A DNA stretch of 51,725 nt. Origin: Deltaproteobacteria bacterium. GTDB taxonomy: Bacteria; Desulfobacterota; Desulfobacteria; Desulfobacterales; Desulfobacteraceae. The notes under the pieces were generated by a model that did not search any database, was not told the origin of the DNA, and saw only the letters and a list, made by a program, of their open reading frames with translations. Shown here in pieces: positions 1 to 51,725 of this stretch. Where the stretch lies: contig JAQIBP010000075.1 of the NCBI GenBank assembly GCA_027858995.1, forward strand, positions 1 through 51,725, written 5' to 3'. The translations under genes and the position numbers were made by a program. The number at the start of each line of letters is the position of its first letter. Position 1 is the first letter of the stretch.

Positions 1-117
1 CTATATGATGCGAATACAATTGGGTTTGAAACGAAAACTCAAAAAGCAAACTTTTACCAAAAACCCTTGTCAAGTAAAAAATGACATCGGATGCATTTTT
101 TTTTGCTGAATAATTAC
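1..117 (-). mobile_element. Left end of a second IS66-type element, cut by the window edge
   Basis: Read on the minus strand from 117, the sequence begins GTAATTATTCAGC and stays nearly identical to the left end of the complete IS66-type element at 2097 for about 60 bp. It then diverges but remains recognisable. The orientation means its transposase would be transcribed leftward, outside the window. It is a related but not identical copy. Its other end and its target duplication cannot be seen. Confidence 0.75.
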
Positions 118-676
118 AATTATTTTTATCTTCTATATATTTTTTCTCCCATTCCTCCAATTTTTCTTCCCATACAATATCACCTTCTTCAGCAAAGAGA
201 GCACATAAAGTCCCACATTTTTTTAATGCCCTGCTGGTGGCTGAGGATGTGGAGTTATAATCATAACACCAATAAAAAATTTTATGATTTAGTGGGTTAA
301 TAGCAAATGCCTTATGAGGTTTTAGTGAAAAGTAGTTTATTATCTCTGCTTCATAAATTTTGTTATCAAGATTGAGTAGACGAATTGCTCGATCTGTCTT
401 TTCACTGGTTTTCAGCTCACCTATATTTTTGAAAAAGCCTTCTTCCCACCCACGTTTGTAATCAATGTCAGATGAAATAAGTTTATGATCTTGTGTCCAT
501 TTGTTATGTTTATTGCCAGCTGCAACCAATCCAGAGTTGGCACCATCTTTATATCCTTTTTGAAATAAACTCGATCCTTCTGGAATGGGGCCTACGTCCA
601 CTGCAACACACCCTAAAAAAGAAAATAATACTACCGCTGTCAATAATAATAATTGGTTTTTAGAAATAAATTTCAT
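118..676 (-). pseudogene. Putative lipoprotein gene, 3' end cut off by an IS66-type insertion
   Basis: The ATG is at 676 behind a GGAG-type ribosome site. The product starts with a lipoprotein-like signal (MKFISKNQ, then a leucine/valine-rich stretch ending FLGC), so Cys is predicted to be lipidated. The next part has glycine/aromatic motifs (QKGYKDG and KRGWEEGF) and a Lys/Glu-rich C-terminal part. About 186 native codons remain. The frame then runs without a stop through the IS66-type end at 117 to the window edge, so any product would carry an IS-encoded tail. I do not recognise the family. Outer-membrane or periplasmic location is inferred from the signal only. Confidence 0.55.
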
Positions 677-1081
677 TTTTCTCCTTTTATTCTGATATTC
701 TGAAAATGACTGTAATCCAAATTAAAATTTAAGATAAATAATTGACCTAATGTTTCCTTTGTCATTAGAAGATTTAGGCAATATCTATATGTTTATGATA
801 AACCCTACAAACATATTGCCAACAAAATTAATATTTGCTACTTGTCAGAACATTAATAAAGGGGAGAACACTCAGCATTAAATCCAAGAATTTGAGCACT
901 GCACAATAGGTGCCTAAATGAAGAAGAAATTCTGATATCAAGTGTAAGTTTAATATCGAATAAGATATCTCATGTCAACAGATGGAACCCGTTATTTTTT
1001 TTTTGGAGATCAGTTTGATTTTAATTCAAAAAAACTTGGAAAACAATTATCAAAATCTGATAAAATATTATTTATTATTAT
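677..1081. other. AT-rich intergenic stretch between the lipoprotein gene and the IS1595-type element
   Basis: About 400 bp with no convincing gene. It should contain the lipoprotein promoter, read leftward. A short plus-strand frame starts at 972 and runs into the insertion sequence, but it has no ribosome site. I see no RNA gene. Confidence 0.4.
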
Positions 1082-2054
1082 GTCTCTAAACAATTTTCAG
1101 TTCTTTAACAGGAGCATGAGTCAAGCAAGCATTTAGAAGGCGTAAAGGTAATTCTGGCTCCCAAAAGCGTCGATTAAAACGATAACAAAATTCTGAAACA
1201 TACTCTTGCAGATACTTATGTGAAACTCCATGGAAAGTCCCATTAAGAAATTTTTTCAAATTGCCAATCATTATATGAACCAAAGGCAACCAGTTAGAAG
1301 CCTCTTCTAAAGGAGTTATTTTTTTATCATGTTTATGAGTCTCCCCAATAGAATTCAAAGAAGGGAAAGCATCTGTTCTTACTGTCTGACCAGGCTTAAT
1401 GCGATGTTTTACAAATTCACGAATAGTTTGTTTGTTAATCGCATCAACTGCTTGAGCAGCCATAAATCCAGCCTTTTTTCCTCGTCTCTCAATCGCTACC
1501 ACTACGGGCTTTTTTCCTTGGGCACCTCGACCCCTCTTTCCCGGGCGTTTACCACCCACAACAGCATCATCCATCTCAATAAGATTCTTCAGTCGGTAAA
1601 GACTATCACGGTGCTCCATTGCTGTTCGAATCTTTTTAAGCACATTACGTGCTGTAGGCCAAGAGACACCAATATATTTTGCCAACCGCAAAGCAGAGAT
1701 ACCTCCCTTATCAGCCGAGACCAGATAAATAGCCCAGAACCATTTGACCAATGGCAAATTAGTAGAATGAAACAACGTGCCTGTGGTCAGGGAAACATGA
1801 TACTTACATTGAGAGCACTGGTGTGTTTTTCTGGTGGTAATATAGCTGGCTTTTTTGCATCCACAATGTGGACAATAGAATCCTTCTGGCCAGCGAACCT
1901 TAAAAAGCGCTTTTGAACACGTCTTCTCGGTTCCATATTTTTTTGCCAAGTAAGCAAAGACATTTCAGGCATTTTCATGGCATACTCCTTTAATGATTGA
2001 ACTATATGATTTTAAAATAAGTATTATCATAAATGCTGAAAATTGTTAATAGCC
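1082..2054 (-). mobile_element. IS1595-type insertion sequence, about 973 bp
   Basis: The transposase frame lies between imperfect terminal inverted repeats. The left end reads GTCTCTAAACAATTTTCAG at 1082. The right end, read inward from 2054, is GGCTATTAACAATTTTCAG. They match at 16 of 19 positions. The length is normal for the family. The left repeat overlaps the transposase stop codon. Flanks are AT-rich and I could not find a clean 8-bp target duplication, so exact ends may be off by a few bases. Confidence 0.65.
1086..1978 (-). pseudogene. IS1595-family transposase with an N-terminal frameshift
   Basis: The N-terminal zinc ribbon has CPHCG and CSQC pairs, followed by a DDE-type ISXO2-like core (EMDDAVVGG, then RTDAFPSL, then HIMIGNLKKFLNGTFHG). 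This is the IS1595 family arrangement. The natural start appears to be the ATG at 1978 (MKMPEMSLLTWQK). That frame breaks at a run of seven A near 1937, after which the main frame continues as KYGTEKTC. The only start in the main frame is a TTG at 1949, which would drop the first residues. The gene may be inactive, may use slippage on the A run, or may start weakly at TTG. Confidence 0.75.
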
Positions 2055-2088
2055 ATATTATATTAAGATCTTGAGGAAAAATTAGTTA

Positions 2089-2096
2089 TATAATTT
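2089..2096. repeat. Target site duplication, left copy (TATAATTT)
   Basis: The 8-bp TATAATTT directly abuts the left end of the IS66-type element and is repeated exactly at 3856-3863. Eight base pairs is the known target duplication length of the IS66 family. Confidence 0.85.
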
Positions 2097-3855
2097 GTAA
2101 TTATTCAGCAAAAAAAAATGCATAAAAAGTCATTTTTTACTTGACAAGGGTTTTTGTGAAAAATTGCTTTTTTGAGAAGCAATTCAAGACTGTTTGTTAC
2201 AAAGGGATTGCGAGCTACAATAGCCATTTTATCAGTGCTTAAGTAAAGCAGTGTAGCGTGGCAGAGCCAAAAATTTAGAATGTGTTAAAATCCAACCTCA
2301 ATCGAAAAATTGAGCCCTCAAAACCTGTGTTATAATAACTTCATTTAGAAAGCATTGAGGGAATAAATGAAGTTAGAAACAATAGATATTGACAAGACCA
2401 TTGAAAGCACAAGGAAATCATTGGATGAGGATCCAAATGTATCTCCTGCTTTAAAAAGCTCTATGGAACTTTTGATGGTGTTGATAACCTTATTGCTCAA
2501 TCGGCTGGGGCTCAATAGTAGTAATAGCAGCAAACCTCCATCGTCAGACCCGAACCGCAATAAGAAAAAGAAAAAGCCAGGTAAAAAAAGACCTGGTGGT
2601 CAAAAAGGGCATAATGGAACAACCCTGAAAAAAGTCACCAATCCTGATGTTATCAAAGAAATACCTGTCGATAAATCAAATTTACCCAAAGGTGAATATA
2701 AAGATATCGGTTATGAATCCAGACAAGTTATTGATATTGACATCTCACGGCTTGTAACAGAATATCGGGCTCAAGTGCTTGAAGATAGCAATGGTAAACA
2801 ATACACAGCACCATTCCCCAACAATGTTGGCCGCCCTGTTCAGTATGGTGATAGTGTTAAGGTTCATGCTGTTTATATGTCTCAATATCAGTTGATACCA
2901 TATAATCGTATTGAAGAAAACTTTCAGGACCAGGTAGGAATCCCGATAAGCAGTGGCTCTATTTATAATTTCAACAAAGACGTCTATGAAAGACTTGAAA
3001 TTTTTGAAGAAGTTGTAAAATCAAAGCTGATAGAATCCGGGCTTTGTCATGCAGATGAGACAGGTATTAATATTAACGGTAAAAGACGCTGGCTTCATTG
3101 TGTATCCAATAATCTATGGACATATTATCTGCCTCACGAAAAAAGAGGTTTTGATGCTATGGAGACCATGGACGTTCTTCCTGATTTTACAGGCGTTCTT
3201 TGTCATGATCATTGGAAACCTTACTTTAAACTCAAATGTCTGCATGCATTGTGCAACGCTCATCATTTAAGAGAACTGGAAAGAGCCTGGGAACAGGATA
3301 AACAAGAATGGGCAAACGATATAAGAAAACTCTTATTGCAAATCAATAAAGAAGTAGAAGATGCCGGTGGGGACTTAAATGAAGCAGACTCCATAAAATA
3401 TCGACAACAATACCGGAATTTGCTGGAAAAAGGTCAAAAAGAGTGTCCTCCCCCGGATAAAAGCCAACGAAAAGGTAAACGCGGACGTTTAAAACGTTCC
3501 AAGTCAAGGAATCTTCTTGAACGGCTGGTGGGTTATGAAAATGAAACCCTGCGGTTCATGGATGACAAAAAAGTCCCATTCAGTAATAACCTTGGAGAAA
3601 ATGACATCAGAATGACCAAAGTCCAGCAAAAGATATCAGGCTGCTTTCGCTCCATGAGAGGAGCTCAGTTTTTCTGCAGGATACGCAGCTATCTTTCTAC
3701 ATGTAAAAAACATAATGTCAGAGCAAGTGAAGCACTCCATCTATTATTTGAAGATAAATTACCCGAATTCTTAAATGGGTAATTTTCTGATTGAAAAAAT
3801 ACGTAAATTCTTTATATAATCAAACAAGCCTATTTAATATTGGCTGAATAGTTAC
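2097..3855 (+). mobile_element. Complete IS66-type insertion sequence, 1759 bp, single-gene (ISBst12-like) layout
   Basis: The left end is GTAATTATTCAGC. The right end, read inward on the minus strand from 3855, is GTAACTATTCAGC, matching at 12 of 13 positions. Perfect 8-bp direct repeats flank it. It carries only a tnpC-type transposase, without the tnpA and tnpB partners of larger IS66 elements. The 270 bp before the transposase is a leader with no other gene. The intact ends, exact duplication and full-length gene suggest a recent, possibly active insertion. Confidence 0.9.
2367..3782 (+). CDS. IS66-family transposase (TnpC type)
   Basis: The 471-residue DDE transposase catalyses movement of the surrounding element. 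It has an N-terminal coiled-coil/helical part with the family signature NSSNSSKPPSSD (about 50-61), a basic GKKRPGGQKGH segment (72-82), then the catalytic core. Candidate catalytic residues are D230 (HADETG), D281 (CHDHWKPY) and E411 (NNLGEND). The C-terminus is full length for the ISBst12-like subgroup. No frameshift or stop is visible. It is the only gene of the element. Confidence 0.93.
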   Translation: MKLETIDIDKTIESTRKSLDEDPNVSPALKSSMELLMVLITLLLNRLGLNSSNSSKPPSSDPNRNKKKKKPGKKRPGGQKGHNGTTLKKVTNPDVIKEIPVDKSNLPKGEYKDIGYESRQVIDIDISRLVTEYRAQVLEDSNGKQYTAPFPNNVGRPVQYGDSVKVHAVYMSQYQLIPYNRIEENFQDQVGIPISSGSIYNFNKDVYERLEIFEEVVKSKLIESGLCHADETGININGKRRWLHCVSNNLWTYYLPHEKRGFDAMETMDVLPDFTGVLCHDHWKPYFKLKCLHALCNAHHLRELERAWEQDKQEWANDIRKLLLQINKEVEDAGGDLNEADSIKYRQQYRNLLEKGQKECPPPDKSQRKGKRGRLKRSKSRNLLERLVGYENETLRFMDDKKVPFSNNLGENDIRMTKVQQKISGCFRSMRGAQFFCRIRSYLSTCKKHNVRASEALHLLFEDKLPEFLNG

Positions 3856-3863
3856 TATAATTT
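3856..3863. repeat. Target site duplication, right copy (TATAATTT)
   Basis: Exact repeat of 2089-2096, immediately outside the right inverted repeat of the IS66-type element. Removing the element would rejoin the region upstream of the small Cys-rich gene at 3895. Confidence 0.85.
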
Positions 3864-3894
3864 TTGCATAAATTTAATTTAGGAGGATTTTTAA

Positions 3895-4089
3895 ATGGCA
3901 ACTTACGAATGTTCAAAATGTGATATGGGTGTCAATGCAACTTGCGCAAAATGTGATGCTCCTCTTGTTGATGATATTTTAAAGCTTGAAGATGGGATTG
4001 AAGTTCAAATTTCAAAATGTCCAAACGGCCATGGTAAGATTAAATCACCCATGTGTTGTGGAGAGGATATGAGCTGTAAGATTGGTTGA
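3895..4089 (+). CDS. Small Cys-rich metal-binding protein, 64 residues
   Basis: The ATG follows a strong AGGAGG site. The product is dominated by paired cysteines: CSKC (6-9), CAKC (17-20), C-P-N-G-H near 42, and CC plus a final C near the end. This looks like one or two zinc-ribbon or rubredoxin-like iron/zinc knuckles. I do not know the specific function. The IS66-type element sits only about 40 bp upstream, so the native promoter has probably been displaced or replaced. It converges with the metallophosphoesterase gene. Confidence 0.7.
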   Translation: MATYECSKCDMGVNATCAKCDAPLVDDILKLEDGIEVQISKCPNGHGKIKSPMCCGEDMSCKIG

Positions 4090-4124
4090 AAACCCATCTA
4101 TAAATAATTTTGCTGCTTGTTTGA

Positions 4125-5303
4125 TCATGCATCAAGGATAATCTGGGTTATTTCATTTTTTGATCCCAGCCTGACAGGAGGTCCCCAGCAGCCAGTGCCC
4201 TGATTTACATAGAGTTTTGTTCCATTATAATCATAAAATCCTTTCAGATAACGCTGCTGCAGATAGACAAAATAGTTGAATGGCCAGATCTGCCCTCCGT
4301 GGGTATGGCCTGCCAGCACAAGATCTGTTCCATATTCTGATGCTTTTTTAACGGCTATGGGCTGATGTGCAAGAAGTATCTTTTTTTTACCATTTTCAAG
4401 TCCAGAAAGCGCTTTTTTAAAATCAGATGCATGCTCTCTGCCAAAGTTTTTGCCCTCATGATCTGTAACACCTGCAAGATAAAAATAGTCGTCTTTTTTT
4501 CTGATTTTAATATTTTCGTTATTTAAAACTTTTATTCCCATTTTATCTATGGCAAGGGTCCAGTTTTCAACTCCACTGTAATATTCATGGTTTCCTGTAA
4601 CAAAATAAATTCCTTTATCAGCTTTTAAATTTTTTAGAGGATTAGCTTCGTTCAGAAGTTTTGCAGTGGATCCATCAGCCAGATCACCCGTTATGGCAAT
4701 AAGATCAGGCTTTAAGCCATTTACCTGGTCAACTATCTGTTCAAGGATTTTTTTTGTCATCATCTGCCCAAGATGAAGATCAGAAATCTGAACAATTTTA
4801 AAACCCTTCAAGGCTTCAGGTAATCCTTTAAGTGACACATTGAATTTTTTTACTACTGCATTGGAGTAATAATTTTTAACCCCAATGCCGGATGAAATAA
4901 GGACTATTGTAGAAGCAGCAGAGGCAATCAGTCCTGAAACAAATTCTCTTCTCTCAGGATTTGCAATCTCTTCACCTGCCGTGGTTAATTTCTGGAAAAT
5001 ATATACTACAATTTTTATCATATCTATGGAAAACAGTAAAAAAAACAATAACATCATGACACCAATCCAGAAATAAGATAACCATAAAAGGGGAAATGAA
5101 TATTTGAGAGGCAGAATTCTATCTGCCAAGAGAGCAATGGGGAATGACAGTGTAAATGCAATCAGTGAATAAGTCCCTATATTTTTGTAGAGACCACTCA
5201 AACCAGTATCTCTGATAAGTCTCAGCCATAAATAGTAATGTGTTGATAAAACTATTATCGTTACTGTAGAGAAGAAAATTATAAACATCAGGGTTTTTGT
5301 CAT
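4125..5303 (-). CDS. Membrane-anchored metallophosphoesterase (YkuE/YaeI-like)
   Basis: The 392-residue protein has several N-terminal membrane segments (roughly residues 5-25, 45-62, 70-105 and 122-145), then a calcineurin-like phosphoesterase domain. Metal-binding motifs appear in family order: SDLHLG (about 173), GDLADG, GNHEYY, AHQP and GHTHGG. Family members hydrolyse phosphoesters, in some cases UDP-2,3-diacylglucosamine or similar lipid substrates. The actual substrate is not readable here. It is the last gene of the leftward operon beginning at 10639, 23 bp after the previous gene. Confidence 0.85.
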   Translation of the reverse strand: MTKTLMFIIFFSTVTIIVLSTHYYLWLRLIRDTGLSGLYKNIGTYSLIAFTLSFPIALLADRILPLKYSFPLLWLSYFWIGVMMLLFFLLFSIDMIKIVVYIFQKLTTAGEEIANPERREFVSGLIASAASTIVLISSGIGVKNYYSNAVVKKFNVSLKGLPEALKGFKIVQISDLHLGQMMTKKILEQIVDQVNGLKPDLIAITGDLADGSTAKLLNEANPLKNLKADKGIYFVTGNHEYYSGVENWTLAIDKMGIKVLNNENIKIRKKDDYFYLAGVTDHEGKNFGREHASDFKKALSGLENGKKKILLAHQPIAVKKASEYGTDLVLAGHTHGGQIWPFNYFVYLQQRYLKGFYDYNGTKLYVNQGTGCWGPPVRLGSKNEITQIILDA

Positions 5304-5326
5304 GATATTGAAATAGTCTCTAATTT

Positions 5327-6259
5327 TTATAAAGACTCAACGACTCCTGCAGCAATCAGAGGGATCAATATTTCATGGTGGCCTGTGATGCTGTAGCCTT
5401 TGCCTTTTCCAAGGGTGGGCCGGTTTACAACATTGGTCATTGGTCTGTAGTGCTGGATAAAATCAAGATTTACAGTGGTAAAATCATCAACTGCTGCCCC
5501 GAGATTTCTTGCCAGGGTAACTGCTTTCAGGAAAACTTCAGGCATGATAACAGCAGAACCTGCATTGATGAACACGCCTTTTTCAAGTTTTGCAATGTGA
5601 GATGTAAAGAGTTTGAAATCATGCAGGGATGCTTCTCCACATGCTGCGGCATCAAAATCAGGGTGCATGTGGATGATGTCTGTACCAATGGCCACGTGAA
5701 TTGTTACAGGTATATCAAGGTCAGCTCCTGATGCTGTTAAACTTAAATCTTTAAATTCAAGGTTTTCTTTTAATATCATTTCACCAACTGCTTTGCCAAG
5801 GCCTGTGGATTGTTGTTTTGCATTTTTTATGGCCTGGTTGAGAAAATCAGATGTCTCTCTGGCCATGCCAAAACTGCCGGTGCCAATGGATTGAGCCACA
5901 TCTTCCGAGGTCTTTCCAATCATGGCTGTTTCAAGATCATGGATAATACCGGACCCGTTCATGGATAGCATGGTAAAAACATTTTTTTTCATTAAATCAA
6001 TTATAATGGGAGACATGCCTGTCTTTATAACATGACCACCCATGGCAAAGCAGACCTGATTTTTGTTTTGTGCCGCCCTGGTAATAGCTTTTATAACCGA
6101 GCGAAGGTCATTGCCTGCAAGGATTGACGGAAGAGTATCAAGAAAGTTTGAAAAGCTGCTGCCTTTTTTCCAGGGGGAAGAAAAATCCTTGATACTGACT
6201 TTGCTGTGCCTCTCCTTAATGGAATAGGTTTGAAGCTTGCTGTAATCCAATTTATTCAC
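5327..6259 (-). CDS. Conserved protein resembling deoxyhypusine synthase, function unknown
   Basis: The 310-residue protein has a Rossmann-like pattern with GGHVIKTG (about 74-81), MNGSGIIHDLE (about 99-109), DIPVTIHVAIGTDIIHMHP (about 182-200) and FINAGSAVIMPEVFLKA. The layout is reminiscent of the NAD-binding fold of deoxyhypusine/homospermidine synthases. The usual C-terminal lysine motif of true DHS is not evident, so the enzyme activity is doubtful. The start overlaps the end of gmhA by 8 bp, implying translational coupling and perhaps a shared sugar-phosphate or envelope role. That role is an inference. Confidence 0.6.
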   Translation of the reverse strand: MNKLDYSKLQTYSIKERHSKVSIKDFSSPWKKGSSFSNFLDTLPSILAGNDLRSVIKAITRAAQNKNQVCFAMGGHVIKTGMSPIIIDLMKKNVFTMLSMNGSGIIHDLETAMIGKTSEDVAQSIGTGSFGMARETSDFLNQAIKNAKQQSTGLGKAVGEMILKENLEFKDLSLTASGADLDIPVTIHVAIGTDIIHMHPDFDAAACGEASLHDFKLFTSHIAKLEKGVFINAGSAVIMPEVFLKAVTLARNLGAAVDDFTTVNLDFIQHYRPMTNVVNRPTLGKGKGYSITGHHEILIPLIAAGVVESL

Positions 6260-6821
6260 TGAAAATCATCCTTTCTGTCAAATCACACAATATGTGAGCA
6301 AGCATAATGTGAACTTCCTGTATTCTTGCTGTTGTGCCTGAAGCAACGCAAAATGGATAGTCGCTTAAATCTTTTAATTTTCCCTTGCTGCCTGAAAAAC
6401 CAATGATACAAAGCCCCATATCTTTAGCTTCCAGGGCTGCTTTTATAATATTTGGTGAATTGCCGGAAGTTGATATACCAAGGGCAATATCTCCTTTTCT
6501 TCCAATAGCCTGGATCTGTTTTAAAAAAATATCTTCATAGGAATAATCATTGCCAATACTTGTAATCACAGATGTATCAGTGGTCAAAGCAATGGCAGCC
6601 AGGGGTTTTCTTTCCATCTGGAATCTATTGATAAATTCTGCTGCAATATGCTGGCAGTCTGCTGCACTGCCGCCATTTCCAAACAGGAGTATCTTTCTGC
6701 CCTTTTTCAGTGTGCCGGCCATCATGGATGCGCAGGCTTTAATTGTTTCAATGTTTTGGCTGAAAAAATCTTTTTTTGTTGAGATACTCTCTTCAACTAT
6801 TTGTTGAATAAGGTTTTTCAT
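6252..6821 (-). CDS. gmhA: Phosphoheptose isomerase (sedoheptulose 7-phosphate isomerase)
   Basis: GmhA converts sedoheptulose 7-phosphate to D-glycero-D-manno-heptose 7-phosphate, the first step toward the heptose of the LPS inner core. The 189-residue length is typical. The SIS fold is marked by FGNGGSAADCQHIAAEF (47-63), the phosphate-binding STSGNS (117-122) and the C-terminal QEVHIMLAH containing the catalytic/metal histidines. It is cytoplasmic. It lies 24 bp after the TPR gene in the same operon. No other heptose gene is in the window. Confidence 0.95.
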   Translation of the reverse strand: MKNLIQQIVEESISTKKDFFSQNIETIKACASMMAGTLKKGRKILLFGNGGSAADCQHIAAEFINRFQMERKPLAAIALTTDTSVITSIGNDYSYEDIFLKQIQAIGRKGDIALGISTSGNSPNIIKAALEAKDMGLCIIGFSGSKGKLKDLSDYPFCVASGTTARIQEVHIMLAHILCDLTERMIFSE

Positions 6822-6845
6822 GGGTGTTTTACTCTTTTATAAAAT

Positions 6846-8090
6846 TCATGCAGTTTTAGTTTTTTCTTCAACAACAGGGTTTGTCTCTATTTTTTTCTGG
6901 ATAATTTTCAATCTTTTTTTAAACAAGTTATTGTCCGTATCTATGTCTATACTGTTTTGTGCAAAGCTGCGGGCAATATTCAGATTTTTATCCTGAAGTT
7001 CTAAGGATCTGGCATACCCTGACAGGGAAATTGCATCACGGGGATTTATTTTAATGGCTTTATTAAATTCAAGGCCTGCTTTTTCAGGAAGATTGTTTCC
7101 AAGATGGATTTCACCTTTCATTCTAAAAGACAGTCCTGATTCAGGGTTGATTTCGCCAGCTTTATCAAGATGGGGCAAAGCTAGTTTTGTATGATTTTTT
7201 TTGACTAATAAAGATCCCAGGAGAAACTCAACTTCAAAAACAGCAGAGTCAATGCCATGGGCCTTTCGCAAATAAATTACTGCTTTGTCAATATCTTCTT
7301 CTATTTGATATAAAAGGCCGATATTGTAAATCACCATTACATCATTGGGGTTGATTTTCATGGCTTTGTCAAATTCAAGCTTTGCTTTATTAAGCTTTCC
7401 CATGACTCCGAAACAGACCCCAAGGCTGTTTATAAGATTGATATTATCAGGTTCAATTTCAAGTCCTTTTTGATATTCATCTAAAGCCATCTTATATCTA
7501 TTTAACTGGTAAAGCCTATCGCCACTGATATTTAAGGAAGTAGCATCAAAATGAATCAAGGTGTCAGGCCCGAAAAAGGCAGCATGATCTATGGCTTTGA
7601 TGGCATTGTCAAAGGTCTCTTCTTTTGAAAAATTTTGATAGGGAAATCTTGCCACCCCAATTAGAATATCTGCTTTAAGAGCAGTTGATATTTTCTCTTT
7701 TAATGAAATAATAAGTTGCGATGCTTTTTTGTCATTTTTGTAATCCCAGAAAGAGAAAACAAAGGAGGTATTATCCAAATTTTCCCATATACCTCTTTTA
7801 TTAGCTTTTTTTTTATTTTCAAGTATTGAATTAAAAGTCTCTTCAAATACCACTTTTGACCTTTCTTGCATGGCTTTGGATGTCTTTGTCCTGGTTGAAA
7901 CCTGGATTACGGCACACAAAAATTTTTTATTATTTATTTTGGCTTTTGAAAGTCGGTTTTTAAAGGTTTTAATTTGAATGGTTTTTCCCCAGAGAAGATC
8001 GCTGAAATAGGTTTTAGGCGGGTTGATATTAAAATCTTCTGAATCGGTTTTCAAAAATCGAATTTCTTTTGAATCGAATTTATTTATCAT
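6846..8090 (-). CDS. TPR protein with an N-terminal degenerate GGDEF-like domain
   Basis: 414 residues. The C-terminal half (from about 195 to 400) holds about five or six tetratricopeptide repeats, recognisable by the repeated EIxPxxxxxxxxLG and KAxxINPxD pattern. The N-terminal half contains IGVARFPYQN followed by an alpha-helical DNAIKAIDHAAFFG, which resembles the end of a GGDEF domain, but no GG(D/E)EF signature is seen. It is therefore probably a scaffold or sensor, not a cyclase. The start overlaps the selA stop by 4 bp (ATGA), so the two are translationally coupled. Confidence 0.7.
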   Translation of the reverse strand: MINKFDSKEIRFLKTDSEDFNINPPKTYFSDLLWGKTIQIKTFKNRLSKAKINNKKFLCAVIQVSTRTKTSKAMQERSKVVFEETFNSILENKKKANKRGIWENLDNTSFVFSFWDYKNDKKASQLIISLKEKISTALKADILIGVARFPYQNFSKEETFDNAIKAIDHAAFFGPDTLIHFDATSLNISGDRLYQLNRYKMALDEYQKGLEIEPDNINLINSLGVCFGVMGKLNKAKLEFDKAMKINPNDVMVIYNIGLLYQIEEDIDKAVIYLRKAHGIDSAVFEVEFLLGSLLVKKNHTKLALPHLDKAGEINPESGLSFRMKGEIHLGNNLPEKAGLEFNKAIKINPRDAISLSGYARSLELQDKNLNIARSFAQNSIDIDTDNNLFKKRLKIIQKKIETNPVVEEKTKTA

Positions 8091-9493
8091 TTTTTATTTA
8101 ATATTTTTTTTAAGGTTGATGATATGGATACTTCCTGGCCTGTTTGAATCGTTCTCGGGTCGAGAATATATTTATTATCCTCTATTCTGCCGATAATGGC
8201 AGGCTGAGACATACGCATTTTGACTTCAAGTCTGGATACTGACATATTTTTGGGTTGAATTGTTACACAGCGGGTGGCAAGGTTGAGTTGAGGAAATGAT
8301 CCTCCTCCGGGTCTTGAATTCATATCTGCAATATCAATATCAGCAAGAGCGCCTGTCTCCTCCTTAATGATTTTAAAAAGTAGCTCTGCTTTCTGGCAGA
8401 TCTCTTTAAATGATATGGTCAGCATTCTTAAAGTGGGAATTTCCTCTATGGCCTTTTTTTCATCCCTGTAAAGTTTCAATGTGGATTCAAGGGCTGCAAG
8501 GGTCATTTTGTCAATTCTTAATGCACGGGTTAAGGGATTCTTTTTTATTTGATCTATACTCTCTTTTTTTCCGATAATAATACCTGCTTGGGGACCGCCA
8601 AGAAGCTTGTCACCGCTGAATGTTACAATATCAGCCCCGGAATTCACTGAATCAGCGATTGTGGGTTCCGGTGGCAGTCCGTATTTTGAAAAATCAATCA
8701 AGGTACCAGATCCAAGATCTTCCATTATTGGGATATTTTTATCACTCCCGAGTTTTACAAGCTCTTGTAAACCAACACTTGCTGTAAAACCCTCAATTTT
8801 ATAATTGCTTGCATGTACCTTTAAAAAAAGTCCGGTTTGATCACAAACAGCATTTTCGTAATCTTTCAGGTGAGTCCGGTTTGTAGTGCCCACCTCCTTT
8901 AAAATACACCCGCTTTTAGACATTACATCAGGCACTCTAAAAGATCCGCCTATTTCAACAAGCTCACCCCTTGATACGACGACCTCTCTTCCTTTTGCTA
9001 TTGTATTCAATGCCAGAAAGACAGCTCCGGCATTATTATTCACAGCTATTGCACTCTGGGCTCCTGTTAATTCACATATCAGTTCATCAATTGCTTCATA
9101 TCGGATTCCTCTTTTACCGGTTTTAATATTCATCTCAAGGTTGGAAAAAGATTGTGATATACTCCTTATATTGTTCAGCGCATCTTCACATAAAAGAGCC
9201 CTTCCGAGGTTTGTATGGAGTACCACACCAGTTGCATTGATTATATTAACGAGTTTTGGCTTGATTTTTTCCTTTGCAAAAATTTGTGCTGAATCAAGTA
9301 TGGTTTTATCTGATATGTCAGTTTCAACGCTGTTTAAAATATTTTTTCTTATATGATCAAGAGCATCTCGCAGTGAATCGACAACAACACTTCTCGGGAT
9401 ATCAATAAAATCAATATTTGTTTTTGCAAGCTCGAGAAGATGATCTACCCCTGGCAGGTTTTTCAGCATGGCATGTTTGTCAGAATGTGTCAT
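8087..9493 (-). CDS. selA: L-seryl-tRNA(Sec) selenium transferase
   Basis: SelA is the PLP enzyme that turns Ser-tRNA(Sec) into Sec-tRNA(Sec) using selenophosphate. The 468-residue length fits the family. Motifs include INATGVVLHTNLGRAL (85-100), NNNAGAVFL, and the PLP lysine at about 296 in SGDKLLGGPQAG. The start has a good AAGGAG site. Its presence implies that the organism makes selenoproteins. selB, selD and tRNA(Sec) are not in this window. Co-transcription with a TPR gene and a CheD-HDOD gene is unusual compared with the common selA-selB pairing. Confidence 0.95.
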   Translation of the reverse strand: MTHSDKHAMLKNLPGVDHLLELAKTNIDFIDIPRSVVVDSLRDALDHIRKNILNSVETDISDKTILDSAQIFAKEKIKPKLVNIINATGVVLHTNLGRALLCEDALNNIRSISQSFSNLEMNIKTGKRGIRYEAIDELICELTGAQSAIAVNNNAGAVFLALNTIAKGREVVVSRGELVEIGGSFRVPDVMSKSGCILKEVGTTNRTHLKDYENAVCDQTGLFLKVHASNYKIEGFTASVGLQELVKLGSDKNIPIMEDLGSGTLIDFSKYGLPPEPTIADSVNSGADIVTFSGDKLLGGPQAGIIIGKKESIDQIKKNPLTRALRIDKMTLAALESTLKLYRDEKKAIEEIPTLRMLTISFKEICQKAELLFKIIKEETGALADIDIADMNSRPGGGSFPQLNLATRCVTIQPKNMSVSRLEVKMRMSQPAIIGRIEDNKYILDPRTIQTGQEVSISSTLKKILNKK

Positions 9494-9505
9494 TTTTCTC
9501 CTTGG

Positions 9506-10639
9506 CTAATTTTTTATATCAGTATCATTGATTCCATTAATGGGGATGGCATCAATAAGCTCGGGAAGATCTGCCATTGTAACTCCGAGATGATCAAGGG
9601 CATTTTCAAAGTTTTTTGTCTGCATTGTTTCAAGATCAAACCCTGTATAAAATTTTTCCATGAGAAGATCTGCAATATATTGATCCAGTACAACCTTGCC
9701 AACATCATGGAGCAGTCCTGCTGTATATGCTGATTCTATTGTAGTCTGCTTGGATTTTTCTGTGATCTTCTCACATAGAGTTGCCACTCCCACAGCATGG
9801 AAAAAAAGTCCTCCCTTGCACAGAGAATAACCAGATGTGCCTGTCTGGGCAAAATAATCATTCACAACTGTGGTGATTACTGATTTGATCAGCATGCTTT
9901 GTCCAAGAAGAAGAACAGCATCTTTTAAAGATTCAATTTTTATTGAGCCTGCAAAAAAAGCGGAATTGCACAGTTTTAAAGTCTTTCCTGTAAGAACCTG
10001 ATCATGGGAAAGCTCTTTGGTGATCTGAGTAATATTATGCTGATCCAATTGGAACATTCTCAAGATTTTTAAAGCAGTCTGGGGAATAGGTTTAAGTTGA
10101 TCAATTGTTTTAAGAATATCCTTTTGGGACGGCATGGAAGCCTTGCCCTGTGATTTGGTATTATCTTCAAAAGCCGGGTTGATATTGGTTTTACCTGATT
10201 CCATATCAAGTTCAAGCGTACATGCAAAAAAACCACCGGTTTCTGATTTAATAGTTGTAATCTTATAATTCTTAAGTATGGATACCGTAATCTCTGCGGA
10301 TCTCCCACCAATATCAAGGTTTATATCCTGCCGGCTCACAGGACCAACCAGCGCACCGCCCGCAATACTTGCCTTCAAATTTTCAGGCAAAGCTCCAAGG
10401 TCAATTAATTTATTGATAAGTATGGGAACTCCGGTAGAGGCATATTTTTCTGGGAAATCAACACTGCCAGTGGACAAAGGTTCAGGCAGCAGAATATGAA
10501 TCATACCGCCGATTTTTGTTGATTCATCATACAAAGCAAGCCCCACACATGTCCCAAGATATGCCTGCAATTTATCAGTCTCTTCTTTACCTGTTTGTAA
10601 ATGGCCAGCTGCAATGTGTTTTGTATTTAGATAATTCAT
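9506..10639 (-). CDS. CheD-HDOD fusion protein
   Basis: 377 residues with two domains. Residues 1-150 look like CheD, a chemoreceptor glutamine deamidase: LGTCVGLALYD with candidate catalytic Cys31, and GGMIHILLP with candidate His48. Residues about 170-377 form an HDOD domain, beginning IDQLKPIPQTALKILRM and containing AGLLHDVGK. HDOD domains act in signalling and chemotaxis-linked regulation. The usual HDOD ending, a helix with W-x-LP and a final HH, is not visible, so the C-terminus may be shortened. It is the first gene of the six-gene leftward operon, 12 bp before selA. Confidence 0.8.
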   Translation of the reverse strand: MNYLNTKHIAAGHLQTGKEETDKLQAYLGTCVGLALYDESTKIGGMIHILLPEPLSTGSVDFPEKYASTGVPILINKLIDLGALPENLKASIAGGALVGPVSRQDINLDIGGRSAEITVSILKNYKITTIKSETGGFFACTLELDMESGKTNINPAFEDNTKSQGKASMPSQKDILKTIDQLKPIPQTALKILRMFQLDQHNITQITKELSHDQVLTGKTLKLCNSAFFAGSIKIESLKDAVLLLGQSMLIKSVITTVVNDYFAQTGTSGYSLCKGGLFFHAVGVATLCEKITEKSKQTTIESAYTAGLLHDVGKVVLDQYIADLLMEKFYTGFDLETMQTKNFENALDHLGVTMADLPELIDAIPINGINDTDIKN

Positions 10640-11005
10640 TAATAAAAAATCTTATTCTTTATATTGATTAAAAATAGTATTAGATATCACTAAATGTCCA
10701 AAGTTTTCAACCATTATCTGTATACTGAAATATGATTTCATCTCTCCATTGAATTGCTCTGTCTTTTTCAAGATTTTTCAGTTTTAACCGATATCATCGA
10801 AATAGTTATGGATCAGAAATCTGTAAAATTTTTGCCTTTAAGGCAATCATCAGGTGAAGTTGCGTGTTGACAGCCTGTCGAAATAAAAGCTGGCACACAT
10901 AATAGCAATTTTTAATAAAATATTATAATCTGATCTTTTTAACTCACTGTTGCCTTATCATCTGTTTTGAATTATCTTAAAGTTTTATATTTAAGGGCAG
11001 GATAA
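10640..11005. promoter_or_regulatory. Divergent intergenic region with two short palindromes
   Basis: This 366-bp AT-rich stretch separates the leftward cheD-HDOD operon from the rightward efflux operon and must hold both promoters. Two inverted repeats stand out: TTGCCTTTAAGGCAA at 10832-10846 (7-bp arms around one base) and an imperfect one around TTGACAGCCTGTCGAA at 10866-10881. Either could be an operator for the efflux genes. No regulator gene is adjacent. Confidence 0.35.
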
Positions 11006-12394
11006 ATGCAAAGAGTTGTTTTTCTGACAATACTGATTGGTATTCTAATTTTTCCAGGCTGTAAAACATTTGAGCCGGAAGCCGATATAACACCTTCCTT
11101 GATTATGCCCCAAAAGTTTTCCATTGATGCAGGCATCAATGATATTGTTTACAACCTGCACCTCTTTGAGGAGTGTGAAGAACTCAAATCACTGATAAAC
11201 GATGCATTGAACAATAATTTTACCTTGAAAATTCTTAATGAAAGAATAAATCAGGCAAAAGCCATGGTTGCAAAAGAAGAGGCTGCTTTTTTCCCTGATC
11301 TCGGATTTTCAATTGGGGGGCAAAAAACAGGAACTCAGGTTAAAAATAGCCATGGTCAAAGTTCCAGATTTGATGGCACTCACTCCTGGGATGGCTCCCT
11401 TACCAGCACTTATACTGCTGATGTCTGGGGAGAGGCAGAGGCAAATAAAAAGGTTCAGGAGTTTAATTTAAAGGCAACAGCCTGGGATTTGGAAGAATCA
11501 ACACTTGAATTGACAACCACCATTGCCCAAATATGGATTGATATTATCAGTAACCGGAATGAAAAGCGCATTTTACTGGATCAGATAGACAATAATAAAA
11601 CTCTGCTGGAACTCCAAAAATTTAGATTCCTTCATGGCAAGGCAAATGCCCTGGATGTATCCCAGCAGCACGAGGTTCTTGCAAACGCAAATTCCCAGAT
11701 TCCTTTGCTGGAAAAACAGGAACGTTTTTTATTAAACGAACTTGTTTTTTTGTCAGGATATTCCTTGATTGATGAAGTCCAGGTGAACAGGAAACAATTT
11801 CCTGAGATTATACCACTGCCAAGGGTAGGGGTTCCTTTGAATCTATTGGATAACAGGCCTGATATCCAGGCAGCCAGGCTCAGATTGTCCTCATCCCGCT
11901 GGCAAATTTCAGCAGCAAGAGCAGATCTTCTGCCATCCTTTAATGTAACAGCCCGGGCTCTGTTTTCGAGCGGAAAACTTGACCTGCTGTTTCACAACTG
12001 GATGGCAACACTTGCAGGGAGTATTGCAGGTCCTATTTTTGACGGGGGATTCAGGAGAGCAGAAATAGAGAGAGTAAAAGCTGTTGCAAAGGAGCAGTTA
12101 AATATCTACGCCTTGATAGTATCCAGAGCCATCCGTGAAGTTGAAGATGTTTTGATCACTATTCAAAAACAGGATGCCTTTATAAAATTACTTGGGAAGG
12201 AACTTGAAGCAGTAAGACTGACTTTAAAAGATGCAAGAATACAATACCAGAATGGACAAAGCAGTTATTTGAATTATTTGATTGCCTGGACCAGTATTCA
12301 AAACCTTGAAAGACAATTAATAAGTGAGCGTGCTATATATCTCAAAGATCGTATTGAGCTTTACAGAGTTCTTGGCATGAGTTTTGTTTTATGA
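11006..12394 (+). CDS. RND efflux outer-membrane lipoprotein (NodT/OprM type)
   Basis: The 462-residue outer-membrane channel belongs to the TolC-like factor superfamily. The signal peptide ends at the lipobox FPGC, followed by KTFEPE. The body has two OEP repeats with LDNRPDIQAARLRLSSSRWQISAARADLLPSF, a signature of the NodT subgroup. It would connect the periplasmic adaptor and inner-membrane pump encoded next to the outside. It is first in a three-gene operon, 48 bp before the adaptor gene. Substrate cannot be inferred. Confidence 0.92.
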   Translation: MQRVVFLTILIGILIFPGCKTFEPEADITPSLIMPQKFSIDAGINDIVYNLHLFEECEELKSLINDALNNNFTLKILNERINQAKAMVAKEEAAFFPDLGFSIGGQKTGTQVKNSHGQSSRFDGTHSWDGSLTSTYTADVWGEAEANKKVQEFNLKATAWDLEESTLELTTTIAQIWIDIISNRNEKRILLDQIDNNKTLLELQKFRFLHGKANALDVSQQHEVLANANSQIPLLEKQERFLLNELVFLSGYSLIDEVQVNRKQFPEIIPLPRVGVPLNLLDNRPDIQAARLRLSSSRWQISAARADLLPSFNVTARALFSSGKLDLLFHNWMATLAGSIAGPIFDGGFRRAEIERVKAVAKEQLNIYALIVSRAIREVEDVLITIQKQDAFIKLLGKELEAVRLTLKDARIQYQNGQSSYLNYLIAWTSIQNLERQLISERAIYLKDRIELYRVLGMSFVL

Positions 12395-12442
12395 ATTTAT
12401 AAAGGCTAATAAGATAATTGAAATTAAAAACAGGACACAAAA

Positions 12443-13597
12443 GTGAAATTATTAATAAAAATTATTTTGCCTGTCTGCCTTATAGTTGCAGGAGCAGCAG
12501 GCTGGCATTATTTCAAATCAAGCAAACCTGAAATTAAGCGAAAACCTCCTGGGCAGCAGGCAGTAGTAGTCAAGACGATTGTAATGGAAAAAGGAGACTA
12601 TCCAACCTGGGTTCATGCAATGGGAACTGTTATGCCTGACAGGCAGATCATGTTAAAATCAAAACTTGCCGGAGAAATTATATCAGTTTCAAGAAAATTT
12701 GTTCAAGGTGGAGTGATGAAAAAAGGAGAGATGCTTTTACAACTTGATGATTCAGATTATAAAATTGAGGTTCAAAAAACAAGAAGCGCTCTTGATAAAA
12801 CTATTGCATATCTTGCCATTGAAAAAGGCTCTCAATTGATAGCAAAAGAGGAACTTAAATTAATAAACAAAGCTTCTCCCGGCGAGATCACGGCAACGGA
12901 TTTAGCTTTGAGAAAACCCCAGCTTACCCAGGCAAATGCAGAAATAGCAAATGCCAGAGCAGACCTTGAAAAAGCAGAATTGAATTTGTCCAGGACAAAG
13001 GTTTATCTTCCCTTTAATGCCCTTATCCTTGAAAAACATGTTGATTCAGGTTCTCTTGTGACTGCACAGGGAATGCTTGCCTCCATCGTGGATGTGGACA
13101 GGTACAAGGTTGAAGCGCTTGTGCCCCAGGATCGTCTGGCACTCTTTGGTACAGGTCGGATGTCAAATGCAGATGCCTTTATCAATTCAAATTATTCAAA
13201 TCAGACCTGGAAAGGAACAGTATCGGGCACAACCGGGAAAATAACTCCCGAAAGCCGTATGGCCGGTGTGATTATTCTCGTGCCCGATCCCCTTGGTTTA
13301 AAAATTAAGGGTGGCAGGCCGCAACTGCTGCTGGATGATTATGTGAATGTAAGGATTAGAGGGCCGATTCTTGAAAATATTTTTTCTCTTCCTAGATCTG
13401 CGGTAAGAGACCACAACACAGTCTGGGTGTATAATTCAGGAATTCTTGAAATCAGAAAGATAAAACCTGTCTGGAAAGAAGAGAGTGTTATTTATGTTAA
13501 AACCGGCATCAATACAGGGGACAGGGTGATTACTTCTGATCTGCCAGTGGCTGTAGATGGTTTAGCCCTGCAGATGGCACCCCGAGAGAGTTCATGA
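12443..13597 (+). CDS. RND efflux periplasmic adaptor (membrane fusion protein)
   Basis: The 384-residue HlyD-type adaptor begins with a GTG codon behind a CAGGA site. It has an N-terminal membrane anchor (about 3-21), a biotinyl-lipoyl-like half motif (GTVMPDRQIMLKSKLAGEI, about 61-79), an alpha-hairpin (about 110-180) and a second lipoyl half (FNALILEKHVDSGSLVTAQG). These are followed by beta-barrel and membrane-proximal domains. It bridges the outer-membrane channel and the pump. Its stop overlaps the pump start by 4 bp. Confidence 0.92.
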   Translation: MKLLIKIILPVCLIVAGAAGWHYFKSSKPEIKRKPPGQQAVVVKTIVMEKGDYPTWVHAMGTVMPDRQIMLKSKLAGEIISVSRKFVQGGVMKKGEMLLQLDDSDYKIEVQKTRSALDKTIAYLAIEKGSQLIAKEELKLINKASPGEITATDLALRKPQLTQANAEIANARADLEKAELNLSRTKVYLPFNALILEKHVDSGSLVTAQGMLASIVDVDRYKVEALVPQDRLALFGTGRMSNADAFINSNYSNQTWKGTVSGTTGKITPESRMAGVIILVPDPLGLKIKGGRPQLLLDDYVNVRIRGPILENIFSLPRSAVRDHNTVWVYNSGILEIRKIKPVWKEESVIYVKTGINTGDRVITSDLPVAVDGLALQMAPRESS

Positions 13598-16500
13598 CTC
13601 AAAATATGGATCATCATGATACAAAAGGACCCATTGCCTGGATGGCAGGTAATTCCGTGACTGCCAATCTTATGATGGCAGTGCTTCTTATTGGTGGTCT
13701 TTATATGGGTTTTAATATTAAGCAGGAAGTCTTCCCTGAATTCAGTCTTGACATAATTAATATTTCCATTGCCTATCCAGGTGCAAGCCCGGAAGAGGTG
13801 GAAAAGGGAATTCTTCTGGCTGTGGAAGAGGCAATCCAGGGTCTGGAGGGAATTGATGAGGTTACAGCAACCGCTTTTGAAGGCTATGGTTCAATCACAG
13901 TCAAAGCCATTGAAGGGGCTAATATTAATCGTTTGTGGCAGGAGATAAAAAGCGAGGTGGATCGCATTGAAACTTTTCCTGATGAGTCTGAAGAGCCAAC
14001 TATCACCATTGCAGCAAGAAAAAGAGAAGTTTTAAAAATCGCCCTTTATGGAGATGCTTCAGAAGCAAGCATGCGAACCCTGGCAGACCAGATTAAAGAT
14101 CAACTTCTTCTTGATAAAGGAATTACTCTGGTGGAGCTTGAAGGGGTGCGGGAGAGGGAAATCCATATTGAAATTTCACAACAGACATTAAGACGCTATG
14201 ATATTACCCTTCAGGATGTAGCATTGCGTATATCCAGAGCATCGGTCGAGCTTGGTGCAGGCGGTATTAAAACTTCCAGTGGAGATATTCTGCTGCGAAT
14301 AAAAGATCAAAGGGATTATGCAAGACAATATGCAGCACTTCCAATTATAATATTAGAAGATGGATCAAAGGTCTTGCTTGAAGATATTGCCACTATAAAT
14401 GAAGGATTTGAAGAGACAGATAATTGGGCATCATTTAACGGGAAACGGGCAGTTGTAATAGAGATATATCGCGTGGGTGACCAAACCCCGACCCAGGTGG
14501 CATCTGCTGGCAAATTGATGGTAAAACAGATCAATAAATCCCTGCCCCCGGGGATGCATTTAACAGTTTTAAGGGATCTTTCAAAGATATTTGAACAGAG
14601 AGCTGATCTTCTGCTTAGAAACGCTTATATCGGGCTTGGGCTGGTATTTTTTTTTCTGGCGCTTTTTCTTGAAATTCGTCTTGCATTCTGGGTGAGTCTC
14701 GGGATTCCCATCTCTTTTCTCGGCTCTTTTCTTCTGCTTGCGCCCACTGATTTTTCCATTAACATTGTCAGCATGTTTGCCTTTATTGTCACCCTTGGTA
14801 TTGTTGTGGATGATGCTGTGGTTGTCGGGGAAAACATCTATTTTTGCAGACGTCAGGGAATGCCTTTTTTAAAGGCTGCTGTCAAGGGAACTAAAACAAT
14901 TGCCATGCCGGTTGTATTCAGTGTTATAACCAATATGGTTGCATTTGTGCCATTGATATTTGTACCGGGTTTTATGGGAAAAATATTTAAAACCATTCCC
15001 TTTGTAGTAATTGCTGTATTTGCGATTTCTCTTATTGAAAGTCTTTTTATTTTACCTGCTCACTTAAGTCATGGTAAAAAACGTCCTCTGTTTTTTCCCT
15101 TGAATCATCTTGAAAAATGGCAGGAAGGATTCAGCTTTGGTTTTGAAACAGGGGTGAAAAAATATTATGGCGGTTTGCTTTTTAAATTGCTGGATCATCG
15201 ATATTCTGTAATTGCTTTTGGCATTGCTCTGCTTATGACAGTTGTGGGATATGTCTCTTCAGGGAAGATGGGTATGGTAATGTTTCCCAGAGTGGAGTCT
15301 GATTATGCATTCTGCCAGGCGGTTTTACCCTATGGTGTGCCTGAAAAAACATTGAAGAGTGTTGAACAGCTTCTTGTTAAAAAAGCCCATGAAGTCATCC
15401 ATGAAACAACCCATGAGAAAATAGGAGAAAAGGGTAAGAATCCTTTGTCAAAGGGTGTGTTTTCCCAGGTTCAAGACAATAGAATCACAGTGAGAGTCTA
15501 TTTAACACCCCCTGATACAAGACCTGTCAGTACTGCAGAAGTGACAAACCTCTGGCGAAAAAAAGCAGGTAAGATACCAGGGCTTGAAACTATTACCTTT
15601 GAGTCCAACAGAGGAGGACCCGGATCAGGTAAAAATTTAACTATCAGTTTAAGCCACAGGGATAATAATATATTAAACATGGCAGGTGAGAGCCTTGCCA
15701 AAAACCTTTCAGCTTATTCCATTGTCCATGATATTGATGATGGGTCTGCCAAAGGGAAAAAACAGTTTGATATCAGCTTAAGTGCTGCAGGCAGGAGGAT
15801 GGGATTGACTTCAAGGGAAGTTGCCAACCAGGTGCGCCATGCATTTCAAGGGGTGACAGCTGTAAAAAATCAGCGGGGCTCAAGTGAGGTAACAATAAAG
15901 ATCCGGCTGCCAAAAAAAGAGAGGATATCTCTGGCAACCTTTGAAGAGCTGGTGCTTTTTGCACCTGCAGGAGAGATTCTACTTAGAAATGCTGTAAAAA
16001 TAGTGGCAAGAAGAGCTTATACATCCATTAAAAGAACAGATGGAAGACGTGAGATTCTGGTTACAGCCAATGTTCGACCTGCTTCCAGGGCAGAAAATAT
16101 ATTAAAAGATATGAAACAGCAGATTCTTCCTGATCTTCTAAATAAAACTCCCGGGCTTTCCTTTAGTTTTAAAGGGCATCAGGCAGATATTCAAGAGAGT
16201 ATAACTGCCCTTTTAAAAGGTCTGGGAATGGCTTTGCTCTGTATCTTTGCTCTTTTGGCTGTTCCTTTTAAAAGTTATCTGCAGCCGTTTATTATAATGT
16301 TTTGTATTCCCTTTGGTGTAATAGGCGCCATCATAGGTCATATTATAATGGGGTATTCTCTCTCGGTCATGAGTCTTTTCGGACTTGTGGCAATGTCAGG
16401 GGTTGTGGTTAATGATTCCCTGGTGTTAATTGATTTTGCCAACCGCCGGTGTCGTAAAGGCATATCTGCGCTTTATGCAGTCCATTCGGCAGGCATCCAG

Positions 16501-16740
16501 AGGTTCAGACCTATTTTGCTGACCACATTGACCACCTGTGGAGGACTTGCCCCTATTATTACCGAGACGTCAAGACAGGCAAGATTTTTGATTCCCATGG
16601 CAATCTCCCTTGGATTTGGCATCTTGTTTGCAACTTTTATTACCCTTGTTATGGTGCCTTGTTTATATATGATCCTCGAGGATATTAAGGGTTTATTTGG
16701 TAAACAGGATGCTAATTCGTCCAACTTCGGCGTTGGGTAA
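13594..16740 (+). CDS. RND efflux pump, inner-membrane permease
   Basis: The 1048-residue proton-driven transporter has the AcrB/HAE-type architecture of 12 membrane helices and two large periplasmic loops. The first helix segment is NLMMAVLLIGGL, followed by EVFPEFSLDIINISIAYPGASPEEVE. The conserved acidic pair of helix 4 is in GIVVDDAVVVGEN. A second-half equivalent, AMSGVVVNDSLVLIDFAN, lies near the C-terminus. It resembles the VexF/MMPL-like group often annotated simply as RND permease. The exported compound is unknown. It is translationally coupled to the adaptor gene. Confidence 0.93.
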   Translation: MTQNMDHHDTKGPIAWMAGNSVTANLMMAVLLIGGLYMGFNIKQEVFPEFSLDIINISIAYPGASPEEVEKGILLAVEEAIQGLEGIDEVTATAFEGYGSITVKAIEGANINRLWQEIKSEVDRIETFPDESEEPTITIAARKREVLKIALYGDASEASMRTLADQIKDQLLLDKGITLVELEGVREREIHIEISQQTLRRYDITLQDVALRISRASVELGAGGIKTSSGDILLRIKDQRDYARQYAALPIIILEDGSKVLLEDIATINEGFEETDNWASFNGKRAVVIEIYRVGDQTPTQVASAGKLMVKQINKSLPPGMHLTVLRDLSKIFEQRADLLLRNAYIGLGLVFFFLALFLEIRLAFWVSLGIPISFLGSFLLLAPTDFSINIVSMFAFIVTLGIVVDDAVVVGENIYFCRRQGMPFLKAAVKGTKTIAMPVVFSVITNMVAFVPLIFVPGFMGKIFKTIPFVVIAVFAISLIESLFILPAHLSHGKKRPLFFPLNHLEKWQEGFSFGFETGVKKYYGGLLFKLLDHRYSVIAFGIALLMTVVGYVSSGKMGMVMFPRVESDYAFCQAVLPYGVPEKTLKSVEQLLVKKAHEVIHETTHEKIGEKGKNPLSKGVFSQVQDNRITVRVYLTPPDTRPVSTAEVTNLWRKKAGKIPGLETITFESNRGGPGSGKNLTISLSHRDNNILNMAGESLAKNLSAYSIVHDIDDGSAKGKKQFDISLSAAGRRMGLTSREVANQVRHAFQGVTAVKNQRGSSEVTIKIRLPKKERISLATFEELVLFAPAGEILLRNAVKIVARRAYTSIKRTDGRREILVTANVRPASRAENILKDMKQQILPDLLNKTPGLSFSFKGHQADIQESITALLKGLGMALLCIFALLAVPFKSYLQPFIIMFCIPFGVIGAIIGHIIMGYSLSVMSLFGLVAMSGVVVNDSLVLIDFANRRCRKGISALYAVHSAGIQRFRPILLTTLTTCGGLAPIITETSRQARFLIPMAISLGFGILFATFITLVMVPCLYMILEDIKGLFGKQDANSSNFGVG

Positions 16741-16901
16741 AAATTTTAATCCTCGAGATACTATTTGTATGTCTGTGGTTAAAATTTTCCCCCGCCTTGA
16801 ATTTGGGTTCGAAGAAGAGTTTATGCTCACCAAATTAGCAATTCTGTATAGCCTGTTGAGGGAAATAGTTAGTAAAATAAAATGTAAAAGGATAAAAAAA
16901 T

Positions 16902-17624
16902 ATGCCAAAGCAGGGTAAGGATTATATTGTTTTCCCATTGGATTTTGCTTCTGTTAAAGATGCAAGAGAATATGTCAAGCTACTTGATGGAAAGGTGGGC
17001 ACTTTTAAAATCGGGCTTGAACTGTTTATTGACCAGGGGCCCTCTGTGGTTGAAATGGTTAAAAATTTAAGCAGAGCAAAGGTATTTCTTGACTTAAAAC
17101 TTCATGATATCTCCACTACTGTTCAAAGAGCCATGGAACGGGTTGCAAATCTGGGAGTTGATTTTGTAACTGTACACTGTTCATCATCCATTGCCATGCT
17201 TGAAAAAGCAGTCAAGGCAGGGCAGGGGAAAACCCAGATTCTGGGAGTTACTCTTTTAACAGACAATGACGCAGATACTCTGAAATCTGCTGGATTTAAG
17301 GATAAATTTGTGAAAGATCCTCATCTTCTTGTCATGGAGAGGGCAAAAATGGCTTTTGAATCAGGATGCTCAGGAGTGGTCTGCTCTGGAAAGGAAGTTG
17401 CGAAGATAAAGAAAGAATTTGGTAAATCATTTTTTGCTGTAACACCGGGAATCAGGCCTGAATGGTCTATCCTTGAAAATGATGATCAGAAAAGAATCAC
17501 CACTCCGGGCCAGGCCATCACTCTTGGAAGTGATCTTCTTGTAATAGGACGGCCCATAAGAGATGCCGCAGATCCTTCTGAGGCTGCCCAAAAAGTAATT
17601 AAAGAGATTGAAGCATCTTTATAA
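16902..17624 (+). CDS. pyrF: Orotidine 5'-phosphate decarboxylase
   Basis: The enzyme catalyses the last step of de novo UMP synthesis. The 240-residue TIM barrel shows all key motifs: FPLDFAS near the N-terminus, KIGLELF, the catalytic FLDLKLHDISTTV (about 64-76), and the phosphate-binding TPGIRP and VIGRPI near the C-terminus. It starts with ATG after AAAAGGAT. The 160 bp before it, after the efflux pump, contains no other gene. It converges with lysC, leaving only 5 bp between stops. Confidence 0.95.
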   Translation: MPKQGKDYIVFPLDFASVKDAREYVKLLDGKVGTFKIGLELFIDQGPSVVEMVKNLSRAKVFLDLKLHDISTTVQRAMERVANLGVDFVTVHCSSSIAMLEKAVKAGQGKTQILGVTLLTDNDADTLKSAGFKDKFVKDPHLLVMERAKMAFESGCSGVVCSGKEVAKIKKEFGKSFFAVTPGIRPEWSILENDDQKRITTPGQAITLGSDLLVIGRPIRDAADPSEAAQKVIKEIEASL

Positions 17625-17629
17625 ATAAC

Positions 17630-18850
17630 CTATTTTTTCTGGTCAAGATTAAATGCTGAATGAAGTGTTCTTACTGCAAGTTCAGCGTATTTTGCCAGTA
17701 TGACACATGATATTCTAATCTCTGAAGTGCTGATAAGCCTGATATTGATGTTCTCATCAGCAAGAGCCTGGAACATTGTGGCTGCAACACCGGAATGACT
17801 TTTCATCCCAAGTCCGATAACTGAAACCTTGGCGATTTCTCTTGCTGTAAGAATCTCACCTGCATCCATTTCTTTAGCAACCTTTTGTGAAATTTCCCTT
17901 GCAAGTTCAAAATCATCTTGTGTAACTGTAAAGGTCAGATCAGTTGCATTGTCGGAGCGTGTATTCTGGATAATCATATCCACACCTATTTCCGCCCTGG
18001 CAAGTGAAGTAAACAGCTTTGCTGAAACCCCAGGCTGATCAGGAACACGTTTTAAAGTTATTCTTGCTTCGTTCATGTCACAGGTAATACCTGATACAAT
18101 GACACTCTCCATATCTTTAGTTTCGTTGACAACCATTGTTCCCTCCTCCTCATTGAATGATGATCTTACATGGACAGGCACGCTGTATTTTTTTGCAAAT
18201 TCAACCGAACGTATCTGAAGAACCTTTGCACCCAATATGGCCATTTCAAGCATTTCTTCATAGGATATTCTATCTATTTTCCTTGCACTGCTGCAAATTC
18301 TTGGATCAGTGGTATATACACCGTCCACGTCTGTAAAAATTTCACAGACATCTGCTTTTAAGGATGATGCAATAGCTACGGCTGATGTGTCAGAACCGCC
18401 CCTGCCAAGTGTGGTGATGGATCCATCTTCATCTGCACCCTGGAAACCTGCAACAACTGCAATGCTTCCGGTTTCAACAGCCTGTTTCAGGTTTTTGCAG
18501 TCAATATCACGTATTCTTGCCTTGCCGGATATTTTATCAGTGAGAATTCCTGCCTGGAAACCAAGAAATGATTTTGCTTTGTATCCTCTTGATTTAAGGA
18601 TCATGGAGAGCAGGGCTGCTGTTGTCTGTTCCCCTGTGGCAAGCAGAAGATCCAGCTCTCTTTTATCAGGGGAGTCAGACGCTTGTTCTGCAAGGGAAAT
18701 AAGATGGTCGGTTACACCTGACATGGCAGACAGAACAACAATAATTTTGTCTCCCTGATCAAATGCTTTTTGAACTCTGTATGCAACATTTTTGATGTGT
18801 CCAATGTCTGCAACGGAGGTCCCACCATATTTCTGTACTCGTAAAGTCAT
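17630..18850 (-). CDS. lysC: Aspartate kinase with two ACT domains
   Basis: The kinase phosphorylates aspartate to open the lysine/threonine/methionine branch. 406 residues: the kinase domain begins VQKYGGTSVADIGHI (5-19) and includes GRGGSDTSAVAIA (149-161) and FTDVDGVYTTDPRI. Two C-terminal ACT domains (about 265-330 and 340-400) imply feedback control by lysine and/or threonine. The length fits the class of monofunctional ACT-containing kinases. It is the last gene of the nnr-tsaE-lysC set. Confidence 0.95.
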   Translation of the reverse strand: MTLRVQKYGGTSVADIGHIKNVAYRVQKAFDQGDKIIVVLSAMSGVTDHLISLAEQASDSPDKRELDLLLATGEQTTAALLSMILKSRGYKAKSFLGFQAGILTDKISGKARIRDIDCKNLKQAVETGSIAVVAGFQGADEDGSITTLGRGGSDTSAVAIASSLKADVCEIFTDVDGVYTTDPRICSSARKIDRISYEEMLEMAILGAKVLQIRSVEFAKKYSVPVHVRSSFNEEEGTMVVNETKDMESVIVSGITCDMNEARITLKRVPDQPGVSAKLFTSLARAEIGVDMIIQNTRSDNATDLTFTVTQDDFELAREISQKVAKEMDAGEILTAREIAKVSVIGLGMKSHSGVAATMFQALADENINIRLISTSEIRISCVILAKYAELAVRTLHSAFNLDQKK

Positions 18851-18905
18851 ATATAAACTCCGCTATATTAAATTGAATACTGTTTGGTACTTGACTGAAA
18901 AACCG

Positions 18906-18945
18906 CTAATTTGACCAGTTATCATCTTGTACTTGAACAAATTAG
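18906..18945 (-). promoter_or_regulatory. Inverted repeat upstream of lysC, possible attenuator or terminator
   Basis: CTAATTTG at 18906-18913 and CAAATTAG at 18938-18945 form a perfect 8-bp stem with a 24-base loop. On the minus (lysC) strand it is followed by CGGTTTTTC. It lies between tsaE and lysC, so it could end some transcripts or control lysC. The loop is long and the stem AT-rich, so support is weak. Confidence 0.3.
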
Positions 18946-18984
18946 TTTCTGCATAGGGTATCAGGGTTTTTTTGCAGGCACTAT

Positions 18985-19506
18985 TTATAAAATATTTTGT
19001 TTATCAGATATTTTGTTTATCAGATTTGGCCCCTGCTGTCCAGAGGCAGAGAGTGATAATATCCTGTTATAACAATCATCAAATTTAAAATTGATCTCAA
19101 TATCAAATTTAAAATCAATTTGTTCAAGAAGTTCGGGCCACTCAATAATGAGAATATGATTTTCACCAGTGAGGTCATCAAAACCTGTATATTCAAGTTC
19201 TTCAACTGAAGCTACCCTGTAAAGATCTATATGGCAAAGTGTAAAGGATTCAGCAGGGTATATATTTATAATATTAAATGTAGGGCTTGTGATATAATAT
19301 TTTTCAGATACTTTCAGCCCTTTTGCAAATCCCTGTACAAAAGTTGTTTTGCCTGCGCCAAGCTCACCTTTAAGTGCAATACAAATACCTTGAGAAATCT
19401 GTTTTCCAAGATTCTTTCCCAGATTAAAAGTCTGTTGGGGGTTTTTTGAATTTACTGTTTTTACCTGGCTGTTTTTCATATTAAAAAAGTAAAATTCCTC
19501 AATCAA
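18985..19506 (-). CDS. tsaE: tRNA threonylcarbamoyladenosine synthesis ATPase
   Basis: TsaE is the ATPase partner of TsaB/TsaD in making t6A37 on ANN-decoding tRNAs. It has the P-loop GELGAGKTTFVQG (about 47-59), SPTFNIINIY, HIDLYR and the Walker B-like IIEWPE. The mapped frame begins at 19506. A better-fitting start may be the internal ATG nine codons later (MKNSQVK). The last codons lie in a 16-bp tandem duplication. It sits 22 bp after nnr. Confidence 0.92.
   Translation of the reverse strand: MIEEFYFFNMKNSQVKTVNSKNPQQTFNLGKNLGKQISQGICIALKGELGAGKTTFVQGFAKGLKVSEKYYITSPTFNIINIYPAESFTLCHIDLYRVASVEELEYTGFDDLTGENHILIIEWPELLEQIDFKFDIEINFKFDDCYNRILSLSASGQQGPNLINKISDKQNIL
18992..19023. repeat. 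Perfect 16-bp tandem duplication at the tsaE 3' end
   Basis: ATATTTTGTTTATCAG occurs twice head to tail (18992-19007 and 19008-19023). The two copies are read in different frames at the tsaE C-terminus, and the downstream copy brings the frame close to its stop. A duplication event has evidently altered the last residues of TsaE. Confidence 0.85.
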
Positions 19507-19528
19507 AAGTAAAAATTCAAAATTTATC

Positions 19529-21103
19529 TTAACAGGCTGTTAACAGATATTTGTGAATCGCTTTGGGAATCATCTGTACCATATCGGTTGCAAGAAAACC
19601 AAATTTTCCCATATCTTCAGCAAGAATATCACCACACATACCATGGATGAAAACAGCTGCAAGACTTGCATTTTCAGGAGAAAATCCCTGAGCGCAGAAT
19701 CCTGCAATCATGCCGGTGAGCACATCCCCCATTCCTCCTGAAGCCATGCCGGGATTGCCTGTGGGGTTGATAAATATTTTTCCATCGGGAAAAGCGACTA
19801 TAGTCCGGGCTCCTTTTAAAATTAGAACACTATTATATTCTTGTGCAAAATCTGAAGCAATTTCCAGCCTGTTTTGCTGGACATCAGATGTTGTCATATT
19901 GCAAAGCCTTGCCATCTCTCCGGGATGGGGAGTTAAAATTGCAGCCGCTTTTTTTGTTTTAAGAATCTTAAGGTTTTGAGCAATACAATTTAATGCATCA
20001 GCATCAATAATAAGAGGTACATCACTTTTTTCAACAAGTTTATGGACAAGTTTTATTGTCCCTTTTTTTGTGCCAATACCAGGCCCCACTGCAAGGGCTT
20101 GTTTGTTTTTTAAAAGTGTCTGAATTTCATCAAAACAGTTGTCTGATAAATATCCTTTCCCTTTTTCAGGCAGGGGAAGTGTCATGGGCTCGATAACCAT
20201 TGGTTCAATAATTTTATTAAGACTTTTTGCAATTCCAAGACTAACAAGACCTGTTCCACTACGCATTGCTGCATTGGCACAAAGTGCTGCTGCCCCTGTC
20301 TTCCCTTTTGAGCCGGCAATGATAAGCAGGTGTCCGTAACTGCCTTTATGGCTTTGAAATTTTCTTGGGGTAAAAAAAGCAGTGATTCTGTTTTTTTCTG
20401 TTAAAGAGAGTTTAATATTTTCCTCTTTTGTAATAGATTCTGGAATCCCGATATCAATAATTTTAAGTTCACCCGTATACGTATTGCCTGGATATAAAAC
20501 ATGTCCTGCTTTTGCAAAGGCAAAGGTTGCAGTGGCATCGGCCTTTACAGCAACTCCAAGGGGCTGCCCTGTATCAGAGTTAAGACCAGATGGAATATCA
20601 ATGGAAAAAACAGGCTGTCTGCTTGAATTTATCAATTCAATAACATCTTTGAAAAGTCCTCTTACATTGGAATTAAGACCTGTTCCCAAAATCGCATCAA
20701 TAAAGATATCATGGCGGGCAATGCCGGCTTTATATTTTTTAAATGCATCAGCATCAGGGATTTCAATAATCTCTGAATTTTCAGATTTATCACACAATTT
20801 TATGGCAAGATCCAAATTAATTTTTGCATCACCTTGAACCCTTTTTTTTGCAGAGAGTAAAAAACAGGTAACAGCAATACCTTTTTCCATTAAATACCTT
20901 GCAATGACAAATCCGTCGCCGCCATTGTTACCTCGGCCTGCAAGTACTGCAACTTTTTTTGGTTTGATATTTTTGAATTTTTCAAGGAGGAAATCAAAGG
21001 AGCCTCTTCCTGCATTTTCCATTAAAACAAGCCCTGGAATACCATGGGATTCTATGGCCCGCTTATCCATCTCCTGCATCTGTTTGGCTGTTACAAGAAG
21101 CAT
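19529..21103 (-). CDS. nnr: Bifunctional NAD(P)H-hydrate epimerase / ADP-dependent dehydratase
   Basis: The enzyme repairs hydrated NAD(P)H. The N-terminal YjeF_N epimerase domain (about 1-220) has LVMENAGRGSFDF and GRGNNGGDGFVIARYL. The C-terminal carbohydrate-kinase-like dehydratase (about 235-520) has GSYGHLLIIAGSKGKTGAAAL, ILTPHPGEMARL, and GNPGMASGGMGDVLTGMIAG. I chose ATG 21103, since AGGTGAGG lies just upstream. A GTG at 21115 in frame would sit inside that ribosome site. It leads the nnr-tsaE-lysC run. Confidence 0.94.
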   Translation of the reverse strand: MLLVTAKQMQEMDKRAIESHGIPGLVLMENAGRGSFDFLLEKFKNIKPKKVAVLAGRGNNGGDGFVIARYLMEKGIAVTCFLLSAKKRVQGDAKINLDLAIKLCDKSENSEIIEIPDADAFKKYKAGIARHDIFIDAILGTGLNSNVRGLFKDVIELINSSRQPVFSIDIPSGLNSDTGQPLGVAVKADATATFAFAKAGHVLYPGNTYTGELKIIDIGIPESITKEENIKLSLTEKNRITAFFTPRKFQSHKGSYGHLLIIAGSKGKTGAAALCANAAMRSGTGLVSLGIAKSLNKIIEPMVIEPMTLPLPEKGKGYLSDNCFDEIQTLLKNKQALAVGPGIGTKKGTIKLVHKLVEKSDVPLIIDADALNCIAQNLKILKTKKAAAILTPHPGEMARLCNMTTSDVQQNRLEIASDFAQEYNSVLILKGARTIVAFPDGKIFINPTGNPGMASGGMGDVLTGMIAGFCAQGFSPENASLAAVFIHGMCGDILAEDMGKFGFLATDMVQMIPKAIHKYLLTAC

Positions 21104-21203
21104 TATATCCCTCACCTTGAATTATTGATAATATCTGTTTTCATATCATTTTGTAAAATGTTCTTCAACAGACTATTATGTATTAAGATTTTTTTAGGTA
21201 TTA

Positions 21204-21764
21204 TTACATAACTTCCTTATACCGAAAACATGAAACAAGATGATCATTGATCATACCCATGGCCTGCATGTGGGCATAGATAATTGTGGGACCGACAAAT
21301 TTAAACCCTCTCTGCACAAGATCCCTTGAAAAGGCAGTGGATTCCTTTGTTACAGAAGGTATCTTATCATGGGTTTTAAAGCAGTTTATTATGGGTTTGC
21401 CATCAACAAATCGCCAGGAATACTTATCAAAGGATCCAAATTCCTCCTGAATTTTAATAAAGGCTCTGGCATTTGATACGGCTGCATTTACTTTTAGTTT
21501 GTTCCGAATAATGCCGGGATCTAAAAGAAGAGTTTTGATTTTTTCAGGTGTAAATTCTGCCACTTTTTCAACATCAAAATCAGCAAAAGCTTTTTTATAT
21601 CCCGATCTTCTTTTTAAAATTGTCAGCCAGGAAAGCCCTGCCTGGGCACCTTCGAGAATAATAAATTCAAACAGTTTTTTATCATCATGAACAGGTACGC
21701 CCCACTGCTCGTCATGGTAATTGATATATACAGGATCATCTGTGACCCAGTGGCATCTTCTCAT
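21204..21764 (-). CDS. tag: DNA-3-methyladenine glycosylase I
   Basis: Tag removes 3-methyladenine from alkylated DNA. The 186-residue length is standard. Zinc-snap ligands appear as Cys4 (RRCHWV), His17 (YHDEQWG) and the C-terminal HLVSCF pair. The family sequence EGAQAGLSWLTIL and KFVGPTIIYAHMQAMG are present. It lies 17 bp upstream of the yjbQ stop on the same strand, so the two may be co-transcribed. Confidence 0.95.
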   Translation of the reverse strand: MRRCHWVTDDPVYINYHDEQWGVPVHDDKKLFEFIILEGAQAGLSWLTILKRRSGYKKAFADFDVEKVAEFTPEKIKTLLLDPGIIRNKLKVNAAVSNARAFIKIQEEFGSFDKYSWRFVDGKPIINCFKTHDKIPSVTKESTAFSRDLVQRGFKFVGPTIIYAHMQAMGMINDHLVSCFRYKEVM

Positions 21765-21781
21765 CTTGGTTTATTTCCCAA

Positions 21782-22210
21782 TTATATTCCTGATATTGTA
21801 ATTTCCATTTTTCTATTCCTGGGTTCGTTGTCGTGATTGACTATTACAACCTGCTGCCATGTGCCCAATAAAATTTTTGAGTTACGGATGGGCAGGGTAA
21901 TGGAAGGTCCCATAAGGGCAGCCTGAACATGACTGTGGCCGTTGCCGTCATGCCATGCCAGTTCATGGGCATACTCAATGCCGGGGGGTGCAAGTCTGGC
22001 AATAGCCTGTTTAAGATCAGACACCGCGCCTGGTTCATATTCAATGGTGGTGATTGATCCTGTTGAACCTCTATTAAAAATATGAATGGTTCCGTTATTA
22101 ATATTTGACGCTGAAACACACTCCTGAAGTTCATGCGTAATATCTTTGATGTCAGGACCTTTTTTCAGAGTTGCAGTAAGAGTATGGGTTTTTATTTTAT
22201 ACTGTTCCAT
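21782..22210 (-). CDS. YjbQ-type secondary thiamine-phosphate synthase family protein (UPF0047)
   Basis: The 142-residue single-domain protein has the UPF0047 signatures: GTIHIFNRGSTGSITTIEYEPG (about 40-61), WHDGNGHSHVQAALMGPSITLPI (about 106-128) and GTWQQVVIVNHDN. Conserved histidines in the second motif bind metal. Some family members have weak thiamine-phosphate synthase activity, but the physiological role is unsettled. It is the first of the yjbQ-tag pair. Confidence 0.88.
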   Translation of the reverse strand: MEQYKIKTHTLTATLKKGPDIKDITHELQECVSASNINNGTIHIFNRGSTGSITTIEYEPGAVSDLKQAIARLAPPGIEYAHELAWHDGNGHSHVQAALMGPSITLPIRNSKILLGTWQQVVIVNHDNEPRNRKMEITISGI

Positions 22211-22310
22211 GAGAATTTGATATCAGATATTTATCAGGCTTGTAAAGTTTTTATATTGACCTTAATTATATTGGTACCTATAATTGGTTTGTGTTTCAGG
22301 GATAATATTA

Positions 22311-22865
22311 ATGGATAGAGTTGATACAGACGGCTTTAACTTCAATGGCAAAAATGAGACTGTATTGGAAAAATTAGAATATAAAATTGGATCAGGATAT
22401 GATGTTCACAGGCTTGTAAGTCAAAGAGAACTCATCATTGGCGGAGAAAAAATTGATTTTCACAGAGGCCTTGAAGGGCATTCTGATGCAGATGTATTGA
22501 TCCATTCTGTTTGTGATGCAATCCTTGGTGCTTTAGGACTTGGGGATATTGGAGATCATTTTCCTGATATTGATCCAGAGTTTAAAGGTATTTCAAGCAT
22601 GGTTCTCCTTGAAGAATGTAGAAAACTGATGGAGGATCAGGGATATAAAATTAATAATCTGGATTGTATTGTTTTTGCTCAGGCTCCAAAAATCAGTCCC
22701 CATAAAGCAAAAATGAGAAAAAATATGGCAGAGGCTTTGAATATTGATCCAGACCTTGTTAATGTAAAAGCAACCACAACGGAAAAGCTGGGGTTTATCG
22801 GGAAAGAGCAGGGTATTGCAGCACAGTGTACTTTATTGATAAAATCTGCTGCAGAGGATTTGTAA
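22311..22865 (+). CDS. ispF: 2-C-methyl-D-erythritol 2,4-cyclodiphosphate synthase
   Basis: IspF is a step of the MEP isoprenoid pathway, closing the cyclodiphosphate ring. Metal-binding DVH is in GSGYDVHRL, with further signatures GHSDADVLIHSVCDAILGAL, DIGDHFPD and TTTEKLGFIGKEQGIAAQ. I chose ATG 22311. A TTG at 22284 is in frame but has no better ribosome site. The product has about 26 residues before the conserved start, slightly longer than usual. ispD is not adjacent. Confidence 0.95.
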   Translation: MDRVDTDGFNFNGKNETVLEKLEYKIGSGYDVHRLVSQRELIIGGEKIDFHRGLEGHSDADVLIHSVCDAILGALGLGDIGDHFPDIDPEFKGISSMVLLEECRKLMEDQGYKINNLDCIVFAQAPKISPHKAKMRKNMAEALNIDPDLVNVKATTTEKLGFIGKEQGIAAQCTLLIKSAAEDL

Positions 22866-22947
22866 TGGCATTGCCCGTTGAAAAGCATGGAAGAATTAAA
22901 AAATTTTGAAAATTAGTTCATAAAACAATATGCCGGGAAAAATTTAA

Positions 22948-24405
22948 ATGATCTTAAAAGTTTATAATACTTTAAATAATAAAAAAGAAGAATTTATCCC
23001 TTTAAACAGGGGCAAAGTTGATATGTATGTTTGCGGTCCAACCGTATATGACACAAGTCATATTGGACATGCCAGATGTGTTGTTGTTTTTGATATGATC
23101 TACAGGTGGCTTTGCTCTCTTGATTATAAAGTCCGATATGTAAGAAATTTTACAGATGTGGATGATAAAATTATTAAAAAATCCAATGAGACTGGAGAAG
23201 ATTGCAAAACCATTACAGAAAAATATATTGATGAATTTCACAGTGAAATGGATATACTAAATGTATTAAGACCGGATGTTGAACCAAAGGCCACGGATCA
23301 TATAAATAATATTATTAATTTTATAAAAAAGCTTATCAATAAAGGCAAGGCATATCATGTAGAGGGCGGGGAAGTCTATTTTGCCCTTGATTCTTTTAAA
23401 AAATATGGCAGACTTTCCGGTCGGAATATTGAAGATATGAGGGCAGGATCCAGAATTGCAGTGGATGATAAGAAAAAAAATCCCATGGATTTTGTTTTAT
23501 GGAAACCTGCCAAACCTGGAGAGCCCTTCTGGAAAAGCCCTTGGGGTGACGGACGGCCTGGCTGGCATATTGAGTGTTCTGCCATGAGTTATGAATATTT
23601 TGGGAAAAGTTTTGATATACATGGGGGAGGCAAGGATTTGATATTTCCCCACCATGAAAATGAAATTGCCCAGAGTGAAGCCCTGTTTGGTCAGCAGTTT
23701 GTAAAATATTGGATTCACAATGGATTCGTGGATATTAACAATGAAAAAATGTCAAAATCCCTTGGTAATTTTACCATGATAAAAGAGGTCCTGGAAAATT
23801 ATTCTCCTGAAGTCATCCGCATGTTTCTTTTATCAAAACATTACAGAAGTCCCATTGATTATTCTGAAGACTCAATGCGAGAAGTTGCAATAGGACTTGA
23901 CCGGATTTATGCTTTTCTTGAAAGATTGGAAAAAGCCGGTGTGCAGAATGATTCTTCCCTGACATATAAATTGACAGATAAACCGACAGGAAAATTGTGG
24001 GGTGATTTTGAAACAGCAATGAATGATGATTTCAACTCTGCAAAAGCCGTGGCTCTTGTATTTGAGGCTGTGAAAAAAGGCAATAAACTCCTTGATGATG
24101 CTAATGATAATCCAGGCGAAGATATCATGGAAATCATGAATCTGGTGTATAGTGATATTAAAGCTATCTCCAATGTACTTGGAATATTTTTACTTGAGCC
24201 TCATGCCTGGTTTAAAGTCAAAAAAGAGAAGGGCATGGAAGATATGGCTCTTGATCCTGTCCAGATAGAAGCTTTGATTAAGCAGAGAGCAGAAGCCCGC
24301 AAAAACAGGGATTTTTCCAAAGCTGATGAGATCAGGGATCATCTACTGAATAAAAATATTATTCTTGAAGATGGCTCCAATGGAACTTCCTGGCGATTTG
24401 AGTAA
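22948..24405 (+). CDS. cysS: Cysteinyl-tRNA synthetase
   Basis: The class I synthetase has 485 residues. The HIGH motif is in SHIGHARC, the zinc-binding cysteine in MYVCGPTVYD (about 27-36), further ligands in GWHIECSAMS and HHENE, and KMSKSLGN (about 268-275). The C-terminal anticodon-binding part ends RKNRDFSKADEIRDHL. It lies 82 bp after ispF on the same strand. Confidence 0.97.
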   Translation: MILKVYNTLNNKKEEFIPLNRGKVDMYVCGPTVYDTSHIGHARCVVVFDMIYRWLCSLDYKVRYVRNFTDVDDKIIKKSNETGEDCKTITEKYIDEFHSEMDILNVLRPDVEPKATDHINNIINFIKKLINKGKAYHVEGGEVYFALDSFKKYGRLSGRNIEDMRAGSRIAVDDKKKNPMDFVLWKPAKPGEPFWKSPWGDGRPGWHIECSAMSYEYFGKSFDIHGGGKDLIFPHHENEIAQSEALFGQQFVKYWIHNGFVDINNEKMSKSLGNFTMIKEVLENYSPEVIRMFLLSKHYRSPIDYSEDSMREVAIGLDRIYAFLERLEKAGVQNDSSLTYKLTDKPTGKLWGDFETAMNDDFNSAKAVALVFEAVKKGNKLLDDANDNPGEDIMEIMNLVYSDIKAISNVLGIFLLEPHAWFKVKKEKGMEDMALDPVQIEALIKQRAEARKNRDFSKADEIRDHLLNKNIILEDGSNGTSWRFE

Positions 24406-24557
24406 AATCTGAGAGAAAGACCAACCCGGATGTTCAATGTATTGTGATATCAGATCTAAGCTTTACTCTCACTTTTATGATCTGACTTACGGCGATCTTC
24501 ACCGTTTCGCTTCTCTTTTTTTATCTTAATATATTCATCAAAAATAGGATAGGAGGA

Positions 24558-24603
24558 TGCCCTTTGTCAAGATAAGCAGATAAAATTTTTAAAAAAAAGG
24601 GCA
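24558..24603. other. Inverted repeat in the cysS/aroG convergent gap
   Basis: TGCCCTTT at 24558-24565 pairs with AAAGGGCA at 24596-24603 across a 30-base AT-rich loop. It lies between two convergent genes, where a shared terminator would be expected, but the long loop makes this weak. The rest of the 222-bp gap (24406-24627) holds no gene that I can see. Confidence 0.25.
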
Positions 24604-24627
24604 ATAATCTCCTTCTTACTCTTTGTA

Positions 24628-25665
24628 TTATAATCTTTCAAAGGCGCATAATATTAATTTTTCTGTTGTATCCCACGATATACACTCATCAGTAATTGAA
24701 ACACCATATTTAAGCTTTCCTGAAGTTTTTGAAAATTTCTGATTGCCCTCGAATAGATTGCTTTCGAGCATCATCCCAATTATGCTGGAATTACTGTCAA
24801 TACGCTGATCCAGCACACTTTTAAATACAAAGGACTGTCCTTTGTGTCTTTGCCCTGAGTTGTCATGGGAGCAGTCAATTAGAATTGTGTTGTTCAATTT
24901 TTTCTTATCAAGCTTGTCCATGGCTTTTCTGATTGAAAGAGGATCATAGTTTGGATGTACTCCTCCTCTTAATACAATATGGCCAAAAGCATTTCCACTT
25001 GTAGTTACCATGGCAGAATAACCTTCAGGGTCTATTCCAAGAAAATGCTGGGGTGATTTTGCAGCCAGCATTGCATTGACAGCAGAATCCAGGTTTCCGC
25101 CTGTAGTGTTTTTAAATCCAACCGGCATTGAAAGTCCGCTTGCCATCTCCCGATGAGTTTGAGATTCTGTTGTCCTTGCTCCAATTGCAACCCATGATAA
25201 AAGACCTGCAATATATTGAGGGGTTATAGGGTCAAGAATTTCAGTGGCACAAGGCATCCCCAGGCGGTTAATTTCTATCAAAAGTGATCTTGCTTTTTCT
25301 AATCCTTTATTAATATTGTAGGATGAATCAAGAGAAGGATCATTTATTAATCCTTTCCAGCCAACAGTTGTTCTGGGCTTTTCAAAATATACCCGCATAA
25401 CAATATTTATTTTTTCTTTTACCCTGTTTTTTAATTGCTTCATCCTCTCTGCATATTCAAGTGCAGCATCAGTATCATGAATGGAGCAGGGCCCTGCAAT
25501 AACAAGAAGACGATTATCTTTTTTTGTCAGAATGTTTTCAATGTCGTGACGTCCATTAATTACTGTCTTAACCGCATCATCAGGTATTGGCAGTTTATTT
25601 TTAATATCTGCAGGTGAAATAAGCGGTTTAAACGATTTTACATTTACATCATAGGTCTGTTTCAT
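24628..25665 (-). CDS. aroG: 3-deoxy-7-phosphoheptulonate synthase (DAHP synthase, class I alpha)
   Basis: The enzyme condenses PEP and erythrose 4-phosphate, committing carbon to aromatic amino acids. Motifs: VIAGPCSIHD (about 76-85), RVYFEKPRTTVGWKGLINDP, GARTTESQTHREMASGLSMPVGFKN and LIDCSHDNSGQRHK. I chose ATG 25665 because AAGGAG precedes it; an upstream ATG at 25683 lies before that site. It matches the AroF/G/H family, but the isozyme specificity is not certain. The leader directly upstream carries a Phe/Tyr-rich attenuator, so repression by phenylalanyl/tyrosyl-tRNA charging is predicted. Confidence 0.93.
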   Translation of the reverse strand: MKQTYDVNVKSFKPLISPADIKNKLPIPDDAVKTVINGRHDIENILTKKDNRLLVIAGPCSIHDTDAALEYAERMKQLKNRVKEKINIVMRVYFEKPRTTVGWKGLINDPSLDSSYNINKGLEKARSLLIEINRLGMPCATEILDPITPQYIAGLLSWVAIGARTTESQTHREMASGLSMPVGFKNTTGGNLDSAVNAMLAAKSPQHFLGIDPEGYSAMVTTSGNAFGHIVLRGGVHPNYDPLSIRKAMDKLDKKKLNNTILIDCSHDNSGQRHKGQSFVFKSVLDQRIDSNSSIIGMMLESNLFEGNQKFSKTSGKLKYGVSITDECISWDTTEKLILCAFERL

Positions 25666-25714
25666 GGGCTTTCTCCTTTGCACAGATTTTGTAAAAGCCA
25701 GGACCTTAAAATAG

Positions 25715-25746
25715 AAAAAGCCGCAGGCTTTCTACCTGCGGCTTTT
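25715..25746 (-). terminator. Rho-independent terminator (attenuator stem 3:4) before aroG
   Basis: On the minus strand the arms AAAAGCCGCAGG (25746-25735) and CCTGCGGCTTTT (25727-25716) pair perfectly over 12 bp around a 7-base loop, ending in a T run. An alternative pairing exists: TCTGCCTG (25779-25772) with CAGGTAGA (25738-25731), 8 bp with one G-U. It uses the distal part of the first arm and would stop the terminator from forming. Confidence 0.9.
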
Positions 25747-25760
25747 AATTAGTTTAAATA

Positions 25761-25838
25761 TCAGCGCAAAACAGGCAGATCAGCAGTATAATAATAAAAA
25801 GTATAAAAATTTGATCTGTCTATTTTGTAAAAATTCAT
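25761..25838 (-). CDS. Phe/Tyr-rich leader peptide of the aroG attenuator, 25 residues
   Basis: The ATG at 25838 follows AAAGGAAAAACC, a good ribosome site. Eight of 25 codons are aromatic: F3, Y4, F11, Y12, F14, Y15, Y16, Y17, with codons 11-17 reading F Y T F Y Y Y. The stop is TGA at 25763-25761. Segment CAGATCA (25818-25812), just before the aromatic run, pairs with TGATCTG (25782-25776). A ribosome stalled on the Tyr codons would cover this first segment and free the second to form the antiterminator. This is the classical pheA/trp-type design. Confidence 0.85.
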   Translation of the reverse strand: MNFYKIDRSNFYTFYYYTADLPVLR

Positions 25839-25906
25839 GGTTTTTCCTTTAAGATGCAACCTATAGATTAAAATTTTATAAGTCAAGGGAATAATTTAAA
25901 GACAGT

Positions 25907-27604
25907 TTATTTTGTCCTGTTTTTTGCCATCTTTGCCCAAGCATCTCTCATTGTTACTGTTCTGTTAAAAACAGGACTGCTATTTGCAACATCTTTCATT
26001 TTTGAATCCATATTATCCCGGCAGAAATACCCAACTCTTTCAAACTGAAACACCTTTTCAGGTTTTGCATTGGCAAGGCTTTTCTCTAATTTGCATGATT
26101 CAATTTCCTGTAGAGATTCAGGATTTAAGTTTTCAATAAAATCCTGTTTATCTTTTTCAGGATCCTCATCCCTGAAAAGTCTGTCATAAAGCATCATTTT
26201 TGCATCAATGCAGTCTTTTGCATTAACCCAGTGGATAGTGCCTTTAACCTTTCTGCCGTCGGTCGCATTGCCACCTCGTGTTTCAGGATCATAGGTGCAG
26301 ATCAATTGAGTTACATTGCCGTTTTCATCTTTGATAATGTCCTTGCAGGTAACAAGATAGGCATATCTTAATCTTACTTCCCTTCCAGGTCCCAGGCGGA
26401 AGAATTTTTTTGGAGGGTCTTCCATGAAATCATCTCGTTCCACATAGATTTCTCTGGAAAAGGTAATTGTTCTTGTTCCCATCTCCTCTTTTTGTGGATG
26501 GTTTTTGGCAATAAGTTCTTCGGTTTTATCTTCAGGATAATTTTCAATAATAATTTTTAAAGGCTTTAAAACTCCCATGACTCTTGGAGCTTTTTCATTC
26601 AAGTCATTTCGAAGACAGGATTCGAGAAGTCCCATATCAATACGGCTCACTTTTTTGGAAACACCAATGGCATCACAAAAGTTTCTAATGGATTCAGGTG
26701 TATATCCTCTTCTTTTCATGCCTTCAAGTGTTGGCAGCCTTGGATCATCCCAGCCTTGCACATGATTGTCATCAACAAGTCTTTGAAGTTTTCTTTTGCT
26801 TAAAATTGTATAGTTGATATTCATTCTGGCAAATTCTATCTGCTGTGGATGGCATGGAGTTTCAAGCTCATCAAGGGTCCAGTCATACAAAGGTCTGTGA
26901 TCCTCAAATTCAAGGGAGCACAGAGAGTGGGTAATACCTTCAATGGAATCTGAAAGGCAGTGGGTAAAATCATACATGGGATAGATACACCACTTATCTC
27001 CGGTTCTTGGATGGACCGCTTTTTTAACTCTGTAAATTATGGGATCGCGAAGGTTTATATTGGGTGATTTCATATCAATTTTTGCCCTTAAAGTGTGTTC
27101 ACCTTCATCAAACTCACCGTTTTTCATTCTGGCAAAGAGAGCTAAATTCTCCTCCAATGATCTCTCCCTGTATGGGCTGTCTTTTCCCTTTTCAGTCAGA
27201 GTTCCTCTATATTCCCTGATATCATCGCCCTTAAGACTGCACACATAGGCCTTGTTTTTTTTAATGAGTTCAACTGCAAAATCATATAGATCATCAAAAT
27301 AATCAGATGCAAAAAGAGGATTTTCAAATTCAAAGCCAAGCCACTTAATGCTTGCTTTAATAGAATCAATATAGGTCTGTTTTTCCTTTGCAGGATTTGA
27401 ATCATCAAATCTTAAATTGCATCTGCCGTTAAATTTTCTGGCCATATTAAAATTGAGGCAGATGGATTTTGCATGTCCGATATGGAGATATCCATTTGGT
27501 TCCGGCGGAAAACGGGTATTGACCCTTCCACTGTTTTTATTGTTTTTTATATCTTCTCTTATAATTGATTCTATAAAATGTCCTTTTGTGTTTTCCTTGT
27601 CCAT
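25907..27604 (-). CDS. glnS: Glutaminyl-tRNA synthetase
   Basis: The class I synthetase has 565 residues, as usual for bacterial GlnRS. The N-terminal [17 protein letters not shown] (about 27-43) holds the HIGH motif. The second signature is ILSKRKL (about 268-274). The C-terminal beta-barrel anticodon-binding region follows from about 340. Direct glutaminylation by GlnS means that tRNA(Gln) need not be charged by the amidotransferase route. Its stop is about 70 bp before the aroG leader ORF, so some aroG transcripts could come from read-through. Confidence 0.96.
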
Positions 27605-27660
27605 AAAGTTTTGTATCCTTGGTTTATATGATAGTAGTGAGATTTGAGTAGTGAGTAATA

Positions 27661-27688
27661 ACCTGAAGGTCAGAACCTGAAGGTCAGA
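27661..27688. repeat. Perfect 14-bp tandem duplication upstream of glnS
   Basis: ACCTGAAGGTCAGA occurs twice head to tail. Each unit contains the small palindrome ACCTGAAGGT. It lies between the DUF6178-type gene and glnS, in the region expected to carry the glnS promoter or leader. Confidence 0.85.
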
Positions 27689-27725
27689 AACTGAGATTAG
27701 AATGGTGCAAGTTTTTTCTCATAAT

Positions 27726-29462
27726 TCAACTCTTTGTTAATAAAAAATGGGGGATAAACCGCGGATCAATATTTTCAGGATCCACTGCGGCGTATTCCTG
27801 CTCAAGTTCATTTATCAGATCTGTTAAAACTTCAAGACACTCTTTTGTCAGCTCTGTCTGCTTTATCCCTGTTGTTTCTGATACCCAGAAAATAAGATCA
27901 TTCAGTTGGATTTGATCATCTGTTTCAGATTCTGTTTTTTGGAATAAAGCTTTGAAAAAATCTTTAAAGATTGTTGTATCAATGGGTTCAAGATTGAGTG
28001 GCAATTTGAGCTTCTCCTTTGCCCACAAAGTTAAAATCAGTGTTTTATAGGTTAAAATGCCGAGCTTAAAAGATTTAATATCAATATTGAGTTTGCCTAT
28101 GATTGTATCTGCAGCGATTATCTGTTTTAATAGACGACTTGTCTGGTGAATATCTGCAATGGATTTAAAGTTTGAGTATAGTTCTCCTGACGCATAATTT
28201 TTAAAAAACAAGGGCCGGTCAAGAAAAAGGCCACCAATAACACCCAGGAAATTTTCCCCAAGAAAACTTAAGGGAAGATTGTTTTTGTTTGTAAAGCTTT
28301 GTTTAAACCAGTTAACAGCTTTTGTTTTCAGTTTAATACCGGCTCTTGATCCGGTTCTGAAAATATCTTCCAGGAAATATTTTAAGATCACATCCCTTGC
28401 AAGTTCAGGTTTTAGTTTCCCTTTTAATATGATTTCAAGACCAAGATTCAGATAATCACAAGTTTTTATAATAGCTTTTTCAAGATCTTCTTTTGCCTTG
28501 AGTTTTATCTTGTCTGCCGAGATGACTTTATTGATCAATGCAGCAAGCTCTGATTCAATGAGAAGAATCAGTTTGGGATCAAACAATTTTAAAGATTTGA
28601 CAAACAGATTATCCCCTTTGAGAAATTGTGAGAAAAACTGGGGGGGTAGAGGTATTTCAGGGTCATACTCTTTTTGTTTAAGCGATGAATTATCAGGACG
28701 TTTTCGCAGGGAATCAATCCTTGCGGGTTGATAAATTCCCATGGCTTCATGAAATGGTAAAAAACCTTTTTCAGCAAGCCGCAGGTTTTTAAGACGGAAT
28801 TCCTCCTCTTCAATTTCAGAGGGCAGTACAGATTCAGTTTCAAGCAAAATTCCGTGGAATACAGACAGGTCCATCTGGGCTACAGCTTTTAGCATCTTCT
28901 CTATTAATTCCCACGCTTCCTGACTGTTTTTAGGTTTTGAAGGTTCATCATCCCTGTTTTTTGGTTTTTCAGGAAATCTAAAATAGAATTTATCATCTAT
29001 GGTGATATAGTCATTAAAATCTTCTGGAGGTAGTTCATCATGCTCCCTGATTTTAACCACCATATTTTTGAACAGGTAAAATTCAAAAAACGCTGGTTTT
29101 TCCTTTACAGCCCACCGCAAAAGTCTATGGGGATCTGCCTTGTACAAAACATCAAATATTTTTGTCATATATTCAATATCAATGCGGTCATTGTCCCACA
29201 CCTCCACATCGAGAACATATTCCCACTGCTCTGAAGTTGCCATGGCAAGGACAGGAATAAAATCATAGGGCCCGATTTTATGCATTAAATAGTACAAGTC
29301 CTGGTCAGGAAAAGATTGTGTCAAGGTGGCAGGCGCTTTTGCATCAAGTATCATGTCCAGGGCTTTTTCAGAATCACTGACAATTATTTCATGGCGCTGC
29401 TGCCGCAGTTTTATCTCTTTTTTCTGGATATTTACAAGTCTGTAATCTTTTTCATCATTCAT
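27726..29462 (-). CDS. DUF6178-type conserved protein, function unknown
   Basis: The 578-residue soluble protein has no signal peptide or membrane helix. The N-terminal region SQSFPDQDLYYLMHKIGPYDFIPVLAMAT and EYVLDVEVWDNDRIDIEYM resemble the DUF6178 family, which I associate with Desulfobacterota. The rest is mostly alpha-helical with leucine-rich stretches. No catalytic motif is visible. It stands alone between nitroreductase and glnS, and its role cannot be stated. The family call is from memory of sequence style and should be treated as probable. Confidence 0.65.
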   Translation of the reverse strand: MNDEKDYRLVNIQKKEIKLRQQRHEIIVSDSEKALDMILDAKAPATLTQSFPDQDLYYLMHKIGPYDFIPVLAMATSEQWEYVLDVEVWDNDRIDIEYMTKIFDVLYKADPHRLLRWAVKEKPAFFEFYLFKNMVVKIREHDELPPEDFNDYITIDDKFYFRFPEKPKNRDDEPSKPKNSQEAWELIEKMLKAVAQMDLSVFHGILLETESVLPSEIEEEEFRLKNLRLAEKGFLPFHEAMGIYQPARIDSLRKRPDNSSLKQKEYDPEIPLPPQFFSQFLKGDNLFVKSLKLFDPKLILLIESELAALINKVISADKIKLKAKEDLEKAIIKTCDYLNLGLEIILKGKLKPELARDVILKYFLEDIFRTGSRAGIKLKTKAVNWFKQSFTNKNNLPLSFLGENFLGVIGGLFLDRPLFFKNYASGELYSNFKSIADIHQTSRLLKQIIAADTIIGKLNIDIKSFKLGILTYKTLILTLWAKEKLKLPLNLEPIDTTIFKDFFKALFQKTESETDDQIQLNDLIFWVSETTGIKQTELTKECLEVLTDLINELEQEYAAVDPENIDPRFIPHFLLTKS

Positions 29463-29552
29463 TGTCTATATGCTCATCTGTTTTTTTCTAATGTTTGTTG
29501 AATTTTTAAATTAAAGAGGGTTCCATCTCTTAATTATTAATTATTCATTTTT

Positions 29553-30158
29553 TCACCATGTGCTTATAATAAGCTCTTCCACTTTTCTTTTGGGAACATG
29601 GTGTACCTGGTTTTCATCTCTCCAGTACTTTATATCTCCATCTTTGCCAATATCATCAATCTGTATCTCTTCCACTGGTTTTCCAATGGCCAGCACAAGT
29701 TTGGGTTCCAGGTGCCCGGCAATATTCAAGGTTTTTTTAAGCTTTTTAATATTAATGGCTGCAAACATGCAGCCGCCAAGCCCCATGAATCTTGCTCCGA
29801 GAAGCATGGTCTGTGCTGTGATGCCATGATCACACCAGAATCTGTCAGATACATTATGATCTCCCAATATAATAATATAAGCCCCGGGCATCTCCTCTTT
29901 CACAGGGCCTTTCCAATCTCTAAGATAAGCTGCCCAGCCAAGGCAGGAAAAGATTTCTGAGTTTTTATTTTCATCACAGCATATAACATATTTCAGAGGC
30001 TGCATATTGGCGGCGGAGGCACAGTTGCGGGCAAGGTCGATTAGTTGTCTTAAAGTTTTCTCATCAATTTTATGGGAGTTGTCAAACCTTCGACAGGATC
30101 TGTTTCTCTTTACGATATTTTGAAAATCTGTAAATAATTTTTGTTTTGATGTAGTCAT
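29553..30158 (-). CDS. Nitroreductase-family flavoprotein
   Basis: The 201-residue FMN-dependent oxidoreductase is of the nitroreductase fold. Family features: KRNRSCRRFDNSHKID near the N-terminus (FMN phosphate-binding arginines), LARNCASAANMQPLKY (about 47-62), HDHGI-like CDHGITAQTMLLGARFMGLGGCMFAA (about 109-134) and LAIGKPVEE. It lies 3 bp after rdgB on the same strand, so the two are co-transcribed. The substrate is unknown. Confidence 0.85.
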   Translation of the reverse strand: MTTSKQKLFTDFQNIVKRNRSCRRFDNSHKIDEKTLRQLIDLARNCASAANMQPLKYVICCDENKNSEIFSCLGWAAYLRDWKGPVKEEMPGAYIIILGDHNVSDRFWCDHGITAQTMLLGARFMGLGGCMFAAINIKKLKKTLNIAGHLEPKLVLAIGKPVEEIQIDDIGKDGDIKYWRDENQVHHVPKRKVEELIISTW

Positions 30159-30161
30159 GAT

Positions 30162-30806
30162 TTATCCCCTTTTACACTCCACCTGTTCAAATTTTGGCAT
30201 ATTAATATCAATCCATTCAATAATTTTATCCATCTCATCTGCAATCTCCTTTAAAGCTTTCCCTCTGTGGCTGACCCTTCCTTTCTCCTGAATACTCAAC
30301 TGGGCAAATGTCTTATTAAATTCAGAATAGAAAAATAGAGGATCGTATCCAAAACCATTGACACCAACAGGTTTTTTAGTGATAACACCTTGACACTCCC
30401 CTTCATAGGTCAAGGCAGCTCCGGTGGGTACAGCAATGGAAATTACACATTTAAAGGATGCATTGCGGTTATCTTTATCCTTTAAATCATCCAGCATTTT
30501 ATTAACATTGTCAGCATCTGTGGCATTTTTACCTGCATATCTTGCAGACCAGACTCCCGGCGCACCATCAAGGGCTTCAACGCAAAGCCCTGAATCATCT
30601 GCCATGGCAGGATACCCTAAAACCCGTGCAGTAAAAGAAGCTTTTTTATATGCATTGTCATCAAAGGTTGTGCCATCTTCAATAACTTCAGGTATTTGAC
30701 CAAAATCATCAAGGTTTTTAATCTCAACTGGAAAGCCTTTTAAAAGCTCATTGATTTCCCTTGTTTTTCCCTGGTTGGTTGTTGCAAGAACTATTATCTG
30801 TTTCAA
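30162..30806 (-). CDS. rdgB: RdgB/HAM1 non-canonical purine NTP pyrophosphatase
   Basis: The enzyme hydrolyses dITP/XTP to the monophosphate, keeping deaminated purines out of DNA and RNA. N-terminal LATTNQGKTREI, the central ADDSGLCVEALDGAPGVWSARYAG (about 68-91), GFGYDPLFF (about 150-158) and C-terminal SHRGKAL are all present. The protein is 214 residues with a short extended C-terminus. It is first of the rdgB-nitroreductase pair. Confidence 0.95.
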   Translation of the reverse strand: MKQIIVLATTNQGKTREINELLKGFPVEIKNLDDFGQIPEVIEDGTTFDDNAYKKASFTARVLGYPAMADDSGLCVEALDGAPGVWSARYAGKNATDADNVNKMLDDLKDKDNRNASFKCVISIAVPTGAALTYEGECQGVITKKPVGVNGFGYDPLFFYSEFNKTFAQLSIQEKGRVSHRGKALKEIADEMDKIIEWIDINMPKFEQVECKRG

Positions 30807-30861
30807 TTATATACTCCAAATGGTTTACAGGTTTTTGTTAATCAGGCAATAATATAAGACT

Positions 30862-31068
30862 ATGCACACTTTTTGTAAAGTCTGGGGCTCTTTTTTAATG
30901 AGTCATCTTGTATTTGTTACCTTAAAATATCATAATATAGAAAAATTTTTAAAAAAAAAAGAGAAAAGAGATATGAGTGAATTCGCCAATGCCATGGAAG
31001 TGTATGGAATTGCATCGGGCATTGTTGTCATGCTTGAAAAAATTGCCATGAAACACGGTGTGAACTGA
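30862..31068 (+). CDS. Small hypothetical protein, doubtful
   Basis: A 68-codon frame (ATG at 30862, TGA at 31066-31068), or only 31 codons if the ATG at 30973 is used, which has GAGAAAAGAGAT upstream. The 31-residue version is an amphipathic stretch starting MSEFANAMEVYG. I do not recognise it and codon evidence is too short to judge. It lies between the divergent rdgB and pilin genes. Confidence 0.3.
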   Translation: MHTFCKVWGSFLMSHLVFVTLKYHNIEKFLKKKEKRDMSEFANAMEVYGIASGIVVMLEKIAMKHGVN

Positions 31069-31122
31069 AAAGAAATTAACTACTGTTTTATCAACAAACA
31101 GACCAAATGAATTGACACCGTG
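31054..31122. other. Nested inverted repeats before the pilin gene
   Basis: Outer arms CACGGTGT (31054-31061) and ACACCGTG (31115-31122) are perfect complements. Inside them CTGTTT and AAACAG form a second 6-bp stem near 31084-31102. No T run follows, so it is not a standard terminator. It may be a structured leader or nothing. Confidence 0.3.
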
Positions 31123-31214
31123 ATATGTTTATGAAATTGTAGTGTTTATTGTGTTCTACACCTGTTTTATTGTCTATGGATATAAGTCTCAAAGTGTCTG
31201 CATGGAGTCAGATA

Positions 31215-31715
31215 TTGTTAAAACAATATAGAAAAATAAAAACCTCAGGTTTCACACTTATCGAATTGATGATCGTCATGGCGATAATCGGTACCCTTGC
31301 TGGTATTGCAATTCCATCTTTTTTAAATTATAGAAACAAAGCGATACTTATCCGTTGTATAGAAGAAATAAAAATCATTGAAAAAGAGATACTCAGTTTC
31401 TATTTAACAGGTGACAGATTTTCTGATGACCTTGATGAGATAGGACTTGGAACAATGAGAGACCCCTGGGGTAACCCCTATGAGTATTTGTCTGCTGAGT
31501 CTGTTAAAAAAGATAAAGATGATAAAGATAAAGATGATGTAAAACCAGGTAAAATGAGGAAAGATCATTTTCTGGTGCCTGTAAATACTGATTTTGATCT
31601 TTACAGCAAGGGGCCAGATGGTGACAGTAAAGCTCCATTTACAGCAAAAGCAAGCAGAGATGATATTGTCCGTGCAAATAACGGCCGGTATATAGGCCCT
31701 GTTTCAGGGTATTAG
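31215..31715 (+). CDS. Type IV pilin-like / pseudopilin protein (GspG-like)
   Basis: The class III signal reads TSG then FTLIELMIVMAIIGTLAGIAIPSF, cleaved before Phe by prepilin peptidase. The glutamate at +5 is present. I chose the TTG at 31215: GGAG lies 7 bp upstream and the resulting leader is 12 basic residues, normal for the family. Upstream in-frame starts would give leaders of 26 or more. The C-terminal part has MRDPWGNPYEYLS, SKGPDGDS and NNGR, typical of GspG-like major pseudopilins. A Lys/Asp repeat tract (KDKDDKDKDD) interrupts it. It lies 13 bp before the HD-GYP gene. Confidence 0.8.
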   Translation: MLKQYRKIKTSGFTLIELMIVMAIIGTLAGIAIPSFLNYRNKAILIRCIEEIKIIEKEILSFYLTGDRFSDDLDEIGLGTMRDPWGNPYEYLSAESVKKDKDDKDKDDVKPGKMRKDHFLVPVNTDFDLYSKGPDGDSKAPFTAKASRDDIVRANNGRYIGPVSGY

Positions 31716-31728
31716 AGGAGATAAGAAT

Positions 31729-33801
31729 ATGAAGATCCAAGGCTCATTTTTTCGCAGCAAAGTTGCTCAAAGAATTTTCTTTTTATTTGTTTTATGTGCT
31801 CTAATCCCGATTTTTACACTTTTTTTTATTTCCTATACTCAGGTTTCCACACAACTCAAGAATCAGAACGTTAGACGGCTTCAAAATTCAGCAAAAGCTC
31901 ATGGCATGTCAATTTATGAAAGGTTTTTGTTTTTAGAGAGCAATATGCAGTTGATTTTTTCAAATGGAATCAGGCAGGCTGATTTTAAAAAAAAATTAAC
32001 AAAATATTTTGATGCAATTGCCTTAATAAATTCTTCGGGAAAGGTAGATGCTTTATTGGGTAAAATTGATATTCCTTCCCATGACATCATGGATAAAGCA
32101 TCCAACATTAAAAATGGTATTACAAAGATCTTTTTTGAAAACGGTTCTCAAGACAACACCCCTGCCAAAGTATATATGCTGATGAAAAATATTTCTGACA
32201 ATCAAAACAGTGAGGTTCTGATCGGGAAAATCAATATTAACCATTTATGGGGGATTGGAGAGGACAACATGTTGCCTCCCCTGACAGACCTTGGTGTTGT
32301 TGACCAATACAGAAAAGTTTTGATCTCTTCATTTCCTGTTAGCAATGATGTGATGCAGAAGATGACCATGAAAGCAAAAAGAGACAATATCAGATCTTTC
32401 AGCTACAAGGATAGTGGAAATACATATTTTATTAGTTATTGGCCAATGTTTATGCAATCAAGATTTGATGCACCCACTTTAACTGTTATTTTAAGAAACA
32501 ACAGTTCTGATGCTCTCGCTTCACTCTCAAAATTTAAAAAAACATTTCCTCTGATTATACTTTTAACTGTCTGGATAATCCTTCTTTTCAGTATCCAGCA
32601 GATCCGTAAGAGTCTTATACCACTCGAAAGAATAAAAGAGGGAACCCTTAGAGTAGCCAAACAAAATTTTAAAGAAAAGGTTATCGTCACAAGTAATGAT
32701 GAGTTTGAAGAGGTTGCTAATTCGTTTAATATAATGTCTCATCAGATTAGCCGTCAATTTGATGCATTAACCACAAGATCGGAAATTGACAGGACGATAT
32801 TATCTTCTCTGACCTCTATAAAAATTATTAATACAGCGCTCAAAAGAATGTTCCTCTTTTTTTCGTGTGATTCCATCAGCATAAACCTTGTTGTTGAAAA
32901 AAAAACAAACACTCTGCATTCGTATTTTTCAAATGATATTAAAATTCGTAAACCCCAGGAAGAATTTTTTGATATTTCATCTAAAGGATATGAAAAACTG
33001 TCTCAACAGCCGGTCCATATTTTAATTAACAGAGAAAAAGATAAAACTGACCTGTTGTTTTTACCTGAAATGCAAAAAGGCAAACTGTTTTTGATCCTGC
33101 CTCTTATTTTTGACGGCATCTTAAAAGGCACCATTGTACTTGGCTATTTAAAGGAGGATCCTTTATCTGATAGTGAGTTAAAACATGCCCGTCAAATTGC
33201 AGACCAGGTGATGGTTGCTCTTTCAAATGCATCACTGCTTGAAGATTTGGAAAAACTCAATCTCGGGGCTTTGGAAGCTTTGGCAAGAGCTGTTGATGCG
33301 AAATCAGCATGGACGGCCGGTCATACAGAGAGGGTGACAAACTTAACACTGGAAATTGCCAAGGTAATGGGATTACCATTAAAGGAGATTGAAATATTAA
33401 GGCGAGCAGCCTATTTACATGATATCGGTAAAATAGGAATTCCTGTTGCCATCTTAGATAAGCCAGGCAAATTAACTGATGAGGAATTTACCATAATAAA
33501 AGATCATCCTTCCATAGGAGCAAAAATTCTTGAACCCATAAAAGCCTATGAAGATATTATACCAATAGTTGAGCAGCATCACGAAAAGTTTGATGGAAAG
33601 GGCTATCCCCATGGTCTGTCCGGAGAAGATATCACTTTAGGCGCCAGAATTATGGCAGTTGCAGATGTCTATGATGCTGTAGTGTCAGACAGGCCATATC
33701 GGAATGGATGGATCCATGAGAAAGCAGTTAAGATGATTACCGAGAATGCAGGTACACATTTTGATCCTAAAGTTGTTAATGCATTTTTGGCTGTAATATG
33801 A
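31729..33801 (+). CDS. Membrane HD-GYP protein (putative cyclic-di-GMP phosphodiesterase)
   Basis: 690 residues. A first membrane helix (about 14-35) is followed by an extracytoplasmic sensor region (about 40-265). Then come a second helix (about 270-288), a HAMP domain (about 290-345, KQNFKEKVIVTSNDEFEEVANSFN), a GAF-like region (about 365-495) and a C-terminal HD-GYP domain. The catalytic motifs are HTERV, YLHDIGKIGIP, HHEKFDGKGYPHGL and MAVADVYDAV. All expected metal ligands appear present, so activity is likely. It has a strong GAGGAG site and follows the pilin gene closely, suggesting c-di-GMP control of that pilus or secretion system. Confidence 0.93.
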   Translation: MKIQGSFFRSKVAQRIFFLFVLCALIPIFTLFFISYTQVSTQLKNQNVRRLQNSAKAHGMSIYERFLFLESNMQLIFSNGIRQADFKKKLTKYFDAIALINSSGKVDALLGKIDIPSHDIMDKASNIKNGITKIFFENGSQDNTPAKVYMLMKNISDNQNSEVLIGKININHLWGIGEDNMLPPLTDLGVVDQYRKVLISSFPVSNDVMQKMTMKAKRDNIRSFSYKDSGNTYFISYWPMFMQSRFDAPTLTVILRNNSSDALASLSKFKKTFPLIILLTVWIILLFSIQQIRKSLIPLERIKEGTLRVAKQNFKEKVIVTSNDEFEEVANSFNIMSHQISRQFDALTTRSEIDRTILSSLTSIKIINTALKRMFLFFSCDSISINLVVEKKTNTLHSYFSNDIKIRKPQEEFFDISSKGYEKLSQQPVHILINREKDKTDLLFLPEMQKGKLFLILPLIFDGILKGTIVLGYLKEDPLSDSELKHARQIADQVMVALSNASLLEDLEKLNLGALEALARAVDAKSAWTAGHTERVTNLTLEIAKVMGLPLKEIEILRRAAYLHDIGKIGIPVAILDKPGKLTDEEFTIIKDHPSIGAKILEPIKAYEDIIPIVEQHHEKFDGKGYPHGLSGEDITLGARIMAVADVYDAVVSDRPYRNGWIHEKAVKMITENAGTHFDPKVVNAFLAVI

Positions 33802-33847
33802 AAAAACAGAGCAGTTTAAAACCTGTGGTTAATATGGAAAAGATAGA

Positions 33848-34243
33848 ATGCACACTTTTATAAAAACAAAAGGTCTGATTTTTCTGGTGGTTTTCATCCT
33901 TATTTCACTGTTGCTGCAAAGCTGTGAAAAAGATAATTCTGTTGAATTTCCATCCTCACTAAAAGGTACCTGGGTGACTGATGAATTAAAATATAAAAAT
34001 AGATATATTGATATTGATGAACTGGCAATTACACTTGGGACAGGCAAAGGGACATCAAATACACTTTTAATTGATAAAATAATAAAAAAGAATAAAAAAC
34101 CAATGGTTGAATGGATATTCCTTTGTAAGAACAGGGAAGGAGCTTCCATTGAGTTTGTCATAATACATAATAGTGATCATGATGGCAATCTATTGTACTT
34201 AAGAAATATGAAAAAGATCAAATGGCGAAAGGTTGAATATTAA
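33848..34243 (+). CDS. Small putative lipoprotein
   Basis: The 131-residue protein has a signal peptide and lipobox LLQSC (about 22-26), followed by EKDNSVEFPSSLKGTWVTDELKYKN. The pattern S-L-K-G-T-W-V is common in lipocalin-like or calycin-type small lipoproteins, but the fold is not proven. It lies 46 bp after the HD-GYP gene in the same direction and may be co-transcribed. Confidence 0.65.
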   Translation: MHTFIKTKGLIFLVVFILISLLLQSCEKDNSVEFPSSLKGTWVTDELKYKNRYIDIDELAITLGTGKGTSNTLLIDKIIKKNKKPMVEWIFLCKNREGASIEFVIIHNSDHDGNLLYLRNMKKIKWRKVEY

Positions 34244-34393
34244 ATATTTTTATCAACCCGTTCTGACCCAGATTATCTTATCCGCCCTAAAGCAATCTGT
34301 TTTTTCATAGGATTTAAAAAAACAATCAAGGGCTTTTAACAATTATTTTTTCAATGCTTGACCTTTTATTAGAGATACTGCACTTTATAAATC

Positions 34394-35941
34394 ATGAGTT
34401 TTTCTGATTTAAAAAATGAATATGATATTATTGTGATTGGCGGCGGTATTACTGGAGCTGGCGTGTTTTATGAAGCCGTGCAAAGCGGCTGGAAACCTCT
34501 TTTGCTTGAAGCAAGGGATTTTGCCTGGGGCACATCAAGCAGGTCTTCAAAAATGGTTCATGGAGGATTGCGCTATCTTAAGCAGGGTAAGCTTTTATTG
34601 ACAAAAGAGGCTGTTAAACAGCGTGAATTATTACTGAAAACATACCCAGGGCTTGTAACTCCCTTAAAGTTTATTATGCCGGTATTCGGCCATTATGGTC
34701 CTTCCATGATTGCCATGAAAACAGGGCTTACTATTTATAGCTTTATGGCAGGGGAAAAACAGCATGAGATTTATTCAAAAGCCCAGACCATTGAGAAAAT
34801 CCCTGGGATTCGAAGAGAAAACCTTGTCTCGGCTGTTGGCTTTAAAGATGCCCAGGTGGATGATGCAAGGCTTGTTTTACGGTTGATTCATAGAGGGAAA
34901 CTTCTCGGTGGCAAAGCTTTGAATTATACAAAAGTAGAGGGGATTAAAAGAGATCAAAAGGGAGATATTGCAGGGGTGGATATCACGGATGAAGAAACGG
35001 GCAGAGCATTTGAAATTAAAACCAGGGTGGTTATAAATGCTACAGGAGCCTTTGCAGAACAGCTTCACCCACGTCCTGGGAAAGGATTGCATATACGGCC
35101 GTTAAGGGGAAGTCATCTGATTTTTCCCGGAAAAAAATTTCCTCTAAAGCAGGTTATAAGTTTTATTCATCCACAAGATTCAAGACCTGTTTTTTTGTTT
35201 CCATGGGAAGGTTGTATTGTTCTTGGTACAACCGATGTTGACCATGATCAGGATATAAAAGCAGAACCATTTGTTACAATGGATGAGGCTGATTATTTAA
35301 TGGAAGGTTTAAAATATATCCTGCCAAATGTTAATTTGTCTTTAAAAGAGTGCATATCTTCTTTTGCAGGGGTTCGACCGGTTTTGAGCAGAAAAAACAA
35401 GTCTGCATCTAAGGAATCCAGAGAACATGTTGTATGGAAAGATAAGGGGTTGATAACTGTCACAGGAGGAAAGCTTACTACTTTTCAACTACTTGCCAAA
35501 GATGCACTAAAGGCTGCAAAACCATATCTGCCAAGGCCGGTAGATATGAATATGGAACCAAAGCCAGAAAAACAAAACTACAGTGAACTGTGGAAAGTAT
35601 CAAAGGATATTCAGGAGAGATTGACAGGCCGTTATGGTATTTCAGGGTGTCAAAAAATCAGAAATTATGATGAAAAGTTTTTTCTGCCCATTGAAACTAC
35701 AAAAACTCTCTGGACGGAAATTGTTTATGCTGCCGAACATGAGAATATATGCCATCTTAGTGATCTTTTACTGCGCAGAGTCAGAATTGGATTACTTCTT
35801 CCCCAGGGTGGAACAGATATTTTAGAGAGGGTTGAATCCCTGTGCAAACCATATTTGTCATGGGATAATAAAAGATGGTACAAAGAGAAAAAAGATTATA
35901 TTAAACTTTGGAAGAGTTTTTACACACCACCTATTATATGA
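34394..35941 (+). CDS. glpD: Glycerol-3-phosphate dehydrogenase, FAD-dependent
   Basis: The flavoprotein oxidises sn-glycerol 3-phosphate to dihydroxyacetone phosphate, passing electrons to quinone. The N-terminal Rossmann motif VIGGGITGAGVFYEAVQSG (about 14-32) binds FAD. GTSSRSSKMVHGGLRYLKQGK (about 45-65) and TGGKLTTFQLLAKDA are family signatures. 515 residues, full length. It begins a run of four genes with a kinase, an alkyl-DHAP-synthase-like flavoprotein and a glycosyltransferase. This implies that the DHAP it makes may feed lipid or glycolipid synthesis as well as glycerol catabolism. Confidence 0.9.
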   Translation: MSFSDLKNEYDIIVIGGGITGAGVFYEAVQSGWKPLLLEARDFAWGTSSRSSKMVHGGLRYLKQGKLLLTKEAVKQRELLLKTYPGLVTPLKFIMPVFGHYGPSMIAMKTGLTIYSFMAGEKQHEIYSKAQTIEKIPGIRRENLVSAVGFKDAQVDDARLVLRLIHRGKLLGGKALNYTKVEGIKRDQKGDIAGVDITDEETGRAFEIKTRVVINATGAFAEQLHPRPGKGLHIRPLRGSHLIFPGKKFPLKQVISFIHPQDSRPVFLFPWEGCIVLGTTDVDHDQDIKAEPFVTMDEADYLMEGLKYILPNVNLSLKECISSFAGVRPVLSRKNKSASKESREHVVWKDKGLITVTGGKLTTFQLLAKDALKAAKPYLPRPVDMNMEPKPEKQNYSELWKVSKDIQERLTGRYGISGCQKIRNYDEKFFLPIETTKTLWTEIVYAAEHENICHLSDLLLRRVRIGLLLPQGGTDILERVESLCKPYLSWDNKRWYKEKKDYIKLWKSFYTPPII

Positions 35942-36046
35942 AAGATCAATTAAATAATTATATTTTTTTCATACTTTGTTGTGTGGCAATCCGAAAATTA
36001 CAAATCAGATCTGCCATATGGCAGTTAATGAAACAGGAGTTTTGAT

Positions 36047-37594
36047 TTGCAGCAAAATGTCATTCTATCAATTGACTGCGGCACCCAGAGTCTTAGAGCC
36101 ATTCTTTTTTCTCAAAAGGGTGAAATGGTTGCAAGGGAGCAGATTGAATATGAGCTTTATTTTTGTCAGCAGGCCGGCTGGGCAGAACAGGATCCTGAAC
36201 TCTATTGGACAAGCCTTGTTAAAGCTTGTCAAAAGCTTAAGGCATCAAATCCTGAATTGTTTAAAGCAATAGCAGGAGTTGGAGTGACAACACAGCGGGC
36301 AAGCATGATAAATGTAGATGAAGATGGTATTCCCCTTCGGCCTGCAATCTTGTGGCTTGATCAAAGGAGATCTGAACCTCTCTGGGGGCAGAAAGGGATT
36401 TTAAATGCCGGCCTTAATGTTTTGGGAGTTAAAAAAAAGATTGATGATATTCAATGCCAGGGGAAATGTAACTGGATAATGCAGAATCAGCCGGAAATAT
36501 GGGAAAAAACATGTAAATATCTACAGATTTCAGGCTTTTTAAATAATAGGCTGACCGGAAATTTCACCGATTCTGTTGCTTCACAGATTGGTCATGTTCC
36601 CTTTAATTATAAAACTCAAAAATGGGCAAAAAAACATCAGCTGTCAAAAAAAATGTTTCCTGTTGAAGATGATAAACTTCCAATACTTGTTCAACCCGGG
36701 GAAGTTTTAGGAAAAATCACTTCACAGGCTGCACACAAGACAGGCATTAAAAAGGAGATCCCGGTAATTGCCTGCGGGTCTGATAAAGGATGTGAAACCC
36801 TGGGGGCAGGGGTGATTAAACCCAGAATGGCAAGTTTGAGTTTTGGTACCACAGCAACTGTTCAAATTTTGTCTGAAAAATATATTGAGCCAATAAAATA
36901 TCTGCCTTCCTATCCTGCCTGTGCTTCAGGGTTTTATAATCCTGAAGTTGAGATTTTCCGGGGATTCTGGATGATAACCTGGTTTAAAAAAGAGTTTGCC
37001 CACAAAGAGGTAAGCATGGCAAAAAAACTGGGAATTCAGGCCGAGGAGGTGTTGAACCAATGTCTTGAAAGGACTGATCCCGGCGCCATGGGGCTTGTTG
37101 TACAGCCTTTCTGGGGACCGGGACTTGACTATCCCGACGCCAAAGGTGCCATGATAGGGTTTTCAGATGTACATACCAAAGATCATGTGTATAGGGCAGT
37201 AATAGAAGGTCTGGGCTTTGCTCTTTATGAGGGTATGGGAAAAATTCAATCTAAGAGCGGGAGAACAATAGAGAGAGCTGCTGTATCAGGAGGTGCATCT
37301 CAAAGTGATGAGATTTGTAAAATAACAGCAGATATTTTTAATATTCCCATGGTAAAAGGGATGACCCATGAAACTTCCGGACTGGGGGCAGCCATTCTTG
37401 TGGCAAAAGGCCTTGAATGGTTTTCAAACCTTGATGAGGCAGTTAAAACAATGGTTAGTGTGCAAAAAATTTTTAAACCTGTGCCTGATAATGTAAAAAT
37501 TTATAAAGAAATGTATTCAAAGGTTTATTCTAAAATGTATAAAGTTTTAAAACCTTTGTATTCACAAATCAGAGAGATAACAGGATATCCTTAA
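36047..37594 (+). CDS. FGGY-family carbohydrate kinase (glycerol-kinase-like)
   Basis: The 515-residue ATP-dependent kinase starts with TTG behind an AGGAG site; no in-frame ATG fits the conserved N-terminus LSIDCGTQSLRAILFSQKG. GVTTQRASMINVDEDGIPLRPAILWLDQRR and SFGTTATVQ mark the family, and SGGASQSDEICKITADIFNIP is the FGGY C-terminal signature. The exact substrate is uncertain: glycerol, dihydroxyacetone or a related polyol. It lies 2 bp before the next gene, so translation is coupled. Confidence 0.88.
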   Translation: MQQNVILSIDCGTQSLRAILFSQKGEMVAREQIEYELYFCQQAGWAEQDPELYWTSLVKACQKLKASNPELFKAIAGVGVTTQRASMINVDEDGIPLRPAILWLDQRRSEPLWGQKGILNAGLNVLGVKKKIDDIQCQGKCNWIMQNQPEIWEKTCKYLQISGFLNNRLTGNFTDSVASQIGHVPFNYKTQKWAKKHQLSKKMFPVEDDKLPILVQPGEVLGKITSQAAHKTGIKKEIPVIACGSDKGCETLGAGVIKPRMASLSFGTTATVQILSEKYIEPIKYLPSYPACASGFYNPEVEIFRGFWMITWFKKEFAHKEVSMAKKLGIQAEEVLNQCLERTDPGAMGLVVQPFWGPGLDYPDAKGAMIGFSDVHTKDHVYRAVIEGLGFALYEGMGKIQSKSGRTIERAAVSGGASQSDEICKITADIFNIPMVKGMTHETSGLGAAILVAKGLEWFSNLDEAVKTMVSVQKIFKPVPDNVKIYKEMYSKVYSKMYKVLKPLYSQIREITGYP

Positions 37595-37596
37595 AA

Positions 37597-39303
37597 ATGA
37601 CAAAAGATAGTTTAAAGGCAGCACATAAAGCAGGTTTTATTCCAGAATGGATGGAGAGCGTGTCAGACCGGCAAAGCTTTAGATCCATATTCAAGTGGGG
37701 AGCAGGGGATGAATTTAAAAATCCCGGCCAGGGTTTTTTAAATGTCATAAAAGAGGAGCTTGGACTTGCAGATGATGATTTTAAGATACCTGTCAGAATT
37801 GGGAGTAGTGTTGTTGAAAACAGTTGTAAAACAGCAATGAGTGCTGAAGATATAATCTTGTTTGAAAGTATTGTTGGCAGGGAGAATTGTTTTATTGATA
37901 CCTATGAGAGGTTAAAATATTCAACCGGTAAAGCAATGGAGGATATTTTTAATTTAAGAGAAGAAAAAATTGAAAATATCTCTGATATCGTTCTGCATCC
38001 CGGCAGCAAAGAAGATATTCAGGATATTCTAAGACTCTGCCATGAAAAAAGGATTCCAGTTCATGTGTATGGCGGCGGCAGTTCGGTTACACTTGGGTTG
38101 ACCTGCCCGAGAGGCGGAGTTACCCTTGTTATGAACACTCACATGAACAAAATAGTCAAGTTCAGTGAAATCAACAGGACAATCAGTGTTGAAGCCGGAA
38201 TGATGGGTCCTGTTTACGAGGATTTATTGAATAATGCCCCTGAAAAACTGGAAGCAGTGAATAAATATACAGGAGGGCATTTTCCCCAGAGTTTTGAATA
38301 CTCGACCGTTGGCGGCTGGGTGGCAGCACTTGGATCTGGTCAGGCTTCATCATATTATGGAGATGCATACGACCTTGTTGTAAGCCAGGAGTATGTCACA
38401 CCAAAAGGCAGTTTTAAAACCCATGATTTTCCTGCAACAGCCACAGGACCCAAGATCAATGATATTATGAAAGGTTCAGAAGGATGTTTTGGTGTTCTGG
38501 TTTCTTTAACAATGAAGATATTTCAATATCAGCCTGAAACTTCAAGGCAGTTTACTTTCATGTTTCCTGAATTTGAAAATGCTGTAAATGCAGCTCGCCA
38601 GATAAGCCAGACCGATTCAGGTATGCCGTCCATATTCAGAGTTTCTGATCCTGAAGAGACAGATGTTGCCATGAAGATGTATAACCTTGACAAAAGCATT
38701 ATTGGCAGGGTCATGGCATTAAAAGGTCTGAAATCAGGCTCAAGATCTCTTTTAATGGGGCAGACAGAAGGGGATAAGGCTTTTTCAAACAATCTATTAA
38801 AACAGATCAAAAAAATCTGCAGCACAAATTACGGATCAAATTTAAGTGGCTATCCCATGCGAAAGTGGCATAAGGGAAGATTTTCCGATCCTTATATGCG
38901 CGATGCCTTAAATGATTTTGGAGTACTTATTGATACCCTTGAAGCATCTGTTACCTGGGAAAATTTTACAAACCTGTATAATAAAGTTAGAAATCATATT
39001 AAAAAACACCCCAATACCATCTGCATGACCCATGCCTCACATTTTTATGATCAGGGGACTAATCTCTATTTTATCTTTATCACAAAGATGGGTGATATTG
39101 GTGAATTCAGAACCTTTCAACGCAGTATTATTCGAAAAATTGAAGAAAACTGTGGTTCTTTAAGCCATCATCATGGAATTGGCAGAATGATGGCGCCCCT
39201 AATGGAAAAGCATCTTGGGAAGGCCCAGATGGATGTATTAAGGGCAATAAAAAAGCATTTTGATCCCTATAATATAATGAATCCGGGAGGTCTTGGATTA
39301 TAG
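37597..39303 (+). CDS. Alkyldihydroxyacetonephosphate synthase-like FAD-binding oxidase
   Basis: 568 residues of the vanillyl-alcohol-oxidase FAD fold. It has the FAD-binding PCMH-like segment VLHPGSKEDIQDILRLC (about 129-145), VYGGGSSVTLGL, FPQSFEYSTVGGWVAALGSGQ, GSEGCFGVLVSLTMKI, SHFYDQGTNLYF, and the C-terminal HHHGIG at 524-529. These are the motifs of alkylglycerone-phosphate synthase, including the three-His patch and the Tyr in the SH-x-Y-D motif that serve catalysis in the eukaryotic enzyme. That enzyme swaps the acyl group of acyl-DHAP for a fatty alcohol, forming an ether lipid. A DHAP-linked substrate is inferred from the context. Confidence 0.85.
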   Translation: MTKDSLKAAHKAGFIPEWMESVSDRQSFRSIFKWGAGDEFKNPGQGFLNVIKEELGLADDDFKIPVRIGSSVVENSCKTAMSAEDIILFESIVGRENCFIDTYERLKYSTGKAMEDIFNLREEKIENISDIVLHPGSKEDIQDILRLCHEKRIPVHVYGGGSSVTLGLTCPRGGVTLVMNTHMNKIVKFSEINRTISVEAGMMGPVYEDLLNNAPEKLEAVNKYTGGHFPQSFEYSTVGGWVAALGSGQASSYYGDAYDLVVSQEYVTPKGSFKTHDFPATATGPKINDIMKGSEGCFGVLVSLTMKIFQYQPETSRQFTFMFPEFENAVNAARQISQTDSGMPSIFRVSDPEETDVAMKMYNLDKSIIGRVMALKGLKSGSRSLLMGQTEGDKAFSNNLLKQIKKICSTNYGSNLSGYPMRKWHKGRFSDPYMRDALNDFGVLIDTLEASVTWENFTNLYNKVRNHIKKHPNTICMTHASHFYDQGTNLYFIFITKMGDIGEFRTFQRSIIRKIEENCGSLSHHHGIGRMMAPLMEKHLGKAQMDVLRAIKKHFDPYNIMNPGGLGL

Positions 39304-39308
39304 GTTCC

Positions 39309-40145
39309 ATGAAAGATATTTTAATGAAACAGCCTCTTGTAAGCGTTATTCTGCCTACATATAATCGTGCCTGGGTCTTGAAAACCGCAATTGATTCAGT
39401 ACTGTTTCAGAATTATCCCAATATTGAACTCATTGTAATAGATGATGGATCCCGGGATAATACAAAAGAATTACTTAAAGGTTATAAAAATCAAATTAAA
39501 GTTTTAACCCAGGAAAATGCAGGGGTGAGTGCTGCAAGGAATCGCGGGATAGAAAAAAGCAGGGGAGAGTTTATAGCTCTGCTTGATTCCGATGATTCCT
39601 GGGATAAAAGAAAAATATCCTGTCAAATGGATTTTTTCCTGGCAAACCCTGAAGCTTTTATCTGTCAGACTCAGGAAGTTTGGATAAGGAACCATAAAAG
39701 AGTAAATCCAAAAGTTAAACATGAGAAACCCTCTGGAATGATATTTGAGCAGTCATTGAATCTATGCCTAGTAAGTCCTTCTGCTGTTATGATGAAAAGA
39801 GAAATTTTTGAGCAAAAAGGATATTTTAATGAAGAATTTTTAGTGTGTGAAGATTATGATTTATGGCTGAGAATCAGCTCAACCATCCCTGTCTTTTTAA
39901 TTGATAAACCCTATACCATAAAAAATGGAGGGCACAAGGATCAACTTTCAAATTTACATTCCCAGGATAAATTCAGGATTCGTTCATTAAAAAATCTTCT
40001 TGACTCTAATACTTTGACAGAGGAGCAGTCTTTAAAAGCAAAAAAGGTTTTTAAAAAAAAATGTGCCATTTATAGCAATGGCTGTATAAAACGGGGCAGG
40101 CAGGACGAGGGTGAATACTATTTAAATCTGGGGCAAGGGATTTAA
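39309..40145 (+). CDS. Family 2 glycosyltransferase
   Basis: 278 residues with the GT2 (GT-A) fold. VSVILPTYNRAWVLKTAIDSVLFQNYPNIELIVIDDGSRDNT and GVSAARNRGIEKSRGEFIALLDSDDSWD contain the nucleotide-sugar-binding and metal-binding DxD (DSDD). CEDYDLWLRI lies further down. The start at 39309 is 5 bp after the previous stop. An ATG 5 codons later is an alternative. Its presence in the operon hints at a glycosylated glycerolipid product, which is an inference. Confidence 0.88.
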   Translation: MKDILMKQPLVSVILPTYNRAWVLKTAIDSVLFQNYPNIELIVIDDGSRDNTKELLKGYKNQIKVLTQENAGVSAARNRGIEKSRGEFIALLDSDDSWDKRKISCQMDFFLANPEAFICQTQEVWIRNHKRVNPKVKHEKPSGMIFEQSLNLCLVSPSAVMMKREIFEQKGYFNEEFLVCEDYDLWLRISSTIPVFLIDKPYTIKNGGHKDQLSNLHSQDKFRIRSLKNLLDSNTLTEEQSLKAKKVFKKKCAIYSNGCIKRGRQDEGEYYLNLGQGI

Positions 40146-40269
40146 ATAGTGCCCGGGATTTTTAATTCAAATTAAAATCGACTTTGTATGTTCTCAAGTT
40201 GAAAGTGCTGATACAATATGTAATGATGTCTTCCAACAAAAAATAACTTTACTAATAAGGAACCTTATC

Positions 40270-40632
40270 ATGGAAAATGTTGCCGTCATCGGGGCAAGCC
40301 CGAAAAAGGAGCGATATTCCAATAAAGCCATCCGGCTTTTAGGTGAATACCAACACAACCCGATACCGGTTGCACCCAAGCAGGAAAAGATAGAAGGGAA
40401 AAAAGTATATCAAAGGCTTGAGGATATTCCAGAAAAAATTGACACTGTAACCCTGTATATTGGGCCAGCAAGACAGGATACTATCATCAAAGAAATAGTT
40501 AAATTAGCTCCCAGGCGGGTAATTTTTAATCCGAACACAGAAAACAAAGTCGCATATGACCAATTAAAAAGAGCCGGCATTGAAGTGGTTGAGGCGTGCA
40601 CCCTGGTACTCTTGAAGACCAACCAATATTAA
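40270..40632 (+). CDS. CoA-binding domain protein (CoA_binding_2)
   Basis: The 120-residue single Rossmann domain has VAVIGASPKKERYSNKAIRLL at the N-terminus, then IPVAPKQEKIEGKKVYQRLEDIPEKID and EVVEACTLVLLKT. This matches the small CoA-binding family also found in succinyl-CoA ligases and in YccU-like proteins. The role is unknown. It has AAGGAACC upstream. Confidence 0.85.
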   Translation: MENVAVIGASPKKERYSNKAIRLLGEYQHNPIPVAPKQEKIEGKKVYQRLEDIPEKIDTVTLYIGPARQDTIIKEIVKLAPRRVIFNPNTENKVAYDQLKRAGIEVVEACTLVLLKTNQY

Positions 40633-40796
40633 AAACTGACATTTTTTCTTTGTTGGCCCTGAACTTTTTTAGACCATTCCTTTTTTGAGGATATTTAATG
40701 CATCCGATCTTATTGAGAAAGTATTCGGTGGGTTACCCTTACAAAAATAATTAACCATGAACGCATAGAGATTAAATACTCCAGTGCATATAAACC

Positions 40797-41273
40797 ATGA
40801 AATTTGATTCAAAAGCTATAAACAAGCAAACATCAAAGCAGCATATCCCTCTCATAGGGACTCTGCTTTTATGCCTGCTTATTGCAGTTTTAACTTTATT
40901 TTCTTCTGATTCTGATCCAAATCAACCATACGGAAAAATAATCTCGCCCATTGCCGCAACAACAACCAGTACAACAGTAAGCGTCGCAGCTGAAACAAGA
41001 AATATAGAACCAGGGCAATATATCTGGCTGGTAGTGGATAAGCCCGGAATCAATCTTTGCTGGCCTAAAATTCAGATCGAACCAGACACAAAATTTAAAA
41101 CAATAATTTATGAAGAAGGTAAAAAAGAGCCTTACACCTTATCACTGTATGTAGTACACAAAACAATTAATGACCAGTGGCAGGAGTGGCTTGGTGATGA
41201 AATATCTGGCGGGCTGCCCATGCTGCCTGAGAAAAGGCGGTTGGATTCTGTTAGATTAATCCTTGGAAAATAA
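40797..41273 (+). CDS. Hypothetical membrane-anchored or secreted protein, 158 residues
   Basis: A single N-terminal hydrophobic helix (about 20-36) follows a basic start. The remainder is extracytoplasmic, starting with a Thr/Ser/Ala-rich part (AATTTSTTVSVAAET), and then a beta-rich region with IEPGQYIWLVVDKPG and LSLYVVHKT. I do not recognise a domain. It is well separated from its neighbours (164 bp before, 320 bp after). Confidence 0.5.
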   Translation: MKFDSKAINKQTSKQHIPLIGTLLLCLLIAVLTLFSSDSDPNQPYGKIISPIAATTTSTTVSVAAETRNIEPGQYIWLVVDKPGINLCWPKIQIEPDTKFKTIIYEEGKKEPYTLSLYVVHKTINDQWQEWLGDEISGGLPMLPEKRRLDSVRLILGK

Positions 41274-41593
41274 CAGAAGGAATATTGAAAAAGATAAAAA
41301 AGAGAATTCTTTGGATACCAGATATTGTGTTTTGAGATTTTATTCGCGGCTATATATATCATTATAGTTGGTAGCATTTCAATTCGATACGGAATTTTTA
41401 GTGTTATATAGGCTTAACCTCATGTTCACATTATCAAGGGAAGATCAGAATCGCCATTATCGAAAACTGGTGGATACAAAAAATATTGTGTAAGGTTTCC
41501 AACTCAACTCGGACTAACCAATTAAAAGAATGAAATTAAGGTATCTGAGAGTGGTGTTGACATTTAAAGCTTGATCCAGACATTGGAGGGAAT
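41274..41593. promoter_or_regulatory. Intergenic region before the decarboxylase/ATP-grasp operon
   Basis: A 320-bp stretch with no convincing gene. A 23-codon frame at 41422 has no ribosome site and no recognisable product. TTGACA at about 41556 lies close upstream of the operon start (41594), but I cannot place a matching -10. It should hold the operon promoter. Confidence 0.35.
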
Positions 41594-43018
41594 ATGGAAC
41601 CCGAACAAACTATCAACAACATTTCCGATCTGATAAAAGCGTATCTGTCAAGCCAGAAGCAGAACAGCTTTCTTCAATATAAAGATCCCATCGAGTTACA
41701 AAAAATTCTCAAACTCGATGACCACAACGATGGAGCCGGATGGTCTCAGATTTTTACATGGATTGAGAGATATCTCATGTATTCCGTTAAAACCAATCAT
41801 AACGGTTTTGTCAACCGAATGTGGGTCGGGGCAAATCTTCCCTCAATTCTGGGAGAAATAGTGGCGGCAGTATCAAACACCTCCTCCTGCACCTATGAGT
41901 CCGCACCGGTGTCCACTCTGATGGAAAAATATATGATACAGCAAATGCTTGATCTTGTTGGTTTTAAAAACGGTGAGGGGCAGATGGCAACCGGTTCAAG
42001 CAATGCCAATATGCTGGCAATGATGGCCGCAAGAAATGAGAGCCTGCCGACGGTGAAAACAAAAGGGATATTCGGACAACAGGACCTAATGGGTTTTGTC
42101 AGTGCCGACGCACACTATTCCATGGAAAAGGCAGCAAATATTATTGGACTTGGTACAGATCATCTTTCCAAGATACCTGTCAATGGCCAGGGTGAGATGG
42201 ATCTGGATCTTTTGGAAAAAAATCTTGAAAGGACCGTTGGCAAGGGTATACTGCCGTTTTTTGTAGCAGGAACCGCCGGTACAACTATTCGCGGCGCCTA
42301 TGATTCAATCATAGGACTTCTCAGATTGAAAAGAAAATTCAATTTCTGGCTGCACATTGACGGAGCCTGGGGAGGAGCAGTGCTTGTCAGTGATTCGCTT
42401 CGAAAAAAGTATGTCAACGGAATTGAACATGTTGACTCATTTACCTGGGATTTTCACAAAATGCTTGGAACATCTCTGATGTGTAATATTTTTATGATCA
42501 ATAACAGACCCCATACCCTGGGAAAATTATGCAGCAGTGAAGATGAAAGTTATATATTCCATGATGTCCCGGACAGCAATAAAAATATCAACGAAGTCAA
42601 TGATCTTGGGGCTGTATCACTGCAGTGTGGCAGGAGAGTGGACAGTTTGAAATGGTTTCTGGACTGGAAATATTTTGGGAAAAAGGAATTTGGTCGCCGG
42701 GTGGAACGATCACTTGAATTATGCCGATATGCAGAATTAATCGTCCGGAAATCCGATTTTTTGGAACTGGTATTAAAGAGGAACTCATTTAACATCTGTT
42801 TTCGCTTCAAGGCACCGGAGAATGTTGCAAACAAATTAAATCTTGCCATCCGAAATACCCTGTACCATGATGGCAAAAGCCTGGTCGGGTATGCTTATTT
42901 TGAAGGTAAATTATTTTTACGGCTGCTGCTGGCCGGCCATGATCTTACCCGTGAAGATATCGACCAATATTTTTCAGATCTGATTAAAACAGGTAAATCC
43001 CTGGCAGAAACTTACTAA
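41594..43018 (+). CDS. Group II PLP-dependent amino acid decarboxylase
   Basis: 474 residues in the glutamate / cysteine sulfinate / aspartate decarboxylase family. Key residues are visible: Gly/Ser-rich MATGSSNANM (131-140), His174 (DAHYS, stacks on PLP), Asp256 (HIDGAWGG) and the PLP lysine K289 (WDFHKMLG). The product would be an amine such as GABA, beta-alanine or hypotaurine. The substrate is not settled by motifs. GGAGGGAAT is the ribosome site. It is first of a five-gene operon with a cysteine-dioxygenase-like cupin, which suggests cysteine sulfinate as a substrate. Confidence 0.88.
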   Translation: MEPEQTINNISDLIKAYLSSQKQNSFLQYKDPIELQKILKLDDHNDGAGWSQIFTWIERYLMYSVKTNHNGFVNRMWVGANLPSILGEIVAAVSNTSSCTYESAPVSTLMEKYMIQQMLDLVGFKNGEGQMATGSSNANMLAMMAARNESLPTVKTKGIFGQQDLMGFVSADAHYSMEKAANIIGLGTDHLSKIPVNGQGEMDLDLLEKNLERTVGKGILPFFVAGTAGTTIRGAYDSIIGLLRLKRKFNFWLHIDGAWGGAVLVSDSLRKKYVNGIEHVDSFTWDFHKMLGTSLMCNIFMINNRPHTLGKLCSSEDESYIFHDVPDSNKNINEVNDLGAVSLQCGRRVDSLKWFLDWKYFGKKEFGRRVERSLELCRYAELIVRKSDFLELVLKRNSFNICFRFKAPENVANKLNLAIRNTLYHDGKSLVGYAYFEGKLFLRLLLAGHDLTREDIDQYFSDLIKTGKSLAETY

Positions 43019-43035
43019 TTGGAAGGACTATACCA

Positions 43036-43545
43036 ATGAGTGAAAAAAATAGTGCCCCAAAAACATATTTGAACCATCCCAATCAATGGAAATTGAAAGC
43101 ACTGTTAGAGGATCTCTTTACCGATCCCGATCCGGATCATATTACTGAAGAACTCAAGCGGTTTTTGCAAAAATATCCGATTCCTATTGATGACTTCCCG
43201 TTGACTGAAGGGACATATTCCAGAACCATTCTTTTTAGAAGCAACAACGGGTATGAGGCCATGGCTGCACGATGGAGTCCCGGTGCAATCTCGTCCATAC
43301 ATGGACATCCCCATTTTGCGCTTATTATAGTGACCAAAGGCGGACTGGGGATTGATTACTTTAAAAAACACGATGGCAGGGTGGAGATGACAAGGTCAGG
43401 TTTTTTATCTGAATCTCAATTTTTTTCAGATATCGGTCAGGCCAAAACTTTTGATAACCATATTCACAGGGTACAGGCATATGAAGAAACTCTCAGCATA
43501 CACATATCATCCGATGATGCTGCAAAGGGCGAAACCTTCGGATAG
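43036..43545 (+). CDS. Cysteine-dioxygenase-like cupin
   Basis: 169 residues. The cupin core has WSPGAISSIHGHPHFALIIVTKGGLGIDYF and DNHIHRVQAYEETLSIHIS. Candidate iron ligands are His89, His91 and His144, the three-His site of thiol dioxygenases. R63 (TYSRTIL) fits the substrate-carboxylate arginine. The family's SLH-x-Y-SPP ending is replaced by SIHISSD, so the Tyr of the Cys-Tyr cofactor is absent; that tunes or changes specificity. The start follows GGAAGGAC. A thiol dioxygenase in a probable anaerobe is unexpected. Confidence 0.75.
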   Translation: MSEKNSAPKTYLNHPNQWKLKALLEDLFTDPDPDHITEELKRFLQKYPIPIDDFPLTEGTYSRTILFRSNNGYEAMAARWSPGAISSIHGHPHFALIIVTKGGLGIDYFKKHDGRVEMTRSGFLSESQFFSDIGQAKTFDNHIHRVQAYEETLSIHISSDDAAKGETFG

Positions 43546-44395
43546 GTCTTCAAGTATTTTAAAAACCTATATACGGATTTCCCTTTTTTTCTGGTATCTA
43601 TGGGCCTGCCTGCGGTACTGGGTGATTCCCTGGAATTACTTTGTGCTTAACAGCAGGTATTTTAATAAGAAGAAAGGCATTTTTTCAAAACTGGAAATGG
43701 ATGCAGCCATTCCTGAACGCTTCCGGCTCAGGCAGTATTATTATGATCCGGATAAGCCACCACGCCGCTATCCTGTTTTTCTCAAGCCGGAATGGGGCCA
43801 GAATTCCAATGGTATTGTCCGTGTGCATAATATAAAAGATTACAGAAAGTTTCAGGAAATTGCCGGCAAGACAGATATGCCTTTTATTGTTCATGATGCT
43901 GCACTTAGAAAAACAGAGATTGAAATATATTATCTTCGCTCTCCTGATAATATTGATAATTACGCTTTTTTGTCCATAACCGAAGTGACAAACACGTGCA
44001 AAGAGCACTATCCAATAAATTCAATACACAATCCATGCACCATTTACAGGGACATCACACACACCTTTTCAGCAAAACAGCTGCAGACAATCTGGTTTTC
44101 TTTGCGACAGATTGGTGGGTTCCGCATGGCCAGGGTCGGATTGAAGGCCGATGATCGCAAGGGAATACTGAAAGAAAAATTTCAAATTGTGGAAATTAAT
44201 CTTTTTCTTCCCATGCCGCTTGTTCTGCTTTCTGAAAATGTCGGTCTGGTTGAAAAAAATAAGATCATGAAAAAGACCATGTCAATTGCCGGCAGGCTGG
44301 TAAAAGATATCCCCAAAAAAGAATCCGGAAAACAAATCCTTTTTCAAAAATTTATGCCACATCAAATTATGGATCGTTGGGAGGTGACTCAATGA
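43481..44395 (+). CDS. ATP-grasp-like protein, first copy
   Basis: About 300 residues. The reading frame opens at 43451 inside the cupin gene. Plausible starts are ATG 43481 or 43514; I give 43481 but cannot decide. An N-terminal hydrophobic stretch ISLFFWYLWACLRYW suggests membrane association. A conserved segment YPVFLKPEWGQNSNGIVRVHN is the ATP-grasp nucleotide-binding pattern, and FQIVEINLFLPMPL near the end corresponds to the metal-binding E-x-N motif. It would ligate a carboxylate to an amine, hydroxyl or thiol. It overlaps both neighbours. Confidence 0.7.
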   Translation: MKKLSAYTYHPMMLQRAKPSDRSSSILKTYIRISLFFWYLWACLRYWVIPWNYFVLNSRYFNKKKGIFSKLEMDAAIPERFRLRQYYYDPDKPPRRYPVFLKPEWGQNSNGIVRVHNIKDYRKFQEIAGKTDMPFIVHDAALRKTEIEIYYLRSPDNIDNYAFLSITEVTNTCKEHYPINSIHNPCTIYRDITHTFSAKQLQTIWFSLRQIGGFRMARVGLKADDRKGILKEKFQIVEINLFLPMPLVLLSENVGLVEKNKIMKKTMSIAGRLVKDIPKKESGKQILFQKFMPHQIMDRWEVTQ

Positions 44396-45300
44396 AATCA
44401 TTGAAACAAATCATCTATTCCTGGGTTGAACAAAAATTCCTTGGTGGATGCAGCAATTACAATTCTTTATCCACGAGAAAAAGCTGTCGTTCTAAAAAAC
44501 AGGCCAGAGAGATGTTTTCGAAAAACAATATCCCCTATGCAGAAGGTGAAATTTTTTATGGTCCTGTGAAGCCGTTCCAATTTGTAAAAAAATATGGATT
44601 CCCGGTATGTGTCAAACCAAATGTCAGCGGTTTTTCCCGGGGCAGCTATTTTCCCATTAACTCTTACTATGATCTTCTAAAGGCGATTGTGCTTGTCAAA
44701 ATCTGGTGGCCAAGCTCGGTCATAGAGCAGTATCTTGAAGGCAAAAATTACCGTGTTGTTGTGATAAAGAATGACATCATGTCGGTCATTAGACGATACC
44801 CGCCTTTTGTCATCGGAGATGGACGATCAAGTATCAGTGAGCTGATAGACAGGGAAAATAAAACACGCAGCCGGATGAAACTTAATCCTGTCATCCACTC
44901 CATTCAAAAGAGTTCTGGTATTACCCGATATCTCAAAAAGAAAAAGCTTTCTTTCTCATCTATTCTTTCAGAAGGGGAAATGGTACCTCTTTATAATCGG
45001 GTTTCACTGGCGCCGGGCGGCGTAATTGAAACTATTGATAAAGAAAGCATGCATAAACAAAACAGGGCGATTTTTTTAAAAATTCTTCCCCTGTTTAATG
45101 CCAATATTTTAGGCATTGATGCTATTTTTGAAAAAGGGATAGACATTTCCTATACCGAGCAACGTGTGATATTTCTTGAAGTAAATTCAAGACCTTATTT
45201 AAAGATGCATGATTATCCAAGATATGGAGAGAAGCAGGACCTGAGCCGCTTTTACACTGCTTTGAATCACCTGGTAATTCAGCAGAAAAATATCTATTAA
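44392..45300 (+). CDS. ATP-grasp ligase resembling the cyanophycin/glutathione synthetase group
   Basis: 302 residues. I chose ATG 44392, which overlaps the previous stop by 4 bp and has the strong site GGAGGTGA; an upstream ATG-like start at 44377 is less likely. KYGFPVCVKPNVSGFSRGSY (about 65-84) is the ATP-binding lid, VIGDGRSSISELIDREN (about 140-156) matches cyanophycin-synthetase-type proteins, and VIFLEVNSRPYLKMHDYP near the end supplies the E-x-N metal site. This group forms amide bonds between amino-acid-like units. With the decarboxylase it could make a decarboxylated dipeptide, as carnosine synthase does. Confidence 0.8.
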   Translation: MKSLKQIIYSWVEQKFLGGCSNYNSLSTRKSCRSKKQAREMFSKNNIPYAEGEIFYGPVKPFQFVKKYGFPVCVKPNVSGFSRGSYFPINSYYDLLKAIVLVKIWWPSSVIEQYLEGKNYRVVVIKNDIMSVIRRYPPFVIGDGRSSISELIDRENKTRSRMKLNPVIHSIQKSSGITRYLKKKKLSFSSILSEGEMVPLYNRVSLAPGGVIETIDKESMHKQNRAIFLKILPLFNANILGIDAIFEKGIDISYTEQRVIFLEVNSRPYLKMHDYPRYGEKQDLSRFYTALNHLVIQQKNIY

Positions 45301-45301
45301 T

Positions 45302-46489
45302 ATGGCATTATTGTCACGTAAAATGGTCTTGAAGATACAGAGCCTGTATTCTTTTCTTGGTATACACTCCTTTCTTATCGGATTGTTTCCCTTTTACATT
45401 CCGGTATATCTTTATAAAACCGGTTTTTCTCTTGCGCAGATCTGCTGTTTTATTGCCATCACAGGTATTAGCTTCTGCATCAGCCTCTATCTGTGGGACA
45501 GGATTTCCAAACGTGTTTCTTTGCGCTGGCTGATCCTCTTTTCTTTTTTCAGTGAGTTTGCCCTTCTAACTCTGTTTTTTCTGGGGAAAGACATGAGTTT
45601 TATTTTGATATCCGGATTTTTCAATGGTATTTTTAATTGCAGTTTCTGGATGATCCAAAGGCTGCTCTTCATGGATACGATCACGCCGCAAAATTCAGGA
45701 AAAAAATTCGGAAATTTCCAGATATTTGTCCTCCTGGTTCTGAAGATGGGAATATTTGCAGGCGGGGTAATGCTCGAAAAATCGGGCTATCTGTCTGTTT
45801 ATATCTTTTCCGTCGGCATCGTCATTATCGCCACACTCTTTTTTTTGCAAAAAGGACACGGAATAGAGCTTGATACAAAGATCGTGACAGCAAGCCCGCT
45901 TTGTCTCAGAATGGTGGCAGGTTACAAAGATAGGTTCAATTCAAAATTTGTATTTGCAATAGATGGGATTTTTCTTTACCTTGAGAGCTATTTCTGGATA
46001 ATTTCACTTTTCCTTATTGTCCGTCAAAGCTATTGGAAACTCGGGCTGCTGGTTATTTTTCTTACCCTGCTCTTTGGTGCCGTTTTCGTGATGATTAAAA
46101 ACAGTATTGACCGGTTGCCCGCAAACAAAATGTACATTGCTGCTGTCTGCCTCTATAGTCTTTCCTGGATTTTAAGGGGTGTATTGTCTGAGAGGCTGGG
46201 CACTTCTTTGCTTATTCTTTTACTGGCAGTCATCACCTTTTGCACCTCGATATTCAGACTTGCCTTGAATAAACGGTTTTTTGATATAGCAAAATCCACA
46301 ACCGCTCATGAATATATCTTTGTCAAAAGCTATTTTTCTCAATTTTTTCTCGCTGTTTTTGCCCTGGCGGGTTTTTTTCTGTTAGGGTCGGGTGACATAC
46401 TTGAACAGCTCTCCACAGTTTACCTGACAAGCGCGCTTATCTCATTTGTATATCTTTTTTACCTTCAGGAGAAAAAGTATGATTCCTGA
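45302..46489 (+). CDS. MFS-type transporter, putative exporter of the cluster product
   Basis: 395 residues with about 12 predicted membrane helices and few charged residues, the pattern of the major facilitator superfamily. The loop after the second helix has YLWDRISKRVSLRW, the family's basic inter-helix motif. It starts one base after the ATP-grasp stop, so is translationally coupled. Coupling to the ligases makes it the likely exporter of their product. No substrate can be read from the sequence. Confidence 0.8.
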   Translation: MALLSRKMVLKIQSLYSFLGIHSFLIGLFPFYIPVYLYKTGFSLAQICCFIAITGISFCISLYLWDRISKRVSLRWLILFSFFSEFALLTLFFLGKDMSFILISGFFNGIFNCSFWMIQRLLFMDTITPQNSGKKFGNFQIFVLLVLKMGIFAGGVMLEKSGYLSVYIFSVGIVIIATLFFLQKGHGIELDTKIVTASPLCLRMVAGYKDRFNSKFVFAIDGIFLYLESYFWIISLFLIVRQSYWKLGLLVIFLTLLFGAVFVMIKNSIDRLPANKMYIAAVCLYSLSWILRGVLSERLGTSLLILLLAVITFCTSIFRLALNKRFFDIAKSTTAHEYIFVKSYFSQFFLAVFALAGFFLLGSGDILEQLSTVYLTSALISFVYLFYLQEKKYDS

Positions 46490-46564
46490 GATAGTCTTTT
46501 TTTGTTCTATATTCCGTCTTTTGGGTAAAATTTATAATTTAATCATATATGGAAGGTAAAACCT

Positions 46565-47899
46565 ATGCCACTAAAAGTAATGCGCTGCCCTATCTGTGGA
46601 TACATCAATATGGGTGAGATTGATTTTCTTCATTGCCCGGTATGCAAAAGTCCAAGTGAGTTTTTTAAACCTGACGCCTCTTTAGAAGCCAGGAGCAACT
46701 GGGATACAAAATCTATTCTAATGATAATGGAAATGGCTAAAACAGGACATTATGCTTTGGAAGGCAAAGGTACGACACGATCATTTTTAAACCTGGATGA
46801 TCTGGTCTTTCTTCCGGCACAAATTGCACAAATGCCCCTTTTGGAAAGTGAGGAAGTAGACTGCAAGGTGATTCTTGGCAAGAATGCCAAAAAACCGATT
46901 ATTGCCGATACGCCCATCCTTAATGCCGGTATGTCTTTTGGAGCATTGTCAAGGGAAGCAAAGATGGCCTTATCCAAAGGTTCCGCCATGGCAGGGGGGG
47001 TGGCCAATTCAGGTGAAGGCGGCATGCTGGATGAAGAAAGAGAATTATCCGATAAAATTACCTTGCAATATTCCACGGGCAGATTTGGTATATCTGATGA
47101 TCGCTTGAAAATGGCGGATATGATTGAAATAAAGATCTCCCAGGGAGCAAAACCGGGAATGGGTGGAAAACTGCCCGGGGTTAAAGTCACCGATGAGATT
47201 GCCTTGATTCGGCAGATAAAACCTGGAAAAACAGCAGCATCACCGGCGCGACATCCGGATATTTCTTCGCCCAGAGAGCTTGCTGATAAAATCGGCCACC
47301 TGCGCGAGGTGACAAAAGGCCGACCCATTGCATTAAAAATAGTAGGCGGGCATGTTGAAAAAGATTTGACAGCTATATTTGATCAAGAGTACATACCGGA
47401 TGTTCTTGTAATTGACGGCGCTGAGGGAGGGACAGGTGCCGCACCAATTTTCACCAAGGACCATGTTGGGCTACCCCTGGTATATGCGTTAACAAGGGCC
47501 ACCCATTTCTTAAAAGAAAACAATTTGCGGGATAAAGTTACCTTGATTGCCACAGGTGGTCTGCGTCATGGAATGGATGTGGCAAAAGCCATCGCTCTCG
47601 GGGCAGATGCCGTTTATATGGGCGGGGCATTAAAAATTGCACTGGGGTGCAGGTATATCAGGGATTGTCATAAAGGAACCTGCCCTTTTGGCATTGCTAC
47701 CCAGGACCCAATGCTTCGAGCTCGTCTTAATGTTGATGAAAAAGCCATGCATGTTGCCAATTTTATTCGTGCGGCAACCGATGAGATAAAGTCCATCGCC
47801 CGCATTTGTGGTAAAAGTAATATCCATGAGATTAACAAAAATGATCTTATTGCCCTTACATCTGAGATGGCCCGCATTACCGGGGTTAATCTCGCTTAA
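46565..47899 (+). CDS. FMN-binding glutamate-synthase-like protein with N-terminal rubredoxin-like knuckle
   Basis: 444 residues. The N-terminus CPICGY...CPVCK (8-11 and 27-30) is a rubredoxin-type metal site. The body is the FMN and iron-sulfur domain of glutamate synthase: GMSFGALSREAKMAL, GGVANSGEGGM, KPGMGGKLPG, DGAEGGTGAAP, and CRYIRDCHKGTCPFG, where three cysteines fit the 3Fe-4S site. The glutaminase and large central domains are missing. It is therefore the short archaeal-like GltB2 type, not a complete glutamate synthase. The electron partner is unknown. It starts 76 bp after the MFS gene with GGAAGG upstream. Confidence 0.88.
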   Translation: MPLKVMRCPICGYINMGEIDFLHCPVCKSPSEFFKPDASLEARSNWDTKSILMIMEMAKTGHYALEGKGTTRSFLNLDDLVFLPAQIAQMPLLESEEVDCKVILGKNAKKPIIADTPILNAGMSFGALSREAKMALSKGSAMAGGVANSGEGGMLDEERELSDKITLQYSTGRFGISDDRLKMADMIEIKISQGAKPGMGGKLPGVKVTDEIALIRQIKPGKTAASPARHPDISSPRELADKIGHLREVTKGRPIALKIVGGHVEKDLTAIFDQEYIPDVLVIDGAEGGTGAAPIFTKDHVGLPLVYALTRATHFLKENNLRDKVTLIATGGLRHGMDVAKAIALGADAVYMGGALKIALGCRYIRDCHKGTCPFGIATQDPMLRARLNVDEKAMHVANFIRAATDEIKSIARICGKSNIHEINKNDLIALTSEMARITGVNLA

Positions 47900-47917
47900 T
47901 ATTATAGGAGAAGTTTT

Positions 47918-48784
47918 ATGAGTCCGTTATTTAATTCATCTATTGCCATCATATTTCTTATTTGTGGTATAGCCGCTACATTTATCATGCTGGAACTGCG
48001 AGGTGCACCAAAAGATCGATCGATTAATGCCACGCTTATAAAGCTTCATAAAATTTTCGGCTGGATCTTTATGGGTATTTTCCTGTTATTATTGATAGTG
48101 ATGATCATAAAAGTATCCGGATATAAAGAAGAAATATCATCCCGGATATCATTCCATATTGTATTATCGTTAGCCTTGATTCCATTGCTTGGGATCAAGA
48201 TCATTATTGCCCGGCGCTATCCCCGCCTTTCCCAATATCTGATTGCCTTTGGACCGATCGCATTGGCATTTGCCGTTGCACTCACCGGGCTTACCGCCGG
48301 TTATTATTTCATGCACTCATCGGATATAAAGTATGTCTCTTTGACAGGATCTGACAGCAAAATATTGGATGAAAACCTTGGACGGCAAGTTGTTAATCAA
48401 AGATGTAATAAATGCCATACATTGGAAAGAGTTTACCGGGCAGTTAAAAGTGAAGAGGGCTGGACGTCAACTATTAACCGCATGGCATCACTGGATGCAC
48501 CCAATATTTCTTCCTTTGATATAAAACAGTCCATCCATTTTTTAGCAAATCGTCAAAAAATGTTAAAAGGTAAAGATGAAAGTCAATTGAACAAAGCGTT
48601 TGGCAAGACAATCATGGAAACTAAATGTACATCCTGCCATTCATTGGAACGAATTGTTCAAGCCAAAAAGGGAAAAGAAAAATGGGAAAGTACTGTGAAA
48701 CGCATGATTAAATATAGTGGAAATCCGGAATACCTGACAAAAAAAGCAAAAGGGGAATTAATAGAATACCTCATTAACAAATAG
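47918..48784 (+). CDS. Membrane-anchored di-haem c-type cytochrome
   Basis: 288 residues. Four N-terminal membrane helices (about 7-25, 45-65, 78-97 and 107-128) are followed by two c-type haem sites: CNKCHTLERVYRA (about 161-173) and CTSCHSLERIVQA (about 231-243). Each site is followed by a similar helix W-x-x-T-x-x-R-M, showing an internal duplication. This repeat resembles the haem-binding domain of quinohaemoprotein amine dehydrogenase. It starts behind AGGAGAAG and lies 18 bp after the glutamate-synthase-like gene, so the two may share electrons. Confidence 0.8.
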   Translation: MSPLFNSSIAIIFLICGIAATFIMLELRGAPKDRSINATLIKLHKIFGWIFMGIFLLLLIVMIIKVSGYKEEISSRISFHIVLSLALIPLLGIKIIIARRYPRLSQYLIAFGPIALAFAVALTGLTAGYYFMHSSDIKYVSLTGSDSKILDENLGRQVVNQRCNKCHTLERVYRAVKSEEGWTSTINRMASLDAPNISSFDIKQSIHFLANRQKMLKGKDESQLNKAFGKTIMETKCTSCHSLERIVQAKKGKEKWESTVKRMIKYSGNPEYLTKKAKGELIEYLINK

Positions 48785-48805
48785 AGTTGGTGGATTCAAA
48801 GGAAA

Positions 48806-48846
48806 GTGACCCGGTCATAAATTGTCAAAATAAATAACCGGGTCAC
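48806..48846. terminator. Perfect hairpin between convergent cytochrome genes
   Basis: GTGACCCGGT (48806-48815) and ACCGGGTCAC (48837-48846) pair over 10 bp around a 21-base loop. It lies in the 83-bp gap between two genes that end facing each other, where a shared terminator is expected. Neither strand has a strong T run after it, so it could also work with Rho. Confidence 0.6.
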
Positions 48847-48867
48847 CCCAAGAATTACAAAAAAAGG

Positions 48868-49341
48868 CTACTCAAACTCATGGAGAAAAATATAATCATT
48901 ATCTGCGTTTGCGCTGTGACAGCTAATGCAACCTTTTGGTTTTCCATAGGGTTTTGCTTTACCGCGAGTCGTATATCTTACATAGAACCAGTCACCGGCT
49001 TTGGGGTTAAAATCTTTCACCTTATACATAACGGTAAGGGCCATTAATTTTTTCTTTTTGTTGTAATTTTCTTTTACCACGATTGCTCCGTATTCAAATG
49101 GAGCGGAAGTTGAATTATAGGTTTTGTCATTGACATAAACTTTATTTAAAGAACCATGGGGTTCATTCCCCTCCTGCATCCCCTGATGATCATCCCAGAA
49201 TTTCCACTGGGTATACGGGGATGTTTTGGTAATATGTTCCCAAAGCTCTTTGGGATTGGATCCCGGCATTTCTGCCATTGCCGATGTGGCCATGAAAAAT
49301 GTCATACAAAGAACCATAAATCCTGCAATTTTTTTTGTCAT
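48868..49341 (-). CDS. Cytochrome P460-like secreted haem protein
   Basis: 157 residues with a cleavable signal (cleaved after MATSAMA, about residue 23). The mature part has the cytochrome P460 family layout: W-x-F-W-x-x-H-x-G-M, then AIVVKENYNKKKKLMALTVMYKVKDFNPKAGDWFYVRYTTRG, and one haem site CISCH near the C-terminus followed by DYIFLHEF. Family members bind haem with a Lys cross-link and oxidise hydroxylamine or related N-oxides. Whether the Lys link forms here is not known. It has a good AAGGAG site and its own promoter. Confidence 0.85.
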   Translation of the reverse strand: MTKKIAGFMVLCMTFFMATSAMAEMPGSNPKELWEHITKTSPYTQWKFWDDHQGMQEGNEPHGSLNKVYVNDKTYNSTSAPFEYGAIVVKENYNKKKKLMALTVMYKVKDFNPKAGDWFYVRYTTRGKAKPYGKPKGCISCHSANADNDYIFLHEFE

Positions 49342-49738
49342 AATAACTCCTTTTTATAATAATTAATAAAAGTTTTGCACCATCTTCTTGTCAAATTTTA
49401 AAATATACTTGGATGTACCTTTTAAGGGTTCGTCGGTACAAGTTAAATAAACTTACAAAAATTACTCCAGTTTTTTAAGGTGATTTTTTATTTTCTGCCA
49501 TGTTAGATTTTATATGTTAGATTTTATATTGACAAAAAGTGGCTTCCTTGTCTATTATTATTTTTGATTTCATAATTGGTTATTTTCGAATGGCGGTGCA
49601 GTTTTAGTTCCAACGATTCCATCGATAGTCAATAATCTGGGGAGAAATAAATTTTCCAAACATTTTGACTATAATAGTCTAACCTTAGTGTTCACTTTTT
49701 TTATTATAGAATCAGCTTATTATCATACAGGAGACAAT
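49342..49738. promoter_or_regulatory. Intergenic region with two putative promoter elements
   Basis: About 400 bp. A sigma70-like pair, TTGACA (49529-49534) and TATTAT (49553-49558) with an 18-bp spacer, points right. Nearer the gene, GACTATAATAGTC (49668-49680) is a perfect 13-bp palindrome containing TATAAT, so it looks like a -10 overlapped by an operator. A 14-bp tandem repeat is at 49501-49528. No RNA gene was seen. Confidence 0.4.
49501..49528. repeat. Perfect 14-bp tandem duplication
   Basis: TGTTAGATTTTATA occurs twice head to tail, ending at the -35-like TTGACA. It shifts nothing in a coding frame but places the putative promoter further from the cytochrome gene. Confidence 0.8.
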
Positions 49739-51114
49739 ATGTTTGCAAACCCTTGGAATACCTCCGCTAAGAGGACAGGATGTCTATTTTTAGGATTACT
49801 CTGTGTTTTTAACCTTTTTTTCCTTTCCCAGCCATTGCAGGATCTGAAACTACTCAGATCGAGTGGTTTAAACTCATCATGGGGCTGTTTGGTGGCCTGG
49901 CACTCTTTCTTGCAGGCCTTGACATGCTTTCAGAAGGGCTCAAAATGTCTGCTGGCGATGCACTTAAAACGCTGCTATCCAAAATGACGACCAATCGCAT
50001 CCTGGGTGCGATGACCGGAGCTTTTATCACAGCAGTGCTTAATTCCTCGTCCGTAACAACAGTACTTGTTGTCAGTTTTATCACTGCAAATGTGATGACG
50101 CTCGCCCAGTCAGTCGGCGTTATCATGGGTACCAATATCGGTTCAACAATGACTGCCCAGCTGTTGGCTTTCAATATTGCCGCTTATGCTCTTCTGCCCA
50201 TTGCCATGGCCTCCGAAGGGTTGCTCACCCTTCCTGCAGGTATTGCTCTGGCCCTTGGTGCAAATATCGGGACCTGTGTCACAGCAATGCTCGCCTCCAT
50301 GGGAAAACCTGTTGAGGCAGTCAGGGCGGCTGTTGTTCATATTTTATTCAATATTATTGGTGTGCTGATCTGGCTGCCATTTATTTCGTAACTTGCGGAG
50401 CTTGCCGTTGCTGTCTCTCCCGGGGATGCCGGACAGGCAATTCCAAGACAGATCGCCAATGCCAACACGCTTTTCAATATTATCAATACTACCCTGTTTC
50501 TTGGATTCACAACCTGGTTTGCAAAGCTTGCCGTAAAGCTGGTTCCAGAAAGGCCTGAAAAAATCGGGATCATCATTGAACCCAAATTCCTGGATGAGGC
50601 AGTCATTTCAATACCTGATGTGGCGCTGGAACAGGTTCGCATGGAATTCGGCCGCATGGGAAAAATTGCTTCAAAAATATTGGCGGACCTGCCAGAAGCC
50701 ATCAGAACCAAGGATCCGAATAAAGTGGAGGCCATCAAAAAGCTTGATGACAAAGTGGATATCCTTGAAGATGCAATCTTTAACTACCTGAGCAAAATCC
50801 GGCAGCAGTCATTGACTGAGGATCAAAGTAAAATCCATCAGGACCTGATGACAGCCACCGTGAACTTGGAAACCCTGGCAGATATAATTGAAACCGAGCT
50901 TTCCATACTGATTAAAAAATTCATCAATAAGGATCGGACGGTCAGCGAGGCCACCAGGAAAATATTTGCAGACCTCCACAAAGAAGTGCTGCATACCCTG
51001 AATCTGGCTATTCAATCCATTTGTGAAAATGATCAACAGGTTGCCACGGAAGTTACCATTGCAAAACATGACTACATGATCCTTTTTTTGCATAATCCAT
51101 TGGAACACACATAA
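49739..51114 (+). pseudogene. Decayed Na+/phosphate cotransporter gene (NptA/PNaS family)
   Basis: The sequence reads as an NptA-like cotransporter: GLFGGLALFLAGLDMLSEGLKMSAGD, TAVLNSSSVTTVLVVSF and GTNIGSTMTAQL, plus the second QSSS-like repeat region GANIGTCVTAML, then a PhoU-like cytoplasmic region from about 50620. Three lesions are visible. ATG 49739 (AGGAG upstream) starts a signal-like N-terminus whose frame is lost by one base near 49830. An in-frame TAA at 50389-50391 sits where a CAA is expected. The PhoU-like end is cut near 51050 by an IS110-type fragment. No functional product is likely. Confidence 0.85.
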
Positions 51115-51136
51115 CTTTGGATCTGTTCCCGGCCAT
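51050..51136 (-). pseudogene. IS110-family transposase 5' remnant
   Basis: On the minus strand an ATG at 51136 starts MAGNRSKVMCVPMDYAKK. The next residues in a shifted frame are DHVVMFCNGN. Together these match the N-terminal catalytic segment of IS110-type DEDD transposases (V-x-x-D-Y-x-K-K-D-H-x-V-M-F-C). A one-base excess in the A run after the KK codons breaks the frame, and the match ends at the cotransporter sequence. Only about 30 residues survive. Confidence 0.6.
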
Positions 51137-51360
51137 CTCGAATATGGCAAGGATCTCTTGACTTTGGTTTTGAAAAATGTTTTTCTTTTTCCTGGTGGAG
51201 TTCCTTCTCATTTTTTTCAACTGCTTTTTGCAGATTGATCTTATAAACATATCACCGATTTAGTTCGGATGGTTCTTATTGAGGGGGAACTTCTCCTTTA
51301 ATAATAAAAAATCATTCTGTGCTCAATTTAAAATATACTGGAAAAATGAAACTGTTATGC

Positions 51361-51434
51361 AAAAATAATTGAGCTGCGAATCTGTGTGAGACCCTTTGAA
51401 ATACTCTCACAAATTCACACCATCAATTATTTTT
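51361..51434. other. Large imperfect palindrome, possible bidirectional terminator
   Basis: Outer arms AAAAATAATTGA (51361-51372) and TCAATTATTTTT (51423-51434) pair perfectly over 12 bp. An inner stem, TGTGAGA (51385-51391) with TCTCACA (51405-51411), is extended by GAAT/ATTC. The whole 74 bp would fold as one long hairpin with A and T runs at its ends. It lies between the decayed cotransporter and the last gene. Confidence 0.55.
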
Positions 51435-51652
51435 TAAGGGTACCAATATAGAAAATTTATAGTTGCTGATTTTAAAAAATAATTTTCCAGGCTTTGAGCA
51501 AAACCTACTGAATCTCCAAGTTTCCAGAAGAGTTTGTCTCTTTGAGTCTGCTTCTTTCCCATATAATTGAATAGCTCTTTACACAAATTTGAAATATTGA
51601 TACCGGTGATTGTACTGATCAATATTTTAAATCGCTTCAGATTGGATACCAT
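51434..51652 (-). CDS. Hypothetical 72-codon frame, doubtful
   Basis: An open frame on the minus strand (ATG at 51652) with no clear ribosome site and no recognisable domain. It contains a basic stretch, NYMGKKQTQRDKLFWKLGDS. It lies in otherwise empty DNA between pseudogene debris and the next gene, so it could be a small gene or chance. Confidence 0.25.
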   Translation of the reverse strand: MVSNLKRFKILISTITGINISNLCKELFNYMGKKQTQRDKLFWKLGDSVGFAQSLENYFLKSATINFLYWYP

Positions 51653-51690
51653 AATCTAATAGATCAAGTATTTGAAAAGGCGGGAACAGA

Positions 51691-51725
51691 ATGAAAAAGA
51701 TACAATTAATATCGCTTTGTATCGG
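51691..51725 (+). CDS. Start of a gene cut by the right edge
   Basis: An ATG at 51691 is preceded by AGGCGGGAACAG. The eleven complete codons begin MKKIQLISLC, which looks like the basic and hydrophobic start of a signal peptide. Nothing more can be said. Confidence 0.5.
   Translation, partial: MKKIQLISLCI

Follow-up and report, generated by a model that had tools for sequence, protein, structure and literature searches.

Is transcription of the aroG-type DAHP synthase gene in this Desulfobacteraceae genome set by a small leader peptide that reads the supply of aromatic amino acids? In the window, which is the whole stretch of 51,725 nucleotides that we analyzed, the gene (type I-alpha; 24628..25665, minus strand) follows glnS (27604-25907, minus strand and thus the same strand as the leader). 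An original prediction, made from the letters alone, placed a Phe/Tyr transcription attenuator between the two. What it observed in the sequence is confirmed almost to the base.

The leader ORF has the 25 codons ascribed to it, running on the minus strand from the ATG at 25838 to a TGA that ends at 25761, and by direct reading it encodes MNFYKIDRSNFYTFYYYTADLPVLR. Its eight aromatic codons comprise three for Phe (codons 3, 11 and 14) and five for Tyr (codons 4, 12, 15, 16 and 17). The putative control codons, F Y T F Y Y Y at codons 11-17 (25788..25808, minus strand), form an aromatic run that is conserved in relatives. When the window's upstream region was shuffled by mononucleotides 1000 times, a small ORF as dense in aromatic codons arose in a single case. 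The expected ribosome site is a Shine-Dalgarno-like AAAGGA (25845..25850, minus strand), 6 nt ahead of the ATG; GGA or GGAG stands at approximately the equivalent position in most of the relatives' loci whose upstream sequence was inspected. Further upstream lies the probable promoter of the leader transcript (25858..25886, minus strand), with TTGACT at 25886-25881 on the -35 side and an uncertain -10 element, TAGGTT at 25863-25858 if the spacer is 17. Of the 38 loci inspected, the window among them, 35 have TTGAC about 45-75 nt ahead of the leader; the exceptions are L010, L084 and L126. A scan of the window with a consensus promoter returned only an overlapping, weaker match at 25900-25873.

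The pairings attributed to the leader are also present. Segment 1 (25812..25827, minus strand), defined by alignment and fold as the 5' arm of the 1:2 hairpin, adjoins the aromatic codons as claimed, and these codons sit between it and segment 2 (25767..25782, minus strand), which pairing counts and folds identify as the partner of either segment 1 or segment 3. Within 1:2, CAGATCA at 25818-25812 pairs with TGATCTG at 25782-25776, and in the fold the stem is longer than first reported: CAAAATAG-A-CAGATCA pairs with TGATCTG-C-CTGTTTTG, giving 15 pairs with one A.C mismatch. The core of segment 3, CAGGTAGA (25731..25738, minus strand; from pairing counts and fold), can serve either as the antiterminator partner of segment 2, through the 2:3 pairing of 25779-25772 with 25738-25731 (one G.U), or as part of the terminator. 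The 3:4 intrinsic terminator hairpin (25716..25746, minus strand) is the perfect 12-bp stem with a T run that had been described; it was recovered by pairing counts, by folding and by a terminator scan, which adds one G-U pair, and its T-rich tail extends to about 25708. Folding of all 128 nt of the leader gives -37.1 kcal/mol (z -6.2), a value that none of 200 shuffles equaled, and the antiterminator (2:3) region folded alone gives -14.6 kcal/mol (z -2.4; 3 of 200 shuffles equally good). All parts of an attenuator are present: a leader ORF with its ribosome site, control codons, a 1:2 hairpin, an exclusive 2:3 alternative and a 3:4 terminator.

The downstream gene encodes the DAHP synthase that had been named. 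It is of the aroF/G/H type, scoring 462.8 bits with TIGR00034 against a cut-off of 173.2, and is the sole match of its type in the genome. We discarded the possibility that the genome has no other DAHP synthase on finding two enzymes of type I-beta, which makes three DAHP synthases in all. One I-beta enzyme is followed by a 380-aa ORF that by eye is aroB-like. The other I-beta enzyme, whose 622-aa frame matches prephenate dehydratase as well, lies at 115-1983 of L236 (contig C127); 114 nt of contig precede it, too short an upstream stretch to judge a leader. The trpE operon of the same genome is preceded by a Trp leader, MNKEFTNNNLTTWSGWWWLCGSKMC, with a terminator identified by eye (L237, contig C1, about 214-400), so this organism does use such devices. 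Elsewhere in the window, the ORFs at 1086-1949 and 2367-3782 resemble, by eye, insertion-sequence transposases.

To follow the leader across relatives, the nearest named of which are Desulfobacula, we examined 131 aroG loci. All but one belong to the window's family and order (L001-L130, of which L001 is the window itself); the other, L152, is on a contig labeled SAR324. Relatives keep the leader, which was the comparison proposed with the prediction, in that an aromatic-dense ORF and a terminator precede aroG in 125 of the 131 loci, some of these leaders having atypical ends or frames. Among the six loci without it is L129, an additional aroG beside one that has the leader. Within the genus the typical leader is MNFCLTDRFYFYFRYYFYTGLPVLR, and in the order it takes the form xxSGR-aromatic run-TGLPGVR. 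When scored simply as a small ORF with at least 5 F/Y/W in 8 residues before aroG, the leader is found in 124 of the 130 family and order loci (window included), whereas among 54 aroG loci of bacteria further away (L155-L210 minus L159 and L165) just 1 has it. Of 20 loci from other families of the phylum (L211-L230), 6 have a leader of this kind. The SAR324-labeled contig carries a Desulfobacterales-type leader together with aroG and is either misbinned or transferred, and on a contig labeled Akkermansia (L184) an aromatic-dense small ORF (YFFWFLWFLTW) stands before aroG.

We then aligned 114 of the 125 leaders (alignment A1), omitting 11 that had an atypical frame or stop or were duplicates. 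The conserved segments read approximately CAGRCAG (segment 1), GGTCTGCCTG (segment 2), GCCGCRGGCAGACC (segment 3) and GCCTGCGGCTTTTTT (segment 4); segments 1 and 3 are near copies, and each is therefore able to pair with segment 2. Across the 114 leaders, 83.2% of 792 cells are paired in the 1:2 helix, 86.2% of 1024 in 2:3 and 93.5% of 1474 in 3:4, with 22, 46 and 67 both-side changes, respectively. For each helix, none of 500 shuffles reached the observed paired percentage, both-side cell count or covariation score, in tests that the relatedness of the sequences inflates. An example of matched change is the replacement of TCTGCC by TCCGCC in segment 2 together with that of GGCAGA by GGCGGA in segment 3, as in L110, L113, L117 and L120. 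The alternative stems whose conservation had been proposed as a check are thus maintained by compensatory changes, strongly for 2:3 and 3:4 and more weakly for 1:2.

The difference between the helices emerged when registers were slid. For 2:3 and 3:4, none of the six slid registers came up to the given one on any of the five measures, although the number of covarying pairs in 2:3 was equaled by 135 of 500 shuffles. The 1:2 register slid by +2, in contrast, exceeded the true one in covarying pairs (6 versus 5), both-side cells (30 versus 22) and covariation score (0.117 versus 0.109); further pair types tied at 13 in three slid registers, and 48 of 500 shuffles equaled the number of covarying pairs. 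It is therefore less covariation than the share of cells paired (83.2%, compared with 41.3% or less once the register is slid) that supports 1:2. Pair 29:98 of this helix is unformed in 61 of the 114 leaders. The window retains the conserved 1:2 register and extends it by the CAGATCA-TGATCTG stem.

Two further pairings appear in subsets of loci. The end of the leader ORF may form an inner helix with the spacer, for which support is weak: runs of at least 5 Watson-Crick pairs occur in 20 of 51 loci of the order (11% in shuffles) and in 14 of 74 of the family (7% in shuffles). A second terminator-like hairpin lies between the first terminator and aroG in 27 of the 125 leaders (among them L061, L079, L084, L085, L091, L101, L121-L123 and L127) and is absent from the window copy. 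In 24 of these 27, its 5' arm can form at least 8 contiguous pairs with segment 4, as against 6% of shuffled arms. The second hairpin could act as a relay (1:2, 3:4 and 5:6 versus 2:3 and 4:5) or could be a plain duplicated terminator, for which the pairing would look alike.

Which amino acids would such a leader read? The aromatic runs of all 125 leaders contain Tyr, 118 contain Phe and 52 contain Trp, with means of 4.7 Tyr and 2.9 Phe per run. Seven runs have Tyr without Phe (Tyr-only runs such as YAYYYVYYY, in L031, L046, L047, L050, L053, L071 and L074), and none has Phe without Tyr. Synonymous codons are mixed in the runs (TAT 504, TAC 87, TTT 309, TTC 59). Because Phe and Tyr swap while the aromatic run persists, and because synonymous codons are mixed, the pattern is as expected if the codons themselves are read. 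The 278 other codons of the runs include TGG 54 times, CGG 18, AGG 15 and GGG 12, and the Trp codon often occupies a central site that reads CGG, AGG or GGG in other leaders; a GG constraint at this codon, rather than Trp sensing, is possible. The window copy has no Trp codon; many relatives carry one. These frequencies (Tyr always, Phe usually, Trp in fewer than half) suggest that the signal of the leader family is general aromatic shortage, with Tyr foremost.

The occurrence of the leader before aroG in near as opposed to distant relatives, the covariation, the mixing of codons and the places at which a model of the leader matches (below) all argue that the window element is very probably a ribosome-mediated transcription attenuator, which would couple aroG transcription to the supply of charged tRNA-Tyr and tRNA-Phe. 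With Tyr and Phe plentiful, the ribosome would reach the stop codon and cover segment 2, the 3:4 terminator would form, and aroG would not be transcribed. When either amino acid is short, the ribosome would stall at codons 11-17 and keep segment 1 unpaired, allowing 2:3 to form, the terminator to be blocked and aroG to be transcribed. If the leader is not translated at all, 1:2 and 3:4 should both form and transcription should stop. Codons 11-14 appear best placed for masking segment 1; a ribosome at codons 16-17, given the usual ribosome footprint, may reach into segment 2 and so be too close for an ideal stall.

In many loci the C-terminus of the peptide shows good conservation, reading GLPVLR or GLPGVR up to the stop codon, and we considered whether the peptide itself could be the sensor, its nascent chain arresting near the stop in response to a free aromatic amino acid, in the manner of TnaC. 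The conserved end, however, encodes segment 2, which is constrained to pair with segments 1 and 3, and other leaders end in LPVLF or LPGLP, so the residues vary. Moreover, Phe, Tyr and Trp interchange within the run, which a specific peptide-ligand pocket would hardly allow. The inner helix with the spacer accounts for the conserved peptide end in part only. On balance, we regard arrest of this kind as highly unlikely.

The stems might alternatively sense something else, as a riboswitch, a T-box or a protein-bound antiterminator, with the ORF acting as a modulator only. Such a reading draws on a likeness of the leader to the Rfam trpB motif (RF04312), which its authors view as a riboswitch candidate or possibly an attenuator (PMC11109978). 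This likeness is below threshold, at 30.9 bits (E 0.016) against a gathering score of 59; the window has no match to any Rfam 15 family at gathering score, and the 18 Rfam matches that the leader region gives up to E 5 include no T-box. In addition, the aromatic codons themselves make up the loop that separates segments 1 and 2, and inspection of alignment A1 by eye revealed no conserved unpaired core outside the ORF. This alternative strikes us as still less probable than peptide arrest. Twenty more loci, the trp locus and 19 that carry leaders, likewise yielded no leader family at gathering score; the sole Rfam match among them was a cobalamin riboswitch (RF00174, 96 bits) at 1184-1350 of L315.

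That the hairpin is merely the terminator of glnS, which ends at 25907 on the same strand, and the small ORF incidental, is scarcely credible: the hairpin starts 160 nt past glnS, behind the conserved TTGAC and Shine-Dalgarno sequence, it persists before aroG where the upstream gene is different (L240), and leader coding and pairing are both conserved. All three alternatives (glnS terminator, riboswitch or T-box, and TnaC-like peptide sensor) were rejected on the evidence of conservation, position and Rfam comparison.

We asked where else the leader occurs, using a covariance model, R1, built from aroG leaders alone (114 aligned sequences). In the window genome, the aroG leader is the sole R1 match under E 0.2 (101.2 bits, E 4.1e-14), a match that arises by construction, as the window's own leader was among the 114 used for training; a second match, at E 0.3, is merely a terminator-like hairpin. 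Within the window's class, R1 matches 198 of 241 genomes at E 0.001, compared with only 99 genomes that have a strong aroG place. Classification covered the best 150 listed R1 places in the class, of which 76 lie before aroG, 65 before aroA', 7 before pheA and 2 are unassignable owing to a contig end or masked bases; thus 148 of these 150 stand before aromatic-pathway genes. Of the aroA' leaders, 64 lie directly before the gene; the remaining one, at a contig end, was assigned by eye. Six pheA places were assigned by tblastn, and the seventh precedes a chorismate mutase-like ORF with an adjoining aroE match.

The aroA' gene encodes 2-amino-3,7-dideoxy-D-threo-hept-6-ulosonate synthase, an archaeal-type entry enzyme unrelated to aroG. 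The assignment agrees with the score of the L241 aroA' protein (367.3 bits with TIGR01949, cut-off 299.45), and in the aroA' loci retrieved whole the next gene is 3-dehydroquinate synthase II. By lists that leave out aroG matches weaker than about 1e-80 and two aroG fragments, and that take from among the aroA' matches listed those of at least 68% identity plus one 83% fragment (leaving out those of 64% or less), aroG is present in 99 class genomes, pathway-type aroA' in 101 and both in 3 (G058, G059 and G299). When all listed aroA' matches at E 1e-30 or better are taken, the overlap with aroG rises by hand recount to at least 16 genomes; 12 of the 13 additional genomes have matches of 1e-33 to 1e-48, which are probably other aldolases, and the remaining one, G168, has a match at 5.6e-97. 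The two entry enzymes are seldom in one genome. In G058 and G059, leaders stand before both aroG and aroA'.

In the phylum as a whole, R1 matches 78 of 247 genomes at E 0.001 or better. Of the 30 phylum loci given, we read the 24 new ones, two of which (L307 and L311) are still in the window's order; their R1 scores are lower than in the class. The next gene is aroG in 4, aroA' in 4, a type I-beta DAHP synthase in 7 and aroK-aroC in 3, one of the last having masked bases. In the remaining loci it is an ADP-forming acetate-CoA ligase (2), a LivK-like binding protein (1) or no nameable gene (3). These calls were made by tblastn for aroG, aroA' and I-beta, by scores below the family cut-offs for the shikimate kinase (149.2 bits versus 204) and the CoA ligase (incomplete; 391.3 versus 567), and by eye for the rest. 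At L300 and L301, Tyr-rich leaders of the same design lie about 300 nt before the ADP-forming acetate-CoA ligase-like gene, perhaps an aryl-acid CoA ligase, and at L321 an aromatic leader precedes an ORF resembling a LivK-type ABC binding protein, possibly part of an aromatic amino-acid importer. One weak R1 match (G151 C48, L327; E 3.5e-4) is an Ile/Val-rich leader, MKSIISVIIISLGLIIVVGVLPCYGRAG, followed by a terminator and an ilvD-like gene. Weak R1 matches can therefore be other attenuators and need individual reading.

The leader family of Desulfobacterota thus stands before several different aromatic-pathway operons, and the window copy appears to belong to this family, which would read aromatic amino acids generally. 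We moderately favor a reading in which the leader is, for much of the phylum, a portable sensor of aromatic shortage that was kept or re-acquired when an unrelated enzyme took over the entry step. Copies of it would also have been placed before pheA and aroK-aroC, and the codon run would have drifted between Tyr only, Tyr plus Phe, and Tyr plus Phe plus Trp. The replaced entry enzymes concerned are the aroG-type DAHP synthase, aroA'-aroB' and, in other classes, the type I-beta DAHP synthase.

Ribosome-mediated attenuation, which the prediction invoked as an established design, is indeed classical. In enteric bacteria, the pheA leader reads Phe only, and aroF is chiefly under TyrR. The former (Rfam Phe_leader, RF01859) is the same device applied to an aromatic amino acid, yet it matches the window at only 22.4 bits against a gathering score of 55. 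For E. coli aroF-tyrA, attenuation sensing Tyr-tRNA was hypothesized (Camakaris 1980, as cited in PMC2659441 and PMC8632094), and the 5' region there is a different one (PMC8632094). In the uORFC-13-1 motif of Acholeplasma, the DAHP synthase gene aroF follows a terminator and a uORF whose U run codes for Phe (PMC8632094); by its description in that source, the motif is set apart from our family by its 24 representatives from one genus and environmental sequences and by reading Phe only. In Corynebacterium glutamicum, the aroR leader, with a Phe-Tyr-Phe peptide, exerts ribosome-mediated attenuation of the DAHP synthase gene aroF (PMC11802643, PMC4046766) and is described as responding to Phe limitation, not to Tyr availability (PMC11802643). 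Compared by description, aroR belongs to another phylum and has one FYF triplet, whereas the window family has a run of about 10 codons in which Tyr is constant.

A further case is the aroA'-aroB'-pheA-aroF-tyrA-trp supraoperon of Desulfovibrio vulgaris, for which a predicted attenuator from the Merino database is listed (PMC1173090, Table 7). This is likewise an attenuator before aroA'-aroB', in an organism that the paper counts as a delta proteobacterium; by its description in that paper, the entry is a listing, with no leader peptide, codons or wider family given. The main text of PMC2965389 makes no mention of Desulfo, aroF, aroG, DAHP or tyrosine. Within the open-access literature searched, we found no description of the leader family, its Tyr-led specificity or its reuse, and no paper describing a Tyr-reading ribosome attenuator in Desulfobacterota. 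By the same searches, ribosome attenuators that read Tyr have hardly been documented at all, although the general type of attenuator is known.

On its own, the window element is a well-built instance of an attenuator type already known. What makes it interesting is the Tyr-led, mixed aromatic sensing and the reuse of the leader before entry enzymes of one pathway that are unrelated to each other. The leader family would be an additional regulatory RNA, without an Rfam match in the loci scanned, and would mark aromatic operons in most of the sampled genomes of a large, thinly studied class. If the portable-sensor reading is true, the regulator would outlive the enzyme that it regulates. With one leader standing before non-homologous entry enzymes, the way in which cis-regulation follows enzyme replacement becomes testable.
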